DNA from: Chitinophagaceae bacterium
GTDB taxonomy: Bacteria > Bacteroidota > Bacteroidia > Chitinophagales > Chitinophagaceae
Length of the DNA stretch: 44,878 nt
Direction: 5' to 3'
NCBI GenBank assembly: GCA_023251255.1
Contig: JAHEZD010000044.1
Span: 1 to 44,878, forward strand
Positions 1-44,878 of the stretch are shown piece after piece; the stretch's first letter is position 1, and every line of letters begins with the position of its first letter. The translations under genes and the position numbers were made by a program. A model generated the notes under the pieces. The model saw nothing but the letters and a program-made list of their open reading frames with translations, did no database searches and was not told the DNA's origin.

Positions 1-1679
1 ACTACTTCCTGTTCCTTTTCTATGTACCGCTCATATTTAATTTGTATTTCTGCCTGTTCCAATGTTTCGTATGGTATATCCTTCAATGCTGTGGCCAACC
101 TTGGAACGGCTTTCATCATGGAAAGCAGATCAATATTTGGCCGGAGAATAATTTTTGCTGCCTTTTGTTTCTCGGTCAGTAAAGCGGTATTGATTCCTTC
201 AAAGTAGTGATTGATGTCTTCTGGCTCAATAACAAAGCTGGACAGCATGGATTTTATTTGCTCCACTTTTTCTTTTTTGGCTATTACCTTATCCATTCTT
301 TCCTGTGATGCAAGCCCCAACCTGTAGCTCAATTCTGTTAAACGCAGGTCTGCATTGTCCTGACGGAGCAGCGTCCTGTATTCTGCACGGCTGGTGAACA
401 TCCTGTAGGGCTCATCGGTTCCTTTACTAATCAGGTCGTCAATAAGCACCCCGATATACGCCTCATTTCTTTTCAATACCACAGGTTCCAAATTGCTGGC
501 TTTTTGGTGGGCATTGATTCCGGCCATTAAACCTTGGCAGGCTGCTTCTTCGTAACCAGTGGTTCCGTTAATTTGACCAGCAAAAAAAAGGTGCTGGATC
601 AGTTTGGTTTCCAGTGTGTAGGTAAGCTGCGTAGGTGGGAAGTAATCGTATTCTATGGCATAACCCGGCCTGAATATCTTACAGTTTTCAAATCCCGGAA
701 CTGTTCTGAGCGCTTGTACCTGCACTTCTTCGGGCAAGGAGGTGGAAAATCCGTTTACATAAATCTCCACCGTGTTCCAACCTTCCGGTTCAACAAACAA
801 TTGGTGCCTGTCCCTATCAGCAAAGCGGTTTATTTTATCTTCGATACTTGGGCAGTAACGGGGACCAACGCCTTCTATCCTACCTTGGTACATGGGACTT
901 CTATCAAATCCAGTTTTTAAAATGTCGTGTACCTGCTGATTGGTATAAGTGATATGGCAGCTCCTCTGCTGCGAGGGTTTTATTCTATCAATATCTAAAT
1001 AGGAGAATCCAACAATTTCATCATCCCCCTTCTGTTCTTCCATTTTACTGTAATCCAAGCTCCTAGCGTCTACCCTGGGTGGTGTGCCCGTTTTGAGGCG
1101 GTCGCTTTCAAATCCCAATTCAACCAGTTGTTCGGTTATCCCTGTCGCTGCTTTTTCGGAAATACGTCCACCACCCAACTTCTTTTCGCCAATATGGATA
1201 ACACCATTTAAGAAGGTGCCGCTGGTTACTACTACGGATTTGGATTCAATATGGTGGCCCAGTCCAGTAACAACCCCGCAGGCCCTGCCATCTTTAATAA
1301 TGATGGACTGTACCATATCCTGATAAAAATCGACATTGGGTGTCTGTTCCAGCATTTCCCTCCAAACAGTGGCAAATACCATTCTGTCATTCTGGGTTCT
1401 TGGACTCCACATGGCTGGCCCTTTGCTCCTGTTCAGCATCCTGAACTGGAGCATGCTCTTGTCACTGACAATGCCACTATACCCTCCCATGGCATCTATT
1501 TCACGAACAATTTGTCCCTTTGCAATTCCGCCCATGGCCGGATTGCAGCTCATTTGTGCTATGGTCTGCATATTCATGGTAATGAGCAGCACTTTGCTGC
1601 CCAAGTTTGCAGCAGCGGCAGCAGCTTCACAACCTGCATGTCCAGCACCAACCACTATAACATCGTATTTTGAAAACAT
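1..1679 (-). CDS. mnmG: tRNA uridine-5-carboxymethylaminomethyl modification enzyme MnmG (GidA), C-terminus cut off
   Basis: Reading leftwards from the ATG at 1677-1679 gives about 559 codons without a stop, running off the window edge. The N-terminus has the FAD-binding Rossmann signature VIVVGAGHAGCEAAAAAA, followed by family motifs such as CNPAMGGIAKGQIVREIDAM, TGTPPRVD, and AGQINGTTGYEEAACQG near residue 370. MnmG, with MnmE, installs the cmnm5 group on the wobble uridine of certain tRNAs, using FAD and methylene-tetrahydrofolate. The family is about 620 residues long, so roughly 60 C-terminal residues (part of the MnmE/tRNA-interacting domain) lie outside the window. In many bacteria this gene lies near oriC, which is relevant to the parS-like sites just upstream and the DnaA-box cluster at 10.2-10.6 kb. 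Identification is very secure. Confidence 0.97.
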   Translation of the reverse strand, partial: MFSKYDVIVVGAGHAGCEAAAAAANLGSKVLLITMNMQTIAQMSCNPAMGGIAKGQIVREIDAMGGYSGIVSDKSMLQFRMLNRSKGPAMWSPRTQNDRMVFATVWREMLEQTPNVDFYQDMVQSIIIKDGRACGVVTGLGHHIESKSVVVTSGTFLNGVIHIGEKKLGGGRISEKAATGITEQLVELGFESDRLKTGTPPRVDARSLDYSKMEEQKGDDEIVGFSYLDIDRIKPSQQRSCHITYTNQQVHDILKTGFDRSPMYQGRIEGVGPRYCPSIEDKINRFADRDRHQLFVEPEGWNTVEIYVNGFSTSLPEEVQVQALRTVPGFENCKIFRPGYAIEYDYFPPTQLTYTLETKLIQHLFFAGQINGTTGYEEAACQGLMAGINAHQKASNLEPVVLKRNEAYIGVLIDDLISKGTDEPYRMFTSRAEYRTLLRQDNADLRLTELSYRLGLASQERMDKVIAKKEKVEQIKSMLSSFVIEPEDINHYFEGINTALLTEKQKAAKIILRPNIDLLSMMKAVPRLATALKDIPYETLEQAEIQIKYERYIEKEQEV

Positions 1680-1683
1680 GGGG

Positions 1684-1691
1684 CAAAGATA
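1684..1691 (-). promoter_or_regulatory. TAnnTTTG -7-type element directly before mnmG
   Basis: On the minus strand this reads TATCTTTG, a full match to the Bacteroidota -7 consensus TAnnTTTG, only four bases (CCCC) before the mnmG ATG. No TTTG-like -33 element is found at the expected spacing. If it is functional, the transcript would be leaderless or nearly so; otherwise it is a chance match. Confidence 0.3.
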
Positions 1692-1706
1692 GTTTTCTAT
1701 TGGAAA

Positions 1707-1722
1707 GGTTTCCCGTGGAACA
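1707..1722. other. parS-like palindrome, copy 1 (degenerate)
   Basis: The 16-mer GGTTTCCCGTGGAACA resembles the ParB-binding parS consensus TGTTTCACGTGAAACA and its common variant TGTTCCACGTGGAACA. The right half (CGTGGAACA) matches the variant perfectly; positions 1 and 7 deviate. It lies between mnmG and ybeY, 30 bp from a second such site. ParB binding is inferred. Confidence 0.4.
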
Positions 1723-1752
1723 TACTTGTGCAACAGTTCCTTAGTGGATGAA

Positions 1753-1768
1753 TGTTCCACGTGTCACA
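1753..1768. other. parS-like palindrome, copy 2 (degenerate)
   Basis: The 16-mer TGTTCCACGTGTCACA matches the parS variant TGTTCCACGTGGAACA at 14 of 16 positions; the left half and the central CACGTG are perfect. It overlaps the stop codon of ybeY. Paired with copy 1 it may mark origin-proximal ParB loading, but neither copy is a perfect palindrome. Confidence 0.45.
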
Positions 1769-2198
1769 CCCTTTTTGAAAACAGGGTCAAATAGTGCTGT
1801 TCTTTGGCCCTCATAATCTTTATATCCTTGGTGGACTTGTCCTTATACCCACACAAATGCAATGCTCCATGAAAAATAACCCTTAGCATTTCTTGGGAAA
1901 TGGGCACTTTAAACTTGCTGGCATTTTCCTTCACCCTTTGCGTGCTGATGTAGATTTCCCCAATAGTTGGAGTTTTTTTGGATTCGGATAAATCAAACGT
2001 GATAATGTCTGTGTAATTATCATGGTTCAGGAAGCTTCGGTTTATTTCTATCAAATAGCTATCTGAACAAAAGATATAGTTGATGGACTCCATCCCCTTA
2101 CCTTCCAATTTAAAAAGCTTTTGGATGAAATTTTTCAATTCGCCTTTCCTGTTAAAAGCAAATGAACCGTCTGCGTAGTTGAATTTTATCTTTTGCAT
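1764..2198 (-). CDS. ybeY: Endoribonuclease YbeY (rRNA maturation factor)
   Basis: This is a UPF0054/YbeY metalloprotein of about 144 residues from the ATG at 2196-2198 (MQKIKFNYADG). YbeY acts in 16S rRNA 3'-end maturation and ribosome quality control. Supporting motifs are DIITFD, GEIYIS and the metal-binding stretch HGALHLCGYKDKS. In the classical HxxxHxxxxxH motif the third histidine is replaced: here the register is H, H, D. From memory, GYKDK is usual in Bacteroidota YbeY, so I read it as a lineage variant rather than loss of function. The reading frame extends further upstream only through a TTG at 2261, nine bases from the divergent feoA; the ATG fits the family start better and has a GGAG 11 bases upstream. 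Confidence 0.9.
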   Translation of the reverse strand: MQKIKFNYADGSFAFNRKGELKNFIQKLFKLEGKGMESINYIFCSDSYLIEINRSFLNHDNYTDIITFDLSESKKTPTIGEIYISTQRVKENASKFKVPISQEMLRVIFHGALHLCGYKDKSTKDIKIMRAKEQHYLTLFSKRV

Positions 2199-2245
2199 AT
2201 GAACTATTGCTCCAAAATTCGCAAGTAAATGCGAGTTGACGAATA

Positions 2246-2253
2246 TACTTTTG
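2246..2253 (+). promoter_or_regulatory. TAnnTTTG -7-type element upstream of feoA
   Basis: TACTTTTG matches the Bacteroidota -7 consensus 16 bases before the feoA ATG, which would give a very short leader. There is no TTTG at the expected -33 position, so support is partial. Confidence 0.35.
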
Positions 2254-2269
2254 CTCGACAACGATTTAT

Positions 2270-2494
2270 ATGATACGACTTAGTGAATTGGGGATAGGAA
2301 AAAAGGCAAGGATACACTCGTTTGAAAAGGATGAAATATTTATCAAGCTAATGGAAATGGGCTGTGTACCAGGCGAAACAGTGAAAGTAGAACAGATTGC
2401 ACCGTTGGGCGACCCCATTTCTGTTTGCGTGGCTGGATATTCTTTAAGCCTGAGAATTAGCGAAGCAAGGGAAATTTTGGTAGAAGAGTTTTAA
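2270..2494 (+). CDS. feoA: FeoA-domain protein (stand-alone)
   Basis: This is a 74-residue protein with the FeoA/SH3-like fold pattern: LSELGIGKKARI, then LMEMGCVPGETVKVEQIAP, then a hydrophobic strand with SLRISEAREILVEEF. FeoA is a small cytoplasmic partner of the ferrous iron permease FeoB. No feoB is adjacent: the next gene, nadD, begins 27 bases downstream in the same direction and is probably co-transcribed. The protein could serve a distant FeoB or have another role. The family assignment is secure; the functional link to iron is inferred from the family only. Confidence 0.85.
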   Translation: MIRLSELGIGKKARIHSFEKDEIFIKLMEMGCVPGETVKVEQIAPLGDPISVCVAGYSLSLRISEAREILVEEF

Positions 2495-2521
2495 TTCAAT
2501 GACAGCACCTTATTTACTTCT

Positions 2522-3091
2522 ATGAAAATTGGTTTGTATTTCGGCTCCTTTAATCCCATTCATACTGGCCACTTGATTATAGCTGACCATATTGCCAATC
2601 ATACGGATTGTTCACAGGTATGGCTGGTGGTCAGTCCACAAAATCCATTGAAGCCCTCCTCTGTTTTATTGAATGAGTACCACCGTTTGCATTTGGCCAA
2701 CTTGGCCATTGAGGGAAATTCAAAATTAAAAGTTTCCGATATCGAATTCAAGCTTCCGAAGCCTTCCTATACAATTGATACACTTACTTACTTGAAAGAA
2801 AAATATCCAGAAAATTCATTTGCAATCATCCTGGGAAGTGACAGTTTTCAAAACCTACCTCATTGGAAAAATTTTGAGCAATTAGTAAGCAATTATGAGT
2901 TCCTTATTTACGAGCGACCGAAACATCCTGTTTTAGAAAATCACGATGCGAAGGCCTGTATTGTACAAGCTCCAATGCTACAGATATCCTCTACAGATAT
3001 CCGTAAGAATATCAAGGCTGGTAAATCGATACGCTACATGGTTCCTGAAAAAGTGGTTGCCGAAATTGAACTAGCAGGCTACTATAAATAG
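2522..3091 (+). CDS. nadD: Nicotinate-nucleotide adenylyltransferase NadD
   Basis: This 189-residue protein adenylates nicotinate mononucleotide to deamido-NAD in NAD synthesis. It has the nucleotidyltransferase start GLYFGSFNPIHTGHLIIAD (the GxFxPxHxGH motif), the mid-protein IILGSDSFQNLPHW and the C-terminal ISSTDIRKNI (ISST/SxxR motif). Length is normal for the family. It follows feoA by 27 bases and its last 10 bases overlap the end of the convergent mannose-1-phosphate guanylyltransferase gene, so there is no space for a separate terminator. nadA of the same pathway lies 6 kb away on the other strand. Confidence 0.95.
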   Translation: MKIGLYFGSFNPIHTGHLIIADHIANHTDCSQVWLVVSPQNPLKPSSVLLNEYHRLHLANLAIEGNSKLKVSDIEFKLPKPSYTIDTLTYLKEKYPENSFAIILGSDSFQNLPHWKNFEQLVSNYEFLIYERPKHPVLENHDAKACIVQAPMLQISSTDIRKNIKAGKSIRYMVPEKVVAEIELAGYYK

Positions 3092-4164
3092 CTGTCCCCT
3101 TTGCTCCTCTTAACTTCCGCAACATATTCCTTGATTTCCTGTTCCTTGTTCTTGCTGCAAATCAGTAGTACATCTTCGGTATCAACAATTATCATATCAT
3201 CAATTCCTTGTAATACTACCAGCTTCTTCTTGGGAGCAGATACCATACATTTTGTCGCATCAATTACCACCACATTTTCTGCAGAAACTGCATTGCCCAA
3301 ATAATCCTTTTCTAAGTTATCATAAGCACTGTTCCAAGTTCCCAAATCGCTCCAGCCAAATGAAGATGGGATGACATACACATTGTCTGCTTTTTCCATG
3401 ATTGCAAAATCTATGGAGATGTTTGTACATAGCGGATAAATCCTGTTCAACGCTTCCTTTTCTTTGGGCGTATTGAAATTTATTTTTTCACTTTCAAAAA
3501 GCTCAAACATTTCTGGTTGATATATTTCAAACGCCTTTAATACATTTTTTACCTGCCAAATGAATATCCCTCCATTCCAAAGGAAATCACCACTGGATAA
3601 AAAGCTTTTTGCGATTTCCAAATTAGGTTTTTCCGTAAAGGTTTTTACCTTGTAAATGGAATCCGCTACTTCCAGGCTTTCCCTTTGAATATAACCATAA
3701 CCAGTATTTGGATGTGTAGGTGTAATTCCAAGTGTCACGAAAGCCTTGATACTGCTCACAAAATCCAATGCCTTCAAGCTAATATTCCTGAACGTTTCGT
3801 TATCCAAAATAATATGGTCACTTGGTGCCACAATCAATGCAGCTTCAGGATCTTTCTGCATCAGCTTAAAAGAAACATAGGCTATACAGGGGGCAGTATT
3901 TTTCCTGCTGGGTTCTGCCAATATATTATCAAAAGGAAGATTGGGCAATTGTTCTTTTATCAAATCCGTATACTCATCCGATGCAACAACGTAAATATTC
4001 TCCTTAGGAATGAAAGATGCATATCTTTCATAGGTCCATTGAATCAATGATTTGCCAGTATTCAAAATATCCAAAAACTGTTTTGGGTAAGCTGTCCTGC
4101 TCTTTGGCCAAAACCTGCTGCCAATTCCTCCAGCCATAATGGCCACATAATGATGCTTATTCAT
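3082..4164 (-). CDS. manC: Mannose-1-phosphate guanylyltransferase (GDP-mannose pyrophosphorylase)
   Basis: This 360-residue protein forms GDP-mannose from mannose-1-phosphate and GTP for surface polysaccharide and glycan synthesis. Motifs in order are AGGIGSRFWPKSR with YPKQFL (nucleotide binding), EPSRKNTAPCIAY, VAPSDHII, FTEKPN, LWNGGIFIW, and DFAIMEKADNVYVIP with FGWSDLGTW. The length matches the short, monofunctional form; the C-terminal phosphomannose isomerase domain of the long bifunctional ManC/AlgA type is absent. It lies 42 bases downstream of kdsD on the same strand, suggesting one operon for cell-surface sugar precursors. Some annotators would leave the symbol blank. Confidence 0.93.
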   Translation of the reverse strand: MNKHHYVAIMAGGIGSRFWPKSRTAYPKQFLDILNTGKSLIQWTYERYASFIPKENIYVVASDEYTDLIKEQLPNLPFDNILAEPSRKNTAPCIAYVSFKLMQKDPEAALIVAPSDHIILDNETFRNISLKALDFVSSIKAFVTLGITPTHPNTGYGYIQRESLEVADSIYKVKTFTEKPNLEIAKSFLSSGDFLWNGGIFIWQVKNVLKAFEIYQPEMFELFESEKINFNTPKEKEALNRIYPLCTNISIDFAIMEKADNVYVIPSSFGWSDLGTWNSAYDNLEKDYLGNAVSAENVVVIDATKCMVSAPKKKLVVLQGIDDMIIVDTEDVLLICSKNKEQEIKEYVAEVKRSKGDSYL

Positions 4165-4206
4165 ATCGCTAAACCGTAATTTAAAGAGTTGCGAAGAAAA
4201 GGAAAA

Positions 4207-5172
4207 CTAAACAATTCCTTCCCTTATTAAATCATGAAGATGCAGTACGCCCATGTATTTCCCATCCTGAACAACCAATAATTGACTGATATCATATTTG
4301 CGTAAAACATCCAAAGCGTCTACTGCTAGAGCATCTCCCTCAATCGTTTTAGGGTGTCTTGATAATATATCAGCAGCCTTAACTGTTGATATATTGTCCA
4401 TTTTTTCCAGCATCCTGCGCAAATCCCCATCTGTAATTACCCCAATAATTTTATCTCTTCCTCCATCCACAACAGCAGTTACTCCCAACCTGCTCCTGGT
4501 AATTTCAATTATCACTTCCTTCAATGTGGCACCAATAAGCACACTCGGTTTTTCATTATTCCTGTACAAATCGGCTACTTGCAAATACAGCCTTTTTCCA
4601 AGATTGCCGCCTGGATGGTACTTTGCAAAATCCTTTCCGGTAAACCCATTAAGTTCCATCAATGCAACAGCTAAGGCATCACCCATTACCATTTGGGCCG
4701 TGGTACTGCTTGTTGGAGCAAGGTTATTGGGGCATGCTTCTTTGGATACCGTTGTATTCAAAACAATATCAGATTGCTTCGCCAAAAAACTGCCGGTATT
4801 CCCAACCATCCCAATAACAATATTTCCAAAGTTTTTTACTAATGGAACCAATACTTTTATTTCGGGGCTTTCTCCGCTTTTACTGATAACCATCACCACA
4901 TCATCCTGCTGAACCATTCCAAGGTCGCCATGTATGGCATCCGCGGCATGCATGAACAAAGATGGCATACCTGTTGAATTCAATGTAGCAACAATCTTCT
5001 GAGCAATGATTGCACTTTTTCCAATTCCACTTACTACCAACCTTCCTTTACTTTTGTGGACCGCATTGATGGCTTCAACAAAACTTTCATCAATAAATTC
5101 TTCCAGACCGGCAACTGAACTAGCTTCCAATTGAATAGTACGACGTGCCGTTTCTACTATTTTAGACTGCAT
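4207..5172 (-). CDS. kdsD: Arabinose-5-phosphate isomerase, KdsD/KpsF family
   Basis: This protein interconverts ribulose-5-phosphate and arabinose-5-phosphate, the first step towards KDO of lipopolysaccharide. An N-terminal SIS domain contains VVSGIGKSAIIAQKI, LHAADAIHGDLG-like sequence and ISKSGESPEI; the segment LAPTSSTTAQMVMGDALA is typical of the family; two C-terminal CBS domains follow (VIGVITDGDLRRML and MGVLHLHDLI). The ATG at 5170-5172 (MQSKIVETARR) is preferred; the frame extends nine codons further only to a TTG. It is the upstream member of a likely pair with the guanylyltransferase gene. The SIS-CBS-CBS order is the usual one. Confidence 0.93.
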   Translation of the reverse strand: MQSKIVETARRTIQLEASSVAGLEEFIDESFVEAINAVHKSKGRLVVSGIGKSAIIAQKIVATLNSTGMPSLFMHAADAIHGDLGMVQQDDVVMVISKSGESPEIKVLVPLVKNFGNIVIGMVGNTGSFLAKQSDIVLNTTVSKEACPNNLAPTSSTTAQMVMGDALAVALMELNGFTGKDFAKYHPGGNLGKRLYLQVADLYRNNEKPSVLIGATLKEVIIEITRSRLGVTAVVDGGRDKIIGVITDGDLRRMLEKMDNISTVKAADILSRHPKTIEGDALAVDALDVLRKYDISQLLVVQDGKYMGVLHLHDLIREGIV

Positions 5173-5176
5173 TTTG

Positions 5177-5184
5177 CAAATGTA
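5177..5184 (-). promoter_or_regulatory. TAnnTTTG -7-type element directly before kdsD
   Basis: On the minus strand this reads TACATTTG, a full match to TAnnTTTG, four bases before the chosen kdsD ATG. It has the same geometry as the element before mnmG. No -33 partner is seen at 19-21 bases, so function is uncertain. Confidence 0.28.
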
Positions 5185-5341
5185 AAGTTTAACAAGCAAC
5201 TCTTGTATTTACAAAAGCCAAACATTAACTTCGCCCTCCTTCAAAAAAAATTAGGAAATATTGAACATTATGCTTTATAAGTCGTAATTTTTAGTTTTTA
5301 TAACAATCCCATGCGTAGGAATGGAAATTTTGATTTGAATC

Positions 5342-7642
5342 ATGGCAACATACAGAAGCAAAACCCCCGCTAAGAATACTGCAAAAAGGACAAGCCCTAA
5401 AAGACCAGCTACTACAGAACCGAGGAAAAAAATAACTCCCCTTATTCCTTACAATATCCATGAAGGCCTTCATGCAAATTTTGGTTTCAAAGAATTTAAA
5501 GGAACCCAAGAAGAATCCATCAACAGCTTATTAGCAGGCAATGACACTTTCGTAATCATGCCTACAGGTGGTGGCAAAAGTTTGTGTTATCAATTACCGG
5601 CCATGATTATGTCTGGCTGTGCAATTATAGTTTCCCCATTGATTGCCTTAATGAAAAACCAGGTTGATTTAGTGAGGGGCTACAGTGAAAAGGACGATGT
5701 AGCGCACTTCTTAAATTCATCCTTGAATAAAGGACAAATTGCAGAAGTTAAAAAAGATTTACTCGGTGGCAAAACAAAGCTTCTCTATGTAGCACCGGAA
5801 ACTTTGACCAAAGAAGAAAACCTTCAATTCTTCAGTGATTTGGAAATCTCGTTTTTTGCTGTTGATGAAGCGCACTGCATCAGTGAGTGGGGCCATGACT
5901 TCAGGCCTGAATATAGAAGATTGAGGGAAATGATGGATATGATCAATCCTGACGTTGCTGTAATTGCATTAACGGCTACCGCTACCCCAAAAGTACAAAG
6001 TGATATTGTAAAAAACCTTGGATTACGTGAGCCTAACATTTTTATATCTTCCTTTAACCGTTCCAATCTTTATTACGAAATACAGCCAAAGCTACAGAAG
6101 GAACAGACTGTAAAACATATTGTAAAATTCATTTCTGGACATAAAGGTAAAAGTGGCATCATCTATACATTGAACAGAAGGACCACTGAAGAACTTGCTG
6201 AGGTTTTAATGGCCAACAATATCAAAGCCGTGGCTTACCATGCTGGGCTGGACCAAAAGTTAAGGGCTCAAAGACAGGACGAGTTCCTGAATGAAGATGT
6301 TCAGGTAATTGTTGCCACCATTGCATTTGGTATGGGTATCGACAAACCAGATATACGTTTTGTAATCCATTTCAATATACCTAAATCAATAGAAAATTAT
6401 TACCAAGAAACTGGACGTGCTGGACGTGATGGGTTAGAAGGAATATGTGTACTATATTATTCCCACAAAGACGTTTCAAAACTTGAACACTTAATGCGTG
6501 ATAAACCTTTAAGTGAACGTGAAGTGGGTGCCCAACTCATCAACGAAACGGTGGCTTATGCAGAAAGTAGTGTTTGCAGAAGGAAAATCCTGCTACACTA
6601 TTTTGGTGAGGATTGGGAAACAAAAAATTGTGGTAACTGCGATAACTGTAAAAATCCAAAAGAAAAAATCGAGGCGAAGGATGATGTAGTAAAAATTATG
6701 AAAGTTATTAAAGCTTTGGACGAAAGGTTTACTGCCGAATATGTACTGAATGTTGTTTATGGAAAACTTACACCGCAAATAACCATGTTCCGTCATGAAG
6801 GACTTGCAGAATTTGGTATTGGCAAAGAAACACATGATTCACATTATTGGAATAGCCTAATTAGGCAGATGATGCTCGAAAACCTCATTAAAAAAGATAT
6901 TGAAGAATATGGCCTATTGAAATTTACTGAAAGAGGTGAAAAATGGATGAAGAAGCCAGCATCATTCAAAATTGTACTGAACAACATTTTCAGCAATAAT
7001 GATGATGACGATGACGAAAATGAGAATGCAGATCAACAAGGTGCTGCCACTGATGAGAAGTTGTTTGAAATGCTGAAAGACCTCCGCCAAAAAGAGGCCA
7101 AGAAAAAAAGCTTACCTCCCTTTGTCATCTTCTTGGAGAATTCTTTACAAGATATGAGCACACATTTCCCTACCACTTTACAAGAATTGGAGAAATGCCA
7201 AGGTGTAAGTAAGGGGAAAGCCTTAAAGTATGGAAAACCATTTGTGGAACTAATTGCTAAATATGTTGAGGAAAACAATATAGAAAAGCCCGATGATTTT
7301 GTAATGAAGAGCGTGGCCAATACAGCCAGCAATAAAATTTTCATTATACAGAATGTGGATAGGAAGATGAGCTTGGAAACTATTGCCAAAACCAAAGGTC
7401 TACGTTTGGACGAGCTTCTGGAAGAGATGGAAACTATTGCAGCAAGCGGTACAAAACTGAACCTTGACTATGCTATTGATGATTGGCTGGATGCAGATGA
7501 TCAAGAAGAAATAATAGAATATTTCAAAGGTTGCGAAACTTCTTCTTTGGATATTGCTATAAAAGAACTAGCAGAGTTTGATTATAACTGGGAGCAATTA
7601 AAAATTATGCGCATCAAATTCCTAAGTGTGTATGGCAATTAG
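5342..7642 (+). CDS. recQ: ATP-dependent DNA helicase RecQ
   Basis: This 766-residue 3'-5' superfamily 2 helicase is used in recombination and replication-fork repair. A basic, Pro/Lys-rich N-terminal extension of about 40 residues precedes the helicase core: [15 protein letters not shown] (Walker A, near residue 78), [18 protein letters not shown] (DEAH box plus the RecQ aromatic-rich loop), [27 protein letters not shown] and [11 protein letters not shown] RecQ-C zinc motif follows ([11 protein letters not shown], then CGNCDNC), then a winged-helix region, an acidic Asp/Glu-rich linker near residues 555-565, and HRDC-like sequence. It is longer than the E. coli enzyme (about 610), mainly through the C-terminal part. 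It ends at a hairpin shared with recA. Confidence 0.96.
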
Positions 7643-7661
7643 GATAAACATTTTCTACATT

Positions 7662-7693
7662 AAAAAGCACCAACTTTAAATTGGTGCTTTTTT
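7662..7693. terminator. Bidirectional intrinsic terminator between recQ and recA
   Basis: A perfect 12-bp stem (AAAAAGCACCAA at 7662-7673 paired with TTGGTGCTTTTT at 7681-7692) encloses a 7-base loop. T-runs flank it on both strands, so it can end recQ on the plus strand and recA on the minus strand. Confidence 0.9.
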
Positions 7694-7720
7694 GCTTACT
7701 AACCCGTATATCCCTAAACA

Positions 7721-8755
7721 TTATACTTCCACTTTTATGGCAGAAAGCCCATTGCTGGCTGCTTGCGCCTCTGCTACTTTGGCCCTTATTTTAGCTTCAA
7801 TTTCATTGGCCAGTTCAGGATTGTCCCTCAATAATTGCTTTACCGAATCCCTTCCTTGACCAAGTTTGGTAGCCTCATAACTGAACCAGCTACCACTTTT
7901 ATTCACTATTCCCAGCTCCACACCCATATCAATAATCTCGCCGATTTTGCTGATTCCCTCCCCAAAAATAATATCAAATTCAGAAGTCCTAAAGGGTGGC
8001 GCTACTTTATTTTTTACAACTTTTACTTTTACACGGTTTCCAATTGCTTCGTCTCCGTCCTTAATCTGTGCCATTCTCCTGATATCCAAACGTACCGAAG
8101 CATAAAATTTCAATGCATTGCCACCGGTAGTGGTTTCAGGATTACCAAACATCACCCCAATTTTTTCACGTAGCTGGTTGATGAAAATACAAACAGTATT
8201 GGTTTTATTGATGGTAGCTGTAAGCTTGCGCAAAGCTTGGCTCATTAATCTCGCATGAAGGCCCATTTTACTGTCACCCATTTCCCCTTCCAATTCACTT
8301 TTTGGTACCAATGCCGCTACGGAATCTATTACTACCACATCCAGCGCACCTGAAAGTATTAACCTATCTGCAATTTCCAAAGCCTGCTCCCCGTAGTCAG
8401 GTTGTGAAATCAGCAGATTATCCACATCTACTCCTAACTTTTGGGCATAGCTGCTATCGAATGCGTGTTCCGCATCGATAAATGCACACATACCCCCCTT
8501 TTTTTGCGCTTCTGCAATAATATGGGTAGCAATAGTTGTTTTACCAGAGCTTTCTGGGCCATAAATTTCAACTATTCTTCCTTTGGGTATGCCACCAACT
8601 CCCAAAGCTATATCCAAACCAATGGAACCTGTACTAATCACTTCCATTTCCTTATCCGCCCTATCGCTCATTAACATCACACTCCCCTTACCATAGTCCT
8701 TATCTATTTTGTCCATGGTAAGTTTTAAGGCCTTCAATTTTTCTACGTTGCTCAT
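7721..8755 (-). CDS. recA: Recombinase RecA
   Basis: This 344-residue DNA strand-exchange and SOS co-protease has all hallmarks: the Walker A motif [28 protein letters not shown] (Walker B), [20 protein letters not shown] (the loop 2 region) and [14 protein letters not shown]. The length is typical. It starts with ATG at 8753-8755 and ends before the terminator shared with recQ. The upstream gap (8756-9095) contains a cluster of GTTACA half-sites described separately. A perfect 9-mer DnaA box at 8418-8426 falls inside the coding region and is probably coincidental. Confidence 0.98.
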
Positions 8756-8774
8756 AGCTATTTATTTAATGGGT

Positions 8775-8782
8775 CAAAAGTA
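8775..8782 (-). promoter_or_regulatory. TAnnTTTG -7-type element upstream of recA
   Basis: On the minus strand this reads TACTTTTG, matching the Bacteroidota -7 consensus 19 bases before the recA ATG. The -33 region is AT-rich but lacks a clean TTTG. It is a plausible recA promoter. Confidence 0.45.
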
Positions 8783-8924
8783 ATTAGGGTGTAAAAGTAA
8801 TAAGATTTTCTTATTAACACTAATTATTTTAGTATTATTACTAAATATTTTGCTAAACACATTTATGTCTTTCAAAAAGACAACAACCAAAATTGATGAA
8901 AGAAAAAATCCAGAAAATAAAAAA

Positions 8925-9016
8925 GTTACAAACTCTTTTCAATGGGAAAATGTGTAACAGAAGAATCGTTACAATAAAAATGTTACAAATAAATTTGTAA
9001 CATTCATTTCTGTAAC
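8925..9016. promoter_or_regulatory. Cluster of six GTTACA/TGTAAC half-sites, including a perfect palindrome, upstream of recA
   Basis: Within 92 bp the hexamer GTTACA (or its complement TGTAAC) occurs at 8925, 8953, 8968, 8982, 8996 and 9011. The copies at 8982 and 8996 form a perfect palindrome: arms TGTTACAAAT (8981-8990) and ATTTGTAACA (8993-9002) separated by AA. The cluster lies 170-260 bp upstream of recA and downstream of nadA. It looks like an operator array rather than a terminator, since there is no GC stem or T-run. The rest of the 340-bp gap is AT-rich and holds no gene that I can support. Confidence 0.45.
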
Positions 9017-9095
9017 ACCCACTTAGAATGTGAATTTATAGATGATGTACCATTCGGCTTATCCGACCTTATACATAAACATGGTATCTATGCTG

Positions 9096-10103
9096 TCATA
9101 CAATCAATCCAGCTTTCTTGCTAATTTCCATCATCCTTTCCATTGGTTTCAAAGCTGCTAAACGTAAGTTTTCATCCATTTTTATTTCCGGTTGCTCGTA
9201 CATCATGCATAAATACAGTTTTTCAAGGGTATTCAGCTTCATGTGGGGGCAATCGTTGCAAGCACAGGAGTTATTTGGAGGTGCCGGTATGAAGGTCTTG
9301 TTAGGGCTGGCTTGCTGCATTTTGTGGAGTATGCCCGTTTCCGTAGCTACAATAAATTCCAATGCTTCATTTTCCTGTGAATATTTCAGCAACTGGGTAG
9401 TGCTTCCAATAAAGTCTGCAACTGCCAACAATGCTTCCTCACATTCAGGATGGGCAATAAATTTTGATTTTGGATGCCTAATCTTCAATTTGGTAATTTT
9501 CTCCAGACTGAAAATCTCATGCACCATACAGGCACCGTTCCACAATACCATGCTCCTGCCTGTCTTCTTGTTCAGGTAAGCACCGAGGTTTTTATCCGGC
9601 GCAAAAATGATTGGCTGATTTTCGGGTATGCTTTCGATTATTTTTTCTGCATTGCCGCTAGTACAGATAATATCGCTAAGCGCTTTTATTTCTGCGCTGC
9701 AATTAATATAGCTAATTACCAAATGGTCGGGATGCTTTTCCTTGAATACTTTAAATAAAGGTGCTGGGGCACTATCGGCTAACGAACAACCAGCTTTTAA
9801 GTCGGGCAGCAGCACTTTTTTGGAAGGGTTCAATATTTTGGCCGTTTCTGCCATGAAGTGGACCCCGGCAAAAACAATGATATCCGCATTCGTCTGTGCA
9901 GCCTTCTGTGCTAACCCTAAGCTATCCCCAATATAATCCGCCACATCCTGAATATCCGGTTCCTGGTAATAGTGCGCCAGCAACACGATATTTTTTTCCT
10001 TCTTCAATCTTTCAATCTCTGCAAACAAATCAATGTGTACATCTACTTCAAGGTCAAGGAATCCTTTTTCAAAAATTTTGTCTTTTGCTATGTTGATATC
10101 CAT
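9096..10103 (-). CDS. nadA: Quinolinate synthase NadA
   Basis: This 335-residue [4Fe-4S] enzyme condenses iminoaspartate with dihydroxyacetone phosphate to quinolinate in de novo NAD synthesis. Motifs include [20 protein letters not shown], the ligand cysteine in [20 protein letters not shown], the ligand cysteine in WNGACMVHE, and the C-terminal NDCPHMKL preceded by further cysteines. The length is typical of the family. nadB and nadC, its usual partners, are not in the window, but nadD is, 6 kb away. The gene is transcribed away from the DnaA-box-rich gap at 10.1-10.7 kb. Confidence 0.96.
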
Positions 10104-10178
10104 TGTAATAGTATTTAATAATACCTATTTATATAAACACCTATTACTATTAAGGCTGTTCATATCGGGATATCTTAT

Positions 10179-10611
10179 TTATCCCCACAGGCCAAAGTTA
10201 ATTACTGATAGGCTTATACACTTTAACTAACAATAATTTCACAAACACCTTATCAATGGTATAAAGCATTTGAATGGCTTTTTACACAATTGTGGATGAT
10301 AGTTGTTCTTTAATCCACACCTAGCTATTCACTAGCTATCCACTGTTAACGAAGAGCCTGTAATTGGTGCGGTATTAAGGGCTGTGGCCAAAAGCTGCCA
10401 AAGCTGCCATAATTGTTCCACCACTATCCACTTTTTTATTTTTGAAAATCTGGGTTATCAACTTTATTGATGGATTGTTAACATAGTAGTGTGAATAATA
10501 GAATCCGCATGTTTTTTTGAAAAAAATATAAATGATGAAATAATAGAAAAGCGGCCCGTTTCACCAAACTTAGAATATAGGCAGCAAGCGGATTTTAGCT
10601 TGTTTTCCACA
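10179..10611. other. Candidate replication origin (oriC): cluster of DnaA-box-like 9-mers
   Basis: The 573-bp gap between nadA and the PpiD-like gene has no supportable ORF. It holds four 9-mers with one mismatch to TTATCCACA: TTATCCCCA (10179-10187), TGTGGATGA (10291-10299, minus strand), TAATCCACA (10311-10319) and TTTTCCACA (10603-10611). Two-mismatch copies lie at 10336-10344 and 10424-10432 (both CTATCCACT), 10455-10463 and 10383-10391. An A/T-rich stretch at about 10505-10552 could serve as an unwinding element. The flanking genes point away from the gap on both sides. The origin assignment is inferred from box clustering; dnaA itself is not here. Confidence 0.5.
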
Positions 10612-10612
10612 A

Positions 10613-10643
10613 TTTGTTCAATAACTATATTCCCCTATTTTTG
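10613..10643 (+). promoter_or_regulatory. Promoter of the PpiD-like gene (-33 TTTG / -7 TAnnTTTG)
   Basis: TTTG at 10613-10616 and TATTTTTG at 10636-10643 are separated by 19 bases, which is the spacing described for Bacteroidota sigma-ABfr promoters. Transcription would start near 10650, leaving a leader of roughly 25-30 bases. The -33 element begins two bases after the last DnaA-box-like 9-mer, so DnaA binding there could interfere with this promoter. Confidence 0.65.
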
Positions 10644-10676
10644 CCATCCTTAAAACTTACTATTAATTAAACGATT

Positions 10677-12782
10677 ATGTCTGTTATTCAAAGTATCAGG
10701 GACAGGGGAGCATGGATAATGCTTATCTTGATTGCCTTAGCTCTTATTGCATTTATATTACAGGATGGTTTAGGCCGTGGCCGGGGAAGTAGCATTTTCA
10801 GCAATACCACCAATGTTGGCTCAGTAAATGGTATAAAGATTACCAAGGAAGATTTTGATGCCAAACTTACCTTATACAGTCGTGGGCAGTCCAAGGATGC
10901 CATTATACCGCAGTTATGGAACCAGGAAGTACAGACTATTTTGCAACAGCAGGAGTACGATAAACTTGGCCTGGTTGTTAGCAGCAAGGAATTGGCAGAT
11001 TTCTTTTATAGCCCACAATCACCCTTGATGAGGGAAAAGGAATTCCAGGATGATAAAGGTCAATTGGACCCATCCAAGGTTCAGCAATGGTTTTCTGAAC
11101 TTAAAAAACCCAAGAATGCTGAAAATACAAAAAGGATAATTGAGCAAGTTATAGATCCTGCTACACAGCAATTGTTGAGCAGCAAGTACCAAAACCTTAT
11201 CCAGCAATCAGCGTATGTACCTACTTGGTTGATTGAAAAGCAAAAAGCAGACAATGCGGCCATTTCCTCTATTTCTTATGTGTATGTTCCTTATAGTTCC
11301 ATTGTTGACAGCACCATTAAAGTAAGCGATGATGAAATAATGGCCTATGTAAGAAAACATCCCAAGAATTTCGAGAAAGAAGAAGAAACAAGGTCGTTCT
11401 CTTATGTAAGTTTTGATGCTTCTGCAAGTGCTGCTGATAGCGCTAACGTGTACAATCAATTGCTAACTGAAAAAAATGAATTTGCCGCATCAACTGATGT
11501 TAAGCAATTCTTTGCGAAGGCAAACAGTGAAATGCCTTATTATGACGGTTACATTGGTAAAAAACAAATTCAACAATCCATAAAAGACACATTGTTTAAG
11601 TTGGCCCCAGGTCAAACATTTGGCCCCTATGTGGATGGCAAGAACTATGTAGTAGCCAAAATGGTGGGCATCAAACAGTTTCCAGATACTGCCAAAGTGA
11701 GGCATATATTGGTTTCAACGCACCAAAGGGACCAGTCCGGTGGTGGATTAATGAGGGTTAGGGAAGATTCTTCAGCTAAGAAAATAATAGATTCTGTAGC
11801 TGACTTCATTGCTAAAGGAGCCAAATGGGATTCTATATGCAATAAATATTCTGAAGATCAAGGAAGCAAGGAGAAAGGCGGTGTGTATGATAATTTTGTT
11901 ACTGGGGGTATGGTTCCTGAATTCAATGACTTTTCTTTTGAAGGAAAGATTGGGGAAAGGAAAATAGTTAAAACCGATTTCGGTTACCACCTTATAGAAA
12001 TCCTTTCGCAAAAAGGTAGCCAACCAGCTTATAAAATTGCCTATTTGGCAAAACCAATTATTATCAGCAATGAAACAGTTGGTGCAGCCAGTACGGCGGC
12101 ATTGCAATTTGCTTCCCAAGCAAAAAACAAGTCGCAGTTTGATGAGGCTGCCAAAAAAATAAACAAAACTGTTTTATCCAGTCAGGAAATAAAGGAAGGC
12201 GAATTTAGCATACCTGTTTTTGGACAGGAACCTAGCAGAAGCATTATACGTTGGTTGTATGAAAACGATTTAGGAACTGTTAGCGAGCCAACAGAGGTAG
12301 GAGAGAAATATATAGTATCCGTTATAACCAGTATTAGCCCTAAGGGATTGCTTTCCGTAAATGAAGCCAGGCCTAGGGTGGAAGGTTTTGTGAAAAAAGA
12401 AAAGAAAGCAAAACAGATTATCGAAAGCAAGTTCAAGGGAAATACTTTGGAATCATTTGCAGCATCTGCCGGTGTAGGCGTTCAAAAGGCCGACAGCTTA
12501 AGCTTCGCCAATCCAAGTGCACCAGCTTTTGGCGGCTATGATTTAAAGTTATTGGGTGCGTCTTTCAATAAGGAAATGCAAGGAAAGGTAACAGAACCTA
12601 TAGCAGGAAGCGAAGGCGTAATGGCGTTGAAAGTGGAATCAATAGGTGCAAAGCCAACAGTACAGGATAATGAAAGTATAAAACAGAACCTTTTACAGAG
12701 TGCCAGAAATGCAGCACAGAGAGGTAGCGGTGCACTGAGAAAAGCAGCTACCATAAAAGACTACAGAATGAAGTTCTATTAA
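10677..12782 (+). CDS. Membrane-anchored peptidyl-prolyl cis-trans isomerase, PpiD/SurA type
   Basis: This 701-residue periplasmic foldase is tethered by one N-terminal transmembrane helix (about residues 13-32, WIMLILIALALIAFILQDG). A SurA_N-like chaperone region follows. The parvulin (rotamase) domain lies at about residues 340-450, starting RHILVSTHQ and ending GGVYDNF, GGMVPEFNDFSFEGKIGE, TDFGYHLIEIL. A second, poorly conserved rotamase-like segment may follow. This layout matches PpiD, which helps outer-membrane and secreted proteins fold after Sec export. It has its own well-formed promoter and a terminator at 12804. PpiD is preferred over SurA because of the uncleaved anchor. Confidence 0.88.
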   Translation: MSVIQSIRDRGAWIMLILIALALIAFILQDGLGRGRGSSIFSNTTNVGSVNGIKITKEDFDAKLTLYSRGQSKDAIIPQLWNQEVQTILQQQEYDKLGLVVSSKELADFFYSPQSPLMREKEFQDDKGQLDPSKVQQWFSELKKPKNAENTKRIIEQVIDPATQQLLSSKYQNLIQQSAYVPTWLIEKQKADNAAISSISYVYVPYSSIVDSTIKVSDDEIMAYVRKHPKNFEKEEETRSFSYVSFDASASAADSANVYNQLLTEKNEFAASTDVKQFFAKANSEMPYYDGYIGKKQIQQSIKDTLFKLAPGQTFGPYVDGKNYVVAKMVGIKQFPDTAKVRHILVSTHQRDQSGGGLMRVREDSSAKKIIDSVADFIAKGAKWDSICNKYSEDQGSKEKGGVYDNFVTGGMVPEFNDFSFEGKIGERKIVKTDFGYHLIEILSQKGSQPAYKIAYLAKPIIISNETVGAASTAALQFASQAKNKSQFDEAAKKINKTVLSSQEIKEGEFSIPVFGQEPSRSIIRWLYENDLGTVSEPTEVGEKYIVSVITSISPKGLLSVNEARPRVEGFVKKEKKAKQIIESKFKGNTLESFAASAGVGVQKADSLSFANPSAPAFGGYDLKLLGASFNKEMQGKVTEPIAGSEGVMALKVESIGAKPTVQDNESIKQNLLQSARNAAQRGSGALRKAATIKDYRMKFY

Positions 12783-12803
12783 GCGTTCATAGAGCAATTT
12801 TAT

Positions 12804-12840
12804 AAAGGCTATGGTTATTGAAACCATGGCCTTTTCTTTT
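12804..12840 (+). terminator. Intrinsic terminator after the PpiD-like gene
   Basis: A 13-bp stem with one G-T wobble (AAAGGCTATGGTT at 12804-12816 with AACCATGGCCTTT at 12822-12834) and a 5-base loop is followed by a T-rich tail on the plus strand. Confidence 0.8.
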
Positions 12841-12874
12841 ACGCAAAGCGAAATCAATACAGCCAACTAAACTG

Positions 12875-12882
12875 TATTTTTG
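12875..12882 (+). promoter_or_regulatory. TAnnTTTG -7-type element upstream of the DUF2480 gene
   Basis: TATTTTTG is identical to the -7 element of the PpiD-like gene and lies 17 bases before the next ATG. No -33 TTTG is found at 19-21 bases. The terminator just upstream makes a separate promoter here likely. Confidence 0.45.
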
Positions 12883-12899
12883 GGAGAGAAACAAATAAC

Positions 12900-13409
12900 A
12901 TGTCGGAACTATTGGTAAATAAGGTGGCAGAAAGTGGGATACTCAGTTTTGATATCGAAGCTTATTACCCAAAAGAAGCAATAAAAATTTTTGACCTGAA
13001 GCAGTACCTTTTTATGGAACTGATTTTGAAGGAAAAGGATTTCAGGGCAGCATTGCAGAACACGGACTGGGAACAGTACCGAAATAAATATGTGGGCATT
13101 ATTTGCTCCGTAGATGCCATTATACCTATGTGGGCCTATATGCTTATTACGAGCTACCTACAGCCCATAGCAAAGGAAATTTTCTTGGGCGATGAAAATA
13201 AAATCATTGAAACGGTTTTGATAAGGGAACTTGAGAACATCAACACCGAAGAATATATAGACAAACGTGTTGTAATTAAAGGCTGTGGGGAAGTAGCCCT
13301 ACCAGCAGCAGCCTACATTACCATCACCAATAAGTTAAGGCCTGTAGCCAAGAGCATTATGTACGGTGAACCCTGTAGCACGGTGCCTATCTATAAAAAG
13401 AAAGCATAA
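12900..13409 (+). CDS. DUF2480 family protein
   Basis: This 169-residue cytoplasmic protein of unknown function is recognisable as DUF2480, a family nearly confined to Bacteroidota. Characteristic stretches are VAESGILSFDIEAYYP, ELILKEKDFRAAL, IICSVDAIIPMWAYML, VVIKGCGEVALPAAAY and LRPVAKSIMYGEPCSTVPIYKK. Its conserved cysteines (one in IICSVD, one in KGCGEV, one in EPCSTV) are notable and could bind metal or be redox active. From memory, homologues often sit near Fe-S assembly (suf) genes, but no such genes are present here. There is no signal peptide or membrane segment. It is monocistronic by context. Confidence 0.85.
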   Translation: MSELLVNKVAESGILSFDIEAYYPKEAIKIFDLKQYLFMELILKEKDFRAALQNTDWEQYRNKYVGIICSVDAIIPMWAYMLITSYLQPIAKEIFLGDENKIIETVLIRELENINTEEYIDKRVVIKGCGEVALPAAAYITITNKLRPVAKSIMYGEPCSTVPIYKKKA

Positions 13410-13520
13410 ATTTTAAGGATTTTCAATAACTGTTAAATACAGCCAGCAGAACCTAAATACCCTGAAACGGGTATGGAACAGCTTTGCGGCACAGTATACA
13501 TTTACTGAAAATTATACAAC

Positions 13521-14135
13521 ATGAAAAAATTATTCTTATTTGCTGCAATCGCTATTGCTGTATCTGCATCCGCACAGATTAAAGGGTTTGACCCGAAAAA
13601 GATAGATACAAAGTCTACCAAAACAAAAGCAGCTTCATCTTTAAAAGAGAAGGCTGCCAACAAAGGAAAAGCAAGCGCCTTCACTTCTGCTGATGATTGT
13701 GGTGCCTTTACCAAAACAGAAACAGACAAGGACGGTACAACTTATCAATCCGCCAAGGATTTTTTGATTGTTTCCAATGATGGAACAACAGGTTTTGGTT
13801 TTACCATGAGCAATTTTATGCTTGAAGGCGACAAGTATGTAATGATAGTTGGCGTGGCGTTGGAAAAGGGGTTTTGTGTAGCAAAAAGCAGCTCAAAAAT
13901 AGTGGTGACTTTTGAAGATGAAACACAGGTGAGCTTTATCAATTTCCAATCTGATAACTGCGATGGCATTGTTAAAACATATATTGGCAAAAAAGTAGGC
14001 AATGAAGCGGACCTTCAACTGTTGAAAACAAAACAAGTAAGGAGCATCAAATTGGTTGGTGTTGAAAAATCTATGGTAAAACCATTGTCAGATAATAACA
14101 AGGTTCAATTGCAGGGTACTTTAAAATGCCTGTAA
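13521..14135 (+). CDS. Secreted protein of unknown function
   Basis: This 204-residue protein has a clear signal peptide (MKKLFLFAAIAIAVSASA, cleavage expected before Gln19). A Lys/Ala/Ser-rich segment, residues 20-55, is probably disordered. A compact domain follows, with predicted alternating beta strands: FLIVSNDGTTGFGFTMSNF, YVMIVGVALEKGFCVAKSSS and VVTFEDETQVSF. The segment SIKLVGVEKSMVKPLSD near the C-terminus resembles a repeated strand-turn unit. Two cysteines (FCVAK and DNCDG) may form a disulfide in the periplasm. I do not recognise a family. A strong terminator follows, so the gene is probably expressed alone, and abundantly given the classic signal peptide. Confidence 0.75.
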   Translation: MKKLFLFAAIAIAVSASAQIKGFDPKKIDTKSTKTKAASSLKEKAANKGKASAFTSADDCGAFTKTETDKDGTTYQSAKDFLIVSNDGTTGFGFTMSNFMLEGDKYVMIVGVALEKGFCVAKSSSKIVVTFEDETQVSFINFQSDNCDGIVKTYIGKKVGNEADLQLLKTKQVRSIKLVGVEKSMVKPLSDNNKVQLQGTLKCL

Positions 14136-14159
14136 CCAGGATACTTAAAAACGAGAATG

Positions 14160-14200
14160 AATAACAAAGGACGCTTCTACACGAAGCGTCTTTTGTTATT
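14160..14200 (+). terminator. Strong intrinsic terminator after the secreted protein gene
   Basis: An 18-bp stem with one G-T wobble (14160-14177 paired with 14183-14200; core GGACGCTTC / GAAGCGTCT) and a 5-base loop is followed by a T-run. It lies only 36 bases before the next gene, whose promoter would have to be very compact or lie within the hairpin. Confidence 0.88.
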
Positions 14201-14235
14201 AACAAGTCTGTACCTTTCAGAAAAAGAAACCAAGA

Positions 14236-15153
14236 TTGCTTTATTGGATTATCAAACCGTTTATCAGGTTGGCATTGGCTATTTTTTGTAAAAAAACCAT
14301 TACAAAAAATAAGGAACTGTTGCAAAGCGGAGGGCCACTGCTGCTAGTGGCCAATCATCCCAACGCCTTGATGGATGCTATTATAGTTGGAGCGTTGTTT
14401 AAACAACCGGTTCATTTTTTAACAAGGGGTGATGTATTCAATAGTTCTTGGAAAAGAAGATTACTGGGCCGGTTGAACATGGTACCCATTTACAGAATTA
14501 GGGATGGCATTAAAAACTTGCAACTGAACCAATTTGCGTTTAATAAAAGTCATGCTGTTTTAAAATCCAATGGCATTGTCCTGATTTTTATAGAAGGTGC
14601 CTGCCTGCATACGCATGAGTTGATGCCTTTTAAAAAAGGAGCAGCAAGAATAGCGTTCAACTGCTGGCATGAAGGTATTCCCGTGCAAGTTTTACCCATA
14701 TCAGTTAGGTACAATTCATTGTTTTGTTTTGGAAAGCACGTTTTGGTCAATATGGATAAACCTTTGATACAGGAAGAGCTTAGCATAGGAATTGATGAGG
14801 CAAAAAACTATCTCCATTTCAATGAAGTAATATTTCAAAAGCTATACCATCAACTAAAAGAGTTGCCCAAGGAGAACTATCGAAACAATTACCTGATTTT
14901 TCTGCCTGCTATTATCGGGAAGATTATCCACGCACCATTGTATTATCCAGTAAAGGCTTTTGTGAAAAAAAGAACAAGGGGCAATGAGTTTTATGATTCT
15001 GTTCTTTTTGGGCTACTCTTTGTACTTTATCCAATTTACCTATTGCTGATTGTTTTGATAAACCTGTTCCTTACTCATAGTGTACCGATTTCCTTACTTG
15101 TATGCTGCTTCGTTCTTTTTACCGCATGGTGTGCTGTGCATAATAAAAATTAA
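14236..15153 (+). CDS. 1-acyl-glycerol-3-phosphate acyltransferase-like protein (PlsC family)
   Basis: This 305-residue protein is likely to acylate lysophosphatidate or a related acceptor at the inner membrane. The catalytic block VANHPNALMDAIIV has His and Asp separated by five residues instead of the classical four, a spacing I recall from Bacteroidota homologues. The second block FIEGACLHTHELMPFKKGAARIAF corresponds to the EGxR/substrate motif. The C-terminus carries two strongly hydrophobic segments (about residues 258-302). The start appears to be TTG at 14236 (MLYWIIKPFIRLAL, as in homologues); no in-frame ATG precedes the conserved region. Confidence 0.82.
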   Translation: MLYWIIKPFIRLALAIFCKKTITKNKELLQSGGPLLLVANHPNALMDAIIVGALFKQPVHFLTRGDVFNSSWKRRLLGRLNMVPIYRIRDGIKNLQLNQFAFNKSHAVLKSNGIVLIFIEGACLHTHELMPFKKGAARIAFNCWHEGIPVQVLPISVRYNSLFCFGKHVLVNMDKPLIQEELSIGIDEAKNYLHFNEVIFQKLYHQLKELPKENYRNNYLIFLPAIIGKIIHAPLYYPVKAFVKKRTRGNEFYDSVLFGLLFVLYPIYLLLIVLINLFLTHSVPISLLVCCFVLFTAWCAVHNKN

Positions 15154-15198
15154 GCCCCTGTTTTTCTTGTTTTAACTTCATCGCCACAACACCAAAAC

Positions 15199-15663
15199 AT
15201 GAGCAGCATTAAGAAACTGGGTGCTAGGAAACGTATTGCACTTATTGCCCACGACAACAAGAAACCGGATTTGATTGAGTGGGCCATCTTCAACAAGACC
15301 ACATTAGCGAAACATGAACTCATTGCTACTGGCACCACAGGAAAAATGGTGGAAGAGGCATTGGACAGACCTGTAAAAAAATTATTGAGCGGACCATTAG
15401 GGGGCGACCAACAGATTGGTAGTATGATAGCCCAAAGTGAAATTGATGTAATGATTTTCTTTTGGGACCCCATGGAAGCACAGCCACATGATAGCGACGT
15501 AAAAGCCCTGTTACGATTGGGCATTGCTTGGAATATACCTATGGCCTGCGATAGGAGTACCGCAGACTTTTTAATGACTTCGCCTTTTATGCATGAGGAG
15601 TACAACGCTACTTTGCCCAACTACACAGACTATTTAACCAGGGAGATCAAGAAAGATGAATAG
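15199..15663 (+). CDS. mgsA: Methylglyoxal synthase
   Basis: This 154-residue enzyme converts dihydroxyacetone phosphate to methylglyoxal and phosphate, a bypass relieving phosphosugar stress. Motifs are IALIAHDNKKPDLIEW, ATGTTGKMVEEA (phosphate-binding loop), LLSGPLGGDQQIGSMIA with the catalytic aspartate, and FFWDPMEAQPHDSDVKALLR with the conserved histidine. The length is that of the family. Its last eight bases overlap the start of the GNAT gene, implying co-transcription and possibly translational coupling; the upstream acyltransferase ends 45 bases before it. Confidence 0.96.
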   Translation: MSSIKKLGARKRIALIAHDNKKPDLIEWAIFNKTTLAKHELIATGTTGKMVEEALDRPVKKLLSGPLGGDQQIGSMIAQSEIDVMIFFWDPMEAQPHDSDVKALLRLGIAWNIPMACDRSTADFLMTSPFMHEEYNATLPNYTDYLTREIKKDE

Positions 15664-16156
15664 GATTATATTGAGGCCTTGGCAAAAAGAAGATGCTCAA
15701 CAATTGGCAGCTATTGCCAACAATAGGAATATATGGAACAATGTACGCGACAGTTTCCCTAGCCCATATACGGTGATGGATGCTTTGCAATGGATCAACA
15801 AGGAATCCACTACCCAGCCCCTAACCAATTTTGCCGTTGTGTATGAAGGGAAATTGGCTGGCAGCATGGGCATTATATTGGAAAAAGATGTATATAGTAA
15901 CTGCGTGGAGATTGGCTATTTTATTGGTGAAATATTTTGGGGAAAGGGCATTGCAACAATGGCCATCAGCAGATTGTGCAGCTATATTGATAAGCAATTT
16001 GAACCAACAAGAATAATGGCCCGTGTATTTGAGCATAACAAAGCGAGCATGAAAGTATTGGAAAAAAACGGGTTCCATTTGGAAGGTGTCCAACAAAAGG
16101 CAGCCGTAAAAAACAATATGGTGTTGGATGTGCACGTTTGGGTAAAACTAAAATAA
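15656..16156 (+). CDS. GNAT family N-acetyltransferase (RimJ/RimL-like)
   Basis: This 166-residue acetyl-CoA-dependent acetyltransferase begins ILRPWQKEDAQQLAAIANN, as in RimJ/RimL-type enzymes. The acetyl-CoA binding region is EIGYFIGEIFWGKGIATMAI, and the C-terminal ARVFEHNKASMKVLEKNGFHLEG is the usual signature of this subgroup. The substrate cannot be told; relatives acetylate ribosomal protein N-termini, amino acids or antibiotics. It overlaps mgsA by eight bases, which suggests co-expression rather than a shared pathway. Confidence 0.88.
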   Translation: MNRIILRPWQKEDAQQLAAIANNRNIWNNVRDSFPSPYTVMDALQWINKESTTQPLTNFAVVYEGKLAGSMGIILEKDVYSNCVEIGYFIGEIFWGKGIATMAISRLCSYIDKQFEPTRIMARVFEHNKASMKVLEKNGFHLEGVQQKAAVKNNMVLDVHVWVKLK

Positions 16157-16239
16157 TAGCAACCAGCGCTGGGAACATTGACCGCTTTTAATTTAGCGAA
16201 ACCTTACTTTCACTTGATTTCATCAATTTGGGATTCTTA

Positions 16240-18741
16240 TTAGGAGCCGGTTGTTCTTTTCCTCCATTTTACAGCTTCATACCAAATAACAGATAAGAAG
16301 CCAATACCAATACAAATGGCTACTTGGTAAGCTTCCAGCCTTTCAAACAAAAAGAATTTTGCAAGTGGTGGAACATATAACAACAAAGACGTTAGGGCAA
16401 TAGTGATGCCGATAATAAACAGAACCATATTATTCCTATACTTTAATGTAGTTAGTACAGAATAATAAAAAGAGCGGTTAACCAATGTGAGAAAAATATT
16501 AGCAGACACCAACACTATAAAAACCATACTTCTAGTAGTAGCTTCCGCAAAGCCTTGAAGCACGGCATATTGATAAGCAAACAATGTTCCTGCTGTAATG
16601 AACAATCCTTGGATGATGCTGGTGATTAGTTCCTTCCAATTGAAAAAAGTGGTGCTAAATGGTCGAGGCTTTTGTACCATGGTATTGGCTTCCATGGGTT
16701 CATTTTCATAAATGATAGAACAGGTTGGCCCCATAATCAGTTCCAAGAAAATGATATGTACAGGAGAAAAAATATTGGGATAAATCCAGCTCAAAGTCAA
16801 TGGGATAAAAACAGTTAGGATAATAGGTATATGGATAGATATAATGTACTGGATAGCCTTTTTCATATTGGTATAAATTTTCCTGCCCATGGCAATGGCA
16901 TCCACCATTTTGGAAAAATCATCCTCCACCAAAATCAATGAAGCTGCTTGCTTGGCCAGCTCTGTACCTTTTTTGCCCATGGCAATACCAATATGTGCCG
17001 CCTTCAAAGCTGGCCCATCATTTACCCCATCACCAGTCATGGCAACAATTTCATTTTGAGCTTTTAAAGCATCTATGAGTTTAAGTTTTGCGTCGGGGAA
17101 CATTCTTGTGAAAAGCTGCGTATTGAAAACTGCAACTTTTAAATCTTTATCAGACAATTTCATTAATTCTTCTCCTGTTATATTATTTTCATAACCCTTG
17201 AAACCAATTTGTTTGGCAATAGCAATCGTAGTGGAGGCGTTGTCGCCAGTAACAATTTTTACGGTGATGCCAGCGTTGTAAAAATTCTCAAGCACTTCCT
17301 GTATGTTTTTCTTTGGGGGATCATAAAAAGCTACCATGCCCTTGAATGTGAATTGAAACTCCTGCTGTGTTGCAGGGAAATTGTTACCGTTAAATGTTGC
17401 TTCTGCAACAGCCAATAAACGGTAGCCATCTGCAGCTAAAAAACTGATGGTATTTTGAATTTCCAATCTTTCGTCCATAGATAGGTTGCATATATTCACC
17501 AATGCCTCTGGTGCCCCTTTGGCTGCTATAATCCTATTTCCAGATTCGTTTTCGAACAAATGCGTCATCATCGGTGGCTTGCCATCCAACGGGTACTCAT
17601 GGATTATTTTGTAGAGTCTTCTCTCATCAATGCCGGTCGTTTTTACATAAGCCTCATGCAAAGCGATTTCCATTGGATCAAAAGGTATGGGCTCACTGGC
17701 AAACATGGCAATCCTTAAAAGGTCCTTCTGTTCATTCTTGGTAATACTTTCAGCAGCGCTTATTTTTTGTGAGCCTAGCAGAAACAGTTTTGCAAGGCTC
17801 ATTTTATTTTCGGTAATGGTTCCCGTCTTATCTGTACAGATTACCGTAGCACTGCCCAATGTTTCAACTGTTTTCATTTGCTTTACCACAATGCCAAACT
17901 TCATCAAACGCCATGCACCCAACGCCATAAATGTGGTAAAGGCTACAGGAATTTCTTCAGGAAGAATACTCATGGCTAGCGTGAGTGATTTTAGCAGACT
18001 ATCCAACCAATTATGGGAATGGAGGTAGTTTACCGCCCACACAAACAGGAAAACGGCAACACCAGCCATTACCATTTTCTTTACGAAATTGTTGATCTGC
18101 AGTTCCAGTGGCGTCTTTTCTGCCTGAATGCTTTCAAGGCTCTTGCCGATTTTGCCTAATTGGGTTTCATTGCCAATAGCTGTAATAGTTGCAATGGCCA
18201 AGCCACTGGCAACGGTAGTGCCATTATATACAAAATGGTCTTCACTGCCTTTGTCTTTGCTTACTGATAATGATTCCCCAGTGAGTATGGATTCATTCAC
18301 GGAGAAATCGTTGGAATGGACTATGGTTCCATCGGCTGTAATGGATGTTCCTTCTTCAATCATTAGGCTATCTCCAACCACCAAATCTTCACTGTTTATT
18401 TCTGCTATAATACCATTCCTAATGACCTTGCTTTTGGATTGCGTAAAGTTTTTTAGTTTCTCCAAAGCATTCCTGCTTCTTGAGTCCTGAAACAAGGAAA
18501 TGGTGGCTACCAGCACAATGGCAAATACCATAAAAAGGCCATCACCTGTTTTCCCACTAATAAAATAGATCGAAGTCGCCACCAACAATAGTATAATCAT
18601 TGGCTCTTTTGCCAAACTTTTCAAGGCATCAAGAAATCCGTTTTCTTTTTTTAAGGCTAACCGATTAAATCCCCATTTTTTTCTTGCTTCAATAACCTGT
18701 TCTTGAGTAAGGCCCTTTATGTTGAAGGTATTTGCAGGCAT
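16240..18741 (-). CDS. Cation-translocating P-type ATPase
   Basis: This is a P2-type transport ATPase of about 833 residues from the ATG at 18739-18741 (MPANTFNIKGLTQEQV). It has the N-terminal cation-ATPase domain, the actuator motif ILTGESLSV, the phosphorylation site ICTDKTGTITENK (near residue 300), KGAPEALVNIC (nucleotide binding) and MTGDGVNDGPALKAAHIGIAMG, then several C-terminal transmembrane helices. There is no heavy-metal-binding domain. The ion-binding helix M4 reads LPEEIP rather than the PEGLP of calcium pumps, so the ion is uncertain. The frame extends 36 codons further to an ATG at 18849 that overlaps the cbpM-like gene by 23 bases, but that extension does not resemble the family. 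It follows the DnaJ-CbpM pair on the same strand. Confidence 0.9.
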   Translation of the reverse strand: MPANTFNIKGLTQEQVIEARKKWGFNRLALKKENGFLDALKSLAKEPMIILLLVATSIYFISGKTGDGLFMVFAIVLVATISLFQDSRSRNALEKLKNFTQSKSKVIRNGIIAEINSEDLVVGDSLMIEEGTSITADGTIVHSNDFSVNESILTGESLSVSKDKGSEDHFVYNGTTVASGLAIATITAIGNETQLGKIGKSLESIQAEKTPLELQINNFVKKMVMAGVAVFLFVWAVNYLHSHNWLDSLLKSLTLAMSILPEEIPVAFTTFMALGAWRLMKFGIVVKQMKTVETLGSATVICTDKTGTITENKMSLAKLFLLGSQKISAAESITKNEQKDLLRIAMFASEPIPFDPMEIALHEAYVKTTGIDERRLYKIIHEYPLDGKPPMMTHLFENESGNRIIAAKGAPEALVNICNLSMDERLEIQNTISFLAADGYRLLAVAEATFNGNNFPATQQEFQFTFKGMVAFYDPPKKNIQEVLENFYNAGITVKIVTGDNASTTIAIAKQIGFKGYENNITGEELMKLSDKDLKVAVFNTQLFTRMFPDAKLKLIDALKAQNEIVAMTGDGVNDGPALKAAHIGIAMGKKGTELAKQAASLILVEDDFSKMVDAIAMGRKIYTNMKKAIQYIISIHIPIILTVFIPLTLSWIYPNIFSPVHIIFLELIMGPTCSIIYENEPMEANTMVQKPRPFSTTFFNWKELITSIIQGLFITAGTLFAYQYAVLQGFAEATTRSMVFIVLVSANIFLTLVNRSFYYSVLTTLKYRNNMVLFIIGITIALTSLLLYVPPLAKFFLFERLEAYQVAICIGIGFLSVIWYEAVKWRKRTTGS

Positions 18742-18826
18742 TGGTCTTGATGGTTTGTGAGGCTTTAAAAATAGCCAATGCTCCAGCAGTAAACAATGAG
18801 CATAATCAGGTAACTCAACAGTAACA

Positions 18827-19132
18827 CTAGAAGTTGAATTGGTTTTCATACATGTTCAACTTGTTGCCAAGCTGCAACATTTGCAGTTGCATAGTTTCTA
18901 TACGCTCCAGTAAATGGGCAATCGTTTCAATGCCTTCCAAGTTAATGTCCATTTCATAATGCAAACGAACCAGCTTTTCAATATGTCCCAACTGGTCCAA
19001 AGGAAGGAAAACTTGCTCTTCAATGATGACTGTTTCTATTAATCCAGATTCACGTAAGGCATATATAAATGACAGTTCCACATGATGGTGGGTACAGAAC
19101 TCTTTGGCCGGTATCATTGTTTCTGTTTGCAT
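18827..19132 (-). CDS. cbpM: Chaperone modulator CbpM-like protein (MerR-like fold)
   Basis: This 101-residue protein has the layout of CbpM: a short N-terminal segment (AKEFCTHHHVELSFIYALRESGLIE), a conserved IIEEQVFLPLDQLGHIEKLVRLHYEMDINLEGIETIAHLL block and a C-terminal coiled-coil-like helix with heptads (RIETMQLQMLQLGNKL). In E. coli, CbpM binds the J-domain of CbpA and inhibits it. Here it starts four bases after the stop of the CbpA-type DnaJ gene, the same arrangement as cbpA-cbpM. The assignment rests on sequence and context together. Confidence 0.85.
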   Translation of the reverse strand: MQTETMIPAKEFCTHHHVELSFIYALRESGLIETVIIEEQVFLPLDQLGHIEKLVRLHYEMDINLEGIETIAHLLERIETMQLQMLQLGNKLNMYENQFNF

Positions 19133-19136
19133 AGAA

Positions 19137-20018
19137 TCAATTTAGTTTTTGCAGTTCGATGAAAAGTTTCTTCTGTTCTTCAGTTAGGTTGGTTGGCAGC
19201 TTTATCTCGTAAGTCACATACAAGTCGCCAAACTCGCCTTCTTTTTTATAAACAGGAAAACCTTTGCCCTTCAATCTTATCTTGGTTCCCGCTTGTGTTT
19301 CTGGGTTCACTTTCAATTTTACTTTTCCGTTCAAAGTTTCAACGGTGGTTTCACCTCCCAACAATCCTGTGTATAAATCTATGGATACCGTAGTAAACAG
19401 GTCATTTCCGGAACGCTTGAATTGAGGGTGCGGAGCAATGGAAAAAGTTATGTACAGATCCCCAGCGGGGCCACCATTTGCACCTGGCGCACCATACCCC
19501 CTTAATTTTATGACCTGTCCATTTTCTACACCCGCGGGGATGGTGATGCGTACATTTTTTCCGTTTACAGCAAGGGTTTGCTGGTGTGTTTGCATGGCTT
19601 GTACTAGGCTCAATTTCAGTTCTGCATTGTAATCCTGTCCCCTGAACTTTGTTTGACTGCTTCTTCTGTCACCTCCAAACATTGATTCAAAAAAACTGGA
19701 AAAATCACTATCATCATCCGCAAAACCTTGTGTATTGGAATATTGGGATTGTCTTTGATGCTGCGATTGCCTTTGCTGTTCAAACTGCTCCGCGTGCTGC
19801 CAATCCTTGCCATACTGATCGTACTTTTTCCTTTTTTCAGGGTCGCTCAACACTTCATTGGCTTCATTTATCTGCTGGAACCTTTTGTGTGCTTCCTTAT
19901 CATTTGGATTGACGTCAGGATGCAGTTTTCTAGCCAGTTTCCTATATGCCTTTTTGATATCATCGTCAGTTGCATTCTTTTCGATACCCAATATCTTATA
20001 GTAATCAATGAAATCCAT
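19137..20018 (-). CDS. cbpA: CbpA-type DnaJ co-chaperone
   Basis: This 293-residue Hsp40 stimulates DnaK ATPase activity. The J-domain (residues 1-70) carries [20 protein letters not shown] and the HPD motif in [18 protein letters not shown] Gln/Ser-rich linker with FGG follows, then two beta-sheet C-terminal domains without the zinc-finger Cys repeats of canonical DnaJ ([64 protein letters not shown]). This is the class II (CbpA/DjlA-like) architecture. It is followed closely by its probable modulator CbpM and then by the P-type ATPase gene. Confidence 0.92.
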
Positions 20019-20078
20019 GTAAGTTTTTTTTGCTTGTATAAAGTAATGAAAAGATGTTGTACCTATAAATGATTCTAA

Positions 20079-20900
20079 TCATTGCAATAAGTATTTAAAT
20101 GCCTCACCCAAATTTTCTATGACATCGGTAATCAACATGCTTTCCATGCTTTGTTGCTTCAAGGTCATGTCTGCTCCAAGACCGTGTATGTATACACCCA
20201 ATTTGGCGGCAGTAAAAGGATGGTAACCCTGAGCAAGAAATGCAGTAATGATGCCAGAAAGGGCATCGCCAGAACCGCCCTTGGCAAGGCCAGCATTACC
20301 TGTCGTGTTTAAAAAGGCCTCGCCAGTAAACGTGATAAGTGTTTGATAGTTTTTAAGTACAATTACCAAATTCAAGTCCTTTGCTTTCCTAATGGCCGTG
20401 GCAGATCTCTCATCATCCGTACCATGGATGCCAAAAAGCCTATCGAACTCCTTTGGGTGGGGGGTAAGGATTGTACCCGCCGGAACCTTTGCCAATAACT
20501 TTTCATTGGTCGATAGAACTGTTAAAGCATCCGCATCCAGTAATAAAGGTTTGGCGGCCTTAAAAGCCTTGCTCAAGAATTCAACAGTTGCTTTAACAGT
20601 TCCCAAACCCGGTCCAATGCCAATAGAGGAAAATTGATTGAAATCACTGCTTTCATCTTCCCTCAACATCAGCATAGCTTCTGGGATGGATGTTTGTACA
20701 ATGAAACGTTCGGCTTTAGGAACGTTTACAGTTAATAGCCCCGTACCGGAACGTAAGCAAGCTTTTGCAGCAATCACTGCTGCTCCCATTTTGCCTTTGT
20801 TGCCCGCAATAATCATTGCATGCCCATGAGTACCTTTGTGTGATTGTTGACTGCGCGGCTTTATTAAAGATTTGGCAATGCTCCTTGTAAGCTTTTTCAT
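20079..20900 (-). CDS. nnrD: ADP-dependent NAD(P)H-hydrate dehydratase (NnrD domain only)
   Basis: This protein of about 273 residues repairs hydrated NADH and NADPH. It belongs to the ribokinase-like YjeF C-terminal (carbohydrate kinase) family: SHKGTHGHAMIIAGNKGKMG, IGIGPGLGT, LLLDADALT, TILTPHPKEFDRLF and TGNAGLAKGGSGDALSGII (the GxGD catalytic region). Many bacteria have this domain fused to an N-terminal epimerase (NnrE); here it stands alone and no epimerase is seen upstream. ATG at 20898-20900 (MKKLTRS) is preferred to the TTG six codons upstream. The DnaJ gene begins 60 bases downstream on the same strand. Confidence 0.92.
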   Translation of the reverse strand: MKKLTRSIAKSLIKPRSQQSHKGTHGHAMIIAGNKGKMGAAVIAAKACLRSGTGLLTVNVPKAERFIVQTSIPEAMLMLREDESSDFNQFSSIGIGPGLGTVKATVEFLSKAFKAAKPLLLDADALTVLSTNEKLLAKVPAGTILTPHPKEFDRLFGIHGTDDERSATAIRKAKDLNLVIVLKNYQTLITFTGEAFLNTTGNAGLAKGGSGDALSGIITAFLAQGYHPFTAAKLGVYIHGLGADMTLKQQSMESMLITDVIENLGEAFKYLLQ

Positions 20901-21085
20901 CTTTAAAGGTAAAGCCAAACAAGGGGTTTATCAATTTCAGGATATCAAAAACTTGGCTGCTCACCTCATTAGTTTGGTTGGCCAATAAGCAATCGATTTT
21001 TCGAACACGACAATGCGTAAATGAAATAATTTCTATAAAAGCCTAAACAGGAATTGAAGCTTGGCCAATCCTTTGCTGTAAAATG

Positions 21086-21586
21086 TCAAATCTTCAATGC
21101 TTTGTTTTCTGCCCTTATCCTTATATACAACATCACAGCATTGAGAACGGAAAAAACAATAGCAGTATAATACAAATGGAAGGCAAGGGGAATGACTGCG
21201 ATTTCAGCAATTACAATAATATAATTCGGATGCTTTACCCATTTGTATGGACCTCTTTTTACCAAGGGAAAACTGGAAATATGGTAAATCTTGGTGTTCC
21301 AGAACTTGCCCAAAGAACCAATGATCCAGACCTTAAATACCAACAGTAAAAAATATAAAACAATAAGGGGCAAACTAAAGGAAACAGGCTGCAACACATA
21401 ATATTCCACTATTAATGACACCAGAAATAGGACATGAAGGGCAACAATAAATGGATAATGTTCCTGCCCATATTCCACGGCACCATTTTGCAGTAGCCAT
21501 TTTTCATTGCGCTTGGCAACAATCAATTCTGCAATACGCAAAAGAATGATGAACGATACAAAAGGGATGAAGGCCATATTAATCAT
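21086..21586 (-). CDS. Isoprenylcysteine carboxyl methyltransferase family protein
   Basis: This 166-residue integral membrane methyltransferase has about four to five transmembrane helices. The C-terminal signature is typical of ICMT/YpbQ proteins: FWNTKIYHISSFPLVKRGPY followed by KWVKHPNYIIVIAEI (cofactor-binding Arg-Gly-Pro-Tyr and His-Pro-Asn). In Bacillus subtilis the homologue BpsB (YpbQ) O-methylates alkylpyrones made by the type III polyketide synthase BpsA. Here the gene overlaps the end of a type III PKS gene by eight bases, so the same division of labour is likely. An alternative ATG three codons in (21575-21577) avoids the overlap. Confidence 0.87.
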   Translation of the reverse strand: MINMAFIPFVSFIILLRIAELIVAKRNEKWLLQNGAVEYGQEHYPFIVALHVLFLVSLIVEYYVLQPVSFSLPLIVLYFLLLVFKVWIIGSLGKFWNTKIYHISSFPLVKRGPYKWVKHPNYIIVIAEIAVIPLAFHLYYTAIVFSVLNAVMLYIRIRAENKALKI

Positions 21587-22643
21587 TGTTCATTTGAAGC
21601 AGAACCATTTCACTCGAAAAACCTGGTCCCATGGCCACCATTAAGCCATAACCGTTTTCAAAGCCCAGATTGAAGAACCTTTCCAAAACATACAATACAG
21701 TGGGACTGCTCATGTTGCCATTATCATTCATCACTTCCCGGGTGTTTTTCAAAAAGTCACCCTCCACCTGCAAAGCATCCTGATAAGCTGTCAAAACTTT
21801 TTTGCCTCCTGGATGGAAAATAAAATTCTTGATATCGGCAATGCTCAATCCATTTTTTTGCAAAAAATAGGAAATATCGGCCCTTATGTTTTTTTCAATA
21901 ATGGTTGGAATATCTTGCAAAAACAGCACTTTAAAGCCCTTGTCCAAAAACTCCCAGCCCATTACATCCAAACTATCATAGTACAGTTTGCTTTGGGTGC
22001 CCAAGAACTTGATGGACTTTCTGGATTTGTTTGCATGGTTATCACCGGTGATAATACAGGCACAAACGCCATCAGCAAACAAACTGGAACCAATGAAATT
22101 GCTTTTGCTGTAATCGTTTCTCAGGAAGGTCAAGGAACAGAGCTCCACTGCTACCAATAATATTACGGCATCTGGATTGGCTTTTGCCAATATGCTTGCT
22201 TTTGAAAATCCGGCCACACCGCCAGCACAGCCCAAACCAAAAATGGGCGTGCGGTTGATATTCTGGTCAAGCTTCATTTGATTGATGATAAGTGCATCCA
22301 GACTGGGTGTGGATAGTCCAGTAGTGGAAACAAATAGGATATCGGTAATCTGGTCCTTACTGATTTGTGCCAGTTCAATGCCCGCTTCAATGGCTTTCAC
22401 CGCGAATTCCAAGGAAATGCGGATGTATTCGGCATTCATTTCTTGGAAAGAATGCTCATCCCTGTAATATTCCAATGGTTTGCAGAAATTCCTAGTGATG
22501 ATTTCTGTATTGTCAAATGCTGCCATCATTCTTTCTACTTGGGGAAAAGAAGGGACAAAAAGCGCTTTGGCTGTTTGCTTGACTTCTTGCTGGCTTACTT
22601 TATACGGGAAATCAATGGTGGAAATGGCAGCTAATGAAGGCAT
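21579..22643 (-). CDS. Type III polyketide synthase (chalcone/stilbene synthase family)
   Basis: This 354-residue homodimeric ketosynthase extends an acyl-CoA starter with malonyl-CoA to a pyrone or resorcinol. The catalytic triad is visible: Cys139 in IFGLGCAGGVAGFSKA, His277 in NFIFHPGGKKVL and Asn310 in MNDNGNMSSPTVLYVLE. The C-terminal GYGLMVAMGPGFSSEMVLLQ is also diagnostic. The length is normal. It is the first gene of an apparent two-gene operon with the membrane methyltransferase, so O-methylated alkylpyrones (as with Bacillus BpsA/BpsB) are the best guess; alkylresorcinols are the alternative. No fatty-acid synthase or tailoring gene is nearby. Confidence 0.93.
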   Translation of the reverse strand: MPSLAAISTIDFPYKVSQQEVKQTAKALFVPSFPQVERMMAAFDNTEIITRNFCKPLEYYRDEHSFQEMNAEYIRISLEFAVKAIEAGIELAQISKDQITDILFVSTTGLSTPSLDALIINQMKLDQNINRTPIFGLGCAGGVAGFSKASILAKANPDAVILLVAVELCSLTFLRNDYSKSNFIGSSLFADGVCACIITGDNHANKSRKSIKFLGTQSKLYYDSLDVMGWEFLDKGFKVLFLQDIPTIIEKNIRADISYFLQKNGLSIADIKNFIFHPGGKKVLTAYQDALQVEGDFLKNTREVMNDNGNMSSPTVLYVLERFFNLGFENGYGLMVAMGPGFSSEMVLLQMNND

Positions 22644-22966
22644 CGATACTTTATTAATTTACTTGAACAATTGAATGAAGGTAGAATTCAATTTCCGTTC
22701 CAATATATTTATGGAGTGAACTATCGTTAAATATAATTGCATAGAAAGAAAATGTTGAAATTGGATCATTTACTTATTTTGAATTTGCTCCAATCTACTT
22801 TTTTTGAAGGTTTTGTATTTGTTCTCTTTAGGTATATTCAAGTCTTTCCATCCCTTCACCCTCTACAATCCCCCTCTTACCCTTTCCTACCATTAAATGA
22901 ACAGACCAAGCCCAAACTTGGTTATTTTCGTGAGTAAACATTTCTTCATTGATTAGTCTATTATCA
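22644..22966. other. Divergent intergenic region between type III PKS and RND operon
   Basis: This 323-bp AT-rich gap separates two divergently transcribed units and must hold both promoters. I find no full TAnnTTTG with a -33 partner; the nearest is TATTTTG near 22775. Short open frames here lack codon character and family resemblance, so I call no gene. A C/T-rich patch lies at about 22848-22890. Confidence 0.4.
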
Positions 22967-24019
22967 ATGCACAAAAAAATATCGATTATTGTTGCCTGCT
23001 TTTTGGCTTTTGCATGTAAGAGTAAAAGCAAGGATACTGCAAAGCAAAACACCGCCCCACAAATTACTTCTGTTGATGTAATTATTGCATCTCCTCAATC
23101 AATCAGCAATACAGTTGAAGTTAATGGCACTGTAGTAGCTAATGAATTTGTTGAACTTCGTCCAGAGGTTAGCGGCCGGTTGGTTTATTTGAACGTACCG
23201 GAAGGGAACCATGTAGAAAAGGGAACCGTTATTGCACGGATCAACGATGCAGACTTGTTGGCACAACTGAACAAAACGAGGGTTCAGCTCGAACTTGCCC
23301 AGAAAACAGAAGAGCGGTACAAAAAGCTGCTTGATATCAAAGGGATCAACCAAGCAGATTATGATGCAGCATTAAACACGGCAAATGGATATAAGGCCGA
23401 TTTGATGTATACCCAAGCATTGATTGATAAAACAGTTATCAAAGCACCATTTAGCGGCATTGTTGGTTTAAGGCAGGTTAGCAATGGTGCCTATGTAAGC
23501 TCTGCAACGGTTATAGCAACTATTCAACAGGTGGAGAAGCTGAAAATAGATTTTACGGCACCAGAGGCTTACAGTAATATTCTAAAAAAGGGGAGCTTGA
23601 TTGATGTTATTCTTGACAACAATGACTCCAACAAAACGAAGGCAACTATTATAGCTGTGGAGCCTCAAGCCAATACAGGGACGCGTAACCTGAAAGTCCG
23701 TGCAGTTTTGCAGCATTCGAAAGCAAACCCAGGTGGTTTTGTAAAAGTATATATCAATGCTGGTGAAAATAAAAAATCAATACTCGTTCCAACAAATGCT
23801 TTAATCCCCAACGATAAAAACAACCAAGCAATCATTGTTAAAAATGGCAAGGCCAATTTCGTCAACGTTAATACCGGTGTAAGGCAGGCAAACTTTGTTG
23901 AAATAACAGACGGCATCAAAACGGGCGACAGTGTTGTTGTTACAGGCGTACTGTTTGCAAGGCCCAAGGGAAGTGTAAAAGTAAGAAGCGTAAAAGAGCT
24001 GAAAAATCTTGCTCAGTAA
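22967..24019 (+). CDS. RND efflux system periplasmic adaptor (membrane fusion lipoprotein)
   Basis: This protein of about 350 residues links the inner-membrane pump to the outer-membrane channel. The ATG at 22967 gives a lipoprotein signal MHKKISIIVACFLAFAC with the acylated Cys17; an in-frame TTG six codons upstream is less likely. HlyD/AcrA features are VEVNGTVVANEFVELRPEVSGRLVYLNVPEGNHVEKG (biotinyl-lipoyl-like half), a coiled-coil hairpin (LNKTRVQLELAQKTEERYKKL) and DKTVIKAPFSGIVGLRQVSNGAYV (the second half). It is the first of three consecutive genes encoding a complete tripartite exporter. Confidence 0.93.
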   Translation: MHKKISIIVACFLAFACKSKSKDTAKQNTAPQITSVDVIIASPQSISNTVEVNGTVVANEFVELRPEVSGRLVYLNVPEGNHVEKGTVIARINDADLLAQLNKTRVQLELAQKTEERYKKLLDIKGINQADYDAALNTANGYKADLMYTQALIDKTVIKAPFSGIVGLRQVSNGAYVSSATVIATIQQVEKLKIDFTAPEAYSNILKKGSLIDVILDNNDSNKTKATIIAVEPQANTGTRNLKVRAVLQHSKANPGGFVKVYINAGENKKSILVPTNALIPNDKNNQAIIVKNGKANFVNVNTGVRQANFVEITDGIKTGDSVVVTGVLFARPKGSVKVRSVKELKNLAQ

Positions 24020-24064
24020 GTGGTTGATTGTTTCTTTTCAAATCATCATGAATAGCAGTGTACT

Positions 24065-27000
24065 ATGAATATTTCCGAACTGTCGTTGAAAAGGCCTGTG
24101 TTGGCAACGGTTATGAACCTTGCTATTATCCTGTTTGGTGTAGTAGGATTTACTTATCTCGCTGTAAGGGATTACCCAGCAATTGACCCACCCATTATCA
24201 ACGTAAGTACCAGCTATACCGGTGCAAATGCAGACATTATTTCCAATCAAATAACTGAGCCCCTAGAGAAACAAATTAATGGGATACCCGGTATCAGAAC
24301 AATAACCTCCTCCAGTTCCTTGGGCAGTAGTAATATTTCAGTGGAGTTCAATTTGGGCGTTGATTTGGAAGCTGCTGCAAGTGATGTGCGTGATAAGGTT
24401 GGACAGGCTTCCCGCAGTTTGCCACAGGATATTGATGCGGCACCAGTGGTAACCAAGGCCGATGCCAATAGCGATTTCATTTTGATCCTTGCTATACAGA
24501 GCAATACAAAGAGCCTGCTGGAACTAAGCGATTACGCAGAAAATGTTTTGCAGCAACAAATTCAGACCATCAATGACGTAAGTGCGGTAAACATATTTGG
24601 TCAGAAGCGTTATTCAATGAGGCTTTGGCTAAACCCGGATAAAATGAACACCTATGGTGTTGCATTTACAGACATCAAAAATGCCTTAAACACGGAGAAT
24701 ATCGATTTGCCACCAGGCAAAATTTATGGTAACAATACAGAACTGACCATAAGGACCATTGGGAGGCTTACTTCCGAAAAGGATTTCCGCGATTTGATTA
24801 TCAGGGAAGACAGTGCTGGAATTGTGCGTTTGAATGATGTGGCACGTGTGGAGCTGGGCCCTGAAACCTTGGAACAGGCGTGGAAATACAACGGTGTCAA
24901 TGCCGTTGGCCTTGCCATTATTCCACAGCCAGGTGCAAACAATATTGAAATAGCAGATGAGTTTTATAAGCGGCTGGAACAGATTAAAAAGAACAATAAA
25001 TCTGATATAGAGTTTAAGATTCTGGTTGACAATACCACCAATATCCGTAAATCGCTAGAAGAAGTAAAGGAAACACTCCTCATTTCTTTTGCTTTGGTGG
25101 TATTGGTTATCTTCTTCTTTTTCAGGAACTGGTTAATAGCTATCCGTCCATTGATCGATATCCCCATTTCATTGGTGGCTACGTTTTTCATCATGTACGT
25201 TTCCGGATTTTCGGTAAACATCCTTACGTTGCTGGGAATTGTGCTTGCCACAGGCTTGGTGGTGGACGATGGCATTGTCGTCACAGAAAACATCTTCCGG
25301 AAAATTGAGGAAGGTCTGCCTATTCGCAAAGCCGCACTGGAAGGAAGCAGGGAAATTTTCTTTGCCGTTGTATCAACATCTATAACACTGGCAGTCGTTT
25401 TTTTACCGGTAATCTTTTTGGAGGGTTTTGTAGGAAGGCTTTTTAGGGAATTCGGTGTTACACTGGCAGCGGCTGTACTGATTTCTGCTTTTGTATCATT
25501 GACCATTACACCGGTATTGAACGTCTATCTTAATAGAAAGGATGCGGGACACGGAAAGTTCTATACCAAAACGGAACCATTTTTTACGGGAATGGAAAAT
25601 GGCTACAAAAGGATGCTCCGTGGCTTTATGAAAATAAGATGGGCTGCGTGGGTAATTATTGCTGTTTGCGCATGCATGATTTTCTTTATCATAAGGAACC
25701 TTCAAAGTGAAATAGCGCCGATAGAAGATAGGAGCAGTATCCGTTTTACTGTAACGGCAGCAGAGGGAACCAGTTACCCTGCCATGCAAACATTGAGCGA
25801 CAAAATATCAGACTATTTATATGATTCGGTTGCCGAAAGGGATTTTGTTTTTGCAAGGACCCCATCTGGCGGCAGTGTAAATACTTCCCAGCCAAGGTTG
25901 ACACTGGTGGATCCCAAGCTCAGGACCAAAACCCAAGGCCAGATTGCCAATGAACTGCAGAAAAAACTGGGCAGGTTCAATGAAGCAAGGATTTCTGCTA
26001 TACAGGAACAAACCATTTCTGTAGGTGCAGGCTCAAAAGGAGCTTTGCCGGTACAGTTCATTTTGCAGAACCAGGACCTGGACAAACTAAAGGACATCAT
26101 CCCAAAGTTCTTGGATGAAGTAAGGAAGGATACCAAAACATTTGCTACTTCCGATGTTAACCTGAAGTTCAACAAGCCCGAAGTTCAATTAACTATTGAC
26201 AGGACAAAAGTTAGGGACCTGGGACTTTCGAGCCAGGATGTGGTTTCGGCCATTCAAAGTGCATTCAGTGGGGGGAGGCTGGCTTATTTTATCATGAACG
26301 GGTACCAGTACCAAGTGATTGCCCAAGTTGACAGAACTGATAGAAACCAACCAGATGATATTGAGCGCTTGTATGTAAGGAACAAAAACGGTGACAATAT
26401 CCCGCTTTCTTCAGTTGTTCACTTGGAGGAAAACAGTAACCCGGCAACACTATTCAATTTTAACCGCTACAAAGCCGCCACTATTTCTGCATCATTGGCG
26501 GAAGGCAAAACTATTGGTGATGGTATTGATGCAATGAATACAATTGCAAAAAAGTTGCTGGATGAATCTTTCCAAACGGCACTTAACGGCCCATCAAGGG
26601 ATTATGCAGAAAGCAGTTCCAATATTGTCTTCGCTTTTGGTTTGGCACTGATATTAATTTATCTGGTATTGGCAGCACAGTTTGAAAGCTTCAAGGATCC
26701 ATTCACTATCATGCTCACAGTACCACTGGCTTTAAGTGGGGCATTGCTGAGCTTATATTTATTCAACCAGACCATCAATATCTTTTCGGAAATTGGTATG
26801 ATTATGCTGATAGGGCTGGTTACCAAAAACGGGATTTTAATAGTTGAGTTTGCCAACCAGAAAAGGGAAAACGGACTGGCTAAAATGGAAGCGGTCGTAG
26901 AAGCATCAACACAAAGGTTAAGGCCCATTTTAATGACAAGCTTGGCCACATCATTAGGTGCTTTACCCATTGCCTTGAGCCTAGGGGCATCTTCAACAAG

Positions 27001-27133
27001 TAGGATTCCTTTGGGAATTGTAATTGTTGGTGGTATCCTGTTTTCACTTATCCTCACATTGTTTGTAATACCGGCTGTTTATACTTTTATTAGTGGCAAG
27101 CATGAGGCAAAGAAAGTGGAGATTACGGAATAA
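24065..27133 (+). CDS. RND family efflux pump, AcrB/MexB type
   Basis: This 1022-residue inner-membrane proton antiporter has 12 expected transmembrane segments and two large periplasmic loops. It begins MNISELSLKRPVLATVMNLA, typical of the hydrophobe/amphiphile exporter family. Proton-relay residues are present: the Asp pair in LATGLVVDDGIVVTENIF (helix 4) and the lysine in GLVTKNGILIVEFANQKR (helix 10). ITEPLEKQINGIPGIRTI is also a family hallmark. It lies 45 bases after the adaptor gene and 86 bases before the TolC-like gene. Substrates cannot be read from sequence; drugs or bile-type amphiphiles are usual for this family. The preceding type III PKS operon is divergent, so a link to its product is only speculative. 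Confidence 0.95.
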   Translation: MNISELSLKRPVLATVMNLAIILFGVVGFTYLAVRDYPAIDPPIINVSTSYTGANADIISNQITEPLEKQINGIPGIRTITSSSSLGSSNISVEFNLGVDLEAAASDVRDKVGQASRSLPQDIDAAPVVTKADANSDFILILAIQSNTKSLLELSDYAENVLQQQIQTINDVSAVNIFGQKRYSMRLWLNPDKMNTYGVAFTDIKNALNTENIDLPPGKIYGNNTELTIRTIGRLTSEKDFRDLIIREDSAGIVRLNDVARVELGPETLEQAWKYNGVNAVGLAIIPQPGANNIEIADEFYKRLEQIKKNNKSDIEFKILVDNTTNIRKSLEEVKETLLISFALVVLVIFFFFRNWLIAIRPLIDIPISLVATFFIMYVSGFSVNILTLLGIVLATGLVVDDGIVVTENIFRKIEEGLPIRKAALEGSREIFFAVVSTSITLAVVFLPVIFLEGFVGRLFREFGVTLAAAVLISAFVSLTITPVLNVYLNRKDAGHGKFYTKTEPFFTGMENGYKRMLRGFMKIRWAAWVIIAVCACMIFFIIRNLQSEIAPIEDRSSIRFTVTAAEGTSYPAMQTLSDKISDYLYDSVAERDFVFARTPSGGSVNTSQPRLTLVDPKLRTKTQGQIANELQKKLGRFNEARISAIQEQTISVGAGSKGALPVQFILQNQDLDKLKDIIPKFLDEVRKDTKTFATSDVNLKFNKPEVQLTIDRTKVRDLGLSSQDVVSAIQSAFSGGRLAYFIMNGYQYQVIAQVDRTDRNQPDDIERLYVRNKNGDNIPLSSVVHLEENSNPATLFNFNRYKAATISASLAEGKTIGDGIDAMNTIAKKLLDESFQTALNGPSRDYAESSSNIVFAFGLALILIYLVLAAQFESFKDPFTIMLTVPLALSGALLSLYLFNQTINIFSEIGMIMLIGLVTKNGILIVEFANQKRENGLAKMEAVVEASTQRLRPILMTSLATSLGALPIALSLGASSTSRIPLGIVIVGGILFSLILTLFVIPAVYTFISGKHEAKKVEITE

Positions 27134-27219
27134 GGTCAATGTGATAATACAATGAGTTAATAAGGTGATATTGAGATGGGGAAAACCGGAAAATGGAACT
27201 GGTTTCAAAAATTAGCAAC

Positions 27220-28509
27220 ATGAAGAAATTATTGATTGTACTTACATTAATAAGCGTCAGAGCATCTGCCCAGCAAATCACTTTGCAGGATGCTATCAAC
27301 ATTGCATTGAAAAAAAATTTCGATATCCAGATTGCAAAGAATGTGGTTGAGATAAACAAGACCAATAATGATATTGGTCTTGCAGGTGGCCTTCCTACGG
27401 TAAGCGGTACCGCTAGTGATCAGGAAGCGGTTGTAAACATTAATCAAAAACTGAACACTGGTTCGGATATTACCCGGAATGGTGCAGCAAGTAACACCTT
27501 GAATGCTGCTGTTACTGGAACCATGTTGTTATATAATGGATACAGGGTGGTTGCCACAAAAAAGCGGCTGGAAGAACTGGAAAAACAAAGCTCCCAATTG
27601 CTCAACGCACAGGTCCAGAACACCATTGCTGCTGTAATGACAAAATACTATGATGTTGTGCGTCAGCAAGGGTACCTGAAAACACTGCAGCAAAGTATAG
27701 AGCTTTCCAAAAAACAATTGGAGCTGGTTCAAACAAAGCAGGATTTGGGTTTGGCAAACAATGCAGACCTGTTTCAATCACAGATTGATTTGAATACAAG
27801 GCAACAGGATATGCAATCGCAATTGCTGATTATTGACCAGGCAAAAACAGACCTACTTAACCTATTGAGTGTAAAGCCCGATTCATCCATTGTCATTAGG
27901 GATAGCATCATTGTTGATAAGAATGTAAAATTGGCTGATGTTATTAGCACCATTAGTTTAAACCCGCTGATCATTTCACTGGACCAGCAAATAAGGATCA
28001 ATGAACTTATAGAAAAAGAAACAGCAGCGCAGCGTTATCCATCATTACGTGCAAACACTGGCCTAAACTATGGTAGGACACAAAGTTCAGGGGGCCAATT
28101 ATTGCTTAACCAATCATATGGGCCGTTTATAGGCCTTAGCTTGGCGGTTCCCATTTATAGCGGGGGCACTATTAAACGCCAAGAAAAAGTAGCCAATATC
28201 AACACGCAAAACGCAAAACTTCAAAAAGAAAGCACCGTACTGGATTATGAATCCAGTACCATAAAAACATACCAGTCTTACACCAATAACCTGCAGCAAG
28301 TAGAAATGCAGCAAAGTACATACAGGCTTTCACAGCAATTGGTTGACCTTTCCCTGCAGCGGTTCCAATTATCGGCAGCTACCATTATTGAAATACGTGA
28401 AGCACAGAAAAGCTTTGAGGATGCTGGCTACCGTTTGGTGAACCTTAACTATGCTGCAAAAATTGCCGAGATAGAGCTGAAGCGGGTGAGTAATAAATTG
28501 GGCTTCTAG
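27220..28509 (+). CDS. TolC-family outer membrane efflux protein
   Basis: This protein of about 429 residues has a signal peptide MKKLLIVLTLISVRASA from the ATG at 27220; an in-frame extension of nine codons begins upstream but would bury the signal. It contains the two OEP repeats expected: ITLQDAINIALKKNFDIQIAKN at the N-terminus and long amphipathic helices such as LKTLQQSIELSKKQLELVQTKQDLGLANNADLFQSQIDL and STYRLSQQLVDLSLQRFQLSAATIIEIREAQKSFEDA. TolC proteins form the outer-membrane barrel and periplasmic tunnel of tripartite exporters. It is the third gene of the RND operon and ends before a very strong terminator. Confidence 0.93.
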   Translation: MKKLLIVLTLISVRASAQQITLQDAINIALKKNFDIQIAKNVVEINKTNNDIGLAGGLPTVSGTASDQEAVVNINQKLNTGSDITRNGAASNTLNAAVTGTMLLYNGYRVVATKKRLEELEKQSSQLLNAQVQNTIAAVMTKYYDVVRQQGYLKTLQQSIELSKKQLELVQTKQDLGLANNADLFQSQIDLNTRQQDMQSQLLIIDQAKTDLLNLLSVKPDSSIVIRDSIIVDKNVKLADVISTISLNPLIISLDQQIRINELIEKETAAQRYPSLRANTGLNYGRTQSSGGQLLLNQSYGPFIGLSLAVPIYSGGTIKRQEKVANINTQNAKLQKESTVLDYESSTIKTYQSYTNNLQQVEMQQSTYRLSQQLVDLSLQRFQLSAATIIEIREAQKSFEDAGYRLVNLNYAAKIAEIELKRVSNKLGF

Positions 28510-28651
28510 TTACTGAGCAATGCAATTGCTTTCTCAACAGGGATCTCCTACATTTTCCTGAATGGCAATAGTTGTACAAAAGACAGGGCTTGTTGTTAGG
28601 ATCAAATTTTCAATATATGCTGGTTGGGGATTCGCTTGCAAAAGAGATGCG

Positions 28652-28699
28652 CAAAATAAAAACGCAAGATGCTCTAAAGCATCTTGCGTTTTTATTTTG
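28652..28699. terminator. 22-bp bidirectional terminator between the RND operon and SusD
   Basis: A perfect 22-bp stem (28652-28673 with 28678-28699) closes on a CTAA loop; the core is CGCAAGATGCT / AGCATCTTGCG, with T-runs on each strand outside the core. It separates the convergent tolC-like and susD genes. The remaining 140 bp before it (28510-28651) show no gene. Confidence 0.93.
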
Positions 28700-28717
28700 A
28701 TGTCCTAATGGATTTTG

Positions 28718-30247
28718 TTAATAGTACCCTTCATTTTGTGCGTACAAACCTGGCTTGGCCAAGAGTTCGGCCTGTGGCACAGGATAAATGATATATTGTG
28801 GGATCACTGTTTTTATGGTTGGTATGGCATCGCTGGCTATCCATGCGTTCATGGTGGTAACAGCCATTCCTTCCCTTACAAGGTCGTTCCAACGGAGGCC
28901 TTCCCCGACAAACTCCCTTCTCCTTTCTTCCATCAAAGTAGCAATGTTCACATTGGTCAATGTTGCAGAAATACCGGCCCTTGCCCTCACTTGGTTTACA
29001 ATGGCATCTACCTCCGCTTGTGTTCCACTGGCACCATGTAAAATGCATTCAGCCTTCATCATCAGGATATCTGTATAACGCATGGTAATGAAATTGATTG
29101 GCCAGTCGGCCCTGCCGGTACCTCGTTTGGCCACATTGATGTATTTTTTCTCAAAAGGTCTTGTGGTATCCAGTACCGTTGGAGTAGAAGTGGAAAGGGC
29201 AAATCCATGCTGTATGGAAAAGGTATCCCTCTTATCAACAACAGCTCCAGCACTGTTGCGGAAAGATTGCAACAGGTTTTTAGTGGCATTATAAGTGGAT
29301 GTACCATAGGCATTGTCGTAGCCAGACAGCCCCAAACCCGTCCAGTAAGCACTAGGAACCAACTGGCTTGGATAATCTGCTCCATTGGATGTGGTCATGT
29401 ACTGTACATCAAAAAGTACTTCCTTGTTGTTCTCGTTGGTGTAGGAAAAGATGGAAGGGAAATCTGCTGAGAAAATGTATTGGCCGCTTGCTATTACGCT
29501 ATTGAATTGGGCCAATGCTTTATCGTATTCATTGCTGTTCAGTCCCGGGCCGCTCTCCAAACCATAAGTAGGACCAGATTTTGTTAGGTAAACCAATCCG
29601 AGCAAACCTTTTGCTGCGTTGGTTGTTGGCCTACCAATATCTGCAGCTGCATAGGATACTGGTAGGTTGGCAATGGCATACTGTAAATCGGCTACGATAA
29701 AGTCATATACATCCTTAACGGGACTCCTGGGAATAGTTGCTACTTCAGCAGGGCTTAAAACGGTGCCTACAATGGGCAGTTTACCAAAGAAACGCAGGAG
29801 GTCAAAATAATAAAAGGCCCTTAAATACCTGCACTCTGCTCCAAATCTCCTAGCCAGTGCAGTATCACTGATATTGCCACTTTTGGTTACCAAAGCATCC
29901 AATACACCGTTTGCATTGTAAATGCCATTAAAGTCATTGTTCCAGGCACCTACAATAAAAGCTGTTGTGGTAAGATTGGGCGAAAAATCATTGATGCCTT
30001 GAAAGTCACGGTTGCCATCTGTGGTAATGGTGACGTTATCAGAACGCATTTCACCCATCCATAGCGCTTGGTCGGGATAGGCCCTTAATTTATTGTAAAC
30101 GCCATTGACTGCTTGGATGAAATCGCTGGTATTGGTAAAGAAGTTGGTTGTGGCAGTGCTTGATACAGGTTGCTGGTCTAGCTGCTTATTGCAGCCAAAG
30201 GATATAATGAATGACAAGCAGAAACCTATTTTAAATATTTTTTTCAT
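28718..30247 (-). CDS. SusD/RagB family nutrient-binding outer membrane lipoprotein
   Basis: This 509-residue surface lipoprotein caps its SusC partner and binds the nutrient. The lipoprotein signal is MKKIFKIGFCLSFIISFGC, followed by NKQLDQQPVSSTATTNFFTNTSDFIQAVNGVY, the classic SusD start. Later hallmarks are RRFGAECRYLRAFYYFDLLRFFGKLPIV (the TPR-like helical region), RYTDILMMKAECIL and MEERRREFVGEGLRWNDLVR. The C-terminal YIIYPVPQAELLAKPGL is also typical. It starts 18 bases after the susC stop, forming a two-gene unit. No glycan-degrading enzyme, sigma factor or sensor is adjacent. Confidence 0.96.
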   Translation of the reverse strand: MKKIFKIGFCLSFIISFGCNKQLDQQPVSSTATTNFFTNTSDFIQAVNGVYNKLRAYPDQALWMGEMRSDNVTITTDGNRDFQGINDFSPNLTTTAFIVGAWNNDFNGIYNANGVLDALVTKSGNISDTALARRFGAECRYLRAFYYFDLLRFFGKLPIVGTVLSPAEVATIPRSPVKDVYDFIVADLQYAIANLPVSYAAADIGRPTTNAAKGLLGLVYLTKSGPTYGLESGPGLNSNEYDKALAQFNSVIASGQYIFSADFPSIFSYTNENNKEVLFDVQYMTTSNGADYPSQLVPSAYWTGLGLSGYDNAYGTSTYNATKNLLQSFRNSAGAVVDKRDTFSIQHGFALSTSTPTVLDTTRPFEKKYINVAKRGTGRADWPINFITMRYTDILMMKAECILHGASGTQAEVDAIVNQVRARAGISATLTNVNIATLMEERRREFVGEGLRWNDLVREGMAVTTMNAWIASDAIPTIKTVIPQYIIYPVPQAELLAKPGLYAQNEGYY

Positions 30248-30265
30248 TGTTTCGTTGTTTGAAGT

Positions 30266-33200
30266 TTATAAGCTGAGGTTAATGCCAACTGTTATTGTCT
30301 TGTTCAATGGCATGGCCCCATAGTCACCAGGTATGGGATAGCTTGTGCTGCCGCTAACATTGGTGTTCTGTGCCTCTGGATTCACACCTCCATAATATTT
30401 GTCCTTGCCAAAAAAATTTTGCATTGACAGGTATATCCTTGCCCCATTCAAAATAGTTGATTTAATGAAGCTTTTTACATTGTAGCCAACAGTTATATTT
30501 TGTACCCTCCAAAAATCTGATGAATACAACCAATCTGTTGTGAACAGAGGAATGGTATAAGCTTCACCAATTTTGCCTCTCGGTGCGTTGGCGTCCTGAT
30601 TGGTTGGCGTCCACCTGTCCCTCCAAATACCCAAAGTAGTATTGCGGCCATTTGCAGGATTATCAATTGCCCTAGCTAGGAAAGAATAAATGGAACCACC
30701 ATGCTGACCGTACACCTGTATGCTCAGGTCAAGGTTCTTGTACTTGAAAGTATTGGTCAATCCCCAAGTATATTTTGGGTTAGGCTGCCCTACAACCTGA
30801 CGGTCATTGGCATCAATAAGTCCATTGCCATCGTGGTCCTCATATTTGGCATCACCTACTTGCTGGCCGCTTAGTTTTGCCACTTTAACATCCGCAATAT
30901 CTGCAGCAGTTAAGGTGCCCACTGTTTTTACCAGATAATAGCTGTACATCGGTAAACCAATCTGCAACAAATAAGGAGGGTTGCCGCCGTAACCAGTTGG
31001 AATATTAATTGGTGCAGCATCGATACCCAATTTGCTCACCTCATTTTTGTTGAAAGCAATATTGCCATTAATGCTCCATTGGAAATCCCTTTTTTTAACA
31101 GCCAAAGCATTCAGGCCCAGTTCCACACCCTTGTTTTCAACAGAACCAATATTGGTAAGCTGGGAATTGGAACCACTGACTGCCAGAACCGGAATGTTCA
31201 GGAACAAATCCGTGCTTACCCTTTTATATACATCGAAAGTGAAGTTGATCCTACTATGGAACAGAACAGCATCAAAACCGGCATCATAAGTATTTGATGT
31301 TTCCCAATGCAACGAGGGGTTGGGAATACCATTGGCCACTTGGCCACTCCCTACCAAAGGTGTATTCCCACCAAAACTGTAGTTGGCAGCAGTTAACAAA
31401 GCGGTTGCTTGATAGTCGCCAATATTTGAACTGCCTGATTTGCCATAGCTGGCCCTTATTTTTAAATCGTTGATGAACGAAATATTTTTCATGAACTTTT
31501 CTTCTGTTATCCTCCATCCCAATGAGAGGGATGGGAAGGTTCCCCAACGGTAATCGGAGCCAAACCTTGAAGAAGCATCCCTTCTGATACTGGCAGACAT
31601 TAAATATTTTCCCGCATAATTGTACTGTGCCCTACCATAAAATGACTCCAATGTATTGTTGGACTCAGTAGTATTGCCCGTTACTGTAACACCTGCTGTA
31701 CTGGCAACGGCATTGTTAAGGGTTGTAACCACATCATTAGCAAAACCGCCTGCGGTACTAATGGTCACATTTTCGATATGGGCGTAATTGTAAGACATAC
31801 CAGCCACTACCGATACACTATGCTTCTGGGCAAAACTGTGGTTATAGTTAATGGTATTTTCAGTAACGAAATTTTGCTTCCTGAAACCGCTGTAGGAACC
31901 GGATGAACTTTTACCCGGAGAAGTAAGGTAATTGGCAATATTCCCGGCTACAAAATCCGAAGTGTACCGTTTGGTGTTCTGGTTTGATTCGTCATAGTTT
32001 ATGGTTGATTTTATCGAAAGTCCGTTTACTATTTGTACCTCACCAAACATGGAATAAAGTACACGGGTGGTTTTGGCAAGGCCGATTGTATTGTTCAAAA
32101 AAGCAAGGGGGCTTACACTTGAACTGGCCCAAGCATACACAGCATTTTTGCCTGCACCTGTATTGAGGCCAGCAGTATCCTCAACCACAGGGGTCATATT
32201 GAAAAGCTTCATTAACTGGTTGTCCTTGCCTTCTGCACTGGGCAAATTGGTTTCGGAATAGGATGGGGCCAGATTGATACCCATTTTAAAACGCTTGCTC
32301 ACATTAATCTCCACATTAGCACGACCAGAGTAGTTTTTATAACCAGAATTGTACAGCACGCCTTTTTGGTCCAAATAGTTTCCTGAAAAAAAGTAACGCA
32401 CATTGTCATTGCCACCACTGGCAGATACTTCATAATTAGAGAATGGTGCTGTCCTGAATGTTTCATCCTGCCAATCCACATACCTCAACCCTGGGTGGCC
32501 AGGTGAAAACCACCTGTCATCACTCATGTAGGTAACATTATATGCACCAGGAGCAAGGCCCAATATGGCCCTTCTCTGATCGTTTGTTTGGGTAGCCAAA
32601 CGGCCCGTACCAGAATTGACCCATTTATAATTGGCCAGTTCGGTAGCTTGTGCTATCCATTCATCTGCGGTAAGAACATCCATTTTTTTGGACACCTTAC
32701 TTGAACCTGTATAAACATTGACACCAATTTTTGATTTGCCAATCTGACCTCTTTTGGTGGTTATCAAAACCACGCCATTTGCTCCTCTGGAACCATAAAT
32801 AGCAGCGGCAGCGGCATCTTTCAGTACTTGGATGCTTTCAATATCATTTGCGTTAAGGTTGTTCAATGGGTTTGCGGTGAAACCCCCTGCCGAATTCTGG
32901 CTTATAACATCCAATGGAAATCCATCAATGACGTATAATGGTTCAGTACCACCGGATATGGAACCGGTACCCCTAATGGCAATGCTGAAACCTTGACCGG
33001 GAAGGCCCGTTTGTTGCTTAATTTGAACACCTGCCATTTGGCCAATCATGGCTTGGTCTATACGGGAAATGGGTTTCTCCTCAATTGACTTTGTATCAAA
33101 TGTGGCCACAACACCTGTGATATCCCTTTTCTTCTGTGTACCGTACCCAACTACAACTACTTCTTCCAGTCCCGCAACCATTGATTTGAGGGACACGTTA

Positions 33201-33502
33201 ATTACTGATTGACCGTTAACAGGAACCTCCAGTGTGATGAAGCCCACCGCTGTAATAATCAATGTGCTTGTTTTGTTGGCTTCAATACGGAACGAACCGT
33301 CCGGCCTAACAATAGCGTTGGAGGAGCCACCTTTTACAGAAATCGTAGCACCCTCTAATGGCTTGCTTGTTTCGTCCGTAATTTTTCCTGTAACAATGGT
33401 TTGTTTGTTTTGGCCCTGTGCTTGGAAACCGAGGAGTGAGAATGTTGTGCAAATAAGGAGCACAACAAATGGCTTACGCCAAAAGCGTGTTTGTTTTTTC
33501 AT
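30266..33502 (-). CDS. SusC/RagA family TonB-dependent outer membrane transporter
   Basis: This 1078-residue beta-barrel importer begins with an N-terminal signal peptide (cleaved near GFQAQG-Q), a carboxypeptidase-regulatory-like domain (VTGKITDETSKPLEGATISVKGG) and the TonB-box/plug region LEEVVVVGYGTQKKRDITG. Plug hallmarks include IESIQVLKDAAAAAIYGSRG and NGVVLITTKRG. The barrel ends with an aromatic-poor strand IPGDYGAMPLNKTITVGINLSL. It lacks the STN domain found in sigma-factor-coupled transporters, fitting the absence of a nearby sigma/anti-sigma pair. With susD it forms an importer for an unidentified oligosaccharide or peptide. Confidence 0.96.
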   Translation of the reverse strand: MKKQTRFWRKPFVVLLICTTFSLLGFQAQGQNKQTIVTGKITDETSKPLEGATISVKGGSSNAIVRPDGSFRIEANKTSTLIITAVGFITLEVPVNGQSVINVSLKSMVAGLEEVVVVGYGTQKKRDITGVVATFDTKSIEEKPISRIDQAMIGQMAGVQIKQQTGLPGQGFSIAIRGTGSISGGTEPLYVIDGFPLDVISQNSAGGFTANPLNNLNANDIESIQVLKDAAAAAIYGSRGANGVVLITTKRGQIGKSKIGVNVYTGSSKVSKKMDVLTADEWIAQATELANYKWVNSGTGRLATQTNDQRRAILGLAPGAYNVTYMSDDRWFSPGHPGLRYVDWQDETFRTAPFSNYEVSASGGNDNVRYFFSGNYLDQKGVLYNSGYKNYSGRANVEINVSKRFKMGINLAPSYSETNLPSAEGKDNQLMKLFNMTPVVEDTAGLNTGAGKNAVYAWASSSVSPLAFLNNTIGLAKTTRVLYSMFGEVQIVNGLSIKSTINYDESNQNTKRYTSDFVAGNIANYLTSPGKSSSGSYSGFRKQNFVTENTINYNHSFAQKHSVSVVAGMSYNYAHIENVTISTAGGFANDVVTTLNNAVASTAGVTVTGNTTESNNTLESFYGRAQYNYAGKYLMSASIRRDASSRFGSDYRWGTFPSLSLGWRITEEKFMKNISFINDLKIRASYGKSGSSNIGDYQATALLTAANYSFGGNTPLVGSGQVANGIPNPSLHWETSNTYDAGFDAVLFHSRINFTFDVYKRVSTDLFLNIPVLAVSGSNSQLTNIGSVENKGVELGLNALAVKKRDFQWSINGNIAFNKNEVSKLGIDAAPINIPTGYGGNPPYLLQIGLPMYSYYLVKTVGTLTAADIADVKVAKLSGQQVGDAKYEDHDGNGLIDANDRQVVGQPNPKYTWGLTNTFKYKNLDLSIQVYGQHGGSIYSFLARAIDNPANGRNTTLGIWRDRWTPTNQDANAPRGKIGEAYTIPLFTTDWLYSSDFWRVQNITVGYNVKSFIKSTILNGARIYLSMQNFFGKDKYYGGVNPEAQNTNVSGSTSYPIPGDYGAMPLNKTITVGINLSL

Positions 33503-33749
33503 GTGTCAATCGTTTTAATTAGAAACCGTTAGGTTTAGTGTTGGCAGCTACAATAATTCAGCATATAAAAGTATACTCACCCTATCTATAAAACCATCCT
33601 GTCCCATCATGAATTTAAACGATGAAAGAGAGGCTTTCAATGATATAACCAAGCATTAAGTTGAGAGGTAACTTACAATAGATAGTGAACTGACCAGAAA
33701 GTAGGCTTCAATTCGGCCTACTTTATTGGACAGATTCTATCTTCGTTCC
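33503..33749. other. Divergent intergenic region between susC and the aminotransferase gene
   Basis: This 247-bp region holds the promoters of susC (leftward) and the aminotransferase gene (rightward). On the minus strand TACTTTTA, one base from TAnnTTTG, occurs near 33570 and could serve susC. No clear operator palindrome or ORF is seen. Confidence 0.35.
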
Positions 33750-34895
33750 ATGCAGATCCATTCAAAACTTCCAGATGTAGGCACCACCATTTTCACGGTC
33801 ATGAGTTCATTGGCCGTGGAGCACCAAGCAGTAAACCTTGGTCAGGGTTTCCCGGATTTTATGATGAGCGAAGAACTGATTGACTTGGTAGATGCAGCTA
33901 TGAAAAAAGGCAACAACCAATATGTGCACATGAATGGCCTGCCACTGCTACGTGAGAGGATTGCAGAAAAATGTTTCAAACTGTATAACAGCAATATCGA
34001 TCCTGAAACAGAGATTACCATTACGCCTGGCGGTACTTATGCTATTTACACAGCGCTCACCACTGTATTGCAGCCCAATGATGAAGTGATTGTTTTTGAA
34101 CCAGCTTATGACAGTTATATTCCCAATATAGAAATCAATGGGGCCAGAGCGGTCCGTATTTCTTTGCACTATCCAAGCTATAGCATTCCTTGGGGTGAAG
34201 TAAGGAGCAAGGTGAATGAGCGTACAAGGATGATTATGATCAACTCTCCACATAACCCAACAGGAAGTGTTTTGAGCGAAGATGATATAACCCAACTAAG
34301 GAGCATTGTAACCGATACCAATATCATCATACTAAGCGATGAAGTGTACGAGCACCTCATCTTCGACGGAATACAGCACCAGAGTATATTGCGTTATCCT
34401 GACCTGATGGAAAGGAGCTTTGTTTGCTTCTCCTTCGGTAAGACCTATCATTGCACCGGTTGGAAAATCGGGTACTGCATATCCAGTGCAGCAGCCATGA
34501 AGGAGTTCAGGAAGGTGCACCAGTTCAATTGCTTTAGCGTGGATAGTCCCAAGCAATTTGCTTTGGCCGATTATCTACAAAATGAACAGGCCTATTTAAC
34601 ACTCGGTCCTTCCATACAGACTAAACGGGACTATTTCCGCAAGCTGATGCAGGCAACGCCATTTAAATTGATACCCAGCCACGGCAGCTATTTTGAATGT
34701 TATAGCTATGGTGGCATAAGTGATATGAACGATAAGGACTTTGCCATTCATCTCACCAAGCATTACGGTGTGGCCACCATTCCTGTTTCTGCGTTCTATA
34801 AAGAAGCAACGGACAATAAGGTTATTCGCTTCTGTTTTGCAAAGAGGGAAGAAACGCTGGATAGGGCCATAAAAAGATTGACTGATTTTTGTTGA
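33750..34895 (+). CDS. PLP-dependent aminotransferase, methionine/kynurenine type (YbdL-like)
   Basis: This fold-type I aminotransferase has about 381 residues from the ATG at 33750 (MQIHSKLPDVGTTIFTVMS); the eight codons upstream start at TTG and look non-coding. Family motifs are AVNLGQGFPDF, ITITPGGTYAIYTALTTVL, IMINSPHNPTGSVLS (PLP/substrate binding), IILSDEVYEHLIFDG and FSFGKTYHCTGWKIGY with the Schiff-base lysine. The C-terminal VIRFCFAKREETLDRAI binds the substrate carboxylate. Relatives transaminate methionine, kynurenine or glutamine with 2-oxo acids, and in the methionine salvage pathway 4-methylthio-2-oxobutyrate. Context gives no further hint. Confidence 0.92.
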   Translation: MQIHSKLPDVGTTIFTVMSSLAVEHQAVNLGQGFPDFMMSEELIDLVDAAMKKGNNQYVHMNGLPLLRERIAEKCFKLYNSNIDPETEITITPGGTYAIYTALTTVLQPNDEVIVFEPAYDSYIPNIEINGARAVRISLHYPSYSIPWGEVRSKVNERTRMIMINSPHNPTGSVLSEDDITQLRSIVTDTNIIILSDEVYEHLIFDGIQHQSILRYPDLMERSFVCFSFGKTYHCTGWKIGYCISSAAAMKEFRKVHQFNCFSVDSPKQFALADYLQNEQAYLTLGPSIQTKRDYFRKLMQATPFKLIPSHGSYFECYSYGGISDMNDKDFAIHLTKHYGVATIPVSAFYKEATDNKVIRFCFAKREETLDRAIKRLTDFC

Positions 34896-34970
34896 TGCAT
34901 AAGAAGATTCTATAACAAAACTCTTAACACTATTATGAATTATTGGGTTATTTTTATTTAAAATAGCATC

Positions 34971-36221
34971 ATGAAACCCCTTCTCTTAATTAGCTTTTCT
35001 ATTCTTGTTATTCATCTTTCTGCCCAAAACAATTTTAAAGGGGGCTATATTGTTCTTAACAATTTAGATAGTGTGGGCGGGGAAGTAAATTATAGGAACT
35101 GGAACATCAACCCGGAAACAATAGAGTTTAAAACCTCAACAGCTATAAAAACATATGCAATAAAAGACCTTAATTTTTTTGTTGTTTATGGGGAAGAGAA
35201 ATACAAAAGGGCCAATATCACTTATCAACTGAATCCAGCATCTGTCAATAATGCAAAAGATTACTATAGCAATGAAACAAATACGAAACGAGTTTGGTTA
35301 AAAGTTTTGTACACGGCGAAGTATAGTTTATATGAATTGACAACAAATGAAAGAAAATATTTTTTTATAAAGCAGCCCGGAATAGAGGAGATTACGGAGA
35401 TTGTTTATAAGGTAAGATTAGTAAATGCTCAGCTAGAAAAAGACGAACAATATAAGAACCAATTAATAGCTATTGCGAAAAAGGAAGGGAATGAAAGAAT
35501 TGTACCTATAGTAGCAGCCATTAATTATAATGAAGACGACCTTCTTAAGATTTTTATAGCATTGAACAATAATAATGGAGAACCTGGCAGTACAAAAAAA
35601 TCGGGCTGGAAAATTGATATTGCAGCATCTGCAGCATTGAACTCTTTTTCCGTAAAAGGAGAACCCACACCCTATGGATATGTTGGCTCTTTAGGAATAA
35701 ATAATGCTGATTACGCTTCAACTATTGGTATAAAAGCAGAAATTGGATTTTCCTTTTTATCTGGTAAAAACTTTAATAGGTTCCAACCTAGAATGGCCAT
35801 GGCTTTACACATGCTACCTATAGATGCACAGAACAATAAAGGGAGTTATACTTATGCAAAAGAAACCTATAAAGGAACGGAGCTGTTATTGCAGCCCAAT
35901 CTAAGTTTCAATTTTTTGCTCAACCCTCGAAGCAAGACTGCTTTTTTTATTGCTCCTATCGTTGCTTATAATATCCCCCTGAACAAGAATGCCATTACGG
36001 CAACCTTGGAAAACCCATCCAACTCGGCAACACTAAAAGGAGTGCCCTCCTTATCCGATTTTTTGTCTTATGGAATAAACTTTAACGTGCAAAGCAATTT
36101 TGGAAAACTGTTCGTTCAGTACGAATCATTTGGCAGTATACTGGATGATGGAATCTATCCGACACTTTCTGTGAGCAATCTTTCTTTTGGTTACGCTTTT
36201 TTAATAAAGAACAGAAAATAA
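34971..36221 (+). CDS. Secreted protein of unknown function, probable outer-membrane beta-barrel
   Basis: This 416-residue protein has a signal peptide (MKPLLLISFSILVIHLSAQ). The N-terminal part (FKGGYIVLNNLDSVGGEVNYRNW, then FVVYGEEKYKRA) resembles a region I have seen in Bacteroidota proteins of unknown role that precede a porin-like domain. From about residue 205 on, alternating hydrophobic stretches ending in aromatic residues (IGFSFLSGKNFNRFQPRMAMALHML, LLLQPNLSFNFLL, FIAPIVAYNIPL, LSVSNLSFGYAFLI) suggest a small outer-membrane barrel. The C-terminus lacks a T9SS sorting domain. It has its own terminator. Function unknown. Confidence 0.72.
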   Translation: MKPLLLISFSILVIHLSAQNNFKGGYIVLNNLDSVGGEVNYRNWNINPETIEFKTSTAIKTYAIKDLNFFVVYGEEKYKRANITYQLNPASVNNAKDYYSNETNTKRVWLKVLYTAKYSLYELTTNERKYFFIKQPGIEEITEIVYKVRLVNAQLEKDEQYKNQLIAIAKKEGNERIVPIVAAINYNEDDLLKIFIALNNNNGEPGSTKKSGWKIDIAASAALNSFSVKGEPTPYGYVGSLGINNADYASTIGIKAEIGFSFLSGKNFNRFQPRMAMALHMLPIDAQNNKGSYTYAKETYKGTELLLQPNLSFNFLLNPRSKTAFFIAPIVAYNIPLNKNAITATLENPSNSATLKGVPSLSDFLSYGINFNVQSNFGKLFVQYESFGSILDDGIYPTLSVSNLSFGYAFLIKNRK

Positions 36222-36232
36222 CATGTAGAACC

Positions 36233-36275
36233 TATAAACAAAAAACGAAGGGCAACCCTTCGTTTTTTGTTTATA
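36233..36275. terminator. 20-bp bidirectional terminator between the barrel protein gene and rhlE
   Basis: A perfect 20-bp stem (36233-36252 with 36256-36275; core CGAAGGG / CCCTTCG) closes on a 3-base CAA loop, flanked by A- and T-runs that act on either strand. It lies between two convergent genes. Confidence 0.92.
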
Positions 36276-36281
36276 TACTAA

Positions 36282-37526
36282 CTATCTATTTCTATTATTG
36301 CTCCAGTTCCTTTCCCTCCTGAAACCATTGGGCCTTCCTTGGTTTTGGCTTTTTGCAGCCACAGGAGCAGGTCTGTAATTGCTTATATCCATTTTGTATG
36401 GATGCTCATTCACTACAGGAACGGGTATGCCAATCAGTTTATTGATATCCCTTAAAAACTCCCTTTCTTCTGCATCACAAAACGACAAGGCTGTACCGCT
36501 TTTGCCTGCACGGCCAGTACGCCCTATTCTATGTACATAGGTTTCGGGGATATTCGGCAGTTCATAGTTGATTACGTGCGTCAGCTCATCCACATCAATG
36601 CCCCTAGAGGCAATATCCGTGGCTACCAATACGCGGATGCTGCCATCCTTGAAGTTGGTCAGGGCACGTTGCCTGGCATTTTGTGATTTGTTGCCATGAA
36701 TGGCTTCCGCTTTAATACCCTTGGGGTTCAGGTCCTTCACCACTTTGTCGGCACCATGCTTGGTTCTTGTGAAAATCAATACGCGTTCAATGGCCTTGTC
36801 CTGCAGTATATGTGCAAGCAATAATTTCTTGTCTCCTTTGTCCACATAAAAAACAGACTGCTCAATTTTCTCTACGGTGGTAGAAGGAGGTGTTACTTCT
36901 ACCTTAACCGGATTGTTCAGGATGGAGCTTGCCAATCCTGCAATTTCATTGGGCATGGTGGCAGAGAAAAATAGTGTCTGCCGTTTAGCAGGTAAGTGGG
37001 TAATGGTCTTTTTAACGTCATGGATAAAGCCCATGTCCAGCATTCTATCTGCCTCATCCAGTACAAATATTTGTAAGTGCTGCAAATTGATATAACGTTG
37101 GTTGATTAAATCCAGCAACCTCCCCGGTGTAGCAATCAGGATATCAACACCCCTTTGCAGGGCCTGAACCTGTGAATGTTGCGATACGCCACCAAAAATA
37201 ACGGCATGTTTAAGGCCCGTACCCTTGCCATAAGCGGCAAAACTTTCATCAATCTGTATGGCCAGTTCCCTTGTAGGGGTCAATATCAACGACTTGATGA
37301 ACTGTGGATGGTTCCGTTCCGTTCTTTTCTGCAGGAAAAGGTTCTGCAGGATGGGAATGGCAAATGCTGCTGTTTTTCCGGTGCCTGTTTGGGCAAGGCC
37401 CAATAGGTCCCGGCCTTTTAGTACTTCCGGTATGGATTGTTCCTGAATGGGGGTAGGCGTAGAATAGCCTTCGGTTTCGAGCGCCTTTAAAATAGGCTCT
37501 ACGAGATGTAAGTCTTTGAATAACAA
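36282..37526 (-). CDS. rhlE: DEAD-box RNA helicase, RhlE type
   Basis: This 414-residue ATP-dependent RNA helicase has the full motif set: PTPIQEQSIP (Q motif), LGLAQTGTGKTAAFAIP (Walker A), LTPTRELAIQI, ATPGRLLDL, VLDEADRMLDMGF (DEAD), FFSATMP, VATDIASRGIDVDELTHVINYE and HRIGRTGRAGKSGTA. A basic Arg/Asn-rich C-terminal tail (GFRRERNWSNNRNR) probably contacts RNA, as in RhlE helicases involved in ribosome assembly and cold adaptation. The start appears to be TTG (MLFKDLHLVEPIL, matching homologues), since no in-frame ATG lies upstream near the conserved N-terminus. A long upstream gap of over 500 bp with an inverted repeat precedes it. Confidence 0.93.
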   Translation of the reverse strand: MLFKDLHLVEPILKALETEGYSTPTPIQEQSIPEVLKGRDLLGLAQTGTGKTAAFAIPILQNLFLQKRTERNHPQFIKSLILTPTRELAIQIDESFAAYGKGTGLKHAVIFGGVSQHSQVQALQRGVDILIATPGRLLDLINQRYINLQHLQIFVLDEADRMLDMGFIHDVKKTITHLPAKRQTLFFSATMPNEIAGLASSILNNPVKVEVTPPSTTVEKIEQSVFYVDKGDKKLLLAHILQDKAIERVLIFTRTKHGADKVVKDLNPKGIKAEAIHGNKSQNARQRALTNFKDGSIRVLVATDIASRGIDVDELTHVINYELPNIPETYVHRIGRTGRAGKSGTALSFCDAEEREFLRDINKLIGIPVPVVNEHPYKMDISNYRPAPVAAKSQNQGRPNGFRRERNWSNNRNR

Positions 37527-38063
37527 AATGAATGTGTTTAGATAAATAATTGAAACCAGTCAACGTGTAGGAGAAGGTTCCTGTTGTTTGTATATGCTCA
37601 ACAACCTATGACTTGATTTTCTTTTTTGACGGAGAATAAAAGCATCGAGCCTGCTAAGAGGGAGAATATGATGGGGCGAAGATAGGGGTTTAGCTGTTAA
37701 CATGGGTAAAAGGCAACACACCTTATGAATTGATTATCAAAAACAGTTGGCATAAAATGGGTTGGCATATTTTTATTTTATGCCAACCCATTTTATGCCA
37801 ACCGACCGTAAAAGAACGGTTTAGCTGACATTAGGTAATGCCCGGTTAGAATTTTATGTTAAAAACTGTCCCGATCTTTCATGGAATTGAGCCTGTAAAA
37901 AATGGAATTAGCATTGCGATAGGGGAACCGCCTTCAACAAGTTCTGGCTGGCGCCGATTTGCAAATGGAATATTCAAAATGATGCATTACCGACCATTAC
38001 AATTGCGTCAAGTTCGACAATGAAATCCCCTTTCTTTGCTGCCATAAAAACTCCAAGCAGTTC
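37527..38063. other. 537-bp divergent intergenic region between rhlE and the pseudouridine synthase
   Basis: No supportable gene is seen on either strand. The region contains the nested inverted repeat at 37746-37802, directly followed by a small hairpin (ACCGT 37805-37809 with ACGGT 37816-37820). It must also hold the promoters of both flanking genes. Long 5' leaders are common for cold-shock-type DEAD-box helicases, which might explain part of the length on the rhlE side. Confidence 0.5.
37746..37802. repeat. Perfect 24-bp inverted repeat made of four copies of GTTGGCATA
   Basis: The left arm (37746-37769) is GTTGGCATA, then AAATGG, then GTTGGCATA. After a 9-base T-rich loop (37770-37778) the right arm (37779-37802) is its exact complement. 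Each arm is therefore also a direct repeat spaced 15 bases apart. The right arm lacks a following T-run, so it is not a normal terminator. I did not find the 9-mer elsewhere in the window. It may be a multi-site operator, an RNA hairpin or a small palindromic repeat element. Confidence 0.85.
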
Positions 38064-38666
38064 ATGTGCCACCGTTATTTCGCTATCAATAAGCCCTATA
38101 AAATGGTTTCCCAGTTTATCAGTTCACACAAAGTGGGCCTGTTGGGCGACCTTGATTTTGATTTCCCCGAAGGCACCCATGCTATTGGCAGGTTGGATAA
38201 CCATTCTGAAGGTTTGTTATTGTTGACAACCAATAAGCGGGTTACCAAACTACTGTTTGAGAGCGATACACCGCATAAGAGAACCTATCTCGTCAAGGTG
38301 AAAAATATAGTAACTCCCGAAAACCTGCACTTACTGCAAACGGGAACAACGATAAGGATAAAAGGAGGCGAAGATTATATCACCACACCTGCCGATGTAC
38401 AAATTGTGGAACCACCCACTGACCTGTTTAAAGGTGGGGCCAACCAGCGGGAGGGCCTGCCAACCACTTGGTTGAGCATTATCCTGACCGAGGGCAAGTA
38501 CCATCAGGTAAGGAAGATGGTGGCTTCCGTTCACCACCAATGCCAGCGCTTAATTAGAATGAGCATTGAAGACCTGCAATTGGGCAACCTTCAAGCTGGC
38601 GAAGTGAGGGAAATGGAAGAGGAAGATTTTTTTACGAAGCTGCGGATTGATAATTGGAGGGAGTAG
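38064..38666 (+). CDS. rluE: 23S rRNA pseudouridine synthase, RluE type
   Basis: This 200-residue RsuA/RluE-family enzyme isomerises a specific uridine in 23S rRNA. It begins RYFAINKPYKMVSQF, then LLGDLDFDFPEGTHAIGRLDNHSEGLLLLTTN, with the catalytic aspartate in GRLD. KRTYLVKVKN and the C-terminal LTEGKYHQVRKMVASVHHQCQRLIRMSIEDLQLGNLQ complete the signature. There is no N-terminal S4 domain, as expected for RluE (RluE modifies U2457 in E. coli). The symbol follows the subfamily; RluB/RluF-like annotation is possible but would need an S4 domain. Confidence 0.88.
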   Translation: MCHRYFAINKPYKMVSQFISSHKVGLLGDLDFDFPEGTHAIGRLDNHSEGLLLLTTNKRVTKLLFESDTPHKRTYLVKVKNIVTPENLHLLQTGTTIRIKGGEDYITTPADVQIVEPPTDLFKGGANQREGLPTTWLSIILTEGKYHQVRKMVASVHHQCQRLIRMSIEDLQLGNLQAGEVREMEEEDFFTKLRIDNWRE

Positions 38667-38767
38667 GTCTACGGGCCGTTTTCATTTTGGCTACAACAAT
38701 CTCCTGTTTGGCTACATGCCCGCAATAGCAGTAATAGAGTTTTGTGCTTCAAACAAAAAGAACATAC

Positions 38768-39565
38768 ATGAAGACAATTTTCATTACTGGGGCCTCAACT
38801 GGCCTAGGAAAAGCAACGGCAAAATTATTTGCGGCCAATGGTTGGAAGGTCATAGCCACCATGCGTAAACCGGAAAACGAACACGAACTGGGACTGATTG
38901 ACAATATTACCTTGTTGCCACTCGATGTTACGGACCCTGTCCAAATTGAATCAACAACAAAGGCCGCGAGGGCTTTAGGCAATATTGATGTAGTGTTCAA
39001 TAATGCAGGTTATGGACTGATGGGACCTTTGGAATCCACAACCGATGAGCAACTGGTCCGTCAGTTGAACACAAACCTTTTGGGTGTGATCCGTGTTACG
39101 CAGGCATTCATTCCTTATTTCAGGGAAAAGGGGAATGGGCTTTTTATTTCTACCACCTCCATTGGCGGATTGATTACTTTCCCATTCAGTTCAGTGTACC
39201 ATGCCACTAAGTGGGCGCTGGAAGGTTGGAGCGAGAGCATGGCCTTTGAGTTGAAAAAGGTAGGCGTAGGCATCAAAACAGTTTCGCCCGGGGGCATTAA
39301 AACAGATTTTCTCAGCCGTTCTGCGGATATGGCTGCACATCCTGCTTATGATCAATGGATGGGGAAAATGTTTGCTGGCCTGAACGAAGACCATTTTACG
39401 CCAGCGGAAGAAATTGCTGCTATAGTATATGAGGCAGCTACGGATGGGAAGGAAAAATTAAGGTATGTTGCTGGTGAAGACGCAAAAGCATTGTATGCCC
39501 AACGATTGGAACTGGGCGATGAAGCATTCAGGAAACAAATGGAACAAGTATTTTTAGGTGAGTAA
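38768..39565 (+). CDS. Short-chain dehydrogenase/reductase
   Basis: This classical NAD(P)-dependent SDR has about 265 residues from the ATG at 38768 (MKTIFITGASTGLGKATAKLF). Visible are the cofactor motif TGASTGLG, DVTDPVQIES, VVFNNAGYGLMG (NNAG motif), the catalytic serine in ISTTSIGG and the YxxxK catalytic pair in SSVYHATKWALEGWSE. The C-terminal half is typical of the SDR5-like group acting on alcohols or ketones of unknown identity. The AraC-type regulator gene begins 30 bases after its stop in the same direction, so the regulator may control this gene. Confidence 0.9.
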   Translation: MKTIFITGASTGLGKATAKLFAANGWKVIATMRKPENEHELGLIDNITLLPLDVTDPVQIESTTKAARALGNIDVVFNNAGYGLMGPLESTTDEQLVRQLNTNLLGVIRVTQAFIPYFREKGNGLFISTTSIGGLITFPFSSVYHATKWALEGWSESMAFELKKVGVGIKTVSPGGIKTDFLSRSADMAAHPAYDQWMGKMFAGLNEDHFTPAEEIAAIVYEAATDGKEKLRYVAGEDAKALYAQRLELGDEAFRKQMEQVFLGE

Positions 39566-39595
39566 ACTAGGGGTTAAACCAATAAACTGCAGCAG

Positions 39596-40510
39596 GTGAA
39601 AAAAGAGGAAAACACGCCCAAAACCTTCAATTCAATATCAGACCTACATCGGGTGCTGGGCTTACCAAAGCCCTTGCACCCTTTGGTAAGTTTGGTTGAC
39701 AATACACAGATAGCTGTTGATGTGGACCAATTACCAACATCGTTCCTGTTGAACTTTTATAAGGTTTCGTACAAAAAAGGCCTTCGTGGAAAAATAAGGT
39801 ACGGTCAGGGGTATTATGATTTTGATGAAGGGGGCATGGTATTCACGGCGCCCAACCAGTTATTGGCAACTACGGATGATGCTGAGTACAAGGGGCAAAC
39901 ACTGCTCATCCACCCGGACTTTATCAGGAACTATCCATTGGGCAAGAACATCAAAAATTTTGGCTTCTTTTCATATGCAGCCAATGAAGCGTTGCACCTT
40001 TCTGAAAAAGAAAAAACTATTGTCATGGGCATCTTCAAGAACATTGAAGATGAACTGCAATCAACCATTGACGATTTTAGTCAGGATGTGATTGTATCGC
40101 AACTTGAATTGCTCCTGAATTACAGCAACCGGTTTTATAAACGCCAATTTATTACCAGGAAGGCTGTGAGCAATGATTTGCTGGTACAATTGGAAACGCA
40201 GTTGGATAGTTATTTCAATAATGAAACTGCGTTAATGAAAGGCTTGCCAACGGTACAGTGGCTTGCGGGGCAACTGGCTGTTACCCCACACTATTTAAGC
40301 GATATGCTCCGCTCGTTAACTGGGCAAAATGCGCAGCAGCATATACATAACAAACTCATTGAAAAAGCCAAGGAAATATTATCCATCACCCATTTGTCCG
40401 TTGCAGAAGTAGCCTATCAATTAGGGTTTGAACATCCGCAGTCATTCAATAAGCTCTTCAAGAGGAAAACAAATTTATCGCCACTGGAATTTAGGCAATC
40501 GTTCAACTAA
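39596..40510 (+). CDS. AraC family transcriptional regulator
   Basis: This 304-residue protein starts at a GTG (39596). The C-terminal AraC/XylS DNA-binding domain has two helix-turn-helix units: LAGQLAVTPHYLSDMLRSLTGQN and LSVAEVAYQLGFEHPQSFNKLFKRKTNLSPLEFRQSF. The N-terminal 200 residues form a cupin-like sensing region (FYKVSYKKGLRGKIRYGQGYYDFDEGGMVF). Such regulators are often encoded next to the oxidoreductase they control, as here with the SDR. The inducer is unknown. Confidence 0.9.
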   Translation: MKKEENTPKTFNSISDLHRVLGLPKPLHPLVSLVDNTQIAVDVDQLPTSFLLNFYKVSYKKGLRGKIRYGQGYYDFDEGGMVFTAPNQLLATTDDAEYKGQTLLIHPDFIRNYPLGKNIKNFGFFSYAANEALHLSEKEKTIVMGIFKNIEDELQSTIDDFSQDVIVSQLELLLNYSNRFYKRQFITRKAVSNDLLVQLETQLDSYFNNETALMKGLPTVQWLAGQLAVTPHYLSDMLRSLTGQNAQQHIHNKLIEKAKEILSITHLSVAEVAYQLGFEHPQSFNKLFKRKTNLSPLEFRQSFN

Positions 40511-40565
40511 ACCATAGCCTAGGAAATGGATTCGAGAAAATTAGTACCATTCACGGTAAAGCCTA

Positions 40566-40958
40566 TTACAGTTTATCAATCAGCTCCTGCACTTTGCTTT
40601 TGATGAAGTCCCTTACTTCATTGAACGCTGTTGGATCCATGTGTTTGGGATCAGGGATCTGCCAATCAATAAACTGTTTAGCCGGCATCCAAGGGCAGGC
40701 ATCACCGCAGCCCATGGTAACAACCACATCAAATGGAGCAAAGGCCTTTACTTCATCCAGACTTTTGCTATCGTGCGTACTTAAATCATAACCCAGTTCC
40801 TTCATGGCTGCAATGGCCTTGGGGTTAACAATGCCACTTGGCCTGCTACCGGCGCTGTAGGCTTCTACTTTGTCCCCGCCAATGATTTTTGCAAAGGCCT
40901 GGCTCATTTGGCTGCGGTTGGAATTTTCGATACAGACAAAAAGTAGTTTCTTTTTCAT
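40566..40958 (-). CDS. arsC: Arsenate reductase ArsC, thioredoxin-coupled (LMW phosphatase type)
   Basis: This 130-residue enzyme reduces arsenate to arsenite. The phosphatase-like P-loop is Cys9 to Arg15 (VCIENSNRSQMSQAF). Redox partners are likely Cys84 and Cys88 in TMGCGDACPWMP, the short-spaced variant of the pI258-type triad. The general-acid loop is IPDPKHMDP. ATGA overlap (40955-40958) with the aquaporin gene places it last in the arsenic operon. It lies in the same family as LMW protein tyrosine phosphatases, but the extra cysteines and context favour arsenate reduction. Confidence 0.92.
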   Translation of the reverse strand: MKKKLLFVCIENSNRSQMSQAFAKIIGGDKVEAYSAGSRPSGIVNPKAIAAMKELGYDLSTHDSKSLDEVKAFAPFDVVVTMGCGDACPWMPAKQFIDWQIPDPKHMDPTAFNEVRDFIKSKVQELIDKL

Positions 40959-41599
40959 TTACTTGTTTTTAAAAATTGATGAACAAATACGGCAGCCACG
41001 GCACCCATAAAAGGAGCGGTTAAATAAATCCATAGGTGCTCAGTATGGTGGCTAACAACGGCGGGTGCCAGCGAACGCGTCGGGTTCATGGATGCTCCGC
41101 AAACCGGACCAGCAAACATGGCTTCCAACAGTACAACACCGCCAATGGCAATGCCCGCAAACATGCCCTGCTCCTTGCTACCTTTGGCTACCTGCAGCAC
41201 CACCAGCATCAGGAAGAACATCAAGAATATTTCCAGGACAAAGGATTGCATGGGCGGACCAGAAGGCAAGCTGGCCCCCAATGTTTGGGAAGCGGGGAAC
41301 AGGAGCCGCAGTACAAAACTTGCAGTCAATGCACCCAATAACTGACTGATAATGTAGGGCAGCACTTCTTTCCATGGGAAGCTTTTATGAACTGCAAATG
41401 CAATCGTAACTGCTGGATTGATATGGCTACCGGAAATATCGCCAAAAGCATAGATCAAAGCCATCACGATGAGGCCCCAACTCATTGCTATGCCTACATG
41501 CCCCAGAACGCCATGCATTGTTTCATTAACAATGGATGCTCCTGTGCCACAAAAAATCAGGGCGAATGTGGCAATGAACTCTGCCGTGTATTTTTTCAT
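40955..41599 (-). CDS. MIP/aquaporin family channel in arsenic operon
   Basis: This 214-residue channel protein has six membrane segments. The first half-helix motif is NPA (residues 61-63, SGSHINPAVTIAFA); the second is NPT (residues 172-174, CGASMNPTRSLAPAVV) rather than NPA. In Sinorhizobium meliloti the aquaglyceroporin AqpS replaces the ArsB pump in an ars operon and lets arsenite leave the cell down its gradient. Context here (arsR-arsM-aqp-arsC) suggests the same job. It starts six bases after the arsM stop and overlaps arsC by four bases. No other arsenite exporter is present in the window. Confidence 0.9.
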   Translation of the reverse strand: MKKYTAEFIATFALIFCGTGASIVNETMHGVLGHVGIAMSWGLIVMALIYAFGDISGSHINPAVTIAFAVHKSFPWKEVLPYIISQLLGALTASFVLRLLFPASQTLGASLPSGPPMQSFVLEIFLMFFLMLVVLQVAKGSKEQGMFAGIAIGGVVLLEAMFAGPVCGASMNPTRSLAPAVVSHHTEHLWIYLTAPFMGAVAAVFVHQFLKTSK

Positions 41600-41605
41600 A
41601 AGCGT

Positions 41606-42463
41606 TTAGCAGCAGCCACTTCCTGGTGAACAACAATTCCTATCATCCTTCGCTGGCTTCTGTGCAAACACGGTTACGCTCACAATTTTTGCAGCGCCAG
41701 GTTTATACTCGGCAATTTCTTCGGCCGATAAATAATTGGCCAGGATATCATCTGGGACAATGATTTCCTTTTCCTTCTGAATAGTGGTATTTACAAATCC
41801 AGCCTGCTCAATGATTTCCAGGTACACCTGCTTCTGTATGGCACCGCTTACACAACCTGCATACAGTTCTGCAATGTTCTTCCACTTCTCCGGCAAATGC
41901 CCTTCCAGTACAATATCGGAGATGGAGAAATGGGCACCGGGCTTCAGTACCCGGAAAATTTCGCTGATGACCTTGTACTTATTGGGAACAAGGTTCAGTA
42001 CGCAATTGCTAACCACCACATCTGCATAGTTGCTGGTAACGGGCATATCGTCAATATCGCCCAACCTGAATTCCACATTGTTGAAACCCACTTTAGCAGC
42101 ATTGTCCCTTGCTTTGGCAATCATTTTTTCGGTGAAGTCAATGCCCAGTACCTTCCCTTTTTCACCCACAATCCTCCGTGCTATGAAAGCATCGTTGCCG
42201 GCACCACTGCCCAGGTCTATTACGGTATCACCTTCCTTTATTTTGGCAAACTCTGTTGGAAGGCCACAGCCTAAACCAAGGTCTGCGCCTGCATGGTAAC
42301 CATCCAATTTGGTATAATCATCTGCCATGATATTGTACACTTCATCGCCACAGCAACTGCTGGTAGCCCCGCAACAGGATGTAGCATTCTGTTCTGCTGA
42401 TTGTTCGGCTATCTGGCCATATTTTTCTTTCACCAGTTCCTTCAATGCAGTTTCTGTTTGCAT
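41606..42463 (-). CDS. arsM: Arsenite S-adenosylmethionine methyltransferase ArsM
   Basis: This 285-residue SAM methyltransferase methylates As(III). The SAM-binding motif is VIDLGSGAGNDAF (near residue 83). The three catalytic cysteines of ArsM enzymes are recognisable as Cys66 (LGLGCGLPT), Cys154 (VSNCVLNLVP) and Cys204 (LYAGCVSGA). Two additional cysteine pairs at the N-terminus (residues 30-31 and 37-38) and Cys-Cys motifs at the C-terminus (NCCSPGSGCC) probably help bind arsenic. YHAGADLGLGCGLPT is highly characteristic. It is the second gene after arsR and the likely route to volatile or less toxic arsenicals. Confidence 0.95.
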   Translation of the reverse strand: MQTETALKELVKEKYGQIAEQSAEQNATSCCGATSSCCGDEVYNIMADDYTKLDGYHAGADLGLGCGLPTEFAKIKEGDTVIDLGSGAGNDAFIARRIVGEKGKVLGIDFTEKMIAKARDNAAKVGFNNVEFRLGDIDDMPVTSNYADVVVSNCVLNLVPNKYKVISEIFRVLKPGAHFSISDIVLEGHLPEKWKNIAELYAGCVSGAIQKQVYLEIIEQAGFVNTTIQKEKEIIVPDDILANYLSAEEIAEYKPGAAKIVSVTVFAQKPAKDDRNCCSPGSGCC

Positions 42464-42515
42464 AAAATTTGTTTTGCCCTTGCCCTGAAGGGAAGGAAGT
42501 GAGTGGATAAAAAAA

Positions 42516-42851
42516 TCAGCAGCAACTTTTTTGGTTACTGTTTTTTAGCTTGTCGAATAAAGTGTTGAACGATGACTGGAAATTGTCAAAAGCTTCCCAG
42601 TTGATGCAGTAGCAGCTTTTGGGGCCGGAAACGGTACCATTGATCAGGCCCGCTTCTTTCAATGCTTTCAGGTGCTGGCTAACGGTGGCCTGTGCCAACG
42701 GAAGTATTTCCACAATTTCGCCACAGATGCATTCATTACGTTGGGCCAATACTTTTAGTATGGCAATCCTTGCAGGGTGGGATATGGCTTTTGCAAATGC
42801 CGCCAGATCCTGCTCCTTCTTTCCAAACTCGTCTGTTTTGTGTGCTGCCAC
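42516..42851 (-). CDS. arsR: ArsR/SmtB family transcriptional regulator
   Basis: This 111-residue winged-helix repressor has the typical core HPARIAILKVLAQRNECICGEIVEILPLAQATVSQHLKALKEAGLI. Candidate As(III) ligands are Cys41 and Cys43 (ECICGEI, at the start of the DNA-binding region), Cys80 and Cys82 (KSCYCIN) and the terminal Cys110-Cys111. The GTG start at 42849-42851 lies seven bases downstream of a palindromic operator-like site. It leads the arsenic operon and probably represses it until arsenite binds. Confidence 0.93.
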   Translation of the reverse strand: MAAHKTDEFGKKEQDLAAFAKAISHPARIAILKVLAQRNECICGEIVEILPLAQATVSQHLKALKEAGLINGTVSGPKSCYCINWEAFDNFQSSFNTLFDKLKNSNQKSCC

Positions 42852-42857
42852 TTGTTT

Positions 42858-42873
42858 ATCGTTTTTATACGAT
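42858..42873. promoter_or_regulatory. Probable ArsR operator 1 (ATCG-N8-CGAT)
   Basis: ATCG at 42858-42861 and CGAT at 42870-42873 are separated by eight AT-only bases; the arms extend to TTATCG / CGATAA. It lies seven bases upstream of the arsR start codon. It shares spacing and sequence with a second copy 45 bp away. ArsR binding is inferred. Confidence 0.65.
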
Positions 42874-42902
42874 AATGCAAAATAAAGGGATTATTCTTAT
42901 TA

Positions 42903-42918
42903 ATCGTACAAATGCGAT
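42903..42918. promoter_or_regulatory. Probable ArsR operator 2 (ATCG-N8-CGAT)
   Basis: ATCG at 42903-42906 and CGAT at 42915-42918 have the same eight-base spacing as operator 1. The two dyads are 45 bp apart centre to centre, about four helical turns, and enclose the expected promoter (a TATTTTG element lies between them on the minus strand). Confidence 0.6.
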
Positions 42919-43031
42919 AAAATATTTTTGAGGTTGTACAAGGGCCTTGCGCACTTGGTCTGCTAAAAAAACAAAAGCTGGGCCAGCCCTGCTTTGTAAT
43001 AGGTTGCCTGTGGGCAAAAATATTTTAAGTA

Positions 43032-43868
43032 TCACTGTAACTGTTTGGAATATTCAGCCAATGTACTTTTTTCCTTGGCCGATAAACTCTTCATTCCTTT
43101 TTGGTGTATTTTCTCCAACAAACGGTCCAGTTCTTTTTGTTTGTCCACTTTTTCTGCGTTGTAACGCTGGTCTATATTGTAGAGCTTACGTTGCTTTTTG
43201 TAAAAGAAATTATCTACCAATAAAACATGTGGGCGGGTAACAATGATGAAGATGAAGACAATAGCGGGCAAAGCAACCAATAGAATGGGCAGTGGATTTT
43301 GCAACAAGGAACCCGGCCGCATGGCAATGGCCACCAGCATACCAACAACAGCACCACTTAAATGTGCATCATGGCCCACATTATCTGTTCTGGACCTAAT
43401 GCCATAAATGGAATACAGCACATAGGCCAATCCATACATCCAAGCTGGGAATGATGGTAAAATGAAAATGCGTATACCCATATTGGGGAACAGCGCTATG
43501 GAGGCAAACACAATTCCGAATACGGCACCCGAAGCGCCTACCGCCGTATAGCTATGGTCGTGTTTATGTACAAGCAGTGAAAATAGGTCGCCCCCAGCCA
43601 AACTGGCCACATAGATCAATGTGTAGGCCAGCGTGCCGAGTTCTGGTTCCACTAGGCCACTGAACCAATAAAGGGTAAGCATATTGAGGATGAGGTGCAG
43701 CCAGTTGATATGCAGGAAACCAGAGGTGAGCAGCCTTTTATATTCTTTGTACACCAGTATCTTCTCCACGTCAAATTTGTACCTGTCAAGGAACCACTGG
43801 TTCCTGAAACCTTGGAAGGACATGATAATGTTTACCAGGATCAATAGAAACGGAACAACTCCCAACAT
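43032..43868 (-). CDS. Rhomboid family intramembrane serine protease
   Basis: This membrane protease has about 278 residues from the ATG at 43866-43868 (MLGVVPFLLILVNIIMSF); a TTG-initiated extension of 17 codons is less likely. Rhomboid features are LLTSGFLHINWLHLILNMLTLYWFSG (the HxxxxHxxxN region), the catalytic serine at residue 113 in VGASGAVFGI and the catalytic histidine at residue 169 in GHDAHLSGAVVG. Six transmembrane helices are followed by a cytoplasmic Lys/Glu-rich C-terminal tail with coiled-coil tendency (KVDKQKELDRLLEKIHQKGMKSLS). The tail is common in Bacteroidota rhomboids. Substrates are unknown. Confidence 0.92.
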   Translation of the reverse strand: MLGVVPFLLILVNIIMSFQGFRNQWFLDRYKFDVEKILVYKEYKRLLTSGFLHINWLHLILNMLTLYWFSGLVEPELGTLAYTLIYVASLAGGDLFSLLVHKHDHSYTAVGASGAVFGIVFASIALFPNMGIRIFILPSFPAWMYGLAYVLYSIYGIRSRTDNVGHDAHLSGAVVGMLVAIAMRPGSLLQNPLPILLVALPAIVFIFIIVTRPHVLLVDNFFYKKQRKLYNIDQRYNAEKVDKQKELDRLLEKIHQKGMKSLSAKEKSTLAEYSKQLQ

Positions 43869-43907
43869 ACTTACTGCTTTGCTAATGGATTTAAATATAC
43901 AAACGTT

Positions 43908-43952
43908 TTTAAAAAGCAATGGCTACCCAATTGGCAGCCATTGCTTTTTAAA
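43908..43952 (-). terminator. Intrinsic terminator after the DinB-family gene
   Basis: A perfect 17-bp stem (43908-43924 with 43936-43952; core GCAATGGCT / AGCCATTGC) with an 11-base loop that can itself pair (CCAA/TTGG) is followed by T-runs. It lies between the end of the DinB gene and the rhomboid start, so the two are separate units. Confidence 0.88.
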
Positions 43953-43970
43953 GAATATTTAATAACCGCA

Positions 43971-44447
43971 TTATTTTTTCAGGAAGGCCATCTGCCCAAA
44001 ATGGTACGCCAAATGGGTTGTCCTGCTTAGCAGCACATTCAATTTGTTCCTTAAAGGGTTGATGGCAAAATCCTCTTCGGAAACGGACGTATGCTTCTGG
44101 AACCATTCATCCGTGTTCATCAAGTTGAAGCTCAATGTTAGTGCATCATTCACCTCTGTCCAGTAAGTACGCAGTTCCTGTGCAGTAGGTATTGCAAGCC
44201 CGGACTTATCTGGTTGTTTGATAAATGGCTCTTCCAATGATGGATACAATTTTGAACCAATATTCAACAGAGGCAGCAGCGCATCATGCACGGCTACCAA
44301 GTGCCCCAATAAATAAATGCCGGTGTTCCTGCCGGGCGCCACTTCCGCTGCCAATTGTTCATCGGTAAGGCTGTCCAATAATTTGCTGGTCCTGTTGATA
44401 TGACTGTACCAACTGTCGAGGGCTATTTTGATGAAGGATTGTTGCAT
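43971..44447 (-). CDS. DinB superfamily protein
   Basis: This 158-residue four-helix-bundle protein of the DinB/YfiT type is likely a metal-dependent thiol transferase or hydrolase. It begins with a helix FIKIALDSWYSHINRTSKLLDSLTDEQLAAE, contains NTGIYLLGHLVAVHDALLPLL (first metal-type histidine, in GHLVAVHD) and ends with VLLSRTTHLAYHFGQMAFLK, the usual C-terminal His-x3-His motif. The histidine triad suggests metal binding. The family includes mycothiol- or bacillithiol-S-transferases, but which thiol would be used here is unknown. Confidence 0.85.
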   Translation of the reverse strand: MQQSFIKIALDSWYSHINRTSKLLDSLTDEQLAAEVAPGRNTGIYLLGHLVAVHDALLPLLNIGSKLYPSLEEPFIKQPDKSGLAIPTAQELRTYWTEVNDALTLSFNLMNTDEWFQKHTSVSEEDFAINPLRNKLNVLLSRTTHLAYHFGQMAFLKK

Positions 44448-44528
44448 GGTGTTTTTTTAAGCAACTAAGGTAAGCTGTTGTAGTGTATAAGTTGGCTGAA
44501 GGGCGAACATTGATTGATGCAAAAATAA

Positions 44529-44550
44529 ACGGCTACCTGTTTGGGTAGCC
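44529..44550 (-). terminator. Intrinsic terminator after the TIGR00266 gene
   Basis: An 8-bp stem (CGGCTACC at 44529-44536 with GGTAGCCG at 44543-44550) and a 6-base loop are followed, on the minus strand, by the T-rich TTTATTTTT. It lies 50 bases past the stop codon of the gene at the window edge. Confidence 0.75.
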
Positions 44551-44600
44551 GCTAATCCTTCTAACTATTAATCTATTCAAATTCCATTATGACAAAATAG

Positions 44601-44878
44601 TTACCTCCATCCATCTCCATCCAACAAATTGCCCAATCCACCCAGTACACTTCCTTCCTCCCTTCTACTGGTGGTAGCATATTGCAGGATCCTTCCTGCC
44701 AAGCGGCTTACGGGCAATGTTTGTATCCATACCCTTCCCGGTCCACGCAACTGTGCAAAGAACAGGCCCTCCCCACCAAACAAGGTATTCTTGATGCCGC
44801 CCACAAATTGGATATCGTAATCAACATTGGCGGTAAAGCCAACAATGCAACCTGTATCTATTTTCAGGATTTCACCGG
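44601..44878 (-). CDS. TIGR00266/AIM24 family protein, N-terminus cut off
   Basis: This is the C-terminal 92 residues of a protein running off the right edge: KIDTGCIVGFTANVDYDIQ, then GGIKNTLFGGEGLFFAQLRGPG, then VWIQTLPVSRLAGRI and a Gly/Asp-rich end (GLGNLLDGDGWR). The GGEGLFFAQLRGPGRVWIQTLP stretch is diagnostic of the TIGR00266/AIM24 family of beta-sandwich proteins (about 230-260 residues), whose bacterial function is unknown. The frame is open from the edge and ends in TAA at 44601. Only the N-terminal two thirds are missing. Confidence 0.88.
   Translation of the reverse strand, partial: GEILKIDTGCIVGFTANVDYDIQFVGGIKNTLFGGEGLFFAQLRGPGRVWIQTLPVSRLAGRILQYATTSRREEGSVLGGLGNLLDGDGWR

Follow-up and report, generated by a model that had tools for sequence, protein, structure and literature searches.

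Where a bacterial replication origin lies away from dnaA, its location usually rests on prediction. In the available text of PMC8287927, the rule for a basal unwinding system (BUS) asks for three or more 3'-NAN-5' triplets no further than 16 bp from a DnaA box, and the BUS score of Escherichia coli is termed relatively weak. In Bacillus subtilis, DnaA protomers capture the two leading bases of every triplet between them, with a preference for 3'-GA-5' (PMC10721633, available part). The literature searched contained no origin at nadA in Chitinophagaceae, although DoriC and the supplement of PMC8287927 may hold predictions, and no DnaA-trio in Bacteroidetes was found in it. Here, a stretch of 44,878 nucleotides from a Chitinophagaceae bacterium (the window) was analysed together with its relatives. 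The sequence comparisons indicate that the gap between nadA and a ppiD-like gene is very probably (probability of about 0.93) the chromosomal origin, oriC, which would be served by a DnaA encoded elsewhere. A preliminary description had proposed the gap as a candidate replication origin, and this proposal was supported by the cluster of boxes, the skew switch of the relatives, a conserved core and the closeness of parS and mnmG. It was refined in two respects: the core was placed on the nadA side, and the box beside ppiD appears promoter-like.

DnaA boxes in the gap between nadA and ppiD

A box was defined as a 9-mer within one mismatch of TTATCCACA on either strand, and a threshold of two mismatches was also scored. 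The gap, its neighbours and its boxes are as follows.

10104..10676, no strand: nadA-ppiD intergenic gap, 573 bp, the proposed oriC with the box cluster
9096..10103, minus: nadA, quinolinate synthase (PF02445, E 4.9e-122), constant neighbour of the core
10677..12782, plus: ppiD-like gene with SurA_N_2 and rotamase domains (SurA/PpiD-like)
10179..10187, plus: DnaA box TTATCCCCA, 1 mismatch; an identical box stands at the equivalent place in several relatives
10291..10299, minus: DnaA box TCATCCACA, 1 mismatch
10311..10319, plus: DnaA box TAATCCACA, 1 mismatch
10336..10344, plus: box-like CTATCCACT, 2 mismatches, sharing bases with a tandem repeat (unit of 11 bp) at 10321-10342
10424..10432, plus: second copy of box-like CTATCCACT, 2 mismatches
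10490..10498, minus: DnaA box TTATTCACA, 1 mismatch
10603..10611, plus: DnaA box TTTTCCACA, 1 mismatch, ending 1 bp before the TTTG that belongs to the putative ppiD promoter

The gap contained five boxes within one mismatch of TTATCCACA and eleven 9-mers within two mismatches, while a first-order Markov model of the gap predicted 0.24 and 2.65, respectively, and none of 1000 simulations reached the observed number at either threshold. At both thresholds, the gap was the box-densest place in the window. The excess over chance claimed in the preliminary description was therefore borne out, but its count of four one-mismatch boxes was not, the number being five; the further two-mismatch copies, the A/T-rich character (GC content of 0.325 in the gap vs 0.411 in the window) and the divergent flanking genes, with nadA on the minus strand and the ppiD-like rotamase gene on the plus strand, were all found as described. 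In control DNA, which consisted of 1.98 Mb of stretches sampled from five relatives, 2 of the 2772 windows of 700 bp held three boxes and none held more. The gap was free of any perfect TTATCCACA box, and the perfect box that had been noted as a chance occurrence within recA was located at 8418. Throughout the own genome, a two-box pattern gave 63 scattered and uninformative matches vs 50 for the reversed control, and perfect boxes alone gave 52 vs 54, none of them within the gap. Unlike the own genome, three relatives carried more perfect boxes than reversed-control matches (G239, 60/35; G017, 73/49; G182, 69/28). The tandem repeat at 10321-10342, CTAGCTATYCA, bears box-like sites.

The ppiD-like protein had its nearest named relative in Sediminibacterium roseum (51% identity), and the further named loci were mostly titled Chitinophagaceae, Ferruginibacter or Terrimonas; nadA was found in the flank of 23 of the 80 named ppiD loci. 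When 78 named loci were read within 800 bp upstream of ppiD, at least three boxes were present in 13, all among the 28 loci counted to Chitinophagaceae, the other 15 of which had fewer than three. Among the 50 loci outside Chitinophagaceae, mostly Flavobacteriaceae, 47 had no box upstream of ppiD and three had one. This apparently poor conservation was dropped as a conclusion once nadA served as the anchor. The start of nadA could be located in 69 of the 89 sources (window included; 20 dropped), and up to 700 bp upstream of it, a length fully available in 34, at least one box was present in 69/69 loci, at least two in 64/69 and at least three in 47/69. The comparison of the gap with related Chitinophagaceae, proposed in the preliminary description, thus revealed a box cluster conserved upstream of nadA. 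Upstream of ppiD, 50 records were compared, with the window as one of them and G172 counted twice: the 34,475 bp closest to ppiD, taken as 700 bp per record, had 142 boxes (2.88 per 700 bp), and the 88,881 bp beyond had 47 (0.37 per 700 bp). In 400 kb of G172, two other stretches of 600 bp matched the three boxes of the origin. As looked for in an oriC, the cluster exceeded chance in the gap simulations, against the control windows and among the relatives.

Two records among the sources were peculiar. The locus titled Streptomyces griseus MAG (L007) carried a nadA of 74% identity and a nadA-ppiD neighbourhood of the Chitinophagaceae type, and is probably a mislabelled bin. The nadA match at G201:C1:4267911-4268907 came in two overlapping pieces, resembling a frameshift.

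GC skew and the positions of parS, mnmG and dnaA

The own assembly comprised 6.1 Mb in 188 contigs, one of which (C123) is the window, and skew could be read there in the window alone, with the cumulative G-C minimum at 10672. Because of this fragmentation, GC skew was tested in relatives, using twenty 20-kb stretches around each of five single-contig genomes. Skew was positive to the right of ppiD and negative to its left in 8/10 and 9/10 stretches of G172, 10/10 and 8/10 of G211, 9/10 and 9/9 of G099 (one N stretch dropped), 7/10 and 9/10 of G017 (in contig direction), and 9/10 and 9/10 of G239. The switch lay at nadA-ppiD in G172, G211 and G099. In G017 it was placed within 113 kb of ppiD, a resolution at which ppiD and nadA are indistinguishable, and in G239 it was bracketed by +141 and +422 kb relative to ppiD, towards nadA (+254 kb), a placement that rests on one 20-kb stretch. 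The opposite switch was found roughly half a chromosome off, and the stretches flanking dnaA in G172, G211 and G099 had no skew switch between them.

In G172, cumulative skew over 400 contiguous kb was lowest 84 bp inside ppiD; in G184, the one sampled genome of the same genus as the window, the lowest point of 160 kb was not at ppiD but 60 kb to its left. The skew analysis suggested in the preliminary description, run on relatives, thus gave the negative-to-positive switch of an oriC at nadA-ppiD in G172, G211 and G099, with G184 unsupportive. Over short ranges, skew in the named relatives was noisy: among 18 of them, read to at most 10 kb per side (5 of 23 were dropped, for length or by choice), the left side was negative in 16, the right side positive in 12, and the minimum within 1 kb of ppiD in 2. 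The corresponding numbers for 36 control loci outside the family were 3, 33 and 1. Twelve further genomes were read in 15-kb stretches around nadA, and in 2 of them the minimum lay at most 1 kb upstream of this gene.

Left of the gap, the window carries the following features.

3..1760, minus: mnmG, cut at the left edge of the window; open frame, translation read by eye
1753..1768, plus: parS-like site TGTTCCACGTGTCACA, within 1 mismatch of TGTTNCACGTGNAACA
1707..1722: weaker parS-like site, like 1753-1768 just upstream of mnmG

The parS-like sites were called with TGTTNCACGTGNAACA, which we take to be the parS consensus. The own 6.1-Mb genome had a single place within one mismatch of it, and this place lay in the window, 8.4 kb from the first box; since the reversed control pattern also matched once, the place of this site is informative and its number is not. 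Exact parS sites numbered 21 in 12 of the 24 genomes and, as would be sought near an oriC, all 21 lay within 16.5 kb of nadA, while the reversed control pattern matched at one place (G100) in those 24 genomes. The other 12 of the 24 genomes had no exact parS site. In all 24 genomes, mnmG lay within 17 kb of nadA. The mnmG match at G092:C1:5559921-5561767 was in two overlapping pieces, resembling a frameshift. The distance between nadA and dnaA was 394 kb to 3.0 Mb in 24/24 genomes, and the one DnaA match of the own genome above the family cut-off was on another contig (G000:C16), so that the adjacency to dnaA of a dnaA-linked origin was found neither in the 24 genomes nor in the own one. Our results agree with the preliminary description, which had placed mnmG and parS-like sites about 8.5 kb away and dnaA apart from the window.

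Both genes were placed in 18 single-contig genomes: in 11, nadA and ppiD lay within 0.8 kb of each other, and in the other 7 the distance was 28-543 kb. Six of these seven, all except G239, were read on the nadA side, and the 800 bp upstream of nadA held 3 boxes in G188, 6 in G021, 5 in G103, 12 in G017, 6 in G186 and 6 in G100. Genomes without a listed place for ppiD gave 8 (G004), 5 (G092), 9 (G182), 3 (G098), 2 (G185) and 2 (G136). In G017, which has 73 perfect boxes in all, 5 were concentrated within 208 bp beside nadA, forming its largest perfect-box cluster. In G239 no perfect box was found near nadA; both of its parS sites were 5 kb from nadA, with ppiD about 250 kb away, and in G188 parS lay within 16.5 kb of nadA, with ppiD about 180 kb away. 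Judged from these gene positions, where ppiD has moved off, boxes, parS and mnmG stay with nadA.

The core beside nadA and the box of ppiD

The nadA side of the gap contains the following elements.

10102..10151, no strand: AT-rich stretch by the nadA start, candidate unwinding element, overlapping the triplet run
10141..10152, plus: triplet run CTATTACTATTA, DnaA-trio-like, giving AAT TAT CAT TAT in the 3'->5' direction starting at the box, base 10153 included
10153..10156, plus: spacer between triplets and box (A, then GGC), G/C-rich in most of the 66 core rows
10157..10165, minus: core-proximal box position, degenerate, ATATGAACA, 3 mismatches in the window
10165..10173, minus: second co-oriented box position, degenerate, ATATCCCGA, 3 mismatches; TTATCCCGA in a number of relatives

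The order common to the relatives, going away from nadA, was an AT-rich stretch, the triplets, about three mostly G/C bases and a minus-strand DnaA box, often with a second co-oriented box-like 9-mer next to it. By nearest-neighbour energies, the stretch at 10102-10151 was the second weakest of 50 bp in the window, and the relatives were AT-rich here too; an easily opened AT-rich stretch beside the boxes, as looked for in an oriC, is thus predicted at this place. The run of four [CT]TA occurred once in the window, at 10141-10152, and sits 38-49 bp upstream of nadA. The pattern TA.TA.TA.TA followed by TGT[GT], at most 230 bp from nadA, was present in 63 of the 69 loci, window included, vs 0.0005 expected per locus from control DNA, although these loci share ancestry and the counts are not independent. 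Of the 69 rows, 66 aligned on the core with a BUS-like order and register, and all 66 had at least four in-register NAN triplets, the pattern that picked them itself requiring at least two triplets and C or T in the run. Since this demand partly builds in the base counts, they were repeated with a neutral pattern allowing any base between the TA steps. The first base was then C or T in 186/189 of the inner three triplets, and G in 26/63 rows in the box-proximal triplet. The core-proximal box position had at most two mismatches in 45/66 core rows, and in 57/66 core rows of the relatives the spacer range contained a co-oriented box of two mismatches or fewer.

The window itself shows at least three 3'-NAN-5' triplets near a box, AAT TAT CAT TAT lying 3 bp from the degenerate box position, with no co-oriented box of at most two mismatches within 16 bp of them. 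It departs from the BUS rule by its letter because the adjacent box positions, the best co-oriented ones, carry three mismatches. From the triplet run to the start of TTATCCCCA, the box on the other strand, the distance is 26 bp. The consensus triplet 3'-GAT-5' was likewise absent, and the inner triplets were almost all pyrimidine-first in the 63 rows of the neutral pattern. An initial doubt about the orientation of the run was not upheld: on the strand whose 5'->3' direction leads to the box, the triplets read TAC/TAT, which means that just the last letter differs from TAG. Taken from the alignments, the origin core occupies the part of the gap next to nadA, and its predicted layout is of the BUS type, with mostly pyrimidine-first triplets replacing 3'-GAT-5'. 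About 35-40 bp to the right of the core box, CAAAGTTAA (10193-10201) is conserved in many relatives and is possibly part of the nadA promoter.

In the proposed mechanism, DnaA would bind the boxes to the right of the core and oligomerise towards nadA, where it would capture the strand with the triplet run at 10141-10152 and open the AT-rich stretch at 10102-10151. The helicase would be loaded at this same AT-rich stretch, and two forks would depart, leftwards through nadA and rightwards through ppiD.

At the other end of the gap, one further element adjoins the last box.

10613..10643, plus: putative ppiD promoter of Bacteroidota type, TTTG (10613-10616), 19-bp spacer, TATTTTTG (10636-10643)

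The putative promoter was called from what we take to be the Bacteroidota promoter consensus. A loose form of it, TTTK-N17-21-TAnnTTTG, was present upstream of ppiD in 41/49 loci, and a one-mismatch box at -105 to -55 of ppiD in 40/49. TTTTCCACA was kept at the ppiD promoter in all four g21 genomes with ppiD away from nadA (L118, L119, L124, L125), in which the two genes are 28-254 kb apart; the box of L118 starts at -63 of ppiD and hence is outside the 40/49. It was not kept there in any of the three g17 genomes (L115-L117), among which L117 has TTATCCAAA further up. Since the box at 10603 stays with ppiD in 4/4 separated g21 genomes, it was assigned mainly to the ppiD promoter, and we infer that it belongs to the control of ppiD more than to initiation. 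Within 10603-10643, TT[T/A]TCCACA stands one base from TTTG, which may mean control of ppiD by DnaA.

Alternative readings and known systems

Several other explanations of the locus were weighed against an origin in the gap. The boxes could form a DnaA-controlled regulatory region of nadA and ppiD or a site titrating DnaA, with the true origin some kilobases off, for example near mnmG and parS. The box at 10603, abutting the conserved putative ppiD promoter, fits such a role, and skew resolves tens to hundreds of kilobases in most genomes; set against this, the 400-kb minimum of G172 lies 84 bp into ppiD, conserved triplets, G/C spacer and boxes stand together at nadA, and the largest perfect-box cluster of G017 is at nadA, so that we consider this explanation improbable. 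It is very improbable that the family origin is at nadA but has moved in this species, leaving the gap as a remnant. The core-proximal boxes of the window are indeed degraded to three mismatches, and G184 of the same genus is without a local skew minimum, but five one-mismatch boxes, the triplet run and the spacer have been retained, the only one-mismatch parS-like site of the genome is 8.4 kb off, and the skew minimum of the window is at 10672, within the gap. An effect of chance or composition in A/T-rich intergenic DNA can be drawn from the window as a whole, where 21 one-mismatch boxes were counted vs 15.3 expected and 5 of 100 shuffles reached 21; for the gap it was refuted by the simulations at gap composition, none of which reached five, and by the conservation across genera, and it deserves practically no credence.

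A narrower objection accepts the gap as the origin and takes the triplet element for a promoter or leader of nadA with no role in unwinding. Its distance of 38-49 bp from nadA would put it in the promoter region, and no description of DnaA recognising triplets that begin with a pyrimidine was found in the available parts of the literature searched. This objection appears unlikely in view of the BUS-like order and register of triplets, spacer and box, which recur in 66/69 rows inside the box cluster. With the gap read as oriC and the triplets as part of its core, a tentative model for the Chitinophagaceae can be put forward, although we would sooner doubt it than rely on it: a variant BUS with 3'-YAT-5' triplets, read by an altered base-capture pocket of DnaA, may form a module anchored at nadA, from which ppiD and its promoter box are free to leave.

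Boxes, skew, parS, mnmG and the conserved core converge on one place across many genera, and the core was narrowed to tens of bases. A fixed landmark upstream of nadA would help to orient genomes of this kind and to estimate growth from read coverage, and the locus offers a concrete test case of whether base capture by DnaA tolerates pyrimidine-first triplets.

Compared with known systems, the core resembles the BUS of B. subtilis in the order of DnaA box, short G/C spacer and triplet repeat and in the kept middle A of the triplets. Two co-oriented boxes lie by the triplets in B. subtilis (PMC10721633, available part), and box-like 9-mers are so placed in a number of the relatives. In contrast to B. 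subtilis, the origin here is not beside dnaA, and most triplets begin with C or T, whereas G is preferred there (3'-GAT-5'; available parts of PMC8287927 and PMC10721633). The oriC of Thermotoga maritima, described in the accessible text of PMC10316083 as TTATT, extended trio, DnaA-trio, GC-rich stretch and box 1, likewise lines up an unwinding element, triplets, a G/C-rich spacer and a box in the same strand sense; three TAG repeats are needed there for single-strand binding, whereas TAC/TAT is found here. Blattabacterium Bge, of the same phylum, has a predicted origin that was also located by GC skew, but its genome is without dnaA or a box cluster and the origin was placed in dapB (PMC2768785, as far as the available part describes it). 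The oriC of E. coli, like the one proposed here, is apart from dnaA (PMC8287927, available text) and linked to mnmG/gidA (PMC10225481, available text); it differs in its neighbours, since here nadA and ppiD flank the origin and mnmG lies 3.5-16.5 kb from nadA in the relatives. Set beside these systems, the locus is very probably an ordinary DnaA-type chromosomal origin, at a nadA location not found described in the literature searched and with an unusual triplet composition.
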